From: Fidelibacterota bacterium
GTDB taxonomy: Bacteria; Fidelibacterota; Marinisomatia; Marinisomatales; TCS55
Reading direction: 5' to 3'
NCBI GenBank assembly: GCA_004124385.1
Contig: SCKN01000003.1
Span: forward strand, 169,501-233,500
DNA length: 64,000 bases
Part shown: in pieces, positions 1 to 64,000 of the stretch
How the letters are laid out: the number at the start of each line of letters is the position of its first letter
Position numbering within the stretch: position 1 is the stretch's first letter
Translations under genes and position numbers: made by a program
Notes under the pieces: generated by a model
What the model was told of the DNA's origin: nothing
Database searches by the model: none
The model's input: only the letters and a program-made list of their open reading frames with translations

Positions 1-624
1 AGTCCAGGTAGTTATTTTGGCCCCGCTATATGGAGATACTTAACAATGGACCATGGTCATACAGGTGGTATTTCACCTGGACTTCGTTCTTTAACAGAAT
101 ATTTTAGAATCCAAAATCAATATGTATTCCTTGATGGAGCTGGTATTCAAAGGACTACGGGCAATACTGCAGAATCTACCACCCGTTATTCCTGGCTTTT
201 AAATACTACACGAAATGGTATGCGATGGGACAGTAATTGTGCAGGTACCGAGGCTGTTGTACATCATGTTGTTTCTGCGGGTAATAAAAGAGGTTTCAGG
301 TTAAAGGGTGACATACATGAAGCTTATCATCTTTTAGCATTTGATAATAATTCGATAGATATTAGTCTTCCTAAGAGTAAATATTGTGGTGGGACGGCTG
401 GTTGGAATATGATGGGAAATTTAAATTCTCAACTCCATAATGCAATTGCTCAAAGGCGTTTGGATTGCTATTCTCCAGATTGTGGTGATCCAGGTATAAC
501 AGAGGGAAATTGGCAAGCAATTGCTGATTATATTAGCCCTGAATTTTTACTAAATGAATCTGGTATTTGGTATGGCAGGTCATTAAGTATTCCTCAGCAA
601 CTACCTATGCATATCCACATTTAG
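1..624 (+). CDS. Right-handed beta-helix segment (partial, first piece of the broken surface gene)
   Basis: The frame is open from base 1, so the start lies outside the window. The piece has short repeating beta-strand patterns typical of parallel beta-helix proteins, including GMRWDSN, VVHHVVSAGNKRG and FRLKGDIHEAYHLLAFDNNS, which resemble coils in which a conserved Asn or Asp ends each turn. After about base 570 the frame-1 reading stops resembling the domain and ends at a TAG at 622-624, while frame 3 carries the expected continuation. Substrate class cannot be told; polysaccharide lyases and adhesins share this fold. Confidence 0.55.
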   Translation, partial: SPGSYFGPAIWRYLTMDHGHTGGISPGLRSLTEYFRIQNQYVFLDGAGIQRTTGNTAESTTRYSWLLNTTRNGMRWDSNCAGTEAVVHHVVSAGNKRGFRLKGDIHEAYHLLAFDNNSIDISLPKSKYCGGTAGWNMMGNLNSQLHNAIAQRRLDCYSPDCGDPGITEGNWQAIADYISPEFLLNESGIWYGRSLSIPQQLPMHIHI

Positions 625-2045
625 AATTACAAGATCCATGGAGTGAAAATCGAACTAGACCCATTGAATCACTTGAATCTCAATTTGGCGAAAATCCATT
701 TGAGAATAGTATTCAAAATTATGATTTTCGCCCCAAAAAAGGTTCTGTTCTAATCGATGGCGGAGTGGTAGTTCCCGGTATTAATGATGGACAGGATATG
801 GATTTTAATCATCCGCCTTTATACGCTGGCCAAAATAGAGCCTTTGTTGGCGATGCGCCTGATATAGGTGCATATGAGTATGGAGATTCAGTTTATTGGA
901 TACCAGGATATAGATATAGTTATCCTAGCGTTCCCATCCCCAGTGATGGAGCCGTAGGCGTATCAATGGAATATGGTTTAGCTTTCAATTACCCATGGAA
1001 AACTGATTATTCAGGCACGGCAGCGACTGTAACGGTCAGCGGTCCCGGTATCAACCGAACTGAATCATTTCAATATCCCAATAATGTACTTTTTGAAACG
1101 TTTCTGCCCGGTGAAACTTATAATTGGTCTGTGATTGTGGATGGTGTCAGTAGTGATATCTGGACTTTTACTACATCGGATAAAGAATATCCTTTAAACG
1201 ATCGATCGTTAGATACGACGATTGTTGACAGTATGCTCATTCCATACCAGATAAAGAACTTGCAAGTATCAAATAACAATCTTGCATTTTTAAAATTTGA
1301 TGTACCCTCATCGATCAATAACTCATGTATCATTCATTTAAATTTAGTTCCAGAAGAAGTCGAGACACTTGCAGGTGGCATTGTTGTTTACAAGTACAAT
1401 TACACAGGCTGGGGTGAAAAACTGGATGAGAATAATATTGGACTTGTTGATCATAGTTTACTGACACCAATCGATACGCTCTATACGATAGAAGCTGGCG
1501 TTCCAATAGCTGTGAATATATCGGATATCATTAGTTCAAATGGAGTGCACTCATTTGCACTGGGAGTTTTGGATTCTGTAGATCATGTAACATTCTATAG
1601 TAAAGAAAAACTGATTACGGATGGACAAATAATAGGATTTGATGAAGAAGGCTACCTAGGTGATCAAGGAGGTGGAAGTGGCTATGCTCCTCAAACAAGT
1701 GTCTGGCCCAGCCTTACCTTCCAACCGGTAGATGCACCTGTACTGGCAACAATTGAAGATCAAACAACGAATGAGGATACGGCCACGTCTGTCATCCTAT
1801 CAGCGACAGATATAGATGGAGATAGTCTAATATTTTCTGCATCTTCAGCGGATACCAACGTCACAGCAATTGTGAGTATTGACACTCTCACCTTAACCCC
1901 GGCAGCAGACTGGAATGGTCCAGCAGCGATTACTGTGATAGTTACTGATAACGGACTGGGTACTCTTTCAGACACAATATCGTTTACATTTACAGTGAAT
2001 GCCATCAATGATACTCCGGTACTACAGCAGCATTACCGGATGTGA
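567..2045 (+). CDS. Beta-helix C-terminus, DNRLRE-like and first cadherin-like segment (second piece)
   Basis: The apparent TTG start at 567 is probably not a real start but the point where the shifted frame opens. The piece begins with the end of the beta-helix, including APDIGAYEYG, a motif that commonly closes such helices. Next comes an Ig-like stretch, then a module resembling DNRLRE/CBM96 domains (FLKFDVPSS, with WGEKLDENNIG downstream). It ends in a cadherin-like repeat with DIDGDSL and DNGLGTLSDT. The frame ends at TGA 2043-2045, but ALPDVTIDEDDFG continues the next repeat in frame 2, which places a one-base loss near 2022-2027. Confidence 0.55.
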   Translation: MVWQVIKYSSATTYAYPHLELQDPWSENRTRPIESLESQFGENPFENSIQNYDFRPKKGSVLIDGGVVVPGINDGQDMDFNHPPLYAGQNRAFVGDAPDIGAYEYGDSVYWIPGYRYSYPSVPIPSDGAVGVSMEYGLAFNYPWKTDYSGTAATVTVSGPGINRTESFQYPNNVLFETFLPGETYNWSVIVDGVSSDIWTFTTSDKEYPLNDRSLDTTIVDSMLIPYQIKNLQVSNNNLAFLKFDVPSSINNSCIIHLNLVPEEVETLAGGIVVYKYNYTGWGEKLDENNIGLVDHSLLTPIDTLYTIEAGVPIAVNISDIISSNGVHSFALGVLDSVDHVTFYSKEKLITDGQIIGFDEEGYLGDQGGGSGYAPQTSVWPSLTFQPVDAPVLATIEDQTTNEDTATSVILSATDIDGDSLIFSASSADTNVTAIVSIDTLTLTPAADWNGPAAITVIVTDNGLGTLSDTISFTFTVNAINDTPVLQQHYRM

Positions 2046-3586
2046 CCATAGATGAAGATGATTTTGGCGCGGTCATTATACCTGCCCTGGAGGTCTATTT
2101 TGTTGATATAGATGAAGGGGATATACTTTCTTACACAGGAAGTGCTTTAGGTGAGGGACTTGATTCCTTGTCATTCAGCACGGATGACAACTTTAGCGCC
2201 ATGGGTCGCATGTCCAATTATCATGGAACTAAAATCATGACCATCAAGCGCTCTGATCTGAAGCAGCGTTCCAGCAGCAAGGTTTTTGCCCCACAGCGGT
2301 AGATAAAAGATAAATCAGGAAGGCAGTTCACAATTTCTTTCAATGAAGATAGTGGTATAATTGATACCCGCAAGAACCGTTCCACCAGCAAGGGTGCCCT
2401 ACAACAGACGGATAAAGATTTATTTGATAAGCAGTTTGTCATTATTGACAGTGACATCATAGATACTCGCGAGAACCGTTCATTATCCAGGACAGATTCC
2501 ACGGCCCTGATTGTCTATCCCACGGAGAACTTTGTAGGTGACATTGAGATTAGGATTATCGCCAGTGATACAACTGGTGAGTATGCAGTAGATACGTTAA
2601 CGCTCACTATTGAGAATATCAATGATGCGCCATTTGTGGCAAATGCCATAGCTGACATTGAGGTGGATGAAGACAGTGAGCCGATAACATTGAATATCAA
2701 TGGTGTTTTCGATGATGCTGACATTGTCGTTGGTGACAGTCTGACCATCACTGCTGTATCATTGGCTGATACGCTGGTTACAGTGGATTATGATTCAAAT
2801 AGTGTGCCCATGCTTGTGTTTGCAGAAAATGGCAATGGCGAGACGGATATAATTGTTACAGCTGCAGACCTGGGTGGATTGACTGTCAGTGATACAGTTC
2901 ATGTATCCATCCTGTCTGTTAATGACGCACCATCATCATTTGCCTTAAACGAACAGGATTCTGTATATATTACTATGGATAATTTTGATTCAGACAGTAT
3001 TGTTTTTACCTGGGATGAATCTGCAGATGTGGATGAGGATGAGCTCACCTATCATTTTACTGCAGAACTCATCATCAATGGCCAGCTAACGACAGAATAT
3101 GACACAACATTAACAGCCAATGAGATGAAAATAGATTATCAATCTGTATTTGATGAAATCTATGCCGCCCAGGCGATGCTGGCCGGAATAGAGTGGGATG
3201 TAAGCGTTTCAGATGGAATTGAAGAAGTGCTGGCTGAAAATGGACCGTTTACTGTTGGCATTAATGCATCTGATGCTGTACTGTCTATAGATGAGGAGTT
3301 ACTGCCTGATGTATACGCCCTCCACCAAAACTATCCCAACCCGTTCAACCCAATCACAACCTTACGTTATGATTTGCCTGAAAATAGTATTGTAAGAATC
3401 ACTATTTATAATGTTCAGGGCAGAGAAATTAAAGTATTGGTGAATCAATATCAGGAAGCTGGATATAAATCAGTGCGATGGAATGCAACAAATAATTATG
3501 GTAAGCCAATTAGTGCAGGGATGTATTTTTATAAGATTAGAGCTGGAGAGTTTGTCCAAACTAGGAAGATGGTGCTGTTGAAATAA
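2042..3586 (+). CDS. Cadherin-like repeats and T9SS type A sorting domain (third piece)
   Basis: Frame 2 is open from 2042 to 3586 apart from the TAG at 2300-2302. Downstream of the TAG it reads through an odd Arg/Ser/Lys-rich repeat (2267-2490) into cadherin-like repeats with acidic calcium-site-like patterns (IEVDEDSEPITL, NDAPSSFAL). The last 90 residues form a T9SS type A sorting domain: YPNPFNP, an IYNVQGREI strand, a GMYFYKIRAG strand and a final KMVLLK. In FCB bacteria this domain is recognised by the type IX machinery, and the protein is then attached to the surface or released. If re-initiated, translation could start at an ATG at 2636. Confidence 0.6.
2267..2490 (+). repeat. Imperfect tandem repeat of about 99-111 bp inside a cadherin-like region
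   Basis: Unit A is 2267-2377 (111 bp), unit B is 2378-2476 (99 bp), and a third partial unit begins at 2477. Each begins CGTTCC or CGTTCA and the full units end with a near-identical run encoding IIDTR(K/E)NRS. Unit A carries the in-frame TAG at 2300-2302, in a stretch that is longer than the matching part of unit B. The encoded segment is rich in Arg, Lys, Ser and Gln, unlike the acidic repeats around it. Confidence 0.55.
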
Positions 3587-4198
3587 CTAGAACGTTTTTA
3601 CCAGTGGCGGGTTTTGGGTCTGGTCCGGTTTGGACCCCAGGTCCCGGCGGTAGTATTCAAAGGTCATGCCCGTGCCTTGCCAGTTATCCACCCGGTTGAT
3701 GATCTTGATGTCCCCGGTGAACTTGGTTGACACTCCCAGTTTCACGTGGCCGGTGACAAAGCGAATGCCGTCGCGTTTTTTGGCCCAACTTAAATAAACC
3801 CGCTTCAAGATCTTTGCGTAGCCGTTGCCCTTGTATTTATCCATAATGACAAAAGCATAAGAGTAAAGGGTATTGCCTTCGCCGAAATTCTCATCCAACC
3901 GCGCCCAAGGTTCGGAAGCGAGGTCTTCAATGGCCACGCCGATGATAAAACCGATGATCTCTCCGCGGTAACGGGCCATGAAAGGCAGAGACGTGGGTTT
4001 GTTGAAATACTTATGGATGGTTGTTTTTGAGAGGACGGCCTTTTCGCCATAGTCATCCGCCAGGTGCTCGGAGATCTTGATGAGTTGGGGATAATCATCC
4101 TCACCTACGTGCTCCATGAGTTCCACCTGGAAGACACCGGAGGAGGCGATGATCCGGGAATTGGAGCGGTGTTCAATATCCAGTGAAAGCTGTTTCAT
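3587..4198 (-). CDS. GNAT-family N-acetyltransferase
   Basis: This 203-residue protein has the GNAT fold pattern. A central strand-turn-helix contains YSYAFVIMDKYKGNGYAKIL, in which KGNGYA matches the acetyl-CoA pyrophosphate-binding R/Q-x-x-G-x-G/A loop. It is preceded by FMARYRGEIIGFIIGVAIED, the usual beta-hairpin before motif A. Such enzymes transfer an acetyl group from acetyl-CoA to an amine; the substrate is not evident. The gene is markedly richer in G+C than its neighbours (37 of 60 bases in 3601-3660), which suggests recent acquisition. Its stop codon abuts that of the convergent surface gene. It lies five bases downstream of the methyltransferase gene on the same strand, so the two may be co-transcribed. 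Confidence 0.8.
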   Translation of the reverse strand: MKQLSLDIEHRSNSRIIASSGVFQVELMEHVGEDDYPQLIKISEHLADDYGEKAVLSKTTIHKYFNKPTSLPFMARYRGEIIGFIIGVAIEDLASEPWARLDENFGEGNTLYSYAFVIMDKYKGNGYAKILKRVYLSWAKKRDGIRFVTGHVKLGVSTKFTGDIKIINRVDNWQGTGMTFEYYRRDLGSKPDQTQNPPLVKTF

Positions 4199-4203
4199 TT
4201 ACG

Positions 4204-4869
4204 TTAAATATCCCCCAATACAAATGTAAGCATATATTGATAAATCAGATCATTTTGATGTTGAGTTAATACATAACCGGCTTTTTCCAATTCTTTAATA
4301 ACATCTTCCGGAGGAATTTTATGTTTGTCGGGTGGTCCCACAGGTAAATCACCTTTCTTGAAATCCACAATAACCAATTTTCCATTTGGCTTAAAATCGC
4401 TTTTAATATTCTTAAAGTATTCCACCCGATCTTCAATATGATGGTACGTATCACAGATAAATATAAAGTCAGCCGGTTCAGGAATTTTTGGGTCATGAAA
4501 TTCACCCAGGATGCTGTAAAGGTTTTTTATACCTTCATTTTGTGAGCGATTATTCAAGTAATCAACCATATCTTTTTCCACATCGATACCGATGACTTTT
4601 CCATTGGGGACAACTTTTGCGAATCGAACCGGAAAATATCCCGTAGCTGATCCTATATCCACAATAACAGCGTTTGGTTGAATTCCCATGGATTGAATAA
4701 CAAAGTTAGGTTGCTGCCATTCATCTCTTTCCGGGTTTTCAAATATTTTGGCCCAACGTTTCGCATCATTGAAACTGTGTTTTATGGTTTGATGCTTTTT
4801 ATCAGGAGTTTGAGCAGGAAGGAGAATAATAAATAAAAGAAATAATAAAAATCTGATAAATATTTTCAT
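4204..4869 (-). CDS. Class I SAM-dependent methyltransferase with N-terminal signal sequence
   Basis: This 221-residue protein has a hydrophobic, Lys/Arg-led N-terminus (residues 1-19, ending LLPAQT) that looks like a cleavable signal peptide or anchor. The rest is a Rossmann-type methyltransferase: motif I VIVDIGSATGYFPVRFA near residue 69, GKVIGIDVEKDMV as the acidic ribose-binding strand, ICDTYHHIED, and GKLVIVDFKK. Known homologues methylate small molecules or lipids, but the substrate is unknown here. The odd point is export: SAM is a cytoplasmic cofactor, so either the signal is a membrane anchor facing inward or SAM reaches the periplasm. The upstream 170-bp gap is shared with divergent pyrF. 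Confidence 0.8.
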   Translation of the reverse strand: MKIFIRFLLFLLFIILLPAQTPDKKHQTIKHSFNDAKRWAKIFENPERDEWQQPNFVIQSMGIQPNAVIVDIGSATGYFPVRFAKVVPNGKVIGIDVEKDMVDYLNNRSQNEGIKNLYSILGEFHDPKIPEPADFIFICDTYHHIEDRVEYFKNIKSDFKPNGKLVIVDFKKGDLPVGPPDKHKIPPEDVIKELEKAGYVLTQHQNDLIYQYMLTFVLGDI

Positions 4870-4935
4870 AGCTGAAATCCTTTAAAATTTTAACAAATAG
4901 TGCTCTATAATTTAGCGATGGATTAATGTTATAAA

Positions 4936-4985
4936 ACTACATTGTCATACGGCTACATTATAATTTTTGTACTACATAAACAAAA
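4936..4985. promoter_or_regulatory. Possible divergent promoter between the methyltransferase gene and pyrF
   Basis: The A+T-rich gap between the two divergent genes contains the self-complementary ATTATAAT at 4957-4964. It supplies a TATAAT-like -10 on either strand. No convincing -35 lies at 16-18 bp on the plus strand (TTGTCA at 4942 is only 11 bp away). On the minus strand a TTGTTT lies about 15 bp upstream. This is a weak, position-based suggestion. Confidence 0.2.
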
Positions 4986-5039
4986 TTATTCATGTTCGTA
5001 CTTCGAATTATGGGGATGTGAGCAGTAAATTTGCCGCCG

Positions 5040-5840
5040 ATGGAATCTTTCAATTCCCGACTTTCACAACAGATCACAGCAAAACAGTCCTGGCTCTGCG
5101 TGGGATTGGATATAAATCCTGAAAATCTTGCGATAGAAAATCCAACATTGGATGATTTAAAAACGCATACGAAAAAAGTTATCGATGCTACACGGGAATT
5201 CGCAACTGCTTATAAACCTAATTTGGCATTTTTCGAACGCTGGGGTAGTGCCGGCTTTGTCTGGCTAGAAGAAACAATGGAATACATTGGTAATGAACCT
5301 ATTACCATCGGCGATGCCAAGCGAGGAGATATCGGTCACACTGCGACTCAATATGCTCGCAGTCTATTCGATCATTTCGGTTTTGATGCTGTTACGCTGA
5401 ATCCGTATATGGGTCGGGATGCTATCGATCCCTTTATCCAAAACCCTGAAAAGGGCGTATTTATATTGTGCAAAACGTCGAATAAATCCGGCGGGGACCT
5501 TCAAAACTTGAATGTGAATGGAAAACGCTTATTTGAAACGGTCGCCGAATTTTGTGCAGGACTTAATGAACACGATAATGTTGGTTTAGTTGTTGGAGCC
5601 ACCGTACCGGAAGAAATTGATGTAATTCGTAACAATGCTCCAGAATTACCACTGCTTATCCCCGGTGTAGGCGCCCAAGGCGGAGATCTGGAAACAAGTT
5701 TAACAGCAGGTAATATAAATGGAGTAGCGTTGATTAATATATCCCGTGGAATCAGTTTTGCAGGAGATCAAAGCCCAGAAGCGATTCATGCTACAGCTAA
5801 AGATTATGTTGAAAAAATGAGAAAAATAATAAACGAATGA
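5040..5840 (+). CDS. pyrF: Orotidine 5'-phosphate decarboxylase (type 2)
   Basis: The enzyme catalyses the last step of UMP synthesis, decarboxylating OMP to UMP in the cytoplasm. The sequence carries WLCVGLDINPE at the N-terminus, the catalytic IGDAKRGDIGHT segment (Asp-x-Lys-x-x-Asp site), and the phosphate-binding end LLIPGVGAQGGD followed by NISRGI. The long form (about 266 residues) with AKRGDIG is the group 2 subfamily seen in actinobacteria and many FCB genomes. ATG at 5040 is chosen. An in-frame TTG at 5031 would add three residues; neither has a strong Shine-Dalgarno. pyrE follows 171 bp downstream, so pyrimidine genes are paired, though a hairpin lies between them. Confidence 0.95.
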   Translation: MESFNSRLSQQITAKQSWLCVGLDINPENLAIENPTLDDLKTHTKKVIDATREFATAYKPNLAFFERWGSAGFVWLEETMEYIGNEPITIGDAKRGDIGHTATQYARSLFDHFGFDAVTLNPYMGRDAIDPFIQNPEKGVFILCKTSNKSGGDLQNLNVNGKRLFETVAEFCAGLNEHDNVGLVVGATVPEEIDVIRNNAPELPLLIPGVGAQGGDLETSLTAGNINGVALINISRGISFAGDQSPEAIHATAKDYVEKMRKIINE

Positions 5841-5907
5841 TTATTGATTTAAAATATAAATGGAAAAAAGGATGATAGAAAAATTATCCATTATAAAACC
5901 CCTTTGT

Positions 5908-5940
5908 GTTTCCCCTATAACAGGGGAAATATTTGTTTTT
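5908..5940 (+). terminator. Probable intrinsic terminator after pyrF
   Basis: TTTCCCCT (5909-5916) and AGGGGAAA (5922-5929) form a perfect 8-bp stem with a five-base loop, followed by a T-rich run ending TTTGTTTTT at 5940. Confidence 0.5.
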
Positions 5941-5951
5941 GTAACCCTATA

Positions 5952-5989
5952 TTCTCTCTCCCCTTTAGTAGGGGAGAATTGAAGAGGGG
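5952..5989. repeat. GGGG-armed hairpin repeat between pyrF and pyrE
   Basis: TCTCCCCT (5957-5964) pairs with AGGGGAGA (5970-5977), followed by a short tail with another GAGGGG. Its CCCCT...AGGGG core echoes the hairpin 40 bp upstream, so the gap holds two related palindromes. The form resembles small dispersed palindromic repeats of other FCB genomes, from memory only. No other copy was noticed in this window. Confidence 0.4.
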
Positions 5990-6011
5990 TATTTATTAAG
6001 GATTATTTCTT

Positions 6012-6584
6012 ATGACAGATAAAAATATAAATATATTTAAAGAAACGGGTGCTCTTTTGGATGGGCATTTTGTGCTGACGTCCGGCCGCCACAGCGCTAC
6101 GTATTTTCAATGTGCCAAGGTACTTCAGCATCCTCATCATTTATCACACTTTGCTGAAATAATCATGAACTTTTTTAAGAAAACAGAAATCGACGCTGTC
6201 ATTTCTCCGGCTCTTGGCGGAATTGTTATCGGCACGGAAGTAGGGCGACAATTGGGTGTAAAAACCATATTTGCTGAACGTCAGAATGGAATTATGACTC
6301 TCCGTCGAGGATTCGAAATTAATGAAGGTGAAAAGATATTAGTTGTGGAGGATGTCATCACCACCGGCGGTTCGGTGAAAGAAGTGATGAACGTAGTTGA
6401 AAATCATGGTGGAAACATTATCGGTGTTGGTGTCGTTGTAGATCGCAGCAACGGAAAAGCAAAACTACACGAAAATCAATTTGCAGTCACAGCTCAAGAA
6501 GCTGTTAGTTTTGCACCGAATGAGGTGCCGAAAGAATTGGAACAAATACCAATGGAAAAACCAGGAAGTAGGAGTTTAAAGTGA
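6012..6584 (+). CDS. pyrE: Orotate phosphoribosyltransferase
   Basis: The enzyme joins orotate to PRPP to give OMP, the substrate of PyrF. The 190-residue protein shows the N-terminal [19 protein letters not shown] loop, [16 protein letters not shown] as the flexible catalytic loop region, and the PRPP-binding signature [14 protein letters not shown]. Length is usual for bacterial PyrE. An AAGGA lies about 10 bases before the ATG. The stop TGA overlaps the GTG start of the next gene (GTGA), so the cyclophilin and patatin genes are translationally coupled downstream of it. Confidence 0.96.
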
Positions 6585-7180
6585 AACAATTAACGATCGT
6601 ATTAATAGGGCTATTTATTATGAATGCATGTACAAAAGAAGAAGATGTAGCAGTAATATCAACCCGGTTCGGTGAAATGGTAGTCACCTTCTATCCGGAT
6701 GTTGCGCCAAAACATGTGGAAAGTTTCAAGATCCATGCTGAAAATGGATATTTTGAAGGTACCGCATTTCACCGAGTTATGCCCGGATTTATGATCCAAG
6801 GTGGTGATCCAAATTCAAAAGATGGAGATAAATCAAATGACGGCCAAGGCGGTTACGCTGCCAAATTTTATGGTTTGGGTGATGAAGAAATGGATACGTC
6901 ATGGATGATTCCGGCTGAATTTAATGACCGACCTCACGTTACCGGTGCATTATCTATGGCACGCACGTCGGACCCCAACAGTGCCGGCAGTCAATTTTTT
7001 ATTTGCGATGCTCCAGTACCGCGTTTAAATAACAAATATACAGTTTTTGGACAGGTGATTTCCGGACTAGAAGTTATTAAAAAAATTGCGAATACACCTC
7101 GTGATCGTCGAGATAATCCAAATGAAAAAGTTGCAATGAATATATCTATTATGCCAAGGAGCAAAGCTCTAGGAGAATGA
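6581..7180 (+). CDS. Cyclophilin-type peptidyl-prolyl cis-trans isomerase, lipoprotein
   Basis: The enzyme catalyses proline isomerisation in folding proteins. The N-terminus ([11 protein letters not shown]) is a short lipoprotein signal with the probable lipidated Cys at residue 17, so it should act in the periplasm, tethered to a membrane. The cyclophilin core is clear: [15 protein letters not shown] (catalytic Arg and Phe/Met pocket), [20 protein letters not shown] and [13 protein letters not shown]. An insert of about 25 residues ([18 protein letters not shown]) sits after the GGDP motif, as in divergent-loop cyclophilins. GTG start at 6581 with AGGAG 8 bases upstream. It overlaps pyrE and the patatin gene by 4 bp each. 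Confidence 0.93.
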
Positions 7181-8085
7181 GTATATCGATTGGTTTAGCT
7201 TTGGGCGGCGGCGGTGCTCGCGGCGCTGCTCACATTGGTGTATTACAAATTCTCCATGAAAATGGAATTCAGTTTGACAGCATTGCCGGGACAAGTGCCG
7301 GAGCGGTTATTGGTGCCATGTATGCTTATAAAAAAGATCCCCAATGGATCGAAAAGCGTTTTCATGAATTTTTAAAATCAGACGATTTTCAGGGCTTGGG
7401 TACGAACAGAATCCGAGAAAAATTAAACCCGGATTCTGCCATAGGGCAAATGGCTAAATTTGTACGTAATAAAATTGTGTTAATTATGTCACAGCAAAAA
7501 TCGTTTTTAGTGAAACGAGAAAAGCTGGAAAAGGCTATTAATTTTTTAATGCCCGTGAAGCGGTTTGAAGAATTGTCCATACCGCTTTATGTAACCAGCA
7601 GTGATTTACATAGCGGGGAACAAGTAATTTATGATCAAGGAAACTTGGTTGACGCCGTTGTACAAAGTTGTACGATACCTGGTTTTGTTCAACCCACTGA
7701 AAGGGGTGAACAGGTTTTGGTGGATGGGGGTGTCATAGATCCAATTCCGGTCGAAATTATAAAATCACATACGGATTATGTTTTGGCAATCAGCATTACT
7801 AAAAATAGTTTACCAAAAATGAATCAGAAAAATATATATGAGATTTTGACCCGGTCTGATCAAATTACATCCAAATTTCTTGCCAAGTCCAAAATGGAAA
7901 AAGCAGATTTTGTGATTCATCCCAGTGTGGGAGGATTGCATTGGTCACGTTTTGACGAATTTGGCACCCTCATGACAAATGGGCGCGATGCGGCGATTGT
8001 ATCTTTAAATGAATTAAAAGCTGACCTAAAACGAAAAAACAGTAAAATATATCGATGGAAACAAAAATTGGGGATAATGAATTAA
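7177..8085 (+). CDS. Patatin-like phospholipase (RssA/NTE family)
   Basis: This family uses a Ser-Asp dyad to hydrolyse acyl esters of phospholipids. All hallmark elements are present: the oxyanion loop GGGGARGAAHIGVL (residues 9-22), the nucleophile elbow GTSAGA (Ser near residue 41), and the dyad Asp in DGGVIDPIPVEI. No signal peptide is visible, so it is probably cytoplasmic or peripheral on the inner membrane, as for RssA-type proteins. The start overlaps the cyclophilin stop (ATGA) at the end of the pyrE-led cluster. The 3' end lies only 23 bp before the preferred dsbD start. Confidence 0.9.
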   Translation: MSISIGLALGGGGARGAAHIGVLQILHENGIQFDSIAGTSAGAVIGAMYAYKKDPQWIEKRFHEFLKSDDFQGLGTNRIREKLNPDSAIGQMAKFVRNKIVLIMSQQKSFLVKREKLEKAINFLMPVKRFEELSIPLYVTSSDLHSGEQVIYDQGNLVDAVVQSCTIPGFVQPTERGEQVLVDGGVIDPIPVEIIKSHTDYVLAISITKNSLPKMNQKNIYEILTRSDQITSKFLAKSKMEKADFVIHPSVGGLHWSRFDEFGTLMTNGRDAAIVSLNELKADLKRKNSKIYRWKQKLGIMN

Positions 8086-8108
8086 AAACACTATTTTCTC
8101 CGCCTAAT

Positions 8109-9968
8109 ATGAAACATAATAAACTCATTTTAATCTTTTTAACCTTTGCGACGGTTATCTGGGGTCAGATGAACCCCGTCACTGTTTCGGCATCGGTCGG
8201 CTCTGTCGCCCGAGCCGGTGAAGTCGTCCATGTGGAAATGATCGCCGAGATGGAGCACGAATGGCATATTTATGCATTGCATGATGCCGGCGAAGGTCCC
8301 ATTGCCACTGTCATTACAATAAATGGCGATTACGTTTCCAGGCAGGGAAAGATAGATGAACCGCAACCCATCGAAAAATATGACGAGGGGTTTGATACAA
8401 TAACGCGTTATCATGAGGGTACAACTCGTTATACGATTCCGGTTCAATTAGACGGCAATATTGCACCAGGCAATATTAGTTTAACAGCAACTATTCTTTA
8501 CCAAGTGTGTAATGCTGCATTATGTTATCCACCCAAAGAAGTGACGATAGATGTGCCTATTGTGATTGAAGCAGGCGAGCCTCGGAAAGATCATATTCAA
8601 TTTGTTGCCGCTTCTTTTACCGATGCCAGCGGAAATATTGATCTTGAAGCTGCTATTAGTCAGGGTTTTTGGCCTTTTATTATTTTGGCTTTTTCAATGG
8701 GGTTTTTGGCTCTTTTAACTCCATGTGTTTTTCCAATGATTCCCATTACAGTTTCTTACTTTACACACCAAGGTGAATTGGCAAACCAAAGTCCCGTAAA
8801 ACAAGCATCGGTTTATGGCATAGGAATTATAAGTACATTTACTATTTTAGGATTGTTTTTAGCTGTAACTCTTGGCGCATCAGGTGCGAATCAATTGGCA
8901 GCTAATCCATGGGTAAACTTGTTCATCGGAGCATTATTTACATATTTTGCATTATCGTTATTTGGTATGTATGAAATTCAATTGCCATCCAGCCTACGCC
9001 AATTGGCACATAAACAAGAAGGTCGTGGCGGTTATATGGGTACGTTATTTATGGCAGTTACATTTACGTTAACGTCGTTTACGTGTACTGTTCAATTTGT
9101 TGGTCTACTGCTTGTAGCCGCAAGTCGGGGTCAGTGGTTTTGGCCGGCTCTGGGAATGATCATTTTTAGTGCTGCATTTGCATTACCCTTTTTCTTTTTA
9201 GCACTTTTTCCCCAATATCTGGCACGGATGCCCAAATCCGGAGGATGGCTAAATTCAGTAAAAGTAGTCATGGGCTTTTTAGAATTAGCTGCTGCATTTA
9301 AATTTTACAGCAATACAGATCTGGTCTGGAATTGGCAGATATTCACGAATACAACTGTTTTGGCTGTTTGGACCATTCTTATGTTATTCACCGGTTTGTA
9401 TTTGATGGGAAAAATTCAATTACCTCATGATACCAAGTTGGACGTATTAAGTGTGCCGCGAATGATGTTAAGCATATTCTTTTTGACATTTGCTCTTTAT
9501 TTAAGTTCAGGGCTTTTTGGCAGGCCTATTCACGGACTAATAAATTCGTATCTGCCCCCGAACCTTTCTGAAGAAGTCGGTATGATATCGGAAGCGAATG
9601 GAGGAAAAGAATTTAAATGGTTTACTGAATTGGATGATGCATTTGTTAAAGCAAATACAAGTGGAAAAAATATTTTTGTGGATTTTACAGGCTATACTTG
9701 CACGAATTGCCGTTGGATGGAATCGAATATTTTTCCGAAGGAAGAAGTTAAAGAACGATTTAAAGATTTTGTACTGGTTCGTTTATATACGGATGGGGGA
9801 AATAACTATCGAGAGAAGCAGCAATATGAAATTGATCGATTTGGTACAGCTGCATTGCCATATTATGTAATCTTAAGTCCGGAAGATGATGTGATTAATA
9901 CATTTCCGGGAATGACTCGTAATTTAGATGAATTTTTAAAATTTTTAGATAAAGGATTAACGAATTAA
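8109..9968 (+). CDS. dsbD: Thiol:disulfide interchange protein DsbD
   Basis: DsbD carries electrons from cytoplasmic thioredoxin across the inner membrane to periplasmic disulfide reductants. The 619-residue protein has a signal peptide, an N-terminal alpha domain with the cysteine pair in VCNAALCYPP, and a transmembrane beta domain starting near residue 200 with the LLTPCVFPMIPITV motif and a second Cys in TSFTCTVQF. The C-terminal thioredoxin-like gamma domain has active site YTCTNCRW. ATG at 8109 is preferred because it places the signal peptide at the N-terminus. An upstream ATG at 8055 would overlap the patatin gene and add 18 polar residues. A TlpA-like lipoprotein, a likely redox partner, follows one base later. 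Confidence 0.95.
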   Translation: MKHNKLILIFLTFATVIWGQMNPVTVSASVGSVARAGEVVHVEMIAEMEHEWHIYALHDAGEGPIATVITINGDYVSRQGKIDEPQPIEKYDEGFDTITRYHEGTTRYTIPVQLDGNIAPGNISLTATILYQVCNAALCYPPKEVTIDVPIVIEAGEPRKDHIQFVAASFTDASGNIDLEAAISQGFWPFIILAFSMGFLALLTPCVFPMIPITVSYFTHQGELANQSPVKQASVYGIGIISTFTILGLFLAVTLGASGANQLAANPWVNLFIGALFTYFALSLFGMYEIQLPSSLRQLAHKQEGRGGYMGTLFMAVTFTLTSFTCTVQFVGLLLVAASRGQWFWPALGMIIFSAAFALPFFFLALFPQYLARMPKSGGWLNSVKVVMGFLELAAAFKFYSNTDLVWNWQIFTNTTVLAVWTILMLFTGLYLMGKIQLPHDTKLDVLSVPRMMLSIFFLTFALYLSSGLFGRPIHGLINSYLPPNLSEEVGMISEANGGKEFKWFTELDDAFVKANTSGKNIFVDFTGYTCTNCRWMESNIFPKEEVKERFKDFVLVRLYTDGGNNYREKQQYEIDRFGTAALPYYVILSPEDDVINTFPGMTRNLDEFLKFLDKGLTN

Positions 9969-9969
9969 A

Positions 9970-10554
9970 ATGAAAAATATAATAACATTTATCACATTAA
10001 TTGGATTGCTCCTTGTGGGGTGTGGTTCAAGTGAAAAGCCAACGACTAATCAAACAACAAAAAAGACATCGACCGAAACAGCAAATATAGATCAACCGCC
10101 TTTACCGAGTAATGCTGTTAAAGCGCCTGAGTTCACATTAGCTAGAACAAATGGTGATTTGGTATCAATGAGTGATTTAAAAGGTAAAGTAATATTACTG
10201 AATTTTTGGGGAACGTGGTGCGGTCCTTGCCTTGTAGAAATTCCAGATTTTAATACATTGCACGAAAAGTATTATAATAGCGGTCTTGAAATTGTGGGCA
10301 TAACACTTACATCCGGATCAGCTTCTCAAATTCAATCATTTGCTGATAAGTGGAAAATGAATTATACTTTATTGACTGATATTAAAGGGAATGAAACTCA
10401 AGATATGATGACTGTCTATGGCCAGGCAACTGGTGGACCCATTACGGGTATTCCCACAACATTTCTAATCGATCGCAATGGCTATATTGTAAAACGATAT
10501 TTGGGACCCCGTTCTGAAGAAATTTTTTACAACGATTTAAAACCCTATCTTTAA
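9970..10554 (+). CDS. TlpA/ResA-like thioredoxin-fold lipoprotein
   Basis: This is a membrane-tethered periplasmic thiol-disulfide oxidoreductase. The signal ends in the lipobox LLVGC, followed by a Ser/Thr/Lys-rich linker of about 30 residues. The thioredoxin domain then begins with APEFTLARTNGDLVSMSDLKGK and has active site FWGTWCGPCLVEIP and the cis-proline loop GIPTTFLID. ResA/TlpA proteins typically reduce apocytochrome c or other envelope disulfides and take electrons from DsbD or CcdA. The gene starts immediately after dsbD, so the pair is very likely one redox unit. No cytochrome maturation genes are nearby, so the substrate stays open. Confidence 0.92.
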   Translation: MKNIITFITLIGLLLVGCGSSEKPTTNQTTKKTSTETANIDQPPLPSNAVKAPEFTLARTNGDLVSMSDLKGKVILLNFWGTWCGPCLVEIPDFNTLHEKYYNSGLEIVGITLTSGSASQIQSFADKWKMNYTLLTDIKGNETQDMMTVYGQATGGPITGIPTTFLIDRNGYIVKRYLGPRSEEIFYNDLKPYL

Positions 10555-10570
10555 ACTTTAGGCGGTTAAG

Positions 10571-13528
10571 ATGACATTTTGCCAAATTCTTCGGGCAGTA
10601 TTGCTGCTCATATTTACGACTGTGTCCTTTGCTACAGAAGGTTATTTTCAGCAGTATGTACACTATACCATGGATGTAAAACTAGACATCAAAGAACACA
10701 CAATTGGTGGACACTCTATCATTGTATACACCAATAATTCTCCTGATGAACTTAACAATATGTATTTACATTTATTGCCAAATGCTTTTAACGAAGGAAC
10801 GGTAAAACATCGCGAATATTTGCAAAAACTTGGACGTTTGAGCCGTGCAGCAAAATTTATTTCAAGTGAAGAGGAATACTTTAGTCATGTGGACGTATCA
10901 GACTTCAGTATAAAAAAAGATGGGAAAACATTAGCTGACACATTCCAAGTGGATGATACAATTCTATCTGCTAATCTAACAAGTTCACTGCCGCCGGGCG
11001 AAACGCTTACCATAGAACTCGATTGGGTGCATCATGTGGGTAAACAATTTGAAAGAGCTGGACGAGTTGACGCACAATATAATTTTGCACAATGGTATCC
11101 AAAAATGGTGGTGTATGATGAAAATGGATGGCATAATATTCCGTTTCATGCTGAAGGAGAGTTCTATGGTGAATTTGGTACATTTGATGTAACAATGGAT
11201 GTACCCGGATGGTACACTGTGGGAGCAACAGGTGTTGTGACGGATGGCGACCCCGGTTGGGAAAGTGTCACGGTTGATACATCTCAAGATTTCAAGGAAT
11301 GGCTGGAGGAATACAAGGAAAACAAGGCTGAAATTGATTCCAATTCTCGCCGCATAGTTTCTTTCCATGCCGAACAAGTCCATGATTATGCTTGGATTAC
11401 TTCACCCACATTATTGTATGAACATGGTTCCTGGAATGGAATTGATGTTCATGTATTATTTAATGAAAAAAATGGGGAAAAATGGACCAAAAAAGTTGTG
11501 GCTCGTTCTGAACGGGCATTGGCATGGTTAAGTACAAAATTTGGTATGTATCCCTATCCCCAAGTAACCACAACAGATCGCGATAAAGGCGGCGGCATGG
11601 AATATCCCATGCTGGTCATGAACGGCAGTGAAAGTGAAGGACTTATCGTCCATGAAATTGGACATATTTGGTTTTATGGAATTATGGGTAATGATGAAAT
11701 TGATGAAGCTTGGCTCGATGAAGGATTTACAACATTTCAAACCGGGCAGTATATGATCGATCGTTACGGTCCCCATGGATTTGATTTGGAGGAATCGAAA
11801 CGATATAAACCTTTTGAGAAAAAGTACGGCAAATTCAATAAAATGCTGGATCGCTTTCAGTGGTCCACAATCCGTTTCCAAACAAGCGGTAAAGACGAGC
11901 CAATCAGTCGTAAATCCTATATGTATAATAATGGCGGTTCATATCGTTACAATGCCTATACAAAACCAGGATTAATGTTAAATGAATTAAAATATGTTTT
12001 AGGCGATTCTGTTTTTTACGCCGGAATGCAAGAATATTTTGATCGCTGGAATTTAAAACACGTAAATGAAGAACGATTTGTGACAGCTATGGAAGATGTA
12101 AGTGGGGAAAAACTAGATTGGTTTTTTAATCCGTGGTTACACAATACGAGAATCTTGGACTACGGAATCAAAAAGTGGAAGAAAGAAAAGCAAGATGATG
12201 GTACGTGGCAAGTTGATGTGGAAATAGTAAAACTTGGTAACAGGGAAATGCCCCAATTACTGGAAGTGACCATGGCAGACGGTAGCAAAGAACGCATTTG
12301 GTGGAAAAATTTTCAATGGAGGAAGGAAGATACATTTACGTTTAATGTTAATTTAGAACCGAAGTCGATTGTATTAGATCCGGATGTGCAGACAATTGAT
12401 ATTGATCGACGAAATAATTTCAGCGGACGTATGGAAAAAATAATACAATTCAATTGGATTAATACCAATTATAATCCCCGCGACAGCTATTACATTCGCT
12501 GGTTACCTTCTCTCAATTATCATGATCTGGACGGTTACACTCCCGGTATTAGTATTAATAAAAAATATGGATATTGGGAAAATCTGAACTTGGAAGTCAA
12601 TTATGCACTTGAATCACAAAACGTGTATTGGTCCTATATTGGCAATCGCAAACCAGTGCACAGCTTTAAAGGATTTTCACGATCTGTTCATGCCTTTGAT
12701 TTAGGCGGTGTGAATGGTTATGGAATGGAAATCAAAAACCATTTAAATGAAGCATTCGCTGATTTTATGACTAATTATGCGTCTATTGGATTTTATGTGA
12801 CCTATGCCAAAGATACATCCTTAACCAATTTATATGATCCCGGCCAGGTTGCAGTTATTTACAGCAATTACAGTTTTTCTGTGCAGAATAAGGTTGATGT
12901 CAATCTGGACGTTGCCACAACCCATGGGTCTGTATCTGACTGGTCATTTACGCGCTTTAATGTAACAGTTGCCTTTGATTTGAACATCAAAAAGTTTGGA
13001 CTGCGCAATCGATTGATTATGGGTCATATGATGAGTGATACAGGAGTGCCATCTCAAGAACGTTATACGATTGAAGGTGCCGGTTCAGGTGATCTCTATG
13101 CAAAACCGTTCTTGCGTGATGAATCGTCCTTTTATGGTGAAACTGACATGCGCAACCATTATCATTTACCCGGTGATGCAAATTTGAGAGGTTATTATGG
13201 AGAAGGATTAGCCGGAGCTGAATCTGTAATTGCTAATTCTTTCGAAATATTTTATAAACCATCATTCAAGCCTATGGATATTGAATTAGCTGCTTTTGTT
13301 GATGACGGCTGGGTTTGGGGCAGCAAGTTTGACCAGGGAGATGAAGGGTTTAATGGCGATTATCTTATTGATGCAGGGTTTGGATTACGATTAAGTAAAA
13401 AAATATTAGGTAAAAAATTCTATATAAGAGTGGATGTGCCTTTGTTTGTAAAAGATGTGAGTGATGCGAATGAAGGAATCCGTTTTAATACTAACAAATG
13501 GCTATTCAGTTTTTCAAAAGGGATCTAG
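10571..13528 (+). CDS. M1-family metallopeptidase with C-terminal beta-barrel-like region
   Basis: The protein has 985 residues with a signal peptide ending near SFAT. The N-terminal 600 residues resemble M1 aminopeptidases: a beta-sandwich domain, GGGMEYPMLVMNG in the position of the GxMEN exopeptidase motif, and the zinc site HEIGH (residues 361-365) with the third ligand Glu384 in WLDEGF. From about residue 620 to the end the sequence alternates polar and aromatic residues like membrane beta-strands. It contains NLRGYYGEG, like the LRG(F/Y) signature of Omp85-type barrels, and ends in KWLFSFSKGI. It could therefore be an outer-membrane peptidase with the catalytic domain facing the periplasm or the outside (inference). 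It lies 16 bp after the TlpA-like gene. Confidence 0.85.
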   Translation: MTFCQILRAVLLLIFTTVSFATEGYFQQYVHYTMDVKLDIKEHTIGGHSIIVYTNNSPDELNNMYLHLLPNAFNEGTVKHREYLQKLGRLSRAAKFISSEEEYFSHVDVSDFSIKKDGKTLADTFQVDDTILSANLTSSLPPGETLTIELDWVHHVGKQFERAGRVDAQYNFAQWYPKMVVYDENGWHNIPFHAEGEFYGEFGTFDVTMDVPGWYTVGATGVVTDGDPGWESVTVDTSQDFKEWLEEYKENKAEIDSNSRRIVSFHAEQVHDYAWITSPTLLYEHGSWNGIDVHVLFNEKNGEKWTKKVVARSERALAWLSTKFGMYPYPQVTTTDRDKGGGMEYPMLVMNGSESEGLIVHEIGHIWFYGIMGNDEIDEAWLDEGFTTFQTGQYMIDRYGPHGFDLEESKRYKPFEKKYGKFNKMLDRFQWSTIRFQTSGKDEPISRKSYMYNNGGSYRYNAYTKPGLMLNELKYVLGDSVFYAGMQEYFDRWNLKHVNEERFVTAMEDVSGEKLDWFFNPWLHNTRILDYGIKKWKKEKQDDGTWQVDVEIVKLGNREMPQLLEVTMADGSKERIWWKNFQWRKEDTFTFNVNLEPKSIVLDPDVQTIDIDRRNNFSGRMEKIIQFNWINTNYNPRDSYYIRWLPSLNYHDLDGYTPGISINKKYGYWENLNLEVNYALESQNVYWSYIGNRKPVHSFKGFSRSVHAFDLGGVNGYGMEIKNHLNEAFADFMTNYASIGFYVTYAKDTSLTNLYDPGQVAVIYSNYSFSVQNKVDVNLDVATTHGSVSDWSFTRFNVTVAFDLNIKKFGLRNRLIMGHMMSDTGVPSQERYTIEGAGSGDLYAKPFLRDESSFYGETDMRNHYHLPGDANLRGYYGEGLAGAESVIANSFEIFYKPSFKPMDIELAAFVDDGWVWGSKFDQGDEGFNGDYLIDAGFGLRLSKKILGKKFYIRVDVPLFVKDVSDANEGIRFNTNKWLFSFSKGI

Positions 13529-13632
13529 TAAAACGATCAGTTTTTCTTCTTGGAATTATCATTGCATTTTCGTGTGATGACCGCATACCTCAAGATTTTC
13601 AAAAAGCATATATAACCTTCAATTATGTATAA
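13498..13632 (+). CDS. Possible 44-residue lipoprotein-like peptide
   Basis: An ATG at 13498 overlaps the end of the M1-barrel gene by 31 bp in another frame and opens to TAA at 13630-13632. The peptide has a basic N-terminus (FFKRDLVKRS), a hydrophobic core (VFLLGIIIAFSC) and then a Cys followed by Asp-Asp, which is a lipoprotein signal pattern, but only about 18 residues follow the Cys. It could be a small lipoprotein or the 5' remnant of a larger one. No strong ribosome site is seen, so this call is tentative. Confidence 0.3.
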   Translation: MAIQFFKRDLVKRSVFLLGIIIAFSCDDRIPQDFQKAYITFNYV

Positions 13633-13842
13633 ATATATTTCCTTAAAATCCAATCAAATAAACAATCACAAAATCCAAATATAGTCTTACTAAAATAATG
13701 TGTGCTCTTGCTCACAATTTATTGACGATAAAGTTTATTGAATTGAATATCAATTCTCTATGAGTAAATTCTTGAGTATTTTCGTTTCCAATATAATGGC
13801 ATTTAATTACCATCTTATTTTTCACCTTATGAGGAGGCATGC
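13633..13842 (+). promoter_or_regulatory. Leader region of the T9SS cargo gene pair
   Basis: The A+T-rich gap holds no further gene. TTGACG at 13722-13727 could be a -35 element, with a weak GAATAT 17 bp on. A very strong ribosome site GAGGAGG (13831-13837) lies 5 bases before the ATG at 13843. It is among the best Shine-Dalgarno sequences noticed in the window, suggesting the downstream surface protein is made in quantity. Confidence 0.35.
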
Positions 13843-16800
13843 ATGTCTTTTGCTAAAAGATTGAGACGCTTCACACTATTGATTTTTTGTATTTCTCTCG
13901 TGACAGCTCAAAGTCGAGATGAAGTTATAGAATTAACCCATCCCGTTACGGGGTCAATGGTCGACACAAATTTTGTTGATGTTGAAGTAGCTGTCGCTGA
14001 TTATTTTACTGTCGGAAATCCAGGCTGCGCAGATTGTGATGGTTATATCCAAATTACTATGGATGGTACAGCAGTTGGTCAAATGACTTCAGATGCTGCC
14101 GTCACTGTATTTGGACTATCTGAAGGTTCTCATTTTATAGAAATTGAAGCCCTGGATCCCTCCGGGGCCAGTTTTTCTACGGTTGTTTATGATTCCGCTA
14201 CGTTTACAGTGGATATGGTCTCCGTACCCAATATTTGTCCTGCTCGGAATCTAGATGTCGTTGCTGGTGATGCTCGTAATTTTCTCTATTGGTCTGCACC
14301 TATTGCCATGTCCAATTTGAATCCCTTTCCGGCAGTTCCCCAATCAGATCCCTATCATACCGGTACAACCAATGGTTCAGCGTTCATTGAAAACAGTTTA
14401 ATAAAAGCCTGGGGCGGTCCTGCGGCTAGCAAAGAAGCAGGCTGGGCTATTTTTAACATTTCCGGCATGAATCCTAACATTGAAGTGGATACCATCATTT
14501 TCAATTATTATGTAAATGCTACTAACTGGCCCTACTGGAGCGCCACAGCAGTGGAAGTTGATCCGCTCACTGCATCAGCGGCAGATGTCCATACAGAAAT
14601 TCTTGCCGGTGCGGATGCTGCAACAGCATATTTATATCAAAACGAACCAGGGACCTTTGCCCCCGGATGGTACTCCAATGTCCTGTTGAATGGTGCCAAT
14701 GATGATCTGGAAGATGATATACCGCAGGGTTATTTCGTTATCGGTGTAGTAGATCGCGATGGTTCAACAACTTATTTTTTGGATATCGATGGCTGGAATG
14801 AAGCCAATCCGCCCAGCATTGATATTCACTGGAGTGCTCCCGGCGGCAGACAGGGTGTGTATCATGCTCCGGCCATAGCAGACATACCTTTTAGTGAAGA
14901 TGAAATCATGGCCTATAAAAATGCGGTCAGCGAAGGTTTAACGCCACCCACAGCTTTGGCAGGTATTGGTGCTTATGAAACAGAAAGTTATCCTAATGCA
15001 TCTCCACGTGAAGTCATTGAAGGCTGCGGTGATTTTCAAAACTATTCTATTTATACATTTGATGGTACAGAAGTCGCAACTTCCGATACGAATTATTATT
15101 TGCATGAGAACCTTACCAACGGAACAGAATATTGCTACAATATCGTGGCAAATTATACTGAAGGAGTTTCATTTGCCACAGCCACTGTCTGTGCGACTCC
15201 GGAAACATTTATACCCGATGGTATCACGAATCTCAATGCTGTTGGACTGGATGAAGAAATTGCCTTGTCATGGACAGACCCATCTGTACCCCAATATACA
15301 TTCTATGAGAATTTCAACAGTGGTATCCCGGCAACATGGACAGTCACAGACAATAATAGTTCTGGTATTGTTTGGGAGGCTTCGGATATTGGACCAACTG
15401 GATATAATCTGGATGATTATGATGGGCTTTTTGCTATTATAACTTCATATAGCAATACTTTTCCAAATAGTGATCTCATTTCACCCAGTATTGATTTAAG
15501 TAATTATTCATCAGCAACTTTATATTACAATTTTAATTATCAGGACTTTGCTTTGAATCCTACAGATAGCGGGTTGGTGTATATTTCAGGAGATGGCGGG
15601 TCAACATGGACACTGATGAATGCATATGGTGCTGCTGATACACCTCCAGGAGGTACTAATGCTATATTACCAGATTCAGCTTCTTTGAATAGCGTCGTTG
15701 GCAGTTCTGACGTAAAAATAAAATTTCATTATGAAGTTGTATCCGGTGAATCCTGGTTCTTTTCCGTGGATGATATTATTGTTATCGGTACGGATACGTC
15801 CGGTTCGCGGGATATGACAGGTTCTACGGTCGCCACCTTTGATACATATATCCCTGGGAATACGCATACGATGGAATTTTCATTGAATATCCAGGCACCT
15901 GATTTTGCATATAGTGACTCTGTTGCTATAACATTTCCAACGGGTGTAACCATCTTGGATGCCGGCCCGGATGAATTGGGTTTTGGTGGAGAGCCTTATG
16001 GCCCCGAACCATATAATGGCATCGATGGCCAGACCATTTCCTGGGGTACGAATGCCAATGATGGTGCGGGTGGTATATTTGGTTCTCTTACCGTATGGGC
16101 TACGTTATCCTTCGACAGTACTTTATCCGGACCGTTGTCAGCCAGCTACCATGTATCTGATGACTGGTATAATACACCGGTTGATGTTGATGGTAATTTT
16201 AATATCAATCAGCGCAACCTGACAGATGGTGACTTGTTGGGTTATAATGTATATGTTGATGGAAGTTCAACACCGCATAATGCTTCAATAATAGAGGATA
16301 ACACTTATTTAGCTGACGGTTTGACCAACGGCCAGTCATATACACTGGGTGTCACCGCTGTATATTATCCGGATTACGAAAGTTCTCAATTGGAATCAAC
16401 AGCTACTCCCACATGGCTTTATGGTGATATTACCGGAATTATTTCAGACCCAAATGGCAATTTGCTTGACAGTGCCATTGTCCGCACTGGTACCTTTATT
16501 GATACTACTGGCAGCGACGGTGTGTATCTATTAAATAATCTCGAGCCGGGTGAATATACAGTTACAGTTATGCGTTCTGATTTTGAAGGCGATGCTGAAA
16601 ATGTTACAGTTCTGGCGCAAGCAACAGCTGTCTCTCAAGATTTTGTATTAACTCCAACATTGGCTAGAGCCAATGGATTGGAAGCATCTGCAGGTGATCA
16701 TCAAATAAATCTTATTTGGAATAAACCTGGAGCCGGTGGTGCGTATGATCTTTTATATTACGATGATAATCTTGAAGCACAAATTGGCTGTGGCGGCGTA

Positions 16801-18537
16801 TGTGAGTTTGGTGTACGCTTTACACCTTTAGGTTATCCTGCAGCTTTAACGACATTACTTATCACTGTTCAGGGAGATGCTGCTGTCATTAACGGAAATA
16901 TAATCGCATTTGTTGATGATGCAGGTAGCGCTGCCGGACCGGGTGGATTAACACAGGTGACATTAGCGTCTGGAGTAGATTTTTCAGCAGTTGGTGGAGC
17001 CATTACTCAATTCGAAGTGGATGTAAGTGCTGCTGGTCTAGTTGTAAATAGTGGTGATGTCTATATTATGCTCCAGGAAAACAATTCCGGATTTATGGGT
17101 ATTGCCAATGATATTCAACCCCAAAGTCCAGAATATTACGATCGTAACTGGGTTGGACTTGGTGACGGTTTGTATATAACAATTTTTGATGCTGTTGACG
17201 GCGATCCTGCATTGACGGGAGATTTCGGAATTATGGCTACATTTGATGGTCCATCTCTGGCGACTGTTACTTTGAATAACAATAATGAAATATTGGAATA
17301 TACTCCCAATGGTTCTTATATAGGAATTTTTACAACAGAAGTGGATGCTGATTATGATTATGAAGCATTTGGTTATCAACGTTCCCCAAATCCCGAGTGT
17401 GTAGTTCGACTTACAGATTTTTGTTTTCCGGAATCACGAGCACGTTCTATGGAAGACAGCTTGATTGGCTACAATGTATATCAAGTATTAGATACGGGTG
17501 ACACGTTAGTAACAACAACAAGTGGAGCAGATGATACAACGGCAACAATTATTGTCCCGGCAAACTATGTGGAATATTGCTATAACGTTCGTGCCAGATG
17601 GAATACAGATAATTATGGTGTATTAGAAGCGAAACCAACAGATGATGCGTGCGCTGTACCGTATACTTACGGCGATGTTGATTTTAACAACAGCGTTGAC
17701 TTGAGCGACTTATTAACGGTGGTTGATTTTGTTCTTGACGTAACATCACCATCTGATGATCAATTTCGAGGTGCGGATGTAAACATGGATATGGTTATAA
17801 CAATTAATGACATTGTTATGATAGTGGACATTATTTATGGTCAAAATGCCCGCACGATGGCCTCGACAGATTCTCCTGTATTGGTCGATTTGTTAAGTTC
17901 TAATCAGCAGTTGCAGATTAAATTGGATTACGAAGGTTTAACCAGAGGACTACAGTTTACCTTGTTAGCAGATGCATTAGTAGAGATTGGAACGCCGCTA
18001 TTGTCCGTAAGTGACGGTGGGACGTTGGTTGCATCTAATCGAGCAGAAGACGGAACAGTGACAATAGTCGTTGTCAATACAGCAGGCGGATCAGTGGATC
18101 GAGCTGAAGATGTATTGGTAAGTATACCGTATACATTCAAGGGCGACCGCAGGGATAAAGCAGTGGTAGAGTTAACGGATTTTAAAGCAGCGGGAATGGC
18201 AGGAGAATCATTGCCGGTAACGATACGTGAGAAGCGAATAGATATCAGTGTTGTTCCATCGGTATTTGCCTTGCATCAGAATTATCCAAACCCGTTTAAC
18301 CCGGTAACGGAGATCCAGTTTGATGTACCGCAAGAGAGCCAAGTCCAGTTGACCATATATAATATAATGGGTCAGGAAGTAACCACCTTAAACAACAGCA
18401 CGTTGCAGGCCGGATTTCATAGTATACGCTGGGATGGAACGAATGGCTTGGGAGAGCAGGTAAGTACAGGGGTGTATTTCTACCGTTTATCCTCCCCGGC
18501 ATTTACATCCACCAAAAAAATGATTATGGTTAAATAA
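13843..18537 (+). CDS. Multidomain T9SS cargo protein with dockerin, cohesin-like and sorting domains (1564 aa)
   Basis: Signal peptide residues 1-22. In order: an Ig-like N-terminal domain; a fibronectin-III-like domain (ICPARNLDVVAGDARNFLYW) interrupted by an unrecognised insert (about 160-400); a choice-of-anchor-J/cleaved-adhesin-like domain (about 485-650: FYENFNSGIPATW, WFFSVDDIIVIG); a carboxypeptidase-regulatory-like domain (about 862-945, GITGIISDP-type start); an unnamed domain shared with the next gene (about 980-1145); a dockerin-like pair of Asp/Asn loops (about 1275-1332: DVDFNNSVDLSDLL and DVNMDMVITINDIVMIVD); a cohesin-like beta domain (1344-1466); and a T9SS type A sorting domain (about 1473-1564, YPNPFNP). 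It is expected outside the cell as an adhesin or scaffold; no catalytic site is seen. The next gene is a paralogue 24 bp downstream. Confidence 0.85.
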   Translation: MSFAKRLRRFTLLIFCISLVTAQSRDEVIELTHPVTGSMVDTNFVDVEVAVADYFTVGNPGCADCDGYIQITMDGTAVGQMTSDAAVTVFGLSEGSHFIEIEALDPSGASFSTVVYDSATFTVDMVSVPNICPARNLDVVAGDARNFLYWSAPIAMSNLNPFPAVPQSDPYHTGTTNGSAFIENSLIKAWGGPAASKEAGWAIFNISGMNPNIEVDTIIFNYYVNATNWPYWSATAVEVDPLTASAADVHTEILAGADAATAYLYQNEPGTFAPGWYSNVLLNGANDDLEDDIPQGYFVIGVVDRDGSTTYFLDIDGWNEANPPSIDIHWSAPGGRQGVYHAPAIADIPFSEDEIMAYKNAVSEGLTPPTALAGIGAYETESYPNASPREVIEGCGDFQNYSIYTFDGTEVATSDTNYYLHENLTNGTEYCYNIVANYTEGVSFATATVCATPETFIPDGITNLNAVGLDEEIALSWTDPSVPQYTFYENFNSGIPATWTVTDNNSSGIVWEASDIGPTGYNLDDYDGLFAIITSYSNTFPNSDLISPSIDLSNYSSATLYYNFNYQDFALNPTDSGLVYISGDGGSTWTLMNAYGAADTPPGGTNAILPDSASLNSVVGSSDVKIKFHYEVVSGESWFFSVDDIIVIGTDTSGSRDMTGSTVATFDTYIPGNTHTMEFSLNIQAPDFAYSDSVAITFPTGVTILDAGPDELGFGGEPYGPEPYNGIDGQTISWGTNANDGAGGIFGSLTVWATLSFDSTLSGPLSASYHVSDDWYNTPVDVDGNFNINQRNLTDGDLLGYNVYVDGSSTPHNASIIEDNTYLADGLTNGQSYTLGVTAVYYPDYESSQLESTATPTWLYGDITGIISDPNGNLLDSAIVRTGTFIDTTGSDGVYLLNNLEPGEYTVTVMRSDFEGDAENVTVLAQATAVSQDFVLTPTLARANGLEASAGDHQINLIWNKPGAGGAYDLLYYDDNLEAQIGCGGVCEFGVRFTPLGYPAALTTLLITVQGDAAVINGNIIAFVDDAGSAAGPGGLTQVTLASGVDFSAVGGAITQFEVDVSAAGLVVNSGDVYIMLQENNSGFMGIANDIQPQSPEYYDRNWVGLGDGLYITIFDAVDGDPALTGDFGIMATFDGPSLATVTLNNNNEILEYTPNGSYIGIFTTEVDADYDYEAFGYQRSPNPECVVRLTDFCFPESRARSMEDSLIGYNVYQVLDTGDTLVTTTSGADDTTATIIVPANYVEYCYNVRARWNTDNYGVLEAKPTDDACAVPYTYGDVDFNNSVDLSDLLTVVDFVLDVTSPSDDQFRGADVNMDMVITINDIVMIVDIIYGQNARTMASTDSPVLVDLLSSNQQLQIKLDYEGLTRGLQFTLLADALVEIGTPLLSVSDGGTLVASNRAEDGTVTIVVVNTAGGSVDRAEDVLVSIPYTFKGDRRDKAVVELTDFKAAGMAGESLPVTIREKRIDISVVPSVFALHQNYPNPFNPVTEIQFDVPQESQVQLTIYNIMGQEVTTLNNSTLQAGFHSIRWDGTNGLGEQVSTGVYFYRLSSPAFTSTKKMIMVK
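17841..18537 (+). repeat. 697-bp near-identical 3' cassette, copy 1
   Basis: This copy aligns without gaps to 21975-22671 at a fixed offset of 4134 bp, with 10 mismatches counted by eye (about 98.6% identity). It encodes the cohesin-like domain and the T9SS sorting domain. Sequence directly upstream, including the dockerin codons, is clearly diverged between the genes, so the boundary is sharp. The match ends essentially at the stop codon. Confidence 0.95.
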
Positions 18538-18561
18538 CAGAGATTTAAACAGGAGTATTCC

Positions 18562-21500
18562 ATGCGATGGAAATCACTAAAAATTATTTTAATGAACTTA
18601 ACCTTGAGCGGAGCATTATGGGCTCAGGCAGAGGTCATCAACATTACATCTCCGGCATCCGGAGCTATCATTGATACTAATTTTGTTAGAGTGTCATTTG
18701 ATGTTGCAACCTATTTTTCTGTTGGAGATTCAGGGTGTGCAGATTGTGATGGTTTTTTAAAGTCATTTTTAAATGATAACCATGTACAAAGTTCATTTAC
18801 AACAAATGATATTGCACTTGTGGACTTAATTGATGGTAATTATACTTTTAGATTAGAAGCAGTAGATCCCTATGGTTATAGTTTTGATCCTGCTATTGAA
18901 GATACTGTTTCATTTTCTGTCATAGGCAATCCTTCTTTATGTGCTCCCTCTGATTTGATGGTTTACGAGGGTGATAGCCGTAACACTCTTGAGTGGAGTG
19001 AACCGGTAGCAGGAGGCTCTGGCGGAATTGGCTGTGGCGACTATCTGATCACAGCTCTGCCGTTCAGTGATCAAAATACAAATGTAGGTATGGTTGATGA
19101 CTGGGACGTGACCGCCAGCGATGGTGAAGATGTTGCCTATACCTTGAATCTTTCTAGTGAAACAACCATTGATATTACCGTTTGTTTTGGGTATACGAGC
19201 TACGATACGAAACTGGAAATTTTTACATTTGATGGAACGGACTGCAGTTTAACGTACACTGATGCTGTGACGACGGGTAATTATAATGATGATTTCACAT
19301 GTGCTTTTAATGGCTTATACTCTTCGTTGTTGAATGTAACATTGGCTGCAGGCCAATATTATATTGTCGTAGATGGCTATGCTGGCTCAACCGGGAATTA
19401 TGAATTAAGCATAGTTGAATCCACTGGTCGTACCGTTGCACATGACACTCAAGCTGATTTCGATCTGGAATTGCTCAAATCAGGTTTGAACCCTGATGAT
19501 CTATTTGCGGATTTTCAAGAATTACAGAATGCAAGGAATGATTCAAGAGAAATCGATATCCTTTGCGGGACATTTGTTCAGTATAACATTTATAATTCAG
19601 CTGATAGTTCTCTGGTGGGATCTGCGGATACTACCTATTACCTCCATGAAAATTTGACCAATGATACGGAATACTGTTATTATGTTAGAGCTGAATATGC
19701 TGAAGGTGAATCTGCAAATTCAGATACAGCCTGCGCGACACCGGCAGCTTTCATTGCAACACCGATCACGAATCTCATGGCCACACCTTTAGATGAAGAA
19801 GTAGCCCTGTCCTGGACAGAACCGTCCACATCCACCTATGTGGTGTTTACAAGCTTTGAAGGATCCGATGGCGGTTTTACCGGAAGTGGTGGTTTTGAAA
19901 GAGGCGTCCCAACTGTAGGGCCGAGTGCAGCCGGCAGCGGCGCCGAATGCTGGGCCACCAACCTAAATGCTAATTACGATAACATGATGTTTGCAACTTT
20001 AACGTCACCTGCTTATAATTTGACGGGTATGACCAACCCCATGATGCAGATTAACCACTGGTATAATATTGAATTAAATTGGGATGGCGGAAATGTCAAA
20101 ATATCTGATGACAATGGTTCCACCTGGACCATTTTAACTCCTACCGTTGCTTATCCCGCAGCTGCTGTTTCTACTGCGAATGTAGGCATTCCCGGTGAAC
20201 CGGCCTATTCTGGGACTAATAGCAGCAATTTCTGGCATAATGTCCAGTTTGACCTGAGTAGTTATGATTCATCAACAGTTATGTTTCGCTTTGATTTTGG
20301 CACTGATGGTTCAGTAACATATGAAGGCTGGTATATTGATGATTTTGCTCTGTTGGAAAATTCAACCGGTCGTGAAAATGACGGTGATTTAACACATTAT
20401 AATGTGTACCAAGATGGTGTTTTAGTTCAAGATTCTGTAGAAGTTACAGGTTATGTTGTAACAGATTTAACTAACGCAACTACTTATACGTTTAGCGTTT
20501 CTGCCGGGTATTATCCCAATTATGAAAGTGATACTGTAAGTGTTTCATCAACACCTACATGGATGTATGGTGATGTTTCGGGTGTTATTACAGATCCTGC
20601 CGGTGCATTGCTTGACAGTGCAATTGTTTATACTGGCAGTGTCAAAGATACAACCGGAAGTGATGGAACTTATTTTCTCGGTGACCTTGAACCTGGGGTA
20701 CACAATGTAAGAGTAACCCGCGATGGTTTTGATTGGTCAGAAGCAAATGTAACTATTATTGCCCAGGAAACTGCCGTAACCCAAGATTTTGAAATGATTC
20801 CGGTTGTGGGTGTTCCTTGGGGCTTAACAGCTGATGGCAGTGATCACGCAGTCAACTTGGCTTGGAGAACTCCAGGAGGACAAGCACCATATGACATTTC
20901 GTATTATGATGCAGATTTAGAAGGCCAAATAGGCTGCGGAGGCGATTGTGAGTTCGGTGTACGTTTTACACCTTTGGGCTATCCTGCTACATTAACGAGT
21001 ATTATGGTGAGTGTCCAAGGTGACGCAGGTGCAGTATCCGCTAATATTATAGCATTTCTTGAACCCAATGGAGATTTAAGCGGCCCCGATGGACTGACGC
21101 CCATTACACTGGCTAGTGGAGTGGATCTGTCAGCTGTTGATTTTAATTTAACCCAATATGAAGTGGATGTAAGCGAAGCCAATATAGAAGTCACCAGTGG
21201 TGATATATATATCATGATTCAGGAAAACAATTCAGGATTTATGGGCATAGCTAATGATATTGCACCGCAGTCCCCGGAATATTATGATCGCAACTGGGTA
21301 CTGGTTGGTGGAGTATATTCAACCATATTTGATGCTGTTGGCGGTTCTCCAGATCTGACTGGTGATTTTGGTTTGCAAGCGACATTCTTTGGCGTAATGG
21401 GACGTTCAACATTGAACAGTGCTAATGAAGTCGTGCAGGGAGCGAGTGCTCCAGTGCAGCCGGTCAGGGAAGGTGCATTTGCCAATGTTTCATCTGGACC

Positions 21501-22671
21501 TCATATTTACAAAGAACATATTATTGCTGATCAGGTATTGCCGTTCTTGAATGTCGCAAGTGCCAGCAGTCAGCAAAATAGCCGCAGCGTAAGTCTGACT
21601 GGATTTAACGTATATGAAGTATTGAGCAGTGGCGATACGCTTGTGGCAACAGGCCCTGAAACTGATACGACTGATATTATATCTGTACCCAGCAATTATA
21701 CTGAATATTGTTATGCAGTTTCTGCAGTGTGGGATCATTCTGAATATGGTGCCATTGAGTCTAAAAAATCTGGTATTGCCTGTGCCACTCCCTATTTGCC
21801 CGGTGATATAGATTTTAATGATGATGTGGATATTTCTGATCTTTTAGCATGCGTTGATTTTATCCTTGAAGTGGATATTCCCACGGAATCAGAGTTCCGT
21901 AATGCGGACGTGAATATGGATATGGAAATCAATATTGCTGATGTAGTCATGATTGTTGATATTATCACCGGCGGTCAAAATGCCCGCATGATGGCCTCGA
22001 CAGATTCTCCTGTATTGGTCGATTTGTTAAGTTCTAATCAGCAGTTGCAGATTAAATTGGATTACGAAGGTTTAACCAGAGGACTACAGTTTACCTTGTT
22101 AGCAGATGCATTAGTAGAGATTGGAACGCCGCTATTGTCCGTAAGTGACGGTGGGACGTTGGTTGCATCTAATCGAGCAGAAGACGGAACAGTGACAATA
22201 GTCGTTGTCAATACAGCAGGCGGATCAGTGGATCGAGTTGAAGATGTATTGGTAAGTATACCGTATACATTCAAGGGCGACCGCAGGGATAAAGCAGTGG
22301 TAGAGTTAACGGATTTTAAAGCAGCGGGAATGGCAGGAGAATCATTGCCGGTAACGATACGTGAGAAGCGAATAGATATCAGTGTTGTTCCATCGGTATT
22401 TGCCTTACATCAGAATTATCCTAATCCGTTTAACCCGGTAACAGAGATCCAGTTTGATGTACCGCAAGAGAGCCAAGTCCAGTTGACCATATATAATATA
22501 ATGGGTCAGGAAGTAACCACCTTAAACAACAGCACGTTGCAGGCAGGTTTTCATAGTATACGATGGGATGGGACGAATGGCTTGGGAGAGCAGGTAAGTA
22601 CAGGGGTGTATTTCTACCGTTTATCCTCCCCGGCATTTACATCCACCAAAAAAATGATTATGGTTAAATAA
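18562..22671 (+). CDS. Second multidomain T9SS cargo protein, paralogue of the upstream gene (1369 aa)
   Basis: A signal peptide ends at LWAQ. In order: an Ig-like N-terminal domain matching its neighbour (VFN-like CADCDGF shared); a fibronectin-III-like domain that carries a bacterial pre-peptidase C-terminal (PPC) type insert (about 160-290: DDWDVTASDGEDVAYTLNL, AGQYYIVVDGYAG); an adhesin/choice-of-anchor-J-like domain (about 428-605, ending GWYIDDFALLE); a carboxypeptidase-regulatory-like domain (about 670-755); the shared unnamed domain (about 790-955); a dockerin-like region (about 1081-1138: DIDFNDDVDISDLL, DVNMDMEINIADVV); a cohesin-like domain (1150-1272); and a T9SS sorting domain (about 1279-1369). 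Same domain plan as the first gene with one module swapped. An AGGAG lies 7 bases before the ATG. The pair is probably one transcript ending at the hairpin 22695-22724. Confidence 0.85.
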   Translation: MRWKSLKIILMNLTLSGALWAQAEVINITSPASGAIIDTNFVRVSFDVATYFSVGDSGCADCDGFLKSFLNDNHVQSSFTTNDIALVDLIDGNYTFRLEAVDPYGYSFDPAIEDTVSFSVIGNPSLCAPSDLMVYEGDSRNTLEWSEPVAGGSGGIGCGDYLITALPFSDQNTNVGMVDDWDVTASDGEDVAYTLNLSSETTIDITVCFGYTSYDTKLEIFTFDGTDCSLTYTDAVTTGNYNDDFTCAFNGLYSSLLNVTLAAGQYYIVVDGYAGSTGNYELSIVESTGRTVAHDTQADFDLELLKSGLNPDDLFADFQELQNARNDSREIDILCGTFVQYNIYNSADSSLVGSADTTYYLHENLTNDTEYCYYVRAEYAEGESANSDTACATPAAFIATPITNLMATPLDEEVALSWTEPSTSTYVVFTSFEGSDGGFTGSGGFERGVPTVGPSAAGSGAECWATNLNANYDNMMFATLTSPAYNLTGMTNPMMQINHWYNIELNWDGGNVKISDDNGSTWTILTPTVAYPAAAVSTANVGIPGEPAYSGTNSSNFWHNVQFDLSSYDSSTVMFRFDFGTDGSVTYEGWYIDDFALLENSTGRENDGDLTHYNVYQDGVLVQDSVEVTGYVVTDLTNATTYTFSVSAGYYPNYESDTVSVSSTPTWMYGDVSGVITDPAGALLDSAIVYTGSVKDTTGSDGTYFLGDLEPGVHNVRVTRDGFDWSEANVTIIAQETAVTQDFEMIPVVGVPWGLTADGSDHAVNLAWRTPGGQAPYDISYYDADLEGQIGCGGDCEFGVRFTPLGYPATLTSIMVSVQGDAGAVSANIIAFLEPNGDLSGPDGLTPITLASGVDLSAVDFNLTQYEVDVSEANIEVTSGDIYIMIQENNSGFMGIANDIAPQSPEYYDRNWVLVGGVYSTIFDAVGGSPDLTGDFGLQATFFGVMGRSTLNSANEVVQGASAPVQPVREGAFANVSSGPHIYKEHIIADQVLPFLNVASASSQQNSRSVSLTGFNVYEVLSSGDTLVATGPETDTTDIISVPSNYTEYCYAVSAVWDHSEYGAIESKKSGIACATPYLPGDIDFNDDVDISDLLACVDFILEVDIPTESEFRNADVNMDMEINIADVVMIVDIITGGQNARMMASTDSPVLVDLLSSNQQLQIKLDYEGLTRGLQFTLLADALVEIGTPLLSVSDGGTLVASNRAEDGTVTIVVVNTAGGSVDRVEDVLVSIPYTFKGDRRDKAVVELTDFKAAGMAGESLPVTIREKRIDISVVPSVFALHQNYPNPFNPVTEIQFDVPQESQVQLTIYNIMGQEVTTLNNSTLQAGFHSIRWDGTNGLGEQVSTGVYFYRLSSPAFTSTKKMIMVK
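21975..22671 (+). repeat. 697-bp near-identical 3' cassette, copy 2
   Basis: This is the partner of 17841-18537. The first 430 bp hold only two differences, both changing an amino acid (Thr to Met and Ala to Val). The last 265 bp, which is the sorting domain, hold eight differences, all synonymous. This uneven pattern points to gene conversion or different ages of the two halves. Confidence 0.95.
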
Positions 22672-22694
22672 TAATCACCAGAAAATGTTTAATC

Positions 22695-22724
22695 AAAACG
22701 GCTCCGAAAATCGGGGCCGTTTTT
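22695..22724 (+). terminator. Intrinsic terminator after the cargo gene pair
   Basis: A GC-rich stem built from ACGGCTCCGA and TCGGGGCCGT (one mismatch), with an AAA loop, is preceded by AAA and followed by TTTT. It lies 23 bp after the stop codon. Confidence 0.85.
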
Positions 22725-22752
22725 GTTGGGAACCAATGTGTAAATTCTGCAT

Positions 22753-22775
22753 AAGAATTCAACAAAAGAATTCAA
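22753..22775 (+). repeat. Direct repeat AAGAATTCAA upstream of htrA
   Basis: Two exact 10-base copies start at 22753 and 22766, a 13-bp period. Each contains the palindrome GAATTC. The site is 27 bp before the TTG start, where an operator could act. No regulator can be named. Confidence 0.4.
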
Positions 22776-22801
22776 TCAATATTTAACTAGGAGTACTTAT
22801 C

Positions 22802-24184
22802 TTGAAACGAAATTTAATTATTTTCATTCTCATAGTTTCGTGCGGTTGGGCACAAAATTCCATTGCCAGACAGTTCAGTAATGCATTCGCTGATGTAGCT
22901 GAAAAAGTTAATCCGTCCGTCGTAACAATTTTAGCGAAAAAAGAAATAAAAGTGGATCGCTACCATCGCAACAATCCATATAATAACTTATTTCCTCAAA
23001 AATTCTTTGATCAGGAATTGTATACCCGAGCACTGGGATCCGGTGTCATAGTTGATAGTCAAGAAGGATATATTCTTACCAATAACCATGTAGTTGAAAA
23101 TATGGACGAAATTACCGTTAGGCTTATCGATAAACGGGAATACGAAGCGGTTATTGTTGGTAATGACCCCAGATCAGATTTGGCTATAATCCGGATTGAA
23201 GCACATGAATTGACGGCAGTTGATTTTGGAGATTCTGACAAGCTGCGTGTTGGCGAGTGGGTGTTAGCAATCGGGAGCCCCTTTAGTGATAATTTGAGTC
23301 ATACTGTCACGGCCGGTATCATCAGCGCATTGGGCCGCAGTAGTATTATATCCAATGATAATTATGAAGATTTTATTCAGACTGATACTGCAATCAATCC
23401 CGGTAACAGTGGTGGAGCACTGGTGAATTTGGATGGTGCTTTAATTGGTATAAATACAGCTATTGCCACGGGTGGATTACAGAGATCCAGTAGTGGCGTG
23501 GGATTTGCAATTCCGGTGAACATGGCCAAAAAAGTGATGGATGACCTTATCAATGAAGGACGTGTTATTCGCGCATGGTTGGGTGTGTATATTCAGGATT
23601 TGGATGATGGCGCCGCACGTGCGTTGGGGTTGGATACCAGGGATGGAGCACTCATTGGCGATGTGGTAAAAAACAGTCCAGCTGAAAAGGGTGGAATTGA
23701 AATCGGGGATATTATTACAACATTTGATGGGCAGGGAATTTCCGGATCGTCCAATCTGAAAAACATTGTATCCAGTTCTAAACCGGATAAACGCTATACT
23801 GTTGAATTATTGCGTGATGGTAAAAAGAAAAAATATTTTATTACCCTTGAAGAATTACCGGAAAATCCCCGTACGTTGGCTCGTGTGGAGTCAGACATTG
23901 AAAGTGAATTGGGTTTTCGCATTGAAAATGTTACAATCCAGTTATTGCGAAAATATGAAATTTATGATAATGTTGAAGGTGTAGTTGTTACGGACATTGA
24001 TCGAAGAAGTGAAGCGTTTACTGCTGGTTTGCGTCCGGGAGATGTTATTACAAGAGTCGGCCGCCGTAATGTGAACTCAATTAAGAATTTCTATGAACTT
24101 CTCGATACAGAATCCCGAGGAAACACTGTTTTATTGCTCGTAAAACGAAAAGATGTATCGCGGTTTTTAACTCTGGAGATGTAA
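22802..24184 (+). CDS. HtrA/Deg family periplasmic serine protease
   Basis: A DegP/DegQ-type protease and chaperone that degrades misfolded envelope proteins. The 460-residue product has a signal peptide ending GWAQ, a trypsin-like domain with catalytic His96 (TNNHVVEN), Asp126 (RSDLAIIR) and Ser203 (NPGNSGGA), and two PDZ domains (about 260-350 and 370-460, the first with RAWLGVYIQDL). The start is TTG at 22802, supported by TAGGAG 8 bases upstream. Two direct copies of AAGAATTCAA lie just before it. Placement after the surface cargo genes fits envelope quality control, but the terminator between them suggests separate transcription. Confidence 0.94.
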   Translation: MKRNLIIFILIVSCGWAQNSIARQFSNAFADVAEKVNPSVVTILAKKEIKVDRYHRNNPYNNLFPQKFFDQELYTRALGSGVIVDSQEGYILTNNHVVENMDEITVRLIDKREYEAVIVGNDPRSDLAIIRIEAHELTAVDFGDSDKLRVGEWVLAIGSPFSDNLSHTVTAGIISALGRSSIISNDNYEDFIQTDTAINPGNSGGALVNLDGALIGINTAIATGGLQRSSSGVGFAIPVNMAKKVMDDLINEGRVIRAWLGVYIQDLDDGAARALGLDTRDGALIGDVVKNSPAEKGGIEIGDIITTFDGQGISGSSNLKNIVSSSKPDKRYTVELLRDGKKKKYFITLEELPENPRTLARVESDIESELGFRIENVTIQLLRKYEIYDNVEGVVVTDIDRRSEAFTAGLRPGDVITRVGRRNVNSIKNFYELLDTESRGNTVLLLVKRKDVSRFLTLEM

Positions 24185-24352
24185 ACAAGTTTCTCTGTCA
24201 AATATTTTTATTAAAGAAATACTAAAATAATTGATTAATTTTTAAATATAAACATTACCAAGACTCATAACCTTTGATAGGTATTTTTGTTTTCTCCTTC
24301 TTTGTTTCCATCTGATTAAAACACTAATTTCCGCCCTCTATTTAGAGTCATC

Positions 24353-27300
24353 ATGATTAAAAAAGTAAACCCTAAAATTGATTTCGTAAAACTCGAACAT
24401 TCTATTCTCGAGTTCTGGGAAAAGAACGATATTTTCCAGAAACGTGTTGCGTCCAATAAAGGAAAACCAAAATGGTCCTTTATTGATGGTCCTATCACGG
24501 CCAATAATCCTATGGGTGTACACCATGCTTGGGGCCGATCGTTAAAAGATATTTATAATCGCTATAAAGCCATGACCGGTCACGAACTCCGCTACCAAAA
24601 TGGTTTTGATTGCCAAGGCTTGTGGGTGGAAGTGGAAGTGGAAAAAGAACTGGGTTTTAAAACAAAGCGAGAAGTCGAAGAATACGGTATTGAAAAATTT
24701 GTAAACCTCTGCAAAGAACGTGTTCGAAAGTATTCAGCTGTCCAAACAGAACAGTCCAAGCGCTTGGGCATGTGGATGGATTGGGAAAATTCTTATTATA
24801 CAATGTCCGATGAAAATAATTATACTATTTGGGCCTTTCTGAAAAAACTCTTTAATGAAGGTAAAATATATCGCGGATCTGATTCAGTGCCATGGAGCGG
24901 CCGCTCGGGAACATCCTATTCTCAAATGGAAATTGTGGAAGGCAGAAAACTCGTAGCCCACACATCCGTATTTGTACGTTTTCCACTAAAAGAGAGAAAA
25001 AATGAATACATATTAGTTTGGACAACGACACCATGGACGCTTTCGTCCAATGTAGTTGCTGCCGTGAATGGGAATCTTGATTATGTAAAACTGCAAGCTG
25101 CGGATGGCTCAATTTATTATTTTGCAAAAGACAATCTGAAATTCCAGCGATTGGAAAAACAATTCAAAGATAAGAAGCAATGGATTGAAGGTGTACCCAA
25201 ATTAAAAACGATTGCTCAAATATTTAAAGAACGTGGCGGATATGAAATACTTGGTTCGGTAAAGGGTGCAGAAATGGTGGGTTGGAAATATGAAGGTCCA
25301 TATGATGATCTTCCTGCACAGAAAGAGCCAGGCGGTTATCCATTTATTGACGATGAATTGAAAGCAAAAAATGCATCTGCAGCCAATCAGCATTGTGTGA
25401 TAGATCCCGGGAAAGATAATATCGGAAATGATATTGTTGTTGCAGGGGAAGGAACCGGCATTGTGCATATGGCTCCCGGTTGTGGGGATATTGATCATAA
25501 AATTGGAAAAAAGTTGGGGTTAGTGAATTTGGCTCCTTTGGACGATGAATCAAAATTCATCGATAAATATGGTTGGCTGGAGGGCAAAACAGCTACGGAT
25601 CCGAATACGACAAAAGCGATCATTAACGATTTAAAAGATCGCGGGTTTTTAGTCTATGCGGAAGAATATCCTCACGTTTATCCTCATTGTTGGCGTTCTG
25701 GCGATGAATTGGTATTTCGATTGGTGGAAGAATGGTATATTAATATGGATTGGCGAGGTAAGATCAAAAAAATCGTAGATGATATTGAATGGATCCCCGA
25801 ATGGGGCAAAGAGCGGGAACACGAATGGTTGGATAATATGGGTGATTGGATGATTTCCAAAAAACGTTTTTGGGGATTGGCCTTGCCTATTTGGACATTT
25901 GAAGATGATTCATTTTATGTTGTGGGTTCAAAAGAAGAATTGAAGGAATTAGCTGTTGAAGGCTGGGATGAATTTGAAGGCCATACACCTCATCGTCCCT
26001 GGATCGATAATGTTAAGATCAAACACCCGGAAAGCGGATTAATCGGAAAACGCATTCTTGATGTGGGTAACCCCTGGCTAGATGCAGGAATAGTGCCATT
26101 TTCAACCTTGGGCTATACCACCGATAAAGAATACTGGAAGGAATGGTTTCCCGGAGATTTTATTACTGAATGTTTTCCGGGTCAATTTCGCAATTGGTTT
26201 TATTCGTTGCTGGCTATGTCAGCAGAATTGGAAGAAACGGCACCATTCAAAACATTATTGGGTCATGGATTAGTCAAAGATGAAACAGGTCGAGATATGC
26301 ATAAGTCCTGGGGCAATGCTATATGGTTTGATGAAGCTGCAGAAAAAATGGGAGTGGACGTTATGCGTTGGATGTATGCGACGCAGAATATTGAACACAA
26401 TTTACGTTTTGGATACGGTCATGCAGATGATGTGAGGAAAAAGCTCATCCAGCTTTGGAATTCATATTCATTTTATGCCACCTATGCAGCTGTGGATTGT
26501 TTTTCACCCAAAGATCGAACACTAAACACAAGCGATTTAACCATTCTGGATAAATGGATTCTTTCAAAAATGCATACACTAATAAAAGAATCTACAGTAG
26601 CATTTGATGCATTTCGGGTAGATAAGTTTATGCGTTTATTTGAACGATTTTTAGATGATTTGTCTAATTGGTATATCCGTCGCAATCGCCGACGTTTTTG
26701 GAAAGCAGAAGATGATTTAGATAAACAGACTGCATACCAAACGCTGTATGAAGTTTTGTTTACGACCATTCGCCTGCTGGCACCATGTTTACCATTTGTG
26801 ACGGAAGATATTTACCAAAACCTAGTGCGGAGTTCCATTGATGATACTCCCGAAAGTATCCATTTATGTGATTTCCCCGTAGCGGATGATGCGTATATAG
26901 ATGAAGCATTAATGCTTCAAGTGGATGCATTGCGCAAAGTGGTTGAGCAAAGTCGTTCCGCCCGAAATAAAGCAAACTTGAAAATTCGCCAACCCTTGGC
27001 TAAACTATGTTTTGCTATTAAAGATGATAGCGTAGCAGCATTTATCGAGGAAAACAGCAAAGTTATATTAGACGAATTGAATGTGAAAGTATTGGAACGT
27101 GTAGCGGATAGTAAAGAATTGGTTGAATATAATGTTAAACCAAATCTCCCTCTTTTAGGTGAACAATATGGAAAACAACTGCAAGAAATACGAAAAGCCA
27201 TTGCAGCTATGGATGTAAATGAGATTGTGCACTCATTAAAAAGTGGTTATTGTGTTACGATAAATTTAGATGGAGAAAGCATTGATTTGCATAAAGAAGC

Positions 27301-27667
27301 CTTTTTGATAGATACGAAATCGGTTGCTGGATTTACTTCAGAATTGGACGGTGAAATCGCTGTGGGTTTAACTACAGAAATGACTCCGGAACTGATCAGT
27401 GAGGGTATGGTAAGGGATCTAATTCGACACGTGCAAATAATGAGAAAAAATGCTAATTTCGCGGTCGAAGATCGAATCATAATCAATGGGTTGATTGATG
27501 GCCCATTAGGAGATGCCCTGGAAAAGTATACAGAATTCTTTTGCAGTGAGACACTAACAATTGAAATGTCAGGAAAAGTAGAGAAAGGTGAATTTGAATC
27601 GACTTTTGAAATTAATGATCAAACACTAACATTAAGTATTGAACGAAAAAATACCCAGAAAGGATAA
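24353..27667 (+). CDS. ileS: Isoleucyl-tRNA synthetase (atypical signature motifs)
   Basis: The enzyme charges tRNA-Ile. The 1104-residue class Ia synthetase has a Rossmann domain beginning WSFIDGPITANNPMGVHHAW, an editing (CP1) domain with VWTTTPWTLSSNVVAAVN and GTGIVHMAPGCGD, and the C-terminal anticodon-binding bundle with WYIRRNRRRFW. The HIGH motif is replaced by HHAW (residues 57-60) and KMSKS by DMHKS near residue 645. This variant class, with an ITANNPMGVHHAWGR-type motif, is familiar from several bacterial phyla annotated as IleS (recalled). The Cys-rich knuckle expected after PW is absent (VPWSGRSGTS). A divergent class Ia enzyme of other specificity is the only real alternative. 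The dksA-like gene starts 3 bp after the stop. Confidence 0.88.
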   Translation: MIKKVNPKIDFVKLEHSILEFWEKNDIFQKRVASNKGKPKWSFIDGPITANNPMGVHHAWGRSLKDIYNRYKAMTGHELRYQNGFDCQGLWVEVEVEKELGFKTKREVEEYGIEKFVNLCKERVRKYSAVQTEQSKRLGMWMDWENSYYTMSDENNYTIWAFLKKLFNEGKIYRGSDSVPWSGRSGTSYSQMEIVEGRKLVAHTSVFVRFPLKERKNEYILVWTTTPWTLSSNVVAAVNGNLDYVKLQAADGSIYYFAKDNLKFQRLEKQFKDKKQWIEGVPKLKTIAQIFKERGGYEILGSVKGAEMVGWKYEGPYDDLPAQKEPGGYPFIDDELKAKNASAANQHCVIDPGKDNIGNDIVVAGEGTGIVHMAPGCGDIDHKIGKKLGLVNLAPLDDESKFIDKYGWLEGKTATDPNTTKAIINDLKDRGFLVYAEEYPHVYPHCWRSGDELVFRLVEEWYINMDWRGKIKKIVDDIEWIPEWGKEREHEWLDNMGDWMISKKRFWGLALPIWTFEDDSFYVVGSKEELKELAVEGWDEFEGHTPHRPWIDNVKIKHPESGLIGKRILDVGNPWLDAGIVPFSTLGYTTDKEYWKEWFPGDFITECFPGQFRNWFYSLLAMSAELEETAPFKTLLGHGLVKDETGRDMHKSWGNAIWFDEAAEKMGVDVMRWMYATQNIEHNLRFGYGHADDVRKKLIQLWNSYSFYATYAAVDCFSPKDRTLNTSDLTILDKWILSKMHTLIKESTVAFDAFRVDKFMRLFERFLDDLSNWYIRRNRRRFWKAEDDLDKQTAYQTLYEVLFTTIRLLAPCLPFVTEDIYQNLVRSSIDDTPESIHLCDFPVADDAYIDEALMLQVDALRKVVEQSRSARNKANLKIRQPLAKLCFAIKDDSVAAFIEENSKVILDELNVKVLERVADSKELVEYNVKPNLPLLGEQYGKQLQEIRKAIAAMDVNEIVHSLKSGYCVTINLDGESIDLHKEAFLIDTKSVAGFTSELDGEIAVGLTTEMTPELISEGMVRDLIRHVQIMRKNANFAVEDRIIINGLIDGPLGDALEKYTEFFCSETLTIEMSGKVEKGEFESTFEINDQTLTLSIERKNTQKG

Positions 27668-27670
27668 AGA

Positions 27671-28063
27671 GTGGCTGTAAAATATTCAAAAGCAAAACTG
27701 AAAAAATTTCGTATATCTATTTTAGATAAAATGGATGAAGTGTCCAATGATATGGATGATATTAAAGAAGGTTTAATGGATAGAGGTAACCCAAAAGCGG
27801 GTTTGTCTCAGGATTCCGTATATAGTGTACACATGGCTGATGCCGGTACAGATTCATTTGAGCAGGAAAAGAATTTTATGTTAATGAGCCGTGAAAGCGA
27901 TTATTACAAAAACCTTGCCCTGGCCTTGGAACGCATTGATAAAGAAGAATTTGGTGTATGTGTTTTATGTGGTGAATTGATTGTTGAAGAACGAATGATT
28001 GAAGTTCCCAATGCAACCAAATGTGTTGATTGCAAAACCAAGGATAAGCTGAACTTAAAATGA
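27671..28063 (+). CDS. DksA/TraR-type zinc-finger protein
   Basis: This 130-residue protein has an N-terminal helical coiled-coil region rich in Lys, Asp and Glu (KMDEVSNDMDDIKEGL) and a C-terminal four-cysteine zinc finger (CVLCGE and CVDCKT, 17 residues apart). DksA proteins enter the RNA polymerase secondary channel and modulate transcription, often with ppGpp; the Asp residues at the coiled-coil tip are consistent. In FCB genomes such genes commonly sit beside lspA, as here (overlap of 4 bp). The start is GTG at 27671, three bases after the ileS stop, so it belongs to the ileS-lspA-rluD-xer run. Confidence 0.88.
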   Translation: MAVKYSKAKLKKFRISILDKMDEVSNDMDDIKEGLMDRGNPKAGLSQDSVYSVHMADAGTDSFEQEKNFMLMSRESDYYKNLALALERIDKEEFGVCVLCGELIVEERMIEVPNATKCVDCKTKDKLNLK

Positions 28064-28533
28064 GAATTTTGCTGGTGAGCGCAGTGGTTGTGGTCATCGA
28101 CCAGGTCACGAAAACGCTTACACGCACCAACCTTGACCTGTATGATTCCATACCGGTGATTCCAAATTTTTTCCATCTGACATACGTTACGAATGATGGT
28201 ATGGCATTTGGTTTGAATTTTCCGGGAGGTATTTATCTTTTTTCAGCCGTTTCCATTATTCTTACCGGTGTGATTTTTTTTTACTTGTGGAAAGAACAAC
28301 ATAATCATATTCTGATGCGATTGGGATTAGCATTGATTTTAGCTGGTGCTGTGGGCAATTTAATTGATCGAATTCTATTTGGGACAGTTGTGGATTTTTT
28401 CGATTTTATGATTGTGGGCCATCATTGGTATATATTCAATATTGCTGATTCATCCGTGACTGTGGGCATTACTATTTTTCTGTATTTCTCTTTTATTGTA
28501 CAACCAAAGCTTCAAACTACATCCGTCTCTTGA
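28060..28533 (+). CDS. lspA: Lipoprotein signal peptidase (signal peptidase II)
   Basis: The enzyme cleaves lipoprotein signal peptides at the lipidated Cys in the inner membrane; the window itself encodes several such lipoproteins. The 157-residue protein has four membrane helices and the two catalytic aspartates in GNLIDRI and FNIADSSVTVG, with the N-terminal VVVIDQVTK and central VTNDGMAFG motifs of the family. The start overlaps the dksA-like stop (ATGA) and the 3' end overlaps the next start (TTGA). Confidence 0.96.
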   Translation: MRILLVSAVVVVIDQVTKTLTRTNLDLYDSIPVIPNFFHLTYVTNDGMAFGLNFPGGIYLFSAVSIILTGVIFFYLWKEQHNHILMRLGLALILAGAVGNLIDRILFGTVVDFFDFMIVGHHWYIFNIADSSVTVGITIFLYFSFIVQPKLQTTSVS

Positions 28534-29498
28534 ATACTGAAAAACGTGTGTATTCAGATGAGGAAGAAATACGTCTGGATCACTATTTAGTCAAGCAATT
28601 TTCTGATTATTCACGTACACAGATTCAAAAAATGATTAAAAATGATCATGTTACAGTGAATGATTGTGTTGAAAAAGTGAGTTATAAACTTCAGGAAGGC
28701 GACTCCATACATATTGAGTTCATGGAGTTTAAAACTGGTAATCAAAATATTATTCCTGAACCCATTCCTCTGGATATTCTTTTTGAAGATGATGAAATTT
28801 TAGTTATCAATAAACAAGCTGGGCTGGTCGTCCATCCCGGAAAGGGTAATTACACTGGAACTCTCGTCCACGGACTAAAATATCACTGTACGGACCTTTC
28901 ATCTGTAAATGATGCGTCCCGCCCCGGAATTGTCCATCGTCTCGATCAATATACGTCAGGAGTAATGGTTGTTGCCAAGACGAATAATGCCCATCGTAAA
29001 ATTGCTGCACAGTTTCAAGATCGCCTCGTAACTAAAACCTATCTCGGAATAACATGGGGTGTTTGGAAGGAGCAGAAGGGTAGTATTAATGCTTCATTAA
29101 AACGCAGTCGAAAAGACCCAACATCATTTCGCGTGGATGAAACGGGTCGAAGCGCTGTGACGGATTATTCAGTTTTGAAAGAATTTCGATATATGAGTGT
29201 TGTTGAGTTTTCTCCCAAAACCGGACGGACACATCAACTTCGCGTTCATGCTGCGCATATGAATCATTCTGTAATCAATGATGAGAAATACAACGGTGGT
29301 TTAAATCGTACTAAAGGGTTTTTACCGGAAGTTCAGCGGGATATTAAATTATTATTGAAGAAATTGGGGCGCCACGCACTTCATGCCCAACGTTTATCTT
29401 TTACTCATCCCCAATCGGGAGAGATGGTAAATTTTACTGTAGAATTACCCCAAGATATGCAGTCCTTAATCGATTATATGCAAGCCCACTATGGCTGA
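28530..29498 (+). CDS. RluD-family ribosomal large subunit pseudouridine synthase
   Basis: This enzyme isomerises uridines in 23S rRNA. It begins with an S4 RNA-binding domain (LDHYLVKQFSDYSRTQIQKM) and has the catalytic HRLDQYTSG motif, whose Asp is the nucleophile, followed by TGRTHQLRVH. Its 322 residues suit RluD more than RluA or RluC, although the exact target uridines cannot be read from sequence. TTG start at 28530 overlaps the lspA stop by 4 bp. Confidence 0.92.
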   Translation: MNTEKRVYSDEEEIRLDHYLVKQFSDYSRTQIQKMIKNDHVTVNDCVEKVSYKLQEGDSIHIEFMEFKTGNQNIIPEPIPLDILFEDDEILVINKQAGLVVHPGKGNYTGTLVHGLKYHCTDLSSVNDASRPGIVHRLDQYTSGVMVVAKTNNAHRKIAAQFQDRLVTKTYLGITWGVWKEQKGSINASLKRSRKDPTSFRVDETGRSAVTDYSVLKEFRYMSVVEFSPKTGRTHQLRVHAAHMNHSVINDEKYNGGLNRTKGFLPEVQRDIKLLLKKLGRHALHAQRLSFTHPQSGEMVNFTVELPQDMQSLIDYMQAHYG

Positions 29499-30399
29499 TT
29501 TGAATAAACAGATGACGGATTTTATTGAATACGCCGGGAAGGAAAAAGGATATTCTATTCATACAATAAAATCCTACTCCAATGATTTGAACCGTTTCAA
29601 TCAATTCATGAAATCGTACACAAATAATCTTAATTGGACAGTGAATATGGTTGATCGGCAAACAATTCGCCATTTTCTCGGTAAGGAATTTGAGGATGGT
29701 TTTAGTAGCAGGACAGTTGCCCGCCGGTTAGCAACTATAAAATCGCTCTGCAAATATTTGCATAAAAATGGTGAATTGAACATAAACCCAGCCGCAGAAA
29801 TCAAAACGCCTAAAACACCCAAGACTCTGCCAGTCTATATAAGAGAAAAAAGCATTGAAGAATTAATGAATTGTCCGTCTGATTCAACGTTAACCGGTAT
29901 TCGGGATCGAGCATTATTGGAATTGTTTTATAGTACAGGAATGCGCTTAAGTGAATTAGTTAATTTGAACTTGGGAGATTTTAATACCGCTCAGCAATGT
30001 GTACGTGTTTTTGGAAAAGGACAGAAAGATAGATTGATTCCATATGGTAATCTTGCCAAAATTTCCCTTGAGAATTATATGGTAAAACGAGGTATTCATT
30101 TTATAAAAGGTGACCCCACAGAACCGTGTTTTGCAAACTCTCGAGGCAAACGGATTTCAACTCGAACAATCCAACGGCGGGTCAACATGTATTTACGTCA
30201 AATTTCGGAAGGATCTTCTTTGGGTCCACACACTTTGCGACATTCATTTGCCACACATATGCTAGAACGAGGTGCAGATATCAGGGCATTGAAGGATTTA
30301 CTGGGACATAGTAGTTTGTCTTCCACGCAAGTATATACACACATACAACCGGAAAAAATGAAAGAAATTTATAAACAATCCCATCCCCATGGTGAATGA
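29491..30399 (+). CDS. xerD: Tyrosine recombinase of the XerC/XerD family
   Basis: Xer recombinases resolve chromosome dimers at dif. The 302-residue protein has an N-terminal SAM-like core-binding domain (YSIHTIKSYSNDLNRF) and a catalytic domain with the conserved residues Arg (TGMRLSEL), Lys (GKGQKDR), His-x-x-Arg (HTLRHSFATH), His (LLGHSSLSST) and Tyr (QVYTHI). XerC versus XerD cannot be decided; the window holds only one. It overlaps the pseudouridine synthase gene by 8 bp. No phage or integron genes are nearby, so a housekeeping role is more likely than an integrase. Confidence 0.9.
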   Translation: MADLNKQMTDFIEYAGKEKGYSIHTIKSYSNDLNRFNQFMKSYTNNLNWTVNMVDRQTIRHFLGKEFEDGFSSRTVARRLATIKSLCKYLHKNGELNINPAAEIKTPKTPKTLPVYIREKSIEELMNCPSDSTLTGIRDRALLELFYSTGMRLSELVNLNLGDFNTAQQCVRVFGKGQKDRLIPYGNLAKISLENYMVKRGIHFIKGDPTEPCFANSRGKRISTRTIQRRVNMYLRQISEGSSLGPHTLRHSFATHMLERGADIRALKDLLGHSSLSSTQVYTHIQPEKMKEIYKQSHPHGE

Positions 30400-30412
30400 A
30401 GGAAAATGACAC

Positions 30413-32011
30413 ATGCTTGAACATCTGAATTTTGGTGATATTGGAGAAATAAAACATAACTTGCCTGTAGAACAATTGGTGGAAGATGCTGTAAATAATG
30501 GTGAGGGCGAGATTGGAATGCGCGGTGTTCTTATGGTTGATACGGGTAAATATACCGGTCGCAGCCCCAATGATAAATTTTTCGTGGAAGAAGATTTTTC
30601 TAAAGATAATCTCTGGATCGGCCCGGTGAATCGCTATGTGGATGAAGCTGTTTACGATGAATTATACGAAAAAGTTAAAAGTCACTACGAAGCAAATGAA
30701 GACGGTAGCGGTGCCTATGTATTTGATGGTTTTTGCGGAGCAGACACAGATTATCGTTTGAATGTACGTATGATTGCCCGCAAAGCGTGGCAGTCCATTT
30801 TTGTTAATAATATGTTCATTCGCCCCGAAGAAAATGAGTTGGAGAACTTTGAACCTGATTTTACGATTATTAATGCATCCAGTGTCTTTGATGAAAAGTG
30901 GGAAGAGCACGGACTGAATTCTGAAACATTTATCATATTTAATCTGGAAAAGCGCATAGCTATTATCGGCGGTACTGAATACGGCGGTGAAATGAAAAAG
31001 GGAATTTTTTCCATCATGCATTATTACCTACCGTTGAAAGGTGTTCTTTCCATGCATTGTTCAGCCAATGTGGATCCCGATGGCAGTAATACGGCTTTGT
31101 TTTTTGGACTATCCGGTACAGGAAAAACAACGTTAAGTACCGATTCCAAACGACCTTTAATCGGTGATGACGAACACGGTTGGTCAGATAATGGCATTTT
31201 CAATTTTGAAGGAGGATGCTATGCCAAGGCAATTGATTTAAATCCAGAACATGAGCCGGAGATTTATAATGCTATTCGTGCCGGTGCATTAGCAGAAAAT
31301 GTAGTGTATGATGCTAATACCAAGGAGATTGATTTTACGGATCGCTCCAAAACTGAAAACACTCGCATTTGTTATCCCATCGATTTTATCGATAATTCAC
31401 TTGCTGCAATGGGTAAAACAAGCATGGGTGGTCATCCCAAAACCATTATTTTTCTAACCTGCGATGCCTATGGTATATTACCTCCGGTTTCAAAACTATC
31501 ACCGGAACAGGCCATGTATCATTTTATTAGTGGTTATACGGCTAAAGTGGCTGGTACAGAAAGAGGAGTGACAGAACCCACTGCAACCTTTTCGCCCTGT
31601 TACGGAGGACCGTTTTTAACATTGCTTCCCTTGCGCTACGCAGAATTGCTCAGAGAAAAAATGAATAAATATAACGTCCCCTGTTATCTAGTGAATACAG
31701 GTTGGGTCGGAGCGAGCGCCAGTTCCGGTGCAAAACGAATCAGCCTGCCAGTTACCCGTAAAATTATTCATACGATTCTTGACGGCAGTATAGAACAATC
31801 AGATTTTATAGTAGACAACTATTTTGGTGTCCAAATTCCCACAGCACTCGATGGAATTAGCGAAGATATATTGCTGCCGACTCACGCCTGGAAAAATAGT
31901 GAGGATTATCATAAAACAGCTAAACTGTTAGTTGAAAAATTTCATTATAATTTTGAACATTATAATATCGATGATCCTGCTGTACAGAATGCAGGGCCTG
32001 TATTAGATTAA
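30413..32011 (+). CDS. pckA: Phosphoenolpyruvate carboxykinase (ATP)
   Basis: The enzyme interconverts oxaloacetate + ATP and phosphoenolpyruvate + CO2 + ADP, linking the TCA cycle to gluconeogenesis. The 532-residue protein has the N-terminal DTGKYTGRSPNDKF motif, the kinase P-loop GLSGTGKTTLS, the metal-binding GDDEHGW, and the family signature around NFEGGCYAK. It is the ATP-dependent form rather than the GTP form by length and motifs. ATG at 30413 is 13 bp after the xer stop; a GGAAAATGACAC stretch upstream is a weak ribosome site. Confidence 0.96.
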   Translation: MLEHLNFGDIGEIKHNLPVEQLVEDAVNNGEGEIGMRGVLMVDTGKYTGRSPNDKFFVEEDFSKDNLWIGPVNRYVDEAVYDELYEKVKSHYEANEDGSGAYVFDGFCGADTDYRLNVRMIARKAWQSIFVNNMFIRPEENELENFEPDFTIINASSVFDEKWEEHGLNSETFIIFNLEKRIAIIGGTEYGGEMKKGIFSIMHYYLPLKGVLSMHCSANVDPDGSNTALFFGLSGTGKTTLSTDSKRPLIGDDEHGWSDNGIFNFEGGCYAKAIDLNPEHEPEIYNAIRAGALAENVVYDANTKEIDFTDRSKTENTRICYPIDFIDNSLAAMGKTSMGGHPKTIIFLTCDAYGILPPVSKLSPEQAMYHFISGYTAKVAGTERGVTEPTATFSPCYGGPFLTLLPLRYAELLREKMNKYNVPCYLVNTGWVGASASSGAKRISLPVTRKIIHTILDGSIEQSDFIVDNYFGVQIPTALDGISEDILLPTHAWKNSEDYHKTAKLLVEKFHYNFEHYNIDDPAVQNAGPVLD

Positions 32012-32047
32012 TATTATTCTAAAATTATAACCAAACGGAGGAAAACT

Positions 32048-32335
32048 ATGCTCATTGAATTCACCGCTCGTCATTTTCATGCTCCTGATAATATTCGTTC
32101 CTATGCAAAAAATGAAGTCCAACGGATAAAAGCAAAATTTGACCGAATTACCCATTGTAAGATTATATTATTCCATGAAAATAATCTATATACAACGGAG
32201 ATTAATGTGTCATTGCCATCACATAGGTTGAATGTAAAAGAAACTACACATAATATGACAAAATCTATAGATAAGGCAGTGGATAAAATGATCATCCGGG
32301 TTAAAAAAGTAAAAGAAAAAATGATCACCCATTAA
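32048..32335 (+). CDS. hpf: Short ribosome hibernation-promoting factor (HPF/RaiA family)
   Basis: This 95-residue protein has the HPF/YfiA beta-alpha-beta-beta-beta-alpha pattern: IEFTARHFHAPDNIRSYAKN at the start, a central ITHCKIILFHENNLYTTEIN and the final basic helix KAVDKMIIRVKKVKEK. HPF binds the 30S decoding region and promotes 100S dimers or silences ribosomes in stationary phase. It lacks the C-terminal dimerisation domain of long HPF. A clear CGGAGG lies 6 bases before the ATG. Confidence 0.85.
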   Translation: MLIEFTARHFHAPDNIRSYAKNEVQRIKAKFDRITHCKIILFHENNLYTTEINVSLPSHRLNVKETTHNMTKSIDKAVDKMIIRVKKVKEKMITH

Positions 32336-32455
32336 CCATCTTACAAGCATTCAGACTCTACAGTTTGGATAATAATAATTTAATTCACCATTATTGGAGA
32401 ATGTTAAAAAAGAAGGGTAGATTTCCGCCCATTTAACAGGAAAAAATAAACATAT

Positions 32456-33637
32456 ATGGATAATTATTTATTTACATCAGAATCAGTTACCGAGGGACAT
32501 CCGGACAAAGTATGTGATGCTATTTCCGATGCGATTTTAGATAATCTAATCGCCCAAGATCCCAATTCTAGAGTCGCCTGTGAAACATTAGCTACTACAG
32601 GTTTGGTGGTCGTTTCCGGCGAAGTTACAACAAACGGTTTTGTTGAGGTTGAACGAATAGTTAAAGAAACGCTCTTGGAAATTGGATATAATAATGAAGC
32701 GTACGGTATGAATGGTGAACAGGTAAAAGTCATATCCAGTCTGGATGCTCAAAGCCGGGAAATATCACAAGGTGTTGATGAAGGAGCTGGCCTCCACGAT
32801 GAACAAGGTGCCGGAGATCAGGGACTGATGTTTGGTTTTGCGTGTAATGATACACAAGAATTAATGCCTCTACCCATTCACCTATCTCACCGGTTAACAG
32901 AACGGCTTGCAAAGTTACGTAAAGATGGAACCATGCCTTGGATTCGACCCGACGGTAAATCACAAGTGACGGTGGAATATAATAGTTCAGGACCAATTAG
33001 AGTCACCCAAACGGTTATTGCTACACAGCATGATGATATGCTAGCCGAAAAAGGTTCAGAAGCTCAAGAGCATGATTTTGTAGAAACGGAAGTTATTCGT
33101 CAAGTCATCAAACCCATACTGGAAGAAGATGGAATTGCCTTTGATAATTCATTTATTGTGAATGGTACAGGCCGCTTTGTTTTTGGCGGACCAGCAGCAG
33201 ACACAGGCTTAACTGGCCGAAAAATTATTGTAGATACTTATGGCGGTTTTGCACCCCATGGCGGTGGTTCATTTTCCGGTAAAGATCCTTCAAAAGTGGA
33301 TCGTTCCGCTGCGTATATGGCTCGCTATATTGCAAAAAATATTGTTGCTGCTGAACTAGCAGAAAAATGTGAAATACAGTTTTCCTACAGTATCGGTGTG
33401 GCAGAACCGATATCATTTTATGTAAAAACATTTGGTACTGGAAAACTGGATGATGCAGCCCTGACCCGAGCGGCTAGGGAATTATTTCCACTTAAACCCG
33501 CTGGGATCATTCAACTTCTTGATTTGAAAAAACCCCGCTATCGTGCAACATCTGCTTATGGGCATTTTGGTCGAACCGGTGAAAATTTCACATGGGAAAA
33601 AACAGATAAAGTAGACGATTTACATAACCTTATATAA
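32456..33637 (+). CDS. metK: S-adenosylmethionine synthetase
   Basis: The enzyme makes SAM from methionine and ATP. The 393-residue protein has the N-terminal [19 protein letters not shown] motif, [12 protein letters not shown], and the glycine-rich [19 protein letters not shown] loop. It is followed 15 bp later by ahcY, so synthesis of SAM and removal of the product S-adenosylhomocysteine are co-expressed. The 120-bp leader (32336-32455) shows no recognisable SAM riboswitch. Confidence 0.97.
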
Positions 33638-33651
33638 TTATTGGAGCAAAC

Positions 33652-35076
33652 ATGACACCTATTATTGAAAATATCCCTTTTAAAGTTGCCGATATAAATC
33701 TGGCAGAATCCGGACGAAAAGCCATTCGTGTTTCTGAAAAAGAAATGCCCGGATTAATGGCAGTACGAAATAAATATGGAACGGATAAACCGTTGCAAGG
33801 AATCCAGTTAACCGGTTCTCTCCATATGACAATAGAGACGGCCATTCTTCTTGAATCGTTGAAAGAGCTCGGTGCAGATGTTCGCTGGGCGTCCTGTAAT
33901 ATTTTTTCTACACAAGATCATGCAGCAGCAGCTATCGCTGAAACAGGCGTTCCTGTGTTTGCCTGGAAAGGTGAATCTTTAGAAGAATACTGGTGGTGTA
34001 CACTGCAAGCGTTGACCTTCCCAGATGGCAGCGGACCGGATTTGATAGTGGATGATGGTGGTGATGCAACATTACTGATTCATAAGGGGTATGAACTTGA
34101 AAATATTTTTGCAGAAACCGGAGAAGTTCCTCAAATTGAAACAGATGTTGAAGAAATTGTCATTGAAAATTTGTTAAGAGATGTGCTGGAAAAAGATGAT
34201 CAGCATTGGCATAAAGTATCTCAAAAAATCATAGGCGTTTCTGAAGAAACAACAACAGGTGTCCATCGACTTGAACAAATGGAAAAGGAAGGTACCTTGC
34301 TGTTTCCTGCTTACAATGTGAATGATTCAGTAACAAAATCAAAGTTTGATAATGTTTATGGCTGTCGTGAATCCTTGGCAGATGGTATCAAACGCGCCAC
34401 AGATGTAATGATTGCTGGAAAAGTAGTCATGGTGTGTGGTTATGGCGATGTGGGCAAAGGCTGTGCTCAGTCCATGCGCGGATTTGGTGCCCGAGTAATC
34501 GTTTCGGAAATAGATCCGATTTGTGCTCTCCAAGCAGCCATGGAAGGATATGAAATAAAAACGGTGGAACAAACGCTGCAGGAAGCAGATATTTATGTTA
34601 CAGCAACAGGAAATAAAGATATAATTACAATTGAACACATGAAAGAAATGAAAGATCAGGCAATTGTCTGCAATATTGGTCACTTTGATAATGAAATTCA
34701 AATGAGCACTTTAAATAATGATTCATCTGTTGAGCGTGAAAATATTAAACCACAAGTGGATAAATACACATTTTCAGACGGACATCAAATTTATATTTTA
34801 GCTGAAGGCCGTCTCGTGAATTTGGGTTGCGCCACAGGTCACCCTAGTTTTGTTATGTCGAATTCATTTACAAATCAGGTTTTAGCACAATTAGCGTTGG
34901 CCAAAGAAAAACCGGAAATAGGTGTATATGTTCTTCCCAAAATTCTTGATGAAGAAGTGGCGAGATTGCACTTGGATAAATTGGGTGTGACACTTACTGT
35001 CATGACTTCAGATCAAGCTGAATATGTGGGCCTTGATAAAAATGGTCCATATAAAAAGGATGAATATCGCTATTAA
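33652..35076 (+). CDS. ahcY: S-adenosylhomocysteine hydrolase
   Basis: The enzyme splits S-adenosylhomocysteine into adenosine and homocysteine using tightly bound NAD. Its 474 residues include [13 protein letters not shown] near the N-terminus, [16 protein letters not shown], the NAD-binding [12 protein letters not shown], and the C-terminal GATGHPSF-type motif ([12 protein letters not shown]). It ends in [13 protein letters not shown], the family's conserved C-terminus that contributes Lys and Tyr to the neighbouring NAD site. A strong hairpin terminator follows. Confidence 0.97.
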
Positions 35077-35100
35077 TGGAAATTTCAATATTGTTTCTCA

Positions 35101-35135
35101 TCAAAAAATCCACATGAAAATTGTGGATTTTTTGA
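35101..35135. terminator. Intrinsic terminator after ahcY
   Basis: A perfect 14-bp inverted repeat runs 35101-35114 and 35122-35135, with core ATCCACA/TGTGGAT and a seven-base loop. The stem is flanked by A and T runs, so it could work on both strands. Confidence 0.85.
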
Positions 35136-35175
35136 TAGTATGAATGCTCAAAAAGAATGAATTTCCAATTCTCCT

Positions 35176-36225
35176 ATGAATAACGTTAACAGTCCGAGGT
35201 CGACGATTTTCCGTCTAAAGAGATTTTTCTCCATTTTGGGGATAAGTGCATCTTTGTTGTTTATAGCCGCTTGCGATTTTGAAAGCCCTTCTGATTTTAA
35301 AACTCCCACCTGGTTTATTGATCTGAAATTTCCCCTCGTATCTGAAAAGTATACACTGGATGGAATTATCGATAATAAACAAATATTTCCAACTGCAGAT
35401 TCTGTGGGGATGCAGCTCATTTTTGAAGATACACTACCTAAAATATCCATTAATGCATCCTACTTGGAAGTACCCGTGGGTGCCGAAGTTGTATTTGCAG
35501 GAACTCCCGCCATGTCTCCAAACTTTACTGTGATTGTGGATACAATTATAAATGTGACGATTCCATTTACTCCGGGAACTCTTACAGATATTTTTGGTGT
35601 CCCATTTACAATCCCACCTACAGGAAATCAGCAAATTTTTGCATCTACATGGAATGATATTGTTGCTGCTTTCGATACAACATTTCCACCCATCCAAATT
35701 GATCTCCCGGCGATTGATGCAAGCGAACTCCCGGTATTTATTACGGAAGTATCCGGTGTAATTATTCAAAATGATAGCAACAGTGACAGCAGTTATTTTT
35801 CTTCATCCATTAAGAATAATGGAATGTTAACGGATGTGACGGATGCTCGATTTTCAATGTTAACGGGCTCCAGCATAGCTCCTGATACATTGGCAGATCA
35901 TCAGCAAAATGCTGTGGTAAAAGATGAAACGTTTGAAAGAAGAACATTAATCGGAAATCAGCAGTTAAAAGAATCCATCAGAATGTTATTTGATTTTGAT
36001 GTAGCTGCTTATCCAAATATTGCAGATACGTTAACCATTTGGGAGGGTGATTCAGTCCAAGTCAATTTTGCAATTCGCATCCGCATTGCCGGAGTGGATC
36101 AAGCAGTAGTTGAAATTGCTGAATACGATATGCCCACGGAACTTGATCCGGTGACATTTCCATCAACGTTGAGATATTTTCAGGTGTTTTTAAAACAGGT
36201 ACATCTTTTGGGATTAATGAAATAG
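35176..36225 (+). CDS. N-terminal piece of the broken lipoprotein
   Basis: The piece starts with a basic n-region (RLKRFF) and a hydrophobic core ending in the lipobox LFIAAC, so the mature protein would be lipidated at that Cys and attached to a membrane. The mature part begins DFESPSDFKTPTWFIDLKFPLV and is rich in Asp, Thr and beta-strand patterns. No enzyme motif is visible. No convincing Shine-Dalgarno precedes the ATG. The native frame is lost after about base 36145, and the last 25 or so codons of this reading are not native. Confidence 0.7.
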   Translation: MNNVNSPRSTIFRLKRFFSILGISASLLFIAACDFESPSDFKTPTWFIDLKFPLVSEKYTLDGIIDNKQIFPTADSVGMQLIFEDTLPKISINASYLEVPVGAEVVFAGTPAMSPNFTVIVDTIINVTIPFTPGTLTDIFGVPFTIPPTGNQQIFASTWNDIVAAFDTTFPPIQIDLPAIDASELPVFITEVSGVIIQNDSNSDSSYFSSSIKNNGMLTDVTDARFSMLTGSSIAPDTLADHQQNAVVKDETFERRTLIGNQQLKESIRMLFDFDVAAYPNIADTLTIWEGDSVQVNFAIRIRIAGVDQAVVEIAEYDMPTELDPVTFPSTLRYFQVFLKQVHLLGLMK

Positions 36226-36337
36226 TGATTTCCAACCTCAAGAGTACCTATCCATTTGATGTGGACTTCATTATGAATTTCAGGAATTTTGTTCCGCCTG
36301 CGGGTAGTACAGATTCCGTAAAAGTGGATACTGCTTT

Positions 36338-38119
36338 ATCCAGGATCATCCAACGTACAATAAAACATTTGCTATTGACGGTTATACATTTTCTAATCCG
36401 GCTGGAGCGGACAGCGCTTTATCAGAGTTAGTCATTGATCTTACAGCCCGCTTAAGAGCTCAAACGGCATACATTCCATTGGATGGAAGTGAATTAGGAA
36501 ATTTAACAATCAATGTAGAAGTAGAGGAACTGCATTTTGCATCGCTGGAAGCCACTATAATTGAATCATTTCCAACGTCTACTCAAAATATTGCCGGTAT
36601 GCCAACAGGGTTTTCAGGGATGGCGTTCACCGGTGTGTCATTTGAATTTGATATGATTAACTCCATTGATCTGCCGGTCCAGTTGGATGTGGATATGGTG
36701 GGTTATAATACTCTCGGTGATTCATCTGTTGTTGAAGTGCGAGCGACTATTGCCAAACCCAGTACTTACGGATCTGACAGTACTCGCACGATTATTCGTA
36801 TGAGTAAAATCGGTACAACCGTGTTGAGTTACGCAACTACAGACGCTACTACATGGACAGATAGTATTACAACACCACCTTCAGAAGGTACATCAACAAT
36901 AGTTGATGTACTGTCGTTTAATCCGTCAGTAATGATTGTTCGCTCGTCAGCACGGATTGATGGCCGGGGCACCATTGTCGGCGGTGCTACAATCGGCGGA
37001 CAGTATCGCATGGTTGCTCCATTCGAAGTCATGATGGAGCCCATGACATTTATCTCGGTTAACGAAACGCCCATTGCAGAAATGGCTCATGATGTCCGTA
37101 GTCGTATTCGATCTTCTTTGGTATATGCTGAATTAACGTCGACAGTGACGAACAGCATTCCCATTAGTGGCGAAATTTCAATTCTGCTGTCAAATAAAAA
37201 TTTATTTCCCTTGGATACGACTCAAGAAATGTTGAGTATTTTTCGGGATAGTCTGGCAGTCCAGGAACCGGGTTGGAGCATCACAGATAGTTTATATGTC
37301 ATAAATAAGTGTTCTCGATTGAATCCCGATTCATCTGCGGCGGATGTTTATATTTTTTCTGTGATGAATGATTTCAGCGAATGTATCGATGGTGTCGTGT
37401 ACTTGGTAAAATATAATTCAACCGGTAAAGATACAGTTATTTCTTATGTGGATACGTTGCTGAAAGTTATTTTACCTGAACCGGCTGCATATTATAGCGA
37501 TACATCAACTGTGGGGCATCCTGGTCAAGTTGCAACTCCCGGTGTTGTTTCTTATACGAGCGTAATGGATACGAATCGGTTATTTTTGTTGACGGATTAT
37601 GGTGATCATTATATAGCACCCCGTTTTCATTTGAATGGCAGTAACGGGAAATCTGTTTACCTTACATCAGAAGATTATATTGATATTCGCACTTTTATGA
37701 TTTTCCGTTTAAGCAGTACCGGTATGATTGAACCGGCCCCTGATGAAATTATAATGCTGTACCCCAATGGCGGTGAAACGCTCACATCCGGAAATGAATA
37801 CACAATTAAATGGAAAACGTATGGAACAGTATCCACAATAGATGTGGATTATGTTATCGGTAGTAATCCGTCAGAATCTGATTGGGAAGTAATTACCAGT
37901 AAAGAAAATAATATAGATTCATTATCCTGGACTCCCACTGAAGAATCAGATAGTGTTAGAATCCGTATTCGGGATCCGAATTCATTAAATGAAAAGACGG
38001 GTAAATATAAAACAGAGGATATCAGTGGTTGGTATTTTTCCGTTACCGGCGGACGGGCTGCAAAAATTGCCGGTGCAAAGTCTGATACTCGTTATAGTGG
38101 TAAGGGGTTTAACAAATGA
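36338..38119 (+). CDS. C-terminal piece of the broken lipoprotein, with Kre9/KNH-like domain
   Basis: Frame 2 is open from about 36338; the first usable start is a TTG at 36479. The piece carries repeated beta-sheet segments that resemble the N-terminal piece (GNLTINVEVEELHF, SGEISILLSNKNLF). Near the C-terminus it has PNGGETLTSGNEYTIKW, a hallmark of the Ser-Thr-rich Kre9/Knh1-type Ig-like domain found in many FCB surface proteins. It ends in a basic tail rather than a T9SS sorting domain, in keeping with lipid anchoring. Confidence 0.65.
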   Translation: MQDHPTYNKTFAIDGYTFSNPAGADSALSELVIDLTARLRAQTAYIPLDGSELGNLTINVEVEELHFASLEATIIESFPTSTQNIAGMPTGFSGMAFTGVSFEFDMINSIDLPVQLDVDMVGYNTLGDSSVVEVRATIAKPSTYGSDSTRTIIRMSKIGTTVLSYATTDATTWTDSITTPPSEGTSTIVDVLSFNPSVMIVRSSARIDGRGTIVGGATIGGQYRMVAPFEVMMEPMTFISVNETPIAEMAHDVRSRIRSSLVYAELTSTVTNSIPISGEISILLSNKNLFPLDTTQEMLSIFRDSLAVQEPGWSITDSLYVINKCSRLNPDSSAADVYIFSVMNDFSECIDGVVYLVKYNSTGKDTVISYVDTLLKVILPEPAAYYSDTSTVGHPGQVATPGVVSYTSVMDTNRLFLLTDYGDHYIAPRFHLNGSNGKSVYLTSEDYIDIRTFMIFRLSSTGMIEPAPDEIIMLYPNGGETLTSGNEYTIKWKTYGTVSTIDVDYVIGSNPSESDWEVITSKENNIDSLSWTPTEESDSVRIRIRDPNSLNEKTGKYKTEDISGWYFSVTGGRAAKIAGAKSDTRYSGKGFNK

Positions 38120-39672
38120 GTGCACGCCGTACATTTCTCCTTATGATTTTGGTCATGGGCTTTGCGTCTGGTCAATCCAAACGAGATCCACGCTCCGTGG
38201 CCATGGCCGGTGCCTACACAACAATTGCCGATGGAATATTTTCTGTGGGTTACAATCCTGCCATGTTAGCCTATCAGCAGGATAAGCCATTTATGCTGCA
38301 ACTTTTCGGCCTGGATTTTGGAATCGTCGGTAATTATTTATCTTTGGCAAACTTAAACGCCATTAGCGGAGACACTCTCTATTCAAAAGGTGAAAAACCC
38401 GGGCATCCCAATTTTGACAACAAATCAGCATTACTTCAAGAGTTGAAAGAAGGAGGTGGGCTTAATTTTTTTCAAGATCTCCATATTCCTCTGCCAATTT
38501 TAAACTTTTCTTCAGGGAATATGGCCCTGACAACCAATACGCTCATTTTACAGAATTATCGTTTACCATATGGATTATTGCAATTGATATTAGATGGTAA
38601 TGCAGACAATCCGGAAATAGACATGACCATGCACTTTGAAGTGATGGGTGTGACAGAATATGCCTTTAGTTTTGCTATCCCATTCGAACACGTGTCATTT
38701 GGTCTAACGGTAAAATACCTCCAGGGCCTTTTTTATTTTGGAATCGATCCTGATTCCAGTTATGCCAATTTAGTTACAACAGATGATGCTCTCTATGGCC
38801 AGGGCGTTTATTATATACGACAGGGTATCGGCGGATCAGGAGTTGGTGTAGATTTGGGAATGGTGTCCAGAGATATCAACGGCTGGCGTTTTGGCGCATC
38901 CATCATAAATGCATTGGGATCTATAACCTGGAATAAGCAAAATATGATCAAAGGACTTTTAGATGGTCCAGATAATATTTATGGTAACGATGATGATCTT
39001 TTTCATTTTACTTGGGCCGGTCAAGCTTTGAATGACAGTATGGCTATCCGTTATGTGTATACAATTGACTCTGTAAACGCAAGTACACTTTCCAACGCAA
39101 ATTTATTTACCAATAATAGTCCAGAAGACCAGATTGTATCCGCATTGGATAAAGACGGAAAACTTCCTGAATTCACCATGGATTATCCAGCAATATTTAG
39201 ATTGGGGATGTCCTACAATATGGAAGATATTTTAATAAGTTCTGACTTATGGACAGGATTTTCAAATTCCATGTTTGCTCACAAAGGTTGGCGTTGGTCT
39301 ATGGGTCTAGAAATGACAAAATTTGAAGCATTTCCGTTACGGATTGGATATGCTTGGGGCGGCAGTGATTTTCAGGAATTGGGTCTGGGTTTTGGTTTCC
39401 ACAAAGGACCAGTCATTTTTGATTTTGGTTTTGCGTTTAGAAATGGTATTTGGATTCATTCTATGAAGGGACTCAATTTATCTTTACAGTTAACAGTGAC
39501 TAGCTTGAAAAGCAGAAAAGCAAAACCAAAAAAATCTACTTATGGCCCAGCACCAAAACCGGATGAAGAAGGGACTGCAGTAAAAGCCCCAGTTGATGAA
39601 GGGGGTGTAGAATCAGATTCTGGAGAAGAAGAAACAACAAAATATTCACTTCCTGACGCTGAAAAGCAGTAG
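38116..39672 (+). CDS. DUF5723/PorV-like outer-membrane beta-barrel protein
   Basis: This 518-residue protein has a signal peptide ending FASGQS. The N-terminus then reads RSVAMAGAYTTIADGIFSVGYNPAMLA, the pattern at the N-terminus of PorV, FadL-like and DUF5723 barrels. It is followed by many amphipathic strands (FSFAIPFEHVSFGLTVKYLQG) and a final barrel strand around LNLSLQLTVTSLKSR. The last 45 residues form a Lys/Pro/Glu-rich tail. The start overlaps the broken lipoprotein stop by 4 bp, suggesting the two work together at the outer membrane. A transport or T9SS-accessory role is only inferred. The 3' end overlaps the convergent permease gene by 27 bp. Confidence 0.75.
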   Translation: MSARRTFLLMILVMGFASGQSKRDPRSVAMAGAYTTIADGIFSVGYNPAMLAYQQDKPFMLQLFGLDFGIVGNYLSLANLNAISGDTLYSKGEKPGHPNFDNKSALLQELKEGGGLNFFQDLHIPLPILNFSSGNMALTTNTLILQNYRLPYGLLQLILDGNADNPEIDMTMHFEVMGVTEYAFSFAIPFEHVSFGLTVKYLQGLFYFGIDPDSSYANLVTTDDALYGQGVYYIRQGIGGSGVGVDLGMVSRDINGWRFGASIINALGSITWNKQNMIKGLLDGPDNIYGNDDDLFHFTWAGQALNDSMAIRYVYTIDSVNASTLSNANLFTNNSPEDQIVSALDKDGKLPEFTMDYPAIFRLGMSYNMEDILISSDLWTGFSNSMFAHKGWRWSMGLEMTKFEAFPLRIGYAWGGSDFQELGLGFGFHKGPVIFDFGFAFRNGIWIHSMKGLNLSLQLTVTSLKSRKAKPKKSTYGPAPKPDEEGTAVKAPVDEGGVESDSGEEETTKYSLPDAEKQ

Positions 39673-40737
39673 TAAGCCACCCGAAATAAATACAATATTT
39701 CCCAACCATGCAGACAGCATGGGATCCATAACGCCATTAATTCCTAGAGATTGTCCAAACTTTATAAACGCGTAATAGGAGAACATCACCAGAAAACTTG
39801 TGCCAACACTAAACCCCATACCACTTTTCGGCTTCATGACTACCAAAGGAATACCAAATAAAACAACAATCAGATTGGTAAAAGCAAAGGCCACTTTAAA
39901 ATGTCGCTGAACCACCCAGCGCGTCGCATCCACACCATTATTCTGCAAATATTCAATACGTGCTTTTAATTCCTTAAAGTTTAATTCTTCTGGGTGTTTA
40001 ATCCCTTTGGTAATATCATTCGGCGCAAATTTCAAATTTAATAATGTATCATTTTTAGAAATTTGAACATGTTGTTCAATTCCATTCTCGTCAAAATTTC
40101 GGAACGAATAATCATAAATTGCCCAAGATTGGAGGGTGTCGATCCATGTCATTCTTTTGGCGTCCATCCGTTGCTGAATAAGGTTTTCAGCAAATGTAAT
40201 CATAGTTATTCCTTCGGCTTTTCTACTTTGGGAATGATAAGTCCTAATGGCAATATGCTGGGTTTCTTCCTGTTGCATAAAAAAGTTTTTTATTGTTTTC
40301 TTACTTCTACGCCTTGGTTTTTTCTTCATGTATTCTTTTTCAATCTCTCCACGCATGGACATCCCCCAACTTACATATGTACTGTCAAATTGAAATGAGA
40401 CCAAGCTGACAAGAATACTGAAAATAAGTAAAGGTGCTGACAAACGGTACAAACTGATTCCGCTGGCTTTCATGGCTGTCCATTCATTGCGCTTGACCAT
40501 CATGCCAATACTGAAAACAGATGCTATCATCATGGACATAGGTAAAGCGATATTGATAAAATACGGTAGGCTGTAGCCATAATATTGAAGGACAACTCCC
40601 CAAGGCATTTTGTTATCAATATATCGATCGAGGTTTTCGATGAGATCCACAATAATGAATACACACAGGAAACCAAGAAGAGACATGCCCAGAATGGAAA
40701 TAAAATGTCGCAGTAGATAGAGATCGAGTTTTTTCAT
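39646..40737 (-). CDS. LptF/LptG-family (YjgP/YjgQ) lipopolysaccharide export permease
   Basis: LptF and LptG are the membrane subunits that, with LptB, extract lipopolysaccharide from the inner membrane. The 363-residue protein has two N-terminal helices around the conserved region DNKMPWGVVLQYYGYSLPYFINIALPM-like start, a periplasmic jellyroll-like middle (about 150-260), and a C-terminal helix bundle with FTNLIVVLFGIPLVV and GMGFSVGTSFLVMFSYY. ATG at 40737 (MKKLDLYLLRHF) is preferred; an upstream ATG at 40779 would add 14 polar residues. Whether it is LptF or LptG cannot be decided. It stands alone, convergent with the barrel gene. Confidence 0.88.
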   Translation of the reverse strand: MKKLDLYLLRHFISILGMSLLGFLCVFIIVDLIENLDRYIDNKMPWGVVLQYYGYSLPYFINIALPMSMMIASVFSIGMMVKRNEWTAMKASGISLYRLSAPLLIFSILVSLVSFQFDSTYVSWGMSMRGEIEKEYMKKKPRRRSKKTIKNFFMQQEETQHIAIRTYHSQSRKAEGITMITFAENLIQQRMDAKRMTWIDTLQSWAIYDYSFRNFDENGIEQHVQISKNDTLLNLKFAPNDITKGIKHPEELNFKELKARIEYLQNNGVDATRWVVQRHFKVAFAFTNLIVVLFGIPLVVMKPKSGMGFSVGTSFLVMFSYYAFIKFGQSLGINGVMDPMLSAWLGNIVFISGGLLLLFSVRK

Positions 40738-40842
40738 ATTAAACGGTTGGAATTTCCCGATATATTTAGGTGAAAACAAGAGTGTGGTAAATAAAGATGA
40801 GATATTGCAAACATGAAGTTTGACGGCTAATTTCCGTGTCTT

Positions 40843-42519
40843 ATGAAACGTAAAATACTTTTTATTCTATTCATGCTAGCAGCAGGAACGCTCTTATTTG
40901 CTAATAGTAACAGCGAAACTGTGGTATCCATTGAACCGTCTTGGATCAGTCTGTTGCCCCCGTTAACGGCCATTACTCTGGCCATGATCACGAAACAAGC
41001 TCATCTATCCTTGTTTTTGGGAATAGTTATTGGCGCATGTTTTATTACGGGTGGAGTTTGGTCTGGGATTACATCATCTCTCGATCATTATTTGGTTAAA
41101 TCCCTTGCCGGAAGTGAAAGTCATACGGCAATATTAATGTTTACAATGGCTTTTGGTGGTTTGATTGGAGTTATGTCTGCTAATGGAAGTTTAAAAGGCG
41201 TACTTAAAGTTGCGTCAAAATATGCGACCAATAATTTTCGGGGTCAACTTTTAACAGGGATTATGGGGCTTGTTATCTTTTTTGATGATTATTCAAATTC
41301 GTTATTAGTGGGAAATATGATGCGGCCGTTTACGGACAAAGTCAGAGTGTCTAGGGAAAAACTGTCCTATTTGGTTGACTCAACTGCTGCACCTGTGGCC
41401 AGTTTAGCTGCTGTAAGTACTTGGTCTATTTTTCAAATGAGTTTACTCGAGGCTCCATTTGCTACGTATGGTATTACTCAAAGTACATACGTGACGTTTT
41501 TGCAGAGTATACCCTATTCATTTTATTGTATTTTAGCGATTATTTTCCTTTTTCTTACTGTTATTATGCGGAAAGAATTTGGACCCATGCTCAAAGCGGA
41601 AACACGGTCCCAAACCACCGGAGAAGTATTAGCAAAAAATGCCAAGCCCATGATGGATAAAGCATTAGTTGCGTCTTTGGATGCCAGTAAAACATCCCAT
41701 TGGAGCAACGCAGCAATTCCCATTGCATTGGTTTTGGGAATTACGATTGGTGGTTTATTTATAACTGGTTTAAATGGGTTGGCACCGGGAGATGAAAAAT
41801 CATTTATCAATATTATTAGTACATCTAATCCAAATACTGCATTGATATGGGGTTCATTTTTTGCCGGTTTTACGGCCATCGCTATATCCATATTCCGAGG
41901 ATTACTTAACTTAACGGATGCAATGGATGCCTGGATTAACGGCGCTCGGTCCATGGTTATGGCCTGTGTCATTTTGGTATTAGCTTGGGTCATCGGCGAT
42001 ATCTGCGCAGAAATAAAAACGGCTGAATATATTGTTGAATTGACGAAAGATTTTCTAACGCCGGCCTTGCTTCCGCCTATCACATTTATTACAGCAGCCT
42101 TGATCAGTTTTTCCACGGGGTCTTCATGGGCAACCATGTCCATTCTCGTCCCTGTGACAGTCCCCATGGTGATCCAATTGATGGGTGGAGATTATAATGT
42201 TGCTGTGCAGTCACCGATTTTCATCAGCACATTTGCCGCTGTTTTATCGGGTTCTGTGTTCGGTGATCATTCATCGCCTATTGCCGATACAACTGTTCTT
42301 TCGTCCACCGCATGCGGTGCCGATCATATTGACCATGTCCGTACACAGCTTCCTTACGCGCTTGTATGTGCTGCCATTGCACTTTTTGCTGGATATTTTC
42401 TCACCGGTATTGGTGTGAATGTTTTTGTCTGTATACTTGCGGGAATTGGGCTGTCTGTTGCTGTACTGAAAATTTTTGGAAAAACAGTTCCTACCACTGT
42501 TGGATCATTTTCTGAATAA
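40843..42519 (+). CDS. NhaC-family Na+/H+ antiporter
   Basis: A polytopic inner-membrane transporter of 558 residues. The family motifs are FFDDYSNSLLVGNMMRP, STAAPVASLAAVSTW, TGSSWATMSILVPV and SGSVFGDHSSPIADTTVLSS; the acidic residues in the first and last are the expected ion-binding positions. The N-terminus resembles a signal peptide (ILFMLAAGTLLFANS), giving an extra helix. It should exchange Na+ for H+ or, as in some relatives, a metabolite. It overlaps the sodium:alanine symporter gene by 44 bp, so the two sodium-linked carriers are co-expressed. Confidence 0.9.
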   Translation: MKRKILFILFMLAAGTLLFANSNSETVVSIEPSWISLLPPLTAITLAMITKQAHLSLFLGIVIGACFITGGVWSGITSSLDHYLVKSLAGSESHTAILMFTMAFGGLIGVMSANGSLKGVLKVASKYATNNFRGQLLTGIMGLVIFFDDYSNSLLVGNMMRPFTDKVRVSREKLSYLVDSTAAPVASLAAVSTWSIFQMSLLEAPFATYGITQSTYVTFLQSIPYSFYCILAIIFLFLTVIMRKEFGPMLKAETRSQTTGEVLAKNAKPMMDKALVASLDASKTSHWSNAAIPIALVLGITIGGLFITGLNGLAPGDEKSFINIISTSNPNTALIWGSFFAGFTAIAISIFRGLLNLTDAMDAWINGARSMVMACVILVLAWVIGDICAEIKTAEYIVELTKDFLTPALLPPITFITAALISFSTGSSWATMSILVPVTVPMVIQLMGGDYNVAVQSPIFISTFAAVLSGSVFGDHSSPIADTTVLSSTACGADHIDHVRTQLPYALVCAAIALFAGYFLTGIGVNVFVCILAGIGLSVAVLKIFGKTVPTTVGSFSE

Positions 42520-43867
42520 TATCAATTCCTTTATAGCATCATTTGCTAATTTTATGTGGGGTCCGGTATTACTAGTCCTCCTAGTTTTTGGCGGTCTCTT
42601 TTTTACGATCTATAGCCGTTTTACTCCATTTTTCTATTTTAAACATGGGCTAGATATACTCCGCGGGAAATTTGACCATGAAGATGATCCGGGCGATATC
42701 AATCATTTTCAAGCATTATCAAGCGCACTTGCGAGTACAGTTGGGATGGGAAATATCAGTGGAGTAGCCATTGCTATTAGTATGGGTGGTCCCGGCGCAC
42801 TATTTTGGATGTGGATAAGTGCAATAGTGGGTATGTCTACTAAATTTTTTACCTGTACATTATCAATATTATACAGGGGGAAAGATGATCAAGGGAAAGT
42901 GCAGGGCGGTCCTATGTATGTTATTGAAACAGCCTTGAACTCAAAATTTAAACCTCTAGCTATTATTTTTTCTGTTGCGGGGCTTGTGGGCTGTTTACCC
43001 ATTTTTCAAGCGAATCAACTTACACAAACAATCCGAGAAGAAATTTTTAAGCCTGGTGGACTTTTTACAACAAACGTTGTGATGGGAAATACAATTGTGG
43101 GTATAGTGATTGCTTGTATTGTGGCTATCGTAATTTTTGGTGGTATTAAGCGCATTGGATTGGTGGCCAGCCGTCTCGTACCGCTAATGGTTGTATTATA
43201 TTTATTCGCCGGAGTGATGGTTATCATTAAAAACATAACGGAAATTCCCGGTGTATTCAGTTTAATCTTTCATGATGCGTTTACAGGACAGGCGGTTGTG
43301 GGTGGAGCAGTAGGGCAGGTTATTCGAACGGGTGTCCGCAGAGCCGCATTTTCAAATGAAGCAGGCTTGGGTACTGAAGCTATGGCCCATGGAGCAGCAA
43401 AAACAACTGAACCTGTACGCGAAGGTTTGGTCGCTATGATCGGGCCTTTTATTGATACAATTATTGTGTGTTCAATAACCGCATTTGTGATTTTACTTTC
43501 CGGCGTATGGGAAACGGAAGGCTTGAGTGGAGTAACCATGACGACCATGGCTTTTAGTCATGAACTAGGCGCATTAGGAAAAGGAATATTATTGGTATGT
43601 ATTCTCATTTTCAGTGTAACTACCATGTTTAGCCAATCATATTACGGTACTAAATGCACCAGTTATCTTTTTGGTACAAAATGGAAAAATTCGTATAAGA
43701 CTTTTTATATTTTATCAACGATTCTAGGTGCAACGGTTTCATTGGGAATGGTTATTAATTTAATTGACGGTATGTATGCTATTATGGCATTCCCCACTAT
43801 GATATCCACGTTGATTTTGGCCCCAAAGGTCATGGCTGAAGCCCGTCGTTATTTTTCTACAATTTAA
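42476..43867 (+). CDS. AGCS-family sodium:alanine/glycine symporter
   Basis: This 463-residue polytopic protein imports small neutral amino acids with Na+. Signature segments: FQALSSALASTVGMGNISGVA, KVQGGPMYVIETAL and AAFSNEAGLGTEAMAHGAAKT. The TTG start at 42476 lies within the antiporter gene (44-bp overlap); another in-frame TTG at 42500 would shorten it by 8 residues. No ATG is available near the conserved N-terminus, so a TTG start is likely. Pairing with NhaC suggests that Na+ exported by one drives uptake by the other. Confidence 0.92.
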   Translation: MEKQFLPLLDHFLNNINSFIASFANFMWGPVLLVLLVFGGLFFTIYSRFTPFFYFKHGLDILRGKFDHEDDPGDINHFQALSSALASTVGMGNISGVAIAISMGGPGALFWMWISAIVGMSTKFFTCTLSILYRGKDDQGKVQGGPMYVIETALNSKFKPLAIIFSVAGLVGCLPIFQANQLTQTIREEIFKPGGLFTTNVVMGNTIVGIVIACIVAIVIFGGIKRIGLVASRLVPLMVVLYLFAGVMVIIKNITEIPGVFSLIFHDAFTGQAVVGGAVGQVIRTGVRRAAFSNEAGLGTEAMAHGAAKTTEPVREGLVAMIGPFIDTIIVCSITAFVILLSGVWETEGLSGVTMTTMAFSHELGALGKGILLVCILIFSVTTMFSQSYYGTKCTSYLFGTKWKNSYKTFYILSTILGATVSLGMVINLIDGMYAIMAFPTMISTLILAPKVMAEARRYFSTI

Positions 43868-44013
43868 TTATTGTTAACCCATACGCAATTTCATTATATA
43901 TCTTTTTATGGAGGAAGGTTGTGTGAGGATATATGTCTGAATATTTTAAAAGAATTAACTATGAAGATTCTTCACTCTGTTCGGAATTACATGAGTTTTG
44001 ATTAAATTCCCCC

Positions 44014-44916
44014 ATGACAAAAAATAAAAATTCCCGAGGTAATCTGCTTACTGAGCAGCAAAATACAAGCTCAACACATATTGATGATAAGTCCATTACC
44101 GAAATATTGGAGATAATAAATAGGGAAGACCAAACCATTGCAGCAAACACAGCTGTAACCATTCCGGAGATTGCTAACGCAGTCGAACTAACGACAACAG
44201 CCATCATGAGCGGTAACAGAATCATTTATATCGGTGCCGGAACCTCCGGCCGCCTAGGCGTCTTGGACGCCGCGGAAATGCCTCCGACATTTTCTGCGTC
44301 GCCGAACTGGTTCAACTCCATTATCGCCGGAGGCGACGATGCCTTACGCCGATCAATCGAAGGAGCAGAGGATAAACCAGAGGAGGCTGTAAAAGATTTA
44401 AACGCATTCGGTCTAACAAAAGGCGATGTATTGATTGGCATCAGTACTAGCGGCGCGGCAGCCTATGTCCGGCAAGCTTTATCATACGCAAGTGAAATCG
44501 GCTGTGGAACGGTGTATCTCATTTGTACACCCAAACCCTATTTCGAGACAAACGCAGATGTGGTTATAAAAGTAGAAACAGGTCCCGAAGTAATTACGGG
44601 ATCCACGCGCATGAAAGCCGGGACGGCAACGAAACTAGTTTTAAACATGATATCCACTACCACAATGATTAGATTGGGAAAAGTCTACGGAAATCTCATG
44701 GTGGACCTTATGGCTGTGAATGATAAACTGGTGGATCGAGGCACCCGTATTATTTGCCAATTAACAGGTTTAGATCATGAGGCTGCCCAAAAAGCACTTT
44801 ACTCAGCGGATAAATCAGTAAAGATAGCAGTCGTTATGATTGTGAAAAACTGCTCGATGAATGATGCTGAAAAATATTTGGTTGACGTTAAGGGCTTTTT
44901 GAGGGAAGTGATTTAA
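44014..44916 (+). CDS. murQ: N-acetylmuramic acid 6-phosphate etherase
   Basis: MurQ removes D-lactate from MurNAc 6-phosphate to give GlcNAc 6-phosphate in peptidoglycan recycling. The 300-residue protein has the N-terminal LLTEQQNTSSTHID pattern, the SIS-domain loop IGAGTSGRLGVLDAAEMPPTF with the catalytic Glu, SIEGAEDKPE with the second acidic residue, and GPEVITGSTRMKAGTATKLV. Its central part is richer in G+C (36 of 60 bases in 44221-44280) than flanking genes, hinting at transfer. No MurNAc kinase or PTS gene is in the window, so the source of the phosphorylated substrate is elsewhere. Confidence 0.96.
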   Translation: MTKNKNSRGNLLTEQQNTSSTHIDDKSITEILEIINREDQTIAANTAVTIPEIANAVELTTTAIMSGNRIIYIGAGTSGRLGVLDAAEMPPTFSASPNWFNSIIAGGDDALRRSIEGAEDKPEEAVKDLNAFGLTKGDVLIGISTSGAAAYVRQALSYASEIGCGTVYLICTPKPYFETNADVVIKVETGPEVITGSTRMKAGTATKLVLNMISTTTMIRLGKVYGNLMVDLMAVNDKLVDRGTRIICQLTGLDHEAAQKALYSADKSVKIAVVMIVKNCSMNDAEKYLVDVKGFLREVI

Positions 44917-44987
44917 TAAAAGAAACAGAATTAATAATTCGAATGCTTTTTTTATGTTCAGCATTATTGTTATGATATTTATCCAAA

Positions 44988-45025
44988 GATAAGGTGTAAT
45001 TTATCGAAATGAAAATCACCTTATC
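44988..45025. promoter_or_regulatory. Inverted repeat upstream of the small lipoprotein gene
   Basis: GATAAGGTG (44988-44996) and CACCTTATC (45017-45025) are perfect 9-base inverted copies separated by 20 bases, ending 22 bp before the ATG. The spacing suits a dimeric operator or a leader hairpin. The following AGGAAA just before the start is the likely ribosome site. Confidence 0.4.
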
Positions 45026-45046
45026 ACTTAACTAGGAAAAAATAAA

Positions 45047-45241
45047 ATGAAAATAAACTCTATCATAAAATGGACCCTTTCTCTTGTGCTCGTTGCCTTG
45101 TTTTCTTTGAATCTAACCGGCTGTTGTAAAACATGTAAAAAGACAGAAAGCGCCCCACAAGAAAATACTTCTGAAGAAACGTCAAAAAACGAAAATCCTT
45201 CTAGCGAACACCCAACCAGCGAGCATCCATCTGGGGACTAG
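45047..45241 (+). CDS. Small lipoprotein with Glu/Ser/Pro repeat tail
   Basis: The 64-residue precursor has a basic start (MKINSIIKW), a hydrophobic core, and the lipobox NLTGC with mature Cys-Cys-Lys-Thr-Cys. Three cysteines lie within five residues. The remaining tail is polar and repetitive, with SEHP repeated three times in variant form (SSEHPTSEHPSGD). It is short enough to be a linker-like surface peptide; the His residues and clustered Cys could bind metal (inference). AGGA lies about 10 bases upstream. No named family is recognised. Confidence 0.7.
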   Translation: MKINSIIKWTLSLVLVALFSLNLTGCCKTCKKTESAPQENTSEETSKNENPSSEHPTSEHPSGD

Positions 45242-45305
45242 TTTTATCAAAACAATCATCTCTTCCTCCATTAATTTAGATGGAAGGCGTAAATTAATTG
45301 GTGTC

Positions 45306-46616
45306 TTGAGTGTCCTTATTGTCTTATTCATGGCTTGCAGTGAAAAAGTACATTCTAGCGAAGAAAGTCCGGATGTAGTTACAGCGGATATTCAAGCCGG
45401 CATTGAGAAACATATTGAAGCACAGACCAAGCTGGGCGAGGGTTATTTTATTATGCTCTACGAAGAAAGGGAGCTTAAGCTAAAACTAGTCCGAGTTCAT
45501 ACGGAATATCTGGCTCATCTTGCACCCGGTCGTCACTTTGCCTGCGTTGATCTTGCCAGTACAGATGGACATGTGTACGATGTAGATTTTTTTCTCTCTG
45601 GTAATGTAGGCGAAATGGAGGTTACCGAAACAACCGTTCATAAAACAAATGGACAGCCTCTCTACGTATGGAAGCAAAAGGAAGATAAAACGTGGTTTCG
45701 CTTGCCTACCGATGATGCCACACCTGATTTGCTCGGAGTCTTGAAAGAAGAAGATGAGTTTGAATTTTTCTATCAAGTGACACTCCCGGAGATGAAGGAT
45801 GAGGGTCGCATGTGGATACCTTACCCCACAACAGATTCTTTTCAGACTGTAGAATTAAAAAACATTCAATCTCCCGTAAATCACAAAATATTGGTAGATG
45901 ACATCAATGGGAATAAAGCATTTTATATGGTTTTTAATCCAGAGCATAGTGGAAAAATGATAGAAATATCATATCGAGTCAAACATCTTGAAAGAGGCGT
46001 TTATGAAGACAAGAGTCGAGATCCACACGAATTTCTACGTCCGAATCGTCTCGTCCCTGAATTAGAGTCCTTCAAAGAAATTGCGACTGGAGTGATTCAC
46101 GGTAAGTTGGGCACACTTGCTCAAGCACGTGCTTTATATGATCATACCATAGATCGTATGAGCTACATAAAATATGGCGAAGGTTGGGGTAAGGGAGATG
46201 CAGTTTATGCTTGTGATTCACGAACGGGTAACTGCACAGATTTCCACTCCTATTTTATTGCTTTAGCAAGATCCGTAGAAATTCCCGCACGTTTTGCGAT
46301 TGGTGCTTCTATTCCTTCATCCAGAAATGAAGGTGGAATTGATGGCTATCATTGTTGGGCAGAATTTTATACAGATGGAAATTGGTGGCCTATTGATATT
46401 AGTGAAGGAGACAAGTGTTCTGCTTTATCCAATTATTATTTTGGTCATCATCCGGCTAATCGGATCGAATTTAGCCGTGGACGCGATTTGGTATTTGAAC
46501 CAGGCCCAATTTCGGGTGCTATAAATTTTCTCGCATATCCTGTATTCGAACTTGCAGGTAAAATTACCAAAACGAACGTTACATTTTCTTTCCAGAGAAT
46601 TTTCGATTCCCTTTAA
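45306..46616 (+). CDS. Transglutaminase-like superfamily lipoprotein
   Basis: A 436-residue protein whose C-terminal half is a transglutaminase/protease-like papain fold with catalytic Cys310 (RTGNCTDFHSYF), His349 (GYHCWAEFY) and Asp364 (WWPIDISEG). The N-terminal half (about 30-250) is a beta-rich domain common before such cores. The N-terminus VLIVLFMACSEK looks like a lipoprotein signal. The start is uncertain: TTG at 45306 gives no positive n-region, while the same frame is open upstream and encodes GRRKLIG, which would complete a normal signal but offers no standard start codon. It probably cuts or crosslinks envelope peptides. Confidence 0.8.
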   Translation: MSVLIVLFMACSEKVHSSEESPDVVTADIQAGIEKHIEAQTKLGEGYFIMLYEERELKLKLVRVHTEYLAHLAPGRHFACVDLASTDGHVYDVDFFLSGNVGEMEVTETTVHKTNGQPLYVWKQKEDKTWFRLPTDDATPDLLGVLKEEDEFEFFYQVTLPEMKDEGRMWIPYPTTDSFQTVELKNIQSPVNHKILVDDINGNKAFYMVFNPEHSGKMIEISYRVKHLERGVYEDKSRDPHEFLRPNRLVPELESFKEIATGVIHGKLGTLAQARALYDHTIDRMSYIKYGEGWGKGDAVYACDSRTGNCTDFHSYFIALARSVEIPARFAIGASIPSSRNEGGIDGYHCWAEFYTDGNWWPIDISEGDKCSALSNYYFGHHPANRIEFSRGRDLVFEPGPISGAINFLAYPVFELAGKITKTNVTFSFQRIFDSL

Positions 46617-46627
46617 TCAAAAGGGAA
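46607..46627 (+). terminator. Possible terminator hairpin at the end of the transglutaminase gene
   Basis: TTCCCTTT (46607-46614) pairs with AAAGGGAA (46620-46627) across the stop codon. There is no T run after it, so it may instead stabilise the transcript end. Confidence 0.3.
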
Positions 46628-46867
46628 TTATGCCGGGTTTGGCCTAGGTGCATTTCTTTTCAGATCATTACTGAAGTAAACTGTCATTAAAAAGGATGAA
46701 ATGAAATAGAAAACAACTCCACTGGAAAACACATTATTAAAACCAAACTAGCTATAATTTTGAATATAAAACAGTGTAAACCCGATCATTAACTTTACCG
46801 ATTCAGTCACCTATGCAATGCAGCTTTATTAAAACTTTATTTAATACAGCTTCCTTAAAATCTATAT
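46628..46867. other. Non-coding stretch without recognisable features
   Basis: A+T-rich sequence in which no gene, RNA or clear repeat was found on either strand. On the minus strand it follows the desaturase relic and may hold its decayed 3' part. Confidence 0.5.
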
Positions 46868-47202
46868 TCACATGCTCCATAAAATATTCACTCGATGATT
46901 AAGCCGATGCACCCAATACCCAGAAAAATCTTCGATAATAAAAGCGATAATAACCGGCAAGCCAGACGGGCTCCAGTTTATAGATTGTAATGGTGTTTTA
47001 CGAGCCAAGAATAACTGATGAGTGCAATGCCAATTTTAACGCCGTCACGTAATGTATTAGTAGAGCCGGGACTTAAGCTTGATATCACATCGCTTGCCCG
47101 ATTGATGGTAAGTCCTTTTCGCCGAGCAACAATCGCTTCCAGTAGGATAAGTGTCATAAAAATCGGAACAGCTATAAATAAAGATTTTATATAGAAACTC
47201 AT
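46868..47202 (-). pseudogene. Relic of a sterol desaturase/fatty acid hydroxylase family gene
   Basis: The minus strand opens with ATG at 47202 and encodes about 74 residues: an N-terminal membrane helix (FIAVPIFMTLILLEAIVARR) followed by NRASDVISSLSPGS, a pattern typical of the N-terminus of this family. That frame stops at 46978. In the next frame the sequence continues with PVIIAFIIEDFSGYWVHRLN and HRVNILWSM, matching the D-x-x-x-YWxHRxxH iron-site motif, then reaches TGA at 46868-46870. A full gene would be about 270 residues or more, so this is a frameshifted, 3'-truncated remnant. The intact family uses a di-iron centre to hydroxylate or desaturate lipids. Confidence 0.65.
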
Positions 47203-47367
47203 GGAGAAAATTTAAACTATCTTATAATAGACTAAGGGAGTATTAAAACATTTACAGATTATAATCCACTCATTTGTCCTTACATTTCATTGTGTAGATT
47301 TTAAGAATTATAAAATCTTATTTAAGAGAACCTTTAATAAGAATAGTTTTATTAATTTTACTGAAAT

Positions 47368-48690
47368 ATGAATAACAAAACAAAACAGAGTACTATCAGT
47401 TTATGGTTGAGTCGAGCTCCAACCTGGCAGTTTAGCTTATACGCCATGGGTTTTGCATTTTTGACATATTTCTGCATGTATGCATTCAGAAAGCCGTTCG
47501 GAGCGGCAACCTATGCGGGTCTGGAATTCATGGGCACGGGGATCAAACTCAAGACAGCCTTTGTTATCGGGCAAATTATCGGCTACACTATTTCTAAATA
47601 TTACGGATGCAAATTTTGCTCGGAAATCGGACGAAACCAGCAGGCAAAAGCACTAGTCATGATGATCATCATAGCCGAGTCAGCATTGCTTGGATTCGCA
47701 ATTCTTCCGGAAAACCTCAAGGTATTAGCCATCTTTATTAACGGCTTACCTCTGGGCATGGTTTGGGGTCTCGTTTCACGATATCTGGAGGGTAGAAAAA
47801 CGGCAGAACTCTTGTTCGCCGGATTGAGCTGTTCCTATATCGTCGCCAGCAGCTCGGTTAAAACAGTGGGCGGATGGATCATGGAAGCGGGCATTACTGA
47901 ATTTTGGATGCCTGTGACCGTCGGAGCCATTTTCTTTATACCCTTTATTATTTCAGTCTTTTTACTAAATCAATTACCTGACCCCAGCGCCGACGATATT
48001 TCCAGCAGGTGTGAGCGAACTGTTATGGACGGTCAAAGTCGGTCCATATTTTTTAAACAATTTATGGGTGGCATGATAATGCTGCTCATTCTCTATTTCT
48101 TTTTGACGGCTTACCGGGATGTCCGGGATATGTACATGCCGGAAGTGTTTGCGGCCATGGGCTACGGAACCGAACCGACGTTATTTTCAAAAGCAGATTT
48201 GCCCATCGCATTGGGCATTATGGTCGTTATGGCTTTACTCAATTTGGCGAAAGATCATCGGAAGGGATTGTTAGCTGTTTTTTCCGTTATGTTGGGCGGT
48301 ATGATTCTTATGGGAGTGGCAACTGTTCTCAAAGATTTAAATATTATTAGCGGACTATGGTGGATGATTCTGATTGGCTTCGGCGCATATTTGGCGTACG
48401 TACCTTTTGGTGCCGTATTATTTGAAAGAATCATGGCGTCAACTCGTGCAGCTGGAACAGCTGTTTTTGCTATTTACCTGAGTGATGCTATCGGTTACAC
48501 CGGATCGATTGGAATCCAACTTTATAAAGATTGGGGACAAGCAGATCTTAATTATTACCAGTTTATGCGGTACTTTACCTACAGTATGGCTACCCTTGGA
48601 ACTGTTCTATTTATTTTGAGCGGTATATACTTTTTGGCAAAAGCAAAGACCGCATCTATTACCAATGATGGATTACAGAATACCGCTTGA
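47368..48690 (+). CDS. DUF5690-family transporter (major-facilitator-like)
   Basis: A 440-residue polytopic membrane protein with about 12 helices. Conserved segments match the DUF5690 family as recalled: TYFCMYAFRKPFGAATYAG, IIGYTISKYYG, NGLPLGMVWGLVSRYLEGR and KTVGGWIMEAGITEFWMP. The family resembles MFS carriers; no substrate is established here. Codons in the first half are richer in G and C than neighbouring genes, suggesting acquisition. It is flanked upstream by a decayed gene and downstream by an unknown 169-residue protein, so this looks like an accessory patch. Confidence 0.8.
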   Translation: MNNKTKQSTISLWLSRAPTWQFSLYAMGFAFLTYFCMYAFRKPFGAATYAGLEFMGTGIKLKTAFVIGQIIGYTISKYYGCKFCSEIGRNQQAKALVMMIIIAESALLGFAILPENLKVLAIFINGLPLGMVWGLVSRYLEGRKTAELLFAGLSCSYIVASSSVKTVGGWIMEAGITEFWMPVTVGAIFFIPFIISVFLLNQLPDPSADDISSRCERTVMDGQSRSIFFKQFMGGMIMLLILYFFLTAYRDVRDMYMPEVFAAMGYGTEPTLFSKADLPIALGIMVVMALLNLAKDHRKGLLAVFSVMLGGMILMGVATVLKDLNIISGLWWMILIGFGAYLAYVPFGAVLFERIMASTRAAGTAVFAIYLSDAIGYTGSIGIQLYKDWGQADLNYYQFMRYFTYSMATLGTVLFILSGIYFLAKAKTASITNDGLQNTA

Positions 48691-48738
48691 TTCAAGTTAA
48701 ATTCAGTTCACCTATTTATAACTAAAAGAGATTATTTC

Positions 48739-49248
48739 ATGCTTGATTACAATTCATTAGACGAAATGGCTAAACGCGATTTTAAAAAACACCTTGAAGA
48801 GTGTGCCAAAGCGATTGGTGGTAAAAATTATTTTCTGCAACTTGTAGAATCAATTCGGGATACACGTCCCCATCCCTTAATGGCAAAAAATGCTAGATTC
48901 CAATTTTCTCAAGGAAATGTAAAATGGCAAAAAGTTATATATAAAGATAAAGTTCATTTATTAATAAAACTTCTTGGTGAAAATCAAACGAATGGAAATT
49001 TAATGCCCAAAAAAGGGGATAAGGGTTTTAAAACAGTTATGAACCTTTTACGAACATTAGGACCTATGAAATTTGAAGTGAATCCCAAAAATAAAGTAAA
49101 TGGAGATGGATTTATTTTACATCCATTTGATCGAATTGATAACAAAACAACGCAGCTCAATTATATATTTGATGCTGTATTCTTTATGCCGATGTATGTA
49201 GTTAAAAAAGCGTTAACTGGTTCCGGGAAAAAGAAGAAACGCTCATAA
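48739..49248 (+). CDS. Uncharacterised 169-residue protein
   Basis: Not recognised. The protein is soluble-looking, with an N-terminal acidic helix (NSLDEMAKRDFKKHLEECAK), a strand-rich middle (WQKVIYKDKVHLLIKLL), a GDGFILHPFDRID segment, a hydrophobic stretch (YIFDAVFFMPMYVV) and a very basic C-terminus (GSGKKKKRS). The last part could bind membranes or nucleic acid (inference). It starts 48 bp after the DUF5690 gene and may share its transcript; AGAGA before the ATG is a weak ribosome site. Confidence 0.65.
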   Translation: MLDYNSLDEMAKRDFKKHLEECAKAIGGKNYFLQLVESIRDTRPHPLMAKNARFQFSQGNVKWQKVIYKDKVHLLIKLLGENQTNGNLMPKKGDKGFKTVMNLLRTLGPMKFEVNPKNKVNGDGFILHPFDRIDNKTTQLNYIFDAVFFMPMYVVKKALTGSGKKKKRS

Positions 49249-49301
49249 GTAATTTTTATATTAAATCCCTTACACAAAATTTAAGACCAATTATACCGTT
49301 T

Positions 49302-49387
49302 AATTCAACTACCCACATTTGTGAGAGCAGTTGAATTATTAAACATAATACCACTGATTATACCATAGAATACTCAAAATGAGTATT
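49302..49387. promoter_or_regulatory. Two inverted repeats in the gap before the secreted tandem-domain gene
   Basis: AATTCAACT (49302-49310) and AGTTGAATT (49329-49337) are perfect inverted copies with an 18-base loop. AATACTC (49369-49375) and GAGTATT (49381-49387) form a tighter hairpin with loop AAAAT. The first may end the upstream transcript; the second lies where an operator or leader structure for the downstream gene would be. Confidence 0.35.
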
Positions 49388-49440
49388 TACAAATAACCAC
49401 AATAAGTTTATATTATATGAAACAAACCAAGGAGTCTAGA

Positions 49441-50283
49441 ATGATTATTAAGCGGATAGCGTGTTTGTGCATTTGTATATCGGTTACAGGCATTTTACAA
49501 GCACAGTACAATCCAGATAACCACGTTGTAACCATCTCCAAGTATTACCTAAAAGCTATGAAAGATATTGAAGATGGGTCACGTGAAGAACGAAAAGAGT
49601 CATTTGAAGAAGAAGCAAAGAAGATGAACCCTCTAAAAGAAAAATTGATCAGTTCAATGGTATTAGGTCATTACTGGTCAGGTGCATCTAATGAAGTTGT
49701 GGAACTCAATGAATGGGCATCCATTGCTGACGCAGATGAAACGATACGGACCACAGCAGACACCAGGAAAAAAGCATGGCGAAAGGATGAAGACCGGGAA
49801 GAATTCATGAAAAAATTCAACAAATATTGGGTCGGAAAGCATACAGATGTTGCGATTCTAGAATTAAATATGGATTATTTGAAGCGGTCATCACGCAAGC
49901 ACAAAGAAGATACATTTGTTACGATCGTTCAATATACTCTTGTACCTCTTTCAACAGTGGAAGATGGATCTGCTGAAGAAAGAAAAGAATTGCAGCAAAC
50001 ATTTTTTGATAACATCGTTAAAAAAGATGACACCATTATCAGCTATATGTATTTACAGCATTATTGGTCCGGTTCAGCTGGCGGTCCGGAAGGATGGCCA
50101 ATCATCGTCATTACTGAATATGCTTCTATTGAAGATGCGTTGAATGAAGATAATAGCGCTCTTTGGGAAGCTGCTTGGCCGGATGAAGAAGAACGAAAAG
50201 CATACAGAAAAAAACTATTTGCTTACTGGGGTGGGCATAAAGACCTAGGTTTACATACCAAAAAGGTCAACTTAAGTAAATAA
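49441..50283 (+). CDS. Secreted protein with two copies of an unnamed alpha/beta domain
   Basis: ATG at 49441 is chosen over one at 49417, because AAGGAG sits 6 bases upstream and a signal peptide (MIIKRIACLCIC to LQAQ) then starts at once. The mature 260 residues are an internal duplication. Copy 1 has DIEDGSREERKESFEEEAKK, LGHYWSGASNEVVELNEWAS and FNKYWVGKHTD; copy 2 has VEDGSAEERKEL, LQHYWSGSAGG, VITEYASIEDA and FAYWGGHKD. The HYWSG and (Y/A)SI-x-DA patterns suggest a dimeric alpha-beta-barrel-like fold (inference). No enzyme motif is identified. It ends at a strong terminator. Confidence 0.75.
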   Translation: MIIKRIACLCICISVTGILQAQYNPDNHVVTISKYYLKAMKDIEDGSREERKESFEEEAKKMNPLKEKLISSMVLGHYWSGASNEVVELNEWASIADADETIRTTADTRKKAWRKDEDREEFMKKFNKYWVGKHTDVAILELNMDYLKRSSRKHKEDTFVTIVQYTLVPLSTVEDGSAEERKELQQTFFDNIVKKDDTIISYMYLQHYWSGSAGGPEGWPIIVITEYASIEDALNEDNSALWEAAWPDEEERKAYRKKLFAYWGGHKDLGLHTKKVNLSK

Positions 50284-50305
50284 ATAAAACATGTTAAAGA
50301 TCATC

Positions 50306-50340
50306 AACAAACCCCGCATAAGCGGGGTTTGTTATTTTTA
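50306..50340. terminator. Intrinsic terminator between convergent genes
   Basis: A perfect 12-bp stem, AACAAACCCCGC (50306-50317) and GCGGGGTTTGTT (50322-50333), has loop ATAA and is followed by ATTTTTA. It serves the plus-strand secreted protein and may also stop typA transcripts. Confidence 0.92.
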
Positions 50341-50367
50341 TTAATTATGATGAAATATTATTAATAA

Positions 50368-52197
50368 TTATTCACCGGCGTATTTTTCTTTTTTCTTTGC
50401 TGCCGCACGTTTTCCTGAGTTCAATTCCATTTTACGGAGGCGAATGCTAACAGGCGTAACTTCTACCAATTCATCTTCAGCAATAAATTCAATGGATTGG
50501 TCTAAAGATAAAATGCGATGAGGACGAAGTGTTACGGTTATATCCGACGTGGAACTGCGCATATTTGTCAACTTCTTTTCCCGAGTAATATTCACATCTA
50601 AATCACCCATTTTATTTCGCTCACCAATAATCATACCCGTATACACTTCCGTGGTAACTGGAATGAATAATTCTCCGCGATCTGACATTCCCAAACTTGC
50701 ATACGTGGTCACTTTTCCTTGTCGATCAGCTACGATAGCTCCGCTCATGCGCTGGGGGATAGGGCCAAACCATGGTTCAAAACCGTTAAATAATTTATTC
50801 ATAATACCAGCGCCACGCGTATCAGTAAGAAACTGACTGCGAAAGCCAATTAGCCCACGGGATGGAATCACAAATTCTAAATTGACCCGTCCGTGTCCGT
50901 GATTTTGCAGGTTGGTCATCTTGCCTTTGCGGATGGACAATTTTTCTGTAACAATCCCCACTTTATCTTCAGGTATATCCAGAAAAACTTTTTCCATGGG
51001 CTCCATAGTTTTTCCATTTTCCTCATGGGTGATGACTTGGGGCTTGGATACCATAAATTCGAACCCTTCCCTGCGCATCGTTTCGATAAGGACAGCCATT
51101 TGCAGTTCGCCTCGACCACATATTTCAAAAACTTCAGGACGATCTGTATCGATTATTTCAAGAGACACATTGCCCAATATTTCTTTTTGCAATCGTTCAC
51201 CAATTCTCCTTGAAGTTATATATTTTCCTTCTTTACCCGCGAAAGGACCATTATTGACATAAAAAAACATGGAAACAGTCGGTTTATCAATTTGGATTCG
51301 AGGTAATGGCACAGGATCAGTATGTGAAGAAATGGTATCTCCAATGGCAATATTATCAATACCTGCCACAGCTATAATATCCCCGGCTTCCAAGATATCG
51401 ACAGACTCTTTATGCAGTCCCTTAAATGTATAGCAGGCAGAAAATTTCAAACCACTTTTGATGCCGTCTTCTCCGCATAAACTATATTGCTTGTTCATTT
51501 CAAGAATACCATTATTGAGGCGTCCTACGGCAATTTGACCAACGTAAGGATCGTATTCCAAATTGGTGACTAAAAATTGGGGCACATGATCATCACTTAC
51601 ATCCGGTCCAGGAATTTTGGAAAGAATGCAATCGAACAATGGATTCAAATTTTCAGAGCCATCATCTAAATTTTTGTGACTGATCCCAGCTTTTGCATTT
51701 GTATACAGAATGGGAAAATCAATTTGCTCATCATCCGCATCCAGATCGATAAATAAGTCATACACTTCATTAATCACTTCACTTATACGGGCATCACTGC
51801 GATCGATCTTATTAATAACCAATATGATGGGTAAATGCTTATCAAATGCTTTTTTCAGAACAAATCGTGTTTGAGGAAGGGGTCCTTCACTGGCATCTAC
51901 CAGAAGTAATGCACCATCAACAAGATTTAAACTGCGCTCAACTTCACCACCAAAATCGGCATGGCCGGGAGTATCGATTATATTGATTTTTACATTATTG
52001 TAAATAATGGCTGTGTTTTTCGCTGTAATTGTGATACCTCGTTCCTTTTCCAGATCCATGGAATCCATCACACGATCTTCTACCTTTTGACGTTCATGAA
52101 AGGTGCCGCTTTGTTTTAAAAGACCATCCACCAATGTTGTTTTACCATGATCAACATGGGCAATAATGGCTATATTTCTAAAATTTTCTTTTCTCAT
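50368..52197 (-). CDS. typA: Translational GTPase TypA/BipA
   Basis: A ribosome-associated GTPase related to EF-G that acts in ribosome assembly and stress. The 609-residue protein has the P-loop [10 protein letters not shown], switch region [24 protein letters not shown], and NKIDR for guanine recognition. The EF-G-like domains and the TypA-specific C-terminal domain ([23 protein letters not shown]) follow. Length is normal. It is transcribed alone, with a 161-bp upstream gap shared with the divergent hydrolase gene. Confidence 0.97.
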
Positions 52198-52358
52198 ATT
52201 CTTCTATTTAATTAAGGGGTAAAAAATGCCCGGGAATTTCTGACATATTCTGATCATTAGGAATGTAAACATTTATTATTGGATATATATTTTCTTTATA
52301 ATTCAGACTATGTATTTTCAGTAATTTCTTCTTCTAAAAATTGAAAGTGCAAAATAAA

Positions 52359-53315
52359 ATGACTAAAATAATATTAATTCTGCTATGTTTCTTACAAGTG
52401 ACTTTAGCCGATGATGGTGAGCGTATCACTTTTACCAGTGCTAATCCCTTTTCCTTTTATCATATTATTACTGATCTGGAAAATCAAGATCCTCAAGAGG
52501 TTTTTGGTATATTGCGAATGCCAACAGGAGTGGAGCATAAAAATATACCGTTGGTCATAGGTGTCGCCGGTAGTTTAGGCTGGGGAGAACATAATTTTGA
52601 ATATATGCAAATGTATCGAAATATGGGTATTGCAACATTTGAATTACAAAGCTTTAAAAGCAGGGGTGTGACATCCACTGTAGGAGAGCAAGTATCTGTT
52701 ACAACTGCAATGATGATTTTAGACGCTTACCGTGCTTTGGAAAAATTGGGAAAAGATCCCCGAATAGATAGTGATCGTGTAGCCATTACAGGTTGGAGTC
52801 TCGGAGGGGGAGTAACTCTTTTCACTGCCTGGAATCCTCTAAAACGTGCCATTACGACTGATATATCTTTTGCTGCGCATTTGGCATTTTATCCGCCTTG
52901 TTTCATCATGCCGGAGATATTGGACTTTACGGATGCGCCACTCCATATTTTGATAGGTGAACTGGATAATTGGACACCCGCTGCAGCGTGTGAGGAATTG
53001 GTTCCACTAATGCAGGAGAATGGTATTGATATAGATATAACTGTTTATGAAGATTCTCATCACTCCTTCGATCGTGCCGCTCAACCTGTCGTAGATGAAC
53101 ATGGCTATTCGTTTACGGATTGCCGATTTAAAATGCGGGAAGATGGTGCTGTGCTGATGAATTTTATGGATATTCCCATGACAAAACCTCTATTACAAAA
53201 GATCAGTTTTGCATTTTGTGCAGAACGCGGTCCAACTTATGGTGGTAATCCGACTTCAAGAAAATCAGCATTTGAATTTTCTGAAGGATTTATGAATAAA
53301 CATTTGTTGAAATAG
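52359..53315 (+). CDS. Secreted alpha/beta hydrolase (dienelactone hydrolase-like)
   Basis: An exported hydrolase of 318 residues. The signal peptide is MTKIILILLCFLQVTLA. The fold shows the oxyanion region VIGVAGSLGWGEHN, the nucleophile elbow ITGWSLGGGVT (Ser), the acid LIGELDNWTP (Asp), and the catalytic His in YEDSHHSFDR, the order seen in dienelactone hydrolases. The substrate is unknown; an ester or lactone is expected. ATG at 52359 is preferred because it gives a compact signal peptide; an in-frame TTG at 52341 is possible. The oxidoreductase gene starts 13 bp later, so the two likely work on one pathway. Confidence 0.85.
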   Translation: MTKIILILLCFLQVTLADDGERITFTSANPFSFYHIITDLENQDPQEVFGILRMPTGVEHKNIPLVIGVAGSLGWGEHNFEYMQMYRNMGIATFELQSFKSRGVTSTVGEQVSVTTAMMILDAYRALEKLGKDPRIDSDRVAITGWSLGGGVTLFTAWNPLKRAITTDISFAAHLAFYPPCFIMPEILDFTDAPLHILIGELDNWTPAAACEELVPLMQENGIDIDITVYEDSHHSFDRAAQPVVDEHGYSFTDCRFKMREDGAVLMNFMDIPMTKPLLQKISFAFCAERGPTYGGNPTSRKSAFEFSEGFMNKHLLK

Positions 53316-53328
53316 TAAAAAAATTCAT

Positions 53329-54909
53329 ATGAAAAAATGGTCTAGTTACGCATCCGATGTTTTACATGAATCCTTTGATGCAATTATTATTGGTTCAGGA
53401 ATAGGAGGACTGACGACTGCAGCACTTTTAGCACTGAATGGTAAGCGTGTATTGGTTCTTGAAAAACACTTTAAGATTGGTGGTTGGACTCATACATTCC
53501 GTCGAGATGATTACGAATGGGATGTAGGACTACATTATATTGGCGAAGTACATAATAAGTGGTCCGCAGCCCGCAAGCTGTTCGATCTTATTTCTGACTG
53601 TCAGCTACAATGGTCTAAAATGGATGATAATTATGACCGCATTATTTTCCCAGATAGAACCTTTAATTATGTAGCTCCTCGAGAACAATTTATAGATGAT
53701 ATGATTAACTATTTCCCTAAAGAAGAAAAAGCTATACACACCTATGTTCAATATCTGGATGAAGCGGTCCGTAGTGCCCGGCCATATTTTGCGAATAAAG
53801 CTCTGCCTGGAATGCTTGCAAATATCACGTACCCGTTCATGACTGGAAAATTCTTTAAATATGCTAACCGTACAACCTTTGATGTTATCAGTAGTTTATC
53901 TGATAATCCAAAACTTATGGGTGTTTTAACCGGACAATGGGGTGATTATGGATTGCCACCGAAAAAGAGTAGTTTCGCCATGCATGCATTTGTAGCTCGC
54001 CATTATCTTGATGGCGGAAATTATCCGGTAGGTTCTTCAAGGCGTATTGCTGAAACGGTAGTGGACGTAATTGAATCTAGAGGCGGTCGATTGGTTGTCA
54101 ATGCAGGTGTAAAGAAAATTGTTGTCCATAAGGAAAAAGCCATCGGAGTGGAATTGGAAAATGGAGATGTACTGGAAGCACCGATTATAATTAGCAATGC
54201 CGGTGTTGTGAATACATTTGATCGACTTCTGAAAAATGAGAGCGTGAGCAGCTCCCCCCTTGCGGACTTGGAGACTATTGATCAAACGGAAAGCTACGTT
54301 TGTCTGCATTTGGGATTGAACAAATCAGCAAAGGAATTGAAGTTAAATTCTACAAATTTATGGGTATATCCCGGGTATAATCATGATAGAAATGTGCAGG
54401 AATTTATGCAGGATACAAAAAATAATTTTCCAGTCGTATATATTTCTTTTCCATCAACAAAGGATGCTGAATGGGATAAAGAACATGCTGGTTTTGCAAC
54501 GATTGAAGCCATTACTCTCGCCCGTTGGGATGAATATTCAAAATGGCAAGATTTACCCTGGAAAAAGAGGGGGGAGGTATATGAAAAAGAAAAGGAAAAA
54601 CTTTCCCAACGCATTTTAGACATTGTTTATCAACATGTTCATCAAGCTAAGGATGCTTTGGCATATGCAGAACTATCAACACCCTTAACGGTGTCGTCAT
54701 TGACAAATTATTCAAAAGGGGAAATGTATGGTATCAGCCATACACCCAAACGCTTTCGCCAGAAATGGCTAAAGCCACAGACAAAAATAAAAAATTTATT
54801 TCTAACTGGGCAGGATATAACAACTGTGGGTGTCACTAGCGCATTATTTTCAGGATTATTAACTGCATCTGCTGTTTTGGGAAAAAACCTTACTACAATG
54901 TTGAAATAA
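53329..54909 (+). CDS. FAD-dependent oxidoreductase of the phytoene desaturase/retinol saturase type
   Basis: A 526-residue flavoprotein with the dinucleotide-binding motif IIIGSGIGGLTTAALLALNGKRVLVLEKH, which has the GxGxxG turn and a terminal Glu for ribose binding. GGWTHTFRRDDYEWDVGLHY follows, as in CrtI, carotenoid isomerase and retinol saturase relatives. The C-terminal FAD-binding segment is LFLTGQDITTVGVTSALFSG. Such enzymes desaturate, saturate or isomerise polyenes; which applies cannot be told. No phytoene synthase is nearby, though a polyprenyl synthase lies 1.5 kb downstream. Confidence 0.85.
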   Translation: MKKWSSYASDVLHESFDAIIIGSGIGGLTTAALLALNGKRVLVLEKHFKIGGWTHTFRRDDYEWDVGLHYIGEVHNKWSAARKLFDLISDCQLQWSKMDDNYDRIIFPDRTFNYVAPREQFIDDMINYFPKEEKAIHTYVQYLDEAVRSARPYFANKALPGMLANITYPFMTGKFFKYANRTTFDVISSLSDNPKLMGVLTGQWGDYGLPPKKSSFAMHAFVARHYLDGGNYPVGSSRRIAETVVDVIESRGGRLVVNAGVKKIVVHKEKAIGVELENGDVLEAPIIISNAGVVNTFDRLLKNESVSSSPLADLETIDQTESYVCLHLGLNKSAKELKLNSTNLWVYPGYNHDRNVQEFMQDTKNNFPVVYISFPSTKDAEWDKEHAGFATIEAITLARWDEYSKWQDLPWKKRGEVYEKEKEKLSQRILDIVYQHVHQAKDALAYAELSTPLTVSSLTNYSKGEMYGISHTPKRFRQKWLKPQTKIKNLFLTGQDITTVGVTSALFSGLLTASAVLGKNLTTMLK

Positions 54910-55015
54910 AAAATAGTTGTATAAGAATCTTATTACATTGGTTTTAGATAGTGTAATTTCTATGGACAGAAATCAATTTTCCACTTAACCAAATACCAAA
55001 AGAGACACTTATTTT

Positions 55016-56386
55016 ATGTTAAATAAATATATTTTTAGAGAATACGATATTCGCGGCAGGGTTGCAGATGATTTTCCACCAGATGTGGTGGAAAACCTGG
55101 GTAAGAGTTTCGGCACATTTGTAAAACGTGCCGGTGGAACGGAAATTAGTTTAAGCGGTGATGTTCGTTTAACAACTCCCGCCCTTATTGAACAATGTAA
55201 AAAAGGAATTCTATCTACGGGAGTGGATGTAATAAATATTGGAATTTTACCCACTCCTGTAAATTATTACAGTATGTTTGAATTGGGTGTCTCCGGGGCA
55301 ATGCAGATTACTGGTTCCCATAATCCACCGGAATTCAATGGTTTTAAAATGTCTTTAGAACGAAAAGCTGTATTTGGTGAAAAGATACAGGATATTCGCA
55401 AAATTATTGAAAATAGTGATTATGAAGTTGGGGAAGGAAGTGAGGTTATGTTTAACCTCAAGGATAAATATTCAAAAATGATCTTGGAAAAGATTAATAT
55501 TGAACGCCCAATCAAAGTAGTCATGGATTGTGGAAATGCCGCCGGAGCCATTCTTGCACCGCAAATATTTAGACAGATGAATGTGGAATTGACTGAGCTC
55601 TACTGTGAAATTGACGGAACATTCCCCAATCACCATCCCGATCCCACAGTGAAGGAAAATTTAGAAGATCTTATTGCTCTCATGAAAACAGGTGACTACG
55701 ATATTGGTGTCGCTTTTGATGGTGATGCTGATCGAGTGGGTGTTGTAGATGAAACGGGAGAGATTATTTGGGCAGATCAGCTCATGGCTTTATTTCTTCC
55801 TGAAGTAATTCAAAATAAGGGTGATGAAATTTTGTACGATGTAAAATGTTCTCAAGCGTTGGAAGAAATGATTGAGAAATATGGTGGCACTCCCATCATG
55901 TGGAAAACAGGCCATTCGCTTATAAAACAAAGAATGTTCGAATTGAAATGCAGATTTGGTGGTGAAATGAGTGGACATATCTTTTTTGCTGACGATTATT
56001 ATGGATATGATGATGCCATTTATGTGGCCGCAAGAGCAGTGCAGATGTTGAGCAGAAGTGATAAAACATTATCAGAAATGCTCGCAGAACTTCCAAAATA
56101 TTACTCGACTCCCGAATTAAGGTTTGAAGTTGAAAATGATGAAGAGAAATTTAGAATCGCCAATGAAGCAATAGAATATTTTAAAGCTAATTATGACTGT
56201 AGTACCGTTGATGGTGTGCGCATTCGATTTGGCGATGGTTGGGGATTAGTACGTTCGTCTAATACACAACCGGTTATTGTTTGCAGATTTGAAGCGAATT
56301 CTCAAGAACGTATGGAGGAAATCCAAGCACTAGTTATGGGTAAACTTCAGGAAATTGGGAAATTAAAACTAGATGCCGGACACTAA
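55016..56386 (+). CDS. manB: Phosphomannomutase/phosphoglucomutase
   Basis: This enzyme interconverts hexose 6- and 1-phosphates for sugar nucleotide and glycan synthesis. The 456-residue alpha-D-phosphohexomutase has the N-terminal FREYDIRGRVADDF, the active serine in ITGSHNPPEFNGFK, the metal loop DGDADRVGVVD, the sugar-binding GEMSGHIFF, and the phosphate-binding RFGDGWGLVRSSNTQP. FREYDIRG fits the PMM/PGM (AlgC-like) group. The next gene overlaps by 14 bp, and a PGI/PMI gene follows it, so mannose and glucose phosphate conversion are clustered. Confidence 0.94.
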   Translation: MLNKYIFREYDIRGRVADDFPPDVVENLGKSFGTFVKRAGGTEISLSGDVRLTTPALIEQCKKGILSTGVDVINIGILPTPVNYYSMFELGVSGAMQITGSHNPPEFNGFKMSLERKAVFGEKIQDIRKIIENSDYEVGEGSEVMFNLKDKYSKMILEKINIERPIKVVMDCGNAAGAILAPQIFRQMNVELTELYCEIDGTFPNHHPDPTVKENLEDLIALMKTGDYDIGVAFDGDADRVGVVDETGEIIWADQLMALFLPEVIQNKGDEILYDVKCSQALEEMIEKYGGTPIMWKTGHSLIKQRMFELKCRFGGEMSGHIFFADDYYGYDDAIYVAARAVQMLSRSDKTLSEMLAELPKYYSTPELRFEVENDEEKFRIANEAIEYFKANYDCSTVDGVRIRFGDGWGLVRSSNTQPVIVCRFEANSQERMEEIQALVMGKLQEIGKLKLDAGH

Positions 56387-57338
56387 ACGTTTTATTGATC
56401 TGCTGAACTTTATCCGTTCAGAAACAGACCGCCACTTACAAAAGCTGGACTTTCCTGAAGAACCAGCTTTTCTTTACGACCCAATTCGATATGTTTTAAA
56501 AGGGAAAGGGAAACGGCTGCGGCCGCTGCTAGTGCATTTGTCTGGGCGAGGGTTTGATGCAGATCCGGAAGATCTCATGCACGCCGGTTTAGCCGTGGAA
56601 CTTCTTCATAATTTTACACTCGTTCATGATGATATCATGGATAAGGATGATATTCGCCACGGCAAGCCGACAGTCCATATGAAATATGGTCAAGCAGCGG
56701 CAATACTTGTGGGCGATAGTATTTTTACATTGGGTCAACTAAATATTGATCAAATTCAAACAAGTACTGTCCAAGCTATGAATGCATATAATAAAGCATC
56801 TTTATCTGTGTGTGAAGGCCAAGCCTATGATCTCCAGTTTGAAGGTGATACTACAGTTTCGCTAGATCAATATTTGGATATGATTAGTAGAAAAACAGGC
56901 GCTTTGTTAAGCCTATGTGCTGAATTGGGAGGCATTCTTGGGAATCAGTCACATGAAGTATGTCATAAGCTACATACTTTTGGTCTGAATCTTGGTAGGG
57001 CATTTCAGGTTCAAGATGATATTTTGGAAATATTCAGTGATGAAGAAAATCTGGGAAAAAGTTTGGAAAGCGATGTGGCTGCGGATAAGCAAACTGTGTT
57101 AACAATTTTGGCCAGAAAACATGATGGTTGGGATGAAATAAAAAACTTAACTGGAGATATTTCCGCAAAACGGGAACGAATGCAGACATTTTTCATTGAA
57201 ACTGGAGTGGAAGCTAGAGCGAGACAAATGAGCAGTAATTATATTACCAAAGCAATGGATTCTTTATCTGTGTTTTCTGGTGAACATAAACGTGCAATGG
57301 AACAATTCACACACTTTGTTTTAAACAGGACACATTAA
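56373..57338 (+). CDS. Trans-isoprenyl diphosphate synthase (polyprenyl synthetase)
   Basis: The enzyme condenses isopentenyl diphosphate with allylic diphosphates to make prenyl chains for quinones, carotenoids or lipid carriers. Its 321 residues have KGKGKRLRPLLV, the first aspartate-rich motif LVHDDIMDKDD with RHGKPT after it, and the second motif in FQVQDDILEIFSD followed by LGKSLESDVAADKQT. Chain length cannot be reliably called. It lies between two sugar-phosphate enzymes, with a 14-bp overlap upstream and a one-base overlap (TAATG) downstream. Confidence 0.92.
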   Translation: MPDTKRFIDLLNFIRSETDRHLQKLDFPEEPAFLYDPIRYVLKGKGKRLRPLLVHLSGRGFDADPEDLMHAGLAVELLHNFTLVHDDIMDKDDIRHGKPTVHMKYGQAAAILVGDSIFTLGQLNIDQIQTSTVQAMNAYNKASLSVCEGQAYDLQFEGDTTVSLDQYLDMISRKTGALLSLCAELGGILGNQSHEVCHKLHTFGLNLGRAFQVQDDILEIFSDEENLGKSLESDVAADKQTVLTILARKHDGWDEIKNLTGDISAKRERMQTFFIETGVEARARQMSSNYITKAMDSLSVFSGEHKRAMEQFTHFVLNRTH

Positions 57339-58375
57339 TGAATACACATCAAATTGATACCCAAAATATGAAAAAAGCTATTTATGACTTTCCGGATCAT
57401 TTAGAGAAAGCATTGAACATTGGCAAACAGTTTCAACCAAAAAACGTGTTTAATAATATTCAAAACATTGTAGTAACCGGGATGGGTGGTTCTGCAATTG
57501 GTGGTGATATTTGTCATACATTGCTGTCTGATGAGTTAAAAGTACCGTTAATTGTTAATCGTAATTATTCGTTGCCACATTGGGTGAATGAACATACACT
57601 TGTTATCTGTTCATCGTATTCAGGGAATACTGAAGAAACATTAACTGCTTATGAAGATGCGAAAGCTAAAGGTGCACAAATATGCGGTATTTCTACCGGT
57701 GGTGAACTCACAGAAAAATTGCGTACGGATCAATATGATTTCATCACAACTCCCGCAGGTCTTCAACCACGAGCTGCTTTGGCATTTTCTGTAGTACCTA
57801 TGCTGTATTTGCTCAATAGCCAGGGATTAATCGGAGATTCCATATTTGATGATATTTCAGATACAATTGATTTACTTAGTGTTCTGCGTGATGATTACGC
57901 AGAAGATAATGATTTAAATCCAACCCATTCCTTGGCAATGTCTGTATATCAATCGCTACCTATCATCTATGGAACATCAGGCTCTACAAGTGTTGTTGCG
58001 TTGCGCTGGAAAGGACAATTCAGTGAGAATGCGGAAATGATGGCTTATTATAACGAACTCCCTGAAATGAACCATAATGAAATAGTCGGTTGGGAAAATA
58101 ATACTGAAATTATAGAAAAAATGAGCGTCTTATGGCTTAAGGATTTAGATGAAAATGAGCGTATTCAATTACGGCAAAAAATCACTAGGGGAATTATTGC
58201 TGATAAAAATGTGAATCAACATATTATTTCAGTTTCAGGTTCATCTGCCCGAATTCGATTACTCCATCTAATTCATTTTGGCGATTGGGTAAGTTACTGG
58301 TGCGCTATTCATCATAATACAGATCCAACTCCGGTGAAGCCCATTATGCAATTAAAAGAAGAATTATCATCATAG
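57338..58375 (+). CDS. Bifunctional phosphoglucose/phosphomannose isomerase
   Basis: This SIS-family isomerase interconverts fructose 6-phosphate with glucose 6- or mannose 6-phosphate. The 345-residue protein matches the archaeal/bacterial PGI/PMI type: VVTGMGGSAIGGDI near residue 46, SSYSGNTEETL as the phosphate-binding loop, TTPAGLQPRAALAFSVVPML, and NELPEMNHNEIVGW with the catalytic Glu/His. It feeds the upstream phosphomannomutase, so the cluster can convert fructose 6-phosphate to mannose 1-phosphate. It shares one base with the previous gene. Confidence 0.93.
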   Translation: MNTHQIDTQNMKKAIYDFPDHLEKALNIGKQFQPKNVFNNIQNIVVTGMGGSAIGGDICHTLLSDELKVPLIVNRNYSLPHWVNEHTLVICSSYSGNTEETLTAYEDAKAKGAQICGISTGGELTEKLRTDQYDFITTPAGLQPRAALAFSVVPMLYLLNSQGLIGDSIFDDISDTIDLLSVLRDDYAEDNDLNPTHSLAMSVYQSLPIIYGTSGSTSVVALRWKGQFSENAEMMAYYNELPEMNHNEIVGWENNTEIIEKMSVLWLKDLDENERIQLRQKITRGIIADKNVNQHIISVSGSSARIRLLHLIHFGDWVSYWCAIHHNTDPTPVKPIMQLKEELSS

Positions 58376-58438
58376 TTGAATAAAGGTATTGAATTAGGCT
58401 GATTACGAAGTCTATATTATAACAAGGGTATTCAACAT

Positions 58439-58990
58439 ATGATCGCAGTTAAAGTCCATAAAATTTCATTCCATCCACCGAGTCGCAGTTATGCTGTCAT
58501 TCTAAAAGAAATTGATGGTGAACGCCGGTTACCTGTTATTGTGGGAGCCTTCGAAGCACAATCAATTGCCTTGGCATTAGAATATATGGAAACACCCCGC
58601 CCGCTGACACACGATTTAATAGGCAATATCATCAAGGGTGTCGATAGTAATTTGAAAAACGTAAAAATTACCCGATTGAAAGAAGGCGTATTTTATGCAT
58701 GTTTGGAAATAGACGGAAAAAATATTGGTGAACGGTCTATTGACTCACGTCCAAGTGATGCATTAGCAGTTGCCCTTCGCTTGAAGTCACCTATTCTAGT
58801 TGCAGAAGACGTAATGTCCGAAGCAGCCTTGATGCCTGATATTGGTTCAGAAGAAGATGAAGGACTTGACTCTGCTGATTGGACACCTTCGTTGAATTCT
58901 CTTGAAAAGAAATTGCAGGAAGCTATTGATGGAGAAGAATATGAACGAGCAGCAGAAATTCGCGATCAAATCAAAGAGATAAACACTTAA
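58439..58990 (+). CDS. Bifunctional nuclease family protein (DUF151) with C-terminal UVR motif
   Basis: A 183-residue protein. The N-terminal 135 residues are the BFN domain (RRLPVIVGAFEAQSIALALE, RPLTHDLIGNII, SIDSRPSDALAVALR), known from proteins with reported DNase/RNase activity. After an acidic linker the last 35 residues form a UvrB/UvrC-type UVR helix hairpin (LEKKLQEAIDGEEYERAAEIRDQIK-like pattern). This domain pair is common in FCB bacteria. The function in cells is not well established. The 3' end overlaps the convergent rnc gene by 4 bp. Confidence 0.9.
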   Translation: MIAVKVHKISFHPPSRSYAVILKEIDGERRLPVIVGAFEAQSIALALEYMETPRPLTHDLIGNIIKGVDSNLKNVKITRLKEGVFYACLEIDGKNIGERSIDSRPSDALAVALRLKSPILVAEDVMSEAALMPDIGSEEDEGLDSADWTPSLNSLEKKLQEAIDGEEYERAAEIRDQIKEINT

Positions 58991-59697
58991 TCTTGGAGAA
59001 TTTCCAAAGCATTTTTTGCTGCTGATTGTTCAGCGGACTTTTTTTCCATTCCAATTCCGGATGGATAAATATCTTCACCAATTTTAACATGGATTTCGAA
59101 TAATTTTTGATGATCCGGCCCTGACACATCTGAAATAAGAAATTTAGGGTTGACAAAATTTTTGGCGTGGCAGTACTCAATTAGTAAACCTTTGAAATTG
59201 ACAATTTTCCATGCTTCCTTACGATGTTGCCATATTGTATTGACAATAAGATTTTTGGCAGGATTCATTCCACCGTCTAGATAAATTGCTCCGATTAATG
59301 ATTCGTACAGGTTAGCTAATTGTTTGAAGGCCACTTTTTCATTATTTAGGTTTACGGTGGGTTCTACATTAAAATGATCCAGTAAATTCATCTTGGAACC
59401 CATGGAAGCCAGGAAGGAGCGCTGTACCAGAGCAGATCGCTTTTGTGTTAAAAGTCCTTCATCGCCATCAGGGAATTCCTCCATTAATTCTGCACTGATT
59501 ATAATATCGATGACCGCATCGCCCAGAAATTCCAAGCGCTCGTAATTATATTTGGGGTTGGTGCTTTTTGATCGGTGAGTAAATGCTTGGTAGAGATATG
59601 TATAATCTCTGAAGTTATAATCTATCTGTTGTTCTAGTTGGGTGTATGTGGAGGAATTAGTTTTGAATAGCTTTTTGAGCGTTTTCAGCAACGTCAC
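58987..59697 (-). CDS. rnc: Ribonuclease III
   Basis: This double-strand-specific RNase processes rRNA and other structured RNAs. The 236-residue protein has the signature YERLEFLGDAVIDIIIS, the second acidic cluster NLYESLIGAIYLDGG, and a C-terminal dsRNA-binding domain (DHQKLFEIHVKIGEDIYPSG, KKSAEQSAAKNALE). It is the last gene of the plsX-fab run, starting one base after fabF ends, a frequent bacterial arrangement. Confidence 0.96.
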   Translation of the reverse strand: MTLLKTLKKLFKTNSSTYTQLEQQIDYNFRDYTYLYQAFTHRSKSTNPKYNYERLEFLGDAVIDIIISAELMEEFPDGDEGLLTQKRSALVQRSFLASMGSKMNLLDHFNVEPTVNLNNEKVAFKQLANLYESLIGAIYLDGGMNPAKNLIVNTIWQHRKEAWKIVNFKGLLIEYCHAKNFVNPKFLISDVSGPDHQKLFEIHVKIGEDIYPSGIGMEKKSAEQSAAKNALEILQD

Positions 59698-59698
59698 G

Positions 59699-60946
59699 CT
59701 ATGTGCTCCATGCTCGAAGGACTAAAACAGCATTATGTCCGCCGAAACCAAAGGCATTCATCATAACGGTATTACACTCCAAATCCTGCGATTTATTCGG
59801 AACATAATTCAGATTGCATTCAGGATCGGGAGTTGTATAATTTATAGTTGGCGGTACTTTATTTTCCTGAAGAGCTTTAACACATGCAACAGCAGCAATG
59901 GCTCCGCTTGCGCCTAAAAGATGTCCAGTCATTGATTTTGTTGAACTTACTTTAAGCGTATCCGCATGTTCACCAAAAATTGTTCGAATGGCAGCTGATT
60001 CGGATTTATCATTAAAGGGCGTTGAGGTACCGTGAGCATTGATATAATCAATTTCTTGCGGTTGAGTATCTGCATCTTTTAATGCCAGGGCGATGGCTTT
60101 AACTGCACCTACTCCGCCTTCAGCCGGTTGTGTAATATGAAATGCATCATTCGTAGCGCCATAGCCTAACACTTCAGCTAAAATATTTGCCCCACGAGCT
60201 TGTGCATGATCCAATGATTCCAATACAATCATTCCGGCACCTTCTCCCAGAACAAATCCATCTCTGTTTTTGTCAAATGGTTTGCTGGCTTTTTCCGGTT
60301 CATCATTATGAGTTGCTGTAAGCGCTCTCATGTTCCCAAATCCGGCGATTGTCAGGGGTGTTATTGATGCTTCACTTCCCCCCGTGATCATAATATCTGT
60401 GTCACCATATTGTATTTTACGGAAGGCTTGTCCAATAGCGTCAGATCCCGATGAACAGGCAGAAACAACTGTATAATTTGGACCGCGGAACCCAAATTTA
60501 ATTGCGATCTGTCCCGCAGCAATATTGGCAATCATTTTGGGTACAAAGAAAGGGGATACCCGTCGGGCACCCCGATCTTGTAATACTGTGTGCTGTTCTT
60601 CCAAAGTTTGAATGCCGCCTACACCACTGCCGATAATGACTCCGGTGCGATCACTGTCAATGGATTCAAGATCCAATCCGGAATGGGTAACCGCTTCTGT
60701 TGCTGTTACCAATCCATAAATTGAAAATGGATCCAGTTTGCGAATGTCTTTTCTGTCAAAATAGTCTTCTGGATTAAAATCCGATAATTCACCCGCAATT
60801 TTGACGTTAAAATTTTCAACATCAAAATACGATATTTTTTGGATTCCACTTTTACCGGCTAAAAGGCCGGACCAGAAATCGGCAACGGAGTTGCCGTTGG
60901 GAGACAATGCACCCAACCCAGTTATGACTACTCGACGTTTAGACAT
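59699..60946 (-). CDS. fabF: 3-oxoacyl-ACP synthase II
   Basis: The elongating condensing enzyme of type II fatty-acid synthesis. The 415-residue protein starts RRVVITGLGALSPNG and has the active Cys in VSACSSGSDAIGQAF, the catalytic His residues in NAHGTSTPFND and SMTGHLLGASGA, and the C-terminal NAFGFGGHNAVLV. It follows acpP by 4 bp, the usual order. Confidence 0.97.
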   Translation of the reverse strand: MSKRRVVITGLGALSPNGNSVADFWSGLLAGKSGIQKISYFDVENFNVKIAGELSDFNPEDYFDRKDIRKLDPFSIYGLVTATEAVTHSGLDLESIDSDRTGVIIGSGVGGIQTLEEQHTVLQDRGARRVSPFFVPKMIANIAAGQIAIKFGFRGPNYTVVSACSSGSDAIGQAFRKIQYGDTDIMITGGSEASITPLTIAGFGNMRALTATHNDEPEKASKPFDKNRDGFVLGEGAGMIVLESLDHAQARGANILAEVLGYGATNDAFHITQPAEGGVGAVKAIALALKDADTQPQEIDYINAHGTSTPFNDKSESAAIRTIFGEHADTLKVSSTKSMTGHLLGASGAIAAVACVKALQENKVPPTINYTTPDPECNLNYVPNKSQDLECNTVMMNAFGFGGHNAVLVLRAWST

Positions 60947-60950
60947 GTTT

Positions 60951-61181
60951 TTATTTACTGTCTATATAATCTACAGCTTTGCCAACTGTTGTGATGTTTT
61001 CAGCATCTTCATCAGGAATTTCAATTCCAAACTCTTCTTCGAGCTGCATGATGAGTTCAACAGTGTCAAGTGAATCAGCACCGAGATCATCCATGAAATG
61101 GGCACCTTCGGTGATTTTACTTTCTTCGACGCCAAGTTTATCCATGACGATTTCTTTTACTTTATCCAGTGTTGTTGACAT
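60951..61181 (-). CDS. acpP: Acyl carrier protein
   Basis: A 76-residue acidic four-helix carrier. The phosphopantetheine attachment Ser lies in [12 protein letters not shown], followed by [19 protein letters not shown] as in canonical ACPs. It carries growing acyl chains between the Fab enzymes encoded on both sides. A GGAGACACAC sequence before the ATG provides the ribosome site. Confidence 0.97.
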
Positions 61182-61194
61182 GTGTGTCTCCTTA

Positions 61195-61929
61195 TTATAC
61201 CATGACTATACCGCCGTCAACGGCGATTGTTTGACCGGTGATATATCCTGCCTCATCTGACGCAAGGTAAAGCGCCATGTGGGCTATATCATCCGGACTT
61301 CCAATTCGACCCAGCGGTATTTGTTTATTTAAATTTTCTTTAACAGCATCGCTTAATTTATCAGTCATATCCGTAGCAATATAGCCCGGCGCGATGCAAT
61401 TGACTGTTATCCCTCGTGAGGATAATTCTTTGGCTGTCGATTTTGTAAGACCTATTAATCCAGCTTTTGAAGCGGCATAGTTAGCCTGGCCGGCATTACC
61501 GGTCAAACCAACCACAGATGAAATATTAATTATTCGCCCTGATTTCTGTTTCATCATAGAACGCATGACAGCTTTAATTCCGTTAAACGCACCTTTTAAA
61601 TTAATATCCATGACTAGATCCCAGTCATCTTCTTTCATTCTCAAAATGAGGCCATCTCTGGTAATGCCGGCATTGTTTACAAGTATATCCATACGGCCTT
61701 TATCTTCTACAATGTTTTTCACTAATTCTGTAAAGCTTTCTGAAGAGGAAACATCACATGCTGCAGAGGATGCATTGGAGAGTGAATCTGCAACTGCTTG
61801 AACATCTTTTGCTGTGCGGCTTATACAGACAACGTGAGCCCCAGCATTTTCTAAAGCAATGGCAATAGCTTTACCAATTCCTCGGGATGCACCTGTAACC
61901 AGTGCAACTTTTCTCTCTAAATTAAGCAT
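61195..61929 (-). CDS. fabG: 3-oxoacyl-ACP reductase
   Basis: NADPH-dependent reductase of the fatty-acid cycle and a short-chain dehydrogenase. The 244-residue protein has cofactor motif [19 protein letters not shown], and the catalytic Ser-Tyr-Lys in [20 protein letters not shown], with the FabG C-terminus [16 protein letters not shown] at 61929 is preferred: it overlaps the fabD stop by 8 bp, and the upstream ATG at 61956 would add nine atypical residues. Confidence 0.97.
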
Positions 61930-62830
61930 TAACAACCTGCTCCCAGTTTTCCACACCGCTAGTGGCGAGTGTGCGGTCGATCCGTTTACATAATCCCTGC
62001 AAAACTCGACCTGTACCTACTTCCATATAATGATCAATTCCATTTTGAGACATATTCGTAATTGTCTGGCTCCATAAAACAGGGTTTTCTAATTGATTTA
62101 ACATTGCAGATCGAATATCATCTGCCAGAGTAATGGGATTTGCAGAAACATTGCTATAAACAGGCATAATGGAATCGCGAATTTCGATTGAATCTATCAT
62201 TTCTGCAAGATTTCCCCGTGCATTTCTCATCAGTGGAGAATGGAAGGCTCCGCTCACATTTAAAGGTATCACCATTCTGGCACCATTTTCTTTGGCAGTT
62301 GTCATAGCCGAATTTACAGCATCTAGCGTACCAGAAATAACAACTTGACCGGGCGCATTGTAATTTGCCGCTACAACAGTCCCGGAAACATTTTTTGCAA
62401 TGTTTTCTACCATTTCATTATCTAAACCAATGATGGCTGCCATTGTACCCGGATGTTCTGTCCCGGCGTTTTGCATACTTTTGGCTCTGACGTTCACCAG
62501 TTGAAGCCCTGTCTCAAAATCAAAAGCTCCTGTAAGAGCGTAGGCAGAATATTCACCTAAACTATGTCCGGCTGCGCAATCGGGTTTTATGCCTTTTTCT
62601 ATGAGCAGTAATCCGATAGTAACTGCTACAATATATAATGCTGGTTGTGTGTATTGTGTTTGTTTTAGCGTTTCATCTGGGCCATTGAACATTATATCTT
62701 GAATATCTACACCTAAAATATCATTTGCTGTTTCAAAATGAGATTTAGCTAAATCTGAATTCTCAAAAATGTCTTGGCCCATGCCTATTTTTTGAGATCC
62801 TTGTCCCGGGCATAAAAAGGCTAAACTCAT
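61922..62830 (-). CDS. fabD: Malonyl-CoA:ACP transacylase
   Basis: Loads malonyl groups onto ACP. The 302-residue protein has FLCPGQGSQKIGMG at the start, the active Ser in GHSLGEYSAYA, and the catalytic His in SGAFHSPLM. It overlaps fabH by 4 bp upstream and fabG by 8 bp downstream. Confidence 0.97.
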   Translation of the reverse strand: MSLAFLCPGQGSQKIGMGQDIFENSDLAKSHFETANDILGVDIQDIMFNGPDETLKQTQYTQPALYIVAVTIGLLLIEKGIKPDCAAGHSLGEYSAYALTGAFDFETGLQLVNVRAKSMQNAGTEHPGTMAAIIGLDNEMVENIAKNVSGTVVAANYNAPGQVVISGTLDAVNSAMTTAKENGARMVIPLNVSGAFHSPLMRNARGNLAEMIDSIEIRDSIMPVYSNVSANPITLADDIRSAMLNQLENPVLWSQTITNMSQNGIDHYMEVGTGRVLQGLCKRIDRTLATSGVENWEQVVNA

Positions 62831-63816
62831 GAAATTGCGCCCCAGCGAATAAGCATACTGCCCCAGGTGAATCCGCCGCCAAAAGCTGCTAATAATAATA
62901 AATCGCCTTCAGCCAAGCGATTCAATTCAACTGCTTCATCTATGGCTATGGGAATGGTTCCGGCTGTTGTATTTCCGTAACGATTTATGTTGACAAATAC
63001 TTGATCTTTATGCAATCCGCAACGCTTTGCAGTAGCATCAATAATCCGTCTATTTGCTTGGTGAGGAATGAATAATGAGACATCGTCGCCATGTAATCCG
63101 TTTTTATCCAAAATTGCTTTACTGACTTCAGCCATTCGCTTTACAGCAAACTTGAATACTTTTTTTCCATCCTGGTAAATATAATGCATCTTTTTTTCCA
63201 GAGTATCTTTCGAAGCAGGATGGAGGCTTCCGCCAGCCTGTACTGTTAAATATTGACTTCCGCTGCCATCCGTGTGCAGGATCGAATCTAAAATACCTTC
63301 GTCATTGTCGCTGGGTTCTAATAAGACGCCGCCGCCGCCGTCACCGAAAATAATACAGGTATTGCGATCGGTATAATCAATAATTGAACTCATGGTATCA
63401 GCACCAATGACAACCACATTTTTATATTTTCCGGATTCGATCATTTTAGCGCCTGTTTCCATAGCGTAGACAAAACCTGTGCATGCAGCAACAATATCAA
63501 ATCCCCAGGCATTTTCAGCTTTTATTTTATCCTGAATAAGAGCTGCCGTCGATACGACTGGGTAATCCGGCGTACTTGTCGCCACTAAAATAAGATCAAT
63601 TTCAGACGCTTTTTTACCAGACCGTTCCAAAAGTTGTCTAACGATATGAGTTCCCATATCGGAAGTCGCTTCACCTTCGGAAACAAGGTGCCTTGTTTCG
63701 ATACCTGTTCGTGAACGTATCCAATCATCGGTGGTATCGACCATTTTTTCCAGATCAAAATTGGTAAGAATGCGTTCAGGTAAATAACGGGCTGTGGCGG
63801 TTATTTTAGCTTTCAT
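62827..63816 (-). CDS. fabH: 3-oxoacyl-ACP synthase III
   Basis: Starts fatty-acid synthesis by condensing an acyl-CoA primer with malonyl-ACP. With ATG at 63816 the protein is 329 residues, with active Cys112 ([10 protein letters not shown]), His in PHQANRRI and Asn in [12 protein letters not shown]. The start is set by the ATGA overlap with plsX and by the family N-terminus [11 protein letters not shown] longer reading from 63885 lies inside plsX and is rejected. Confidence 0.97.
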
Positions 63817-64000
63817 TGATCGTTGTTTTCCATATGTTCTGCCAAGCCAATTCGTATATCGGCAATAAGCCGCCCCTTGAAACATTTTTTAGCCAGAAAA
63901 ATAGAATTTTTGATTGCCTTAACATTGGAACTCCCATGAGCGACAATACATACACCATTCACACCTAAAAGGGGAGATCCACCGTGTTCTTCATAATCAT
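63813..64000 (-). CDS. plsX: Phosphate acyltransferase PlsX, C-terminal end (partial)
   Basis: Only the last 62 or so residues lie in the window; the gene runs off the right edge. They read [20 protein letters not shown], then [18 protein letters not shown], the conserved end of PlsX, which makes acyl-phosphate from acyl-ACP for phospholipid synthesis. The TGA stop overlaps the fabH ATG (ATGA). plsX-fabH-fabD-fabG-acpP is the standard order. Confidence 0.93.

Follow-up and report, generated by a model that had tools for sequence, protein, structure and literature searches.

Organization of the locus

The window, i.e. the whole 64 kb stretch of DNA that was analysed, lies within a 330 kb contig of the present genome (G000), a 2.09 Mb assembly of 11 contigs that is MAG-type in appearance. 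Two large genes are arranged head to tail on the forward strand, separated by a spacer of 24 bp. Gene A (13843..18537, +) encodes a T9SS-type cargo protein of 1564 aa, as judged from its open reading frame and its Pfam/NCBIfam matches, in which a signal-like N-terminus, a CarboxypepD_reg module, a dockerin-like repeat, a cohesin-like domain and a FlgD-Ig/Por_Secre_tail region follow one another from the N- to the C-terminus. Gene B (18562..22671, +; 1369 aa; open reading frame and Pfam) is its tandem paralogue, with an N-terminal half unlike that of gene A, composed of an InhA-like MAM module and fn3 (Pfam). The conserved neighbours of the pair, an M1-like metallopeptidase gene upstream (10571..13528, +) and an HtrA/Deg-type protease gene downstream (22802..24184, +), were used as synteny anchors; in the sister genera, an orthologous single gene is found between the M1 peptidase and HtrA genes.

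A near-identical block at the 3' ends of both genes

The 3' ends of genes A and B consist of a shared block of 699 bp (232 codons plus the stop codon; 17839..18537, + in gene A, and 21973..22671, + in gene B), identical at 689 of its 699 positions, gap-free and ending at both stop codons. The original prediction had reported 687 identities over 697 bp without gaps, a count that was exact for 17841-18537 against 21975-22671 (offset 4134), although the repeat search and the sequence itself place the beginning of the identity two bases further 5' (17839/21973). The strong divergence that it had described for the upstream coding regions was also recovered, with similarity at background directly 5' of the block (58.9% nucleotide identity in the dockerin segment), and the same was observed directly after the stop codon.

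When the window was searched with 20-base seeds, the block was the sole repeat of at least 60 bp, and no comparable pair occurs elsewhere in the genome. The genome-wide search for further copies, a check proposed together with the original prediction, yielded no third copy; the next match reached 61% amino acid identity over 94 residues and comprised the sorting tail alone, while the cohesin-like part had no other match in the genome beyond genes A and B. A mobile sorting/cohesin cassette circulating among many T9SS cargo genes would be in line with the approximately 75 genes of this genome that carry related tails, but none of those tails is close to the block and the cohesin-like part is confined to the pair. 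Moreover, no inverted repeats were detected (none of at least 60 bp in the window, none of at least 40 bp around the pair), and the edges of the block coincide with a domain boundary on the 5' side and with the stop codons on the 3' side, making such a cassette very improbable. The wider exchange of a cassette between diverging modules, which had been put forward as a second option, likewise found no backing among the T9SS-tail genes, and in the relatives the locus was inherited in place.

Domains encoded by the block and by the adjoining repeat

The block encodes one cohesin-fold domain and a type A T9SS sorting tail. The tail (18273..18537, +) matched TIGR04183 with 41.9 and 42.5 bits in the two proteins (cut-off 23), and PF18962 was also matched above its cut-off of 27. 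A T9SS translocon gene was detected in the same genome (SprA_N, PF14349, 143 bits against a cut-off of 27; controls 0/14), and from the sorting domain together with this gene both proteins are predicted to be T9SS type A cargo. The first part of the block (17839..18272, +), assigned as a cohesin-like beta domain from an AlphaFold2 model and Foldseek, had no Pfam match. The model was built from a 13-sequence alignment (mean pLDDT 82.5), and its best single-domain Foldseek matches were cohesin modules (2jh2_C, TMt 0.72; 2xdh, TMt 0.62; 4dh2_A, TMt 0.58). Because the cohesin profile PF00963 was unmatched in A and B, even though other genes of the same genome match it, we call the domain cohesin-like and not cohesin; with this wording, the earlier description of a cohesin-like/sorting cassette agrees with the modelled fold and with the tail profiles.

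A dockerin-like double repeat lies directly upstream of the block, outside the homogenised DNA, being of A-type in gene A (17647..17838, +) and of B-type, with one extra codon, in gene B (21778..21972, +). Two D-x-[DN]-like repeats were apparent in the alignment of this segment, whose matches to PF00404 (Dockerin type I) did not exceed the cut-off of 22.9 (A, weakly matched with 16.1 bits; B, 22.2 bits, E=1.6e-4). Elsewhere in the genome, a frame of 1128 aa was noticed (G000:C10:20380-22890; L124-L126) in which three cohesin domains exceed the Pfam cut-off; its product is a candidate partner of both dockerin-like repeats.

Grouping by gene outside the block and by genome inside it

The comparison included congeneric Marinimicrobia MAGs, in which gene A was available from G001 and G003 and gene B from G005; complete copies of both genes were present in G000 alone. 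As far as the contigs extended, the A or B genes of these genomes had the same neighbours. In G005, gene A was mostly absent from the assembly, with its N-terminus on another contig, and the end of an A tail was found directly before gene B, which occupied the same position before HtrA as in G000.

In the codon alignment, quartet sites grouping the two genes within the genome were few compared with those grouping orthologues in the N-terminus (6/92) and in the dockerin segment (3/29), whereas the proportions were reversed in the cohesin-like part (38/1) and in the tail (13/1), giving 51 sites for A=B within the genome and 2 for orthologues over the whole block. Maximum-likelihood trees agreed, since the gene B sequences of G000 and G005 grouped together outside the block (support of 100 in the N-terminus and 97-99 in the dockerin), while inside the block genes A and B of G000 grouped together with a support of 99-100. 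Third-position identity within G000 was 99% in the cohesin part and 92% in the tail, whereas comparison with the copies of other species gave 47-71%. A GENECONV-style run test on the two G000 genes, of the type recommended with the original prediction, found 97 consecutive agreeing polymorphic sites, whereas none of 2000 permutations exceeded 14; the identity of the block is far beyond chance.

If the whole gene had recently been duplicated in tandem and one copy had then received a new N-terminal part, identical 3' ends under differing 5' parts would likewise result, but the trees of the N-terminus and of the dockerin contradict this scenario, and it is very unlikely. The G005 gene B shares the N-terminus, the dockerin type and the position before HtrA with its G000 counterpart, which indicates that the pair predates the species split. 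In addition, the single genes of a sister genus joined the N-terminus tree between the three A and the two B sequences, which places the duplication before the separation of these species.

An assembly artefact, in which the assembler copied one 3' end onto both genes or strains were mixed, was considered as well, given that the genome is apparently MAG-type and that similar repeats seem to break the assemblies of its relatives. A copy-paste error would, however, yield identical copies, whereas 10 differences, of which eight are synonymous, separate these two; the contig extends over 330 kb with conserved synteny on both sides, and the A tail preceding gene B in G005 reveals that the tandem arrangement exists independently. 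On these grounds an artefact is very unlikely.

Uneven mismatches point to tracts of different age

The mismatches are unevenly distributed along the block, as originally described. Numbered from 17841, those at 15 and 264 are non-synonymous (T/M and A/V), and those at 433, 448, 451, 469, 571, 574, 589 and 598 are all synonymous, so that the split into two amino acid changes in the first part and eight silent ones in the last part held. The synonymous differences in the tail run from 18273 to 18438, and the final 99 bp are identical. Synonymous changes affected 0 of ~107 sites in the first 432 bp and 8 of ~54 sites in the rest (Fisher p=1.1e-4). The simplest reading is that of two conversion tracts of different age, the older corresponding to the sorting tail and the younger to the cohesin-like part; because the density of synonymous change differs within the block, at least two conversion events are implied. 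The lack of amino acid changes in the tail fits purifying selection.

Selection was also entertained for the two non-synonymous differences, and rejected. Both are derived C-to-T changes private to gene B, and they are unremarkable because three quarters of the sites are non-synonymous: two random changes would both be of this kind ~56% of the time. The purely non-synonymous character of the first part, which had been presented as part of the signal, carries no message.

Signs of recurrence in related genomes

Among the relatives, all of which are MAGs, the indications of recurrence come from mosaic sequence and contig breaks. Gene A of G001 (L064:6410-10876) is a mosaic, A-type to alignment column ~895, B-type to ~1345 and, in the dockerin, largely A-type again over its second half. 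In this gene and in the G005 gene B, a 'DLTGEWTLFYDWGCSGSPG' module replaces the 'IGCGG..CEFGVRFTPLGYPA' module of G000; the B-type stretch and the sharing of the whole replaced module suggest that earlier conversion in that lineage extended further upstream. G001 and G005 are sisters according to their HtrA genes (86.6% identity), for which reason the lack of gene B in G001 is attributed to loss or assembly collapse. A single crossover between the same repeats could delete gene B, would be a natural route for its loss, and may explain the single gene of G001.

Contigs ended exactly at the stop codon in G003, 26 codons before the stop of gene A in G005, at the 5' edge of the block in G007, in the tail in G008 and G009, and 5 bp past the stop in G011; other breaks fell inside gene A, in G002 and in contig 131 of G005. 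A rough estimate from the number of contigs and the size of the genome is that ~3-10% of such genomes should have a contig end within any given 700 bp. The breaks at the block therefore form a strong pattern, albeit one recognised post hoc, and they are what an unresolved repeat would produce.

In G011, which belongs to a sister genus (g2), two gene-end copies on contigs 56 and 115 (L133 and L116) were 87.8% identical over 1.28 kb and ~74% identical to those of other species. These possibly represent another converted pair, or two strains, in an assembly with ~4% contamination in which both contigs are cut; this genus was accordingly set aside as proof of recurrence and is treated as suggestive. 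Persistence of the homogenisation is likely inside one genus and is suggested in a second.

Probable segmental gene conversion and its relation to known systems

Two features of the block were directly observed, the switch from orthologous to within-genome grouping at its 5' edge and the two levels of synonymous divergence inside it, and both agree with the repeated gene conversion that had been proposed from the sequence. We consider it most probable (about 0.9) that a tandem duplication before the species split was followed by ectopic gene conversion of the 3' block, a segmental form of concerted evolution. The duplication would have produced genes A and B before the species of this Marinimicrobia genus separated, both being retained, and homologous recombination between the direct copies, presumably RecA-type and non-reciprocal, would have overwritten one 3' end more than once. 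Homogenisation would in this way have affected the cohesin-like domain together with the sorting tail, while divergence continued in the dockerin-like repeat and the N-terminal modules. The copied part may be interchangeable since both proteins would need the same secretion/anchoring tail and cohesin-type contact, and the divergence accumulated outside the block probably now limits the tracts to it. A broader proposal appears doubtful, although conceivable: that the locus is permanently subject to homogenisation in two or more genera of Marinimicrobia. The two products would then build a surface assembly in which conversion keeps the common connector identical, since the cohesin-like contact surface and the sorting tail would have to match while the dockerin and N-terminal modules specialise.

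The locus is a new and well-supported example of gene conversion, a process already known. As summarised in PMC2795765, citing Pride and Blaser 2002, the 3' segments of Helicobacter pylori homA/homB and babA/babB group by strain, a concerted evolution attributed to gene conversion, and the 5' segments group by gene. The likeness lies in paralogous surface-protein genes whose 3' part follows the genome while the 5' part diverges; the H. pylori genes, as described there, encode outer-membrane proteins and display the pattern within one species, whereas genes A and B are adjacent tandem genes for T9SS cargo in an uncultured marine lineage, were compared between species, and share a block limited to the cohesin-like domain and the sorting tail. 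The adhesin regions of rgpA/kgp/hagA in Porphyromonas gingivalis (PMC5266723) are also T9SS cargo with identical repeats that break short-read assemblies and with modular domain exchange, but in that pathogen it is adhesin modules of separate genes that are shared, whereas genes A and B are neighbours with a common 3' end, and the homogenised block includes the sorting tail as well. Long-lasting concerted evolution of prokaryotic paralogues, with copies within a genome recurrently more alike than orthologues, has been documented for genes of important pathways and complexes (PMC6053082), in contrast to the segment of a surface gene described here. In the literature consulted, we found no earlier report of such gene conversion in Marinimicrobia, and nothing useful on T9SS cargo or dockerins in this group. 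The locus offers a clean between-species example, from an uncultured ocean lineage, of concerted evolution limited to the connector/export end of secreted surface proteins. It is also a caution for the use of short-read MAGs, in which genes of this type may be fragmented or absent in a systematic way, given that congeneric and sister-genus assemblies end at this block.

Additional variation at the locus

In the region between genes A and B of G005 (L066:8101-8355), the spacer was much longer than in G000 (roughly 175 bp against 24 bp) and held degenerate gene-end repeats (AAAATGATTATGGTAAAATAA) with the inverted repeats CAGGACG..CGTCCTG. Within gene A, the G000 and G003 (L065) sequences were 93-96% identical at alignment columns 151-850 (window positions ~14280-16300; 87-93% at third positions) and 76-86% identical in the remaining parts upstream of the block, while the neighbouring M1 genes of the two genomes were 81% identical (65% at third positions). 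The variable middle of gene A was likely exchanged between species by recombination.
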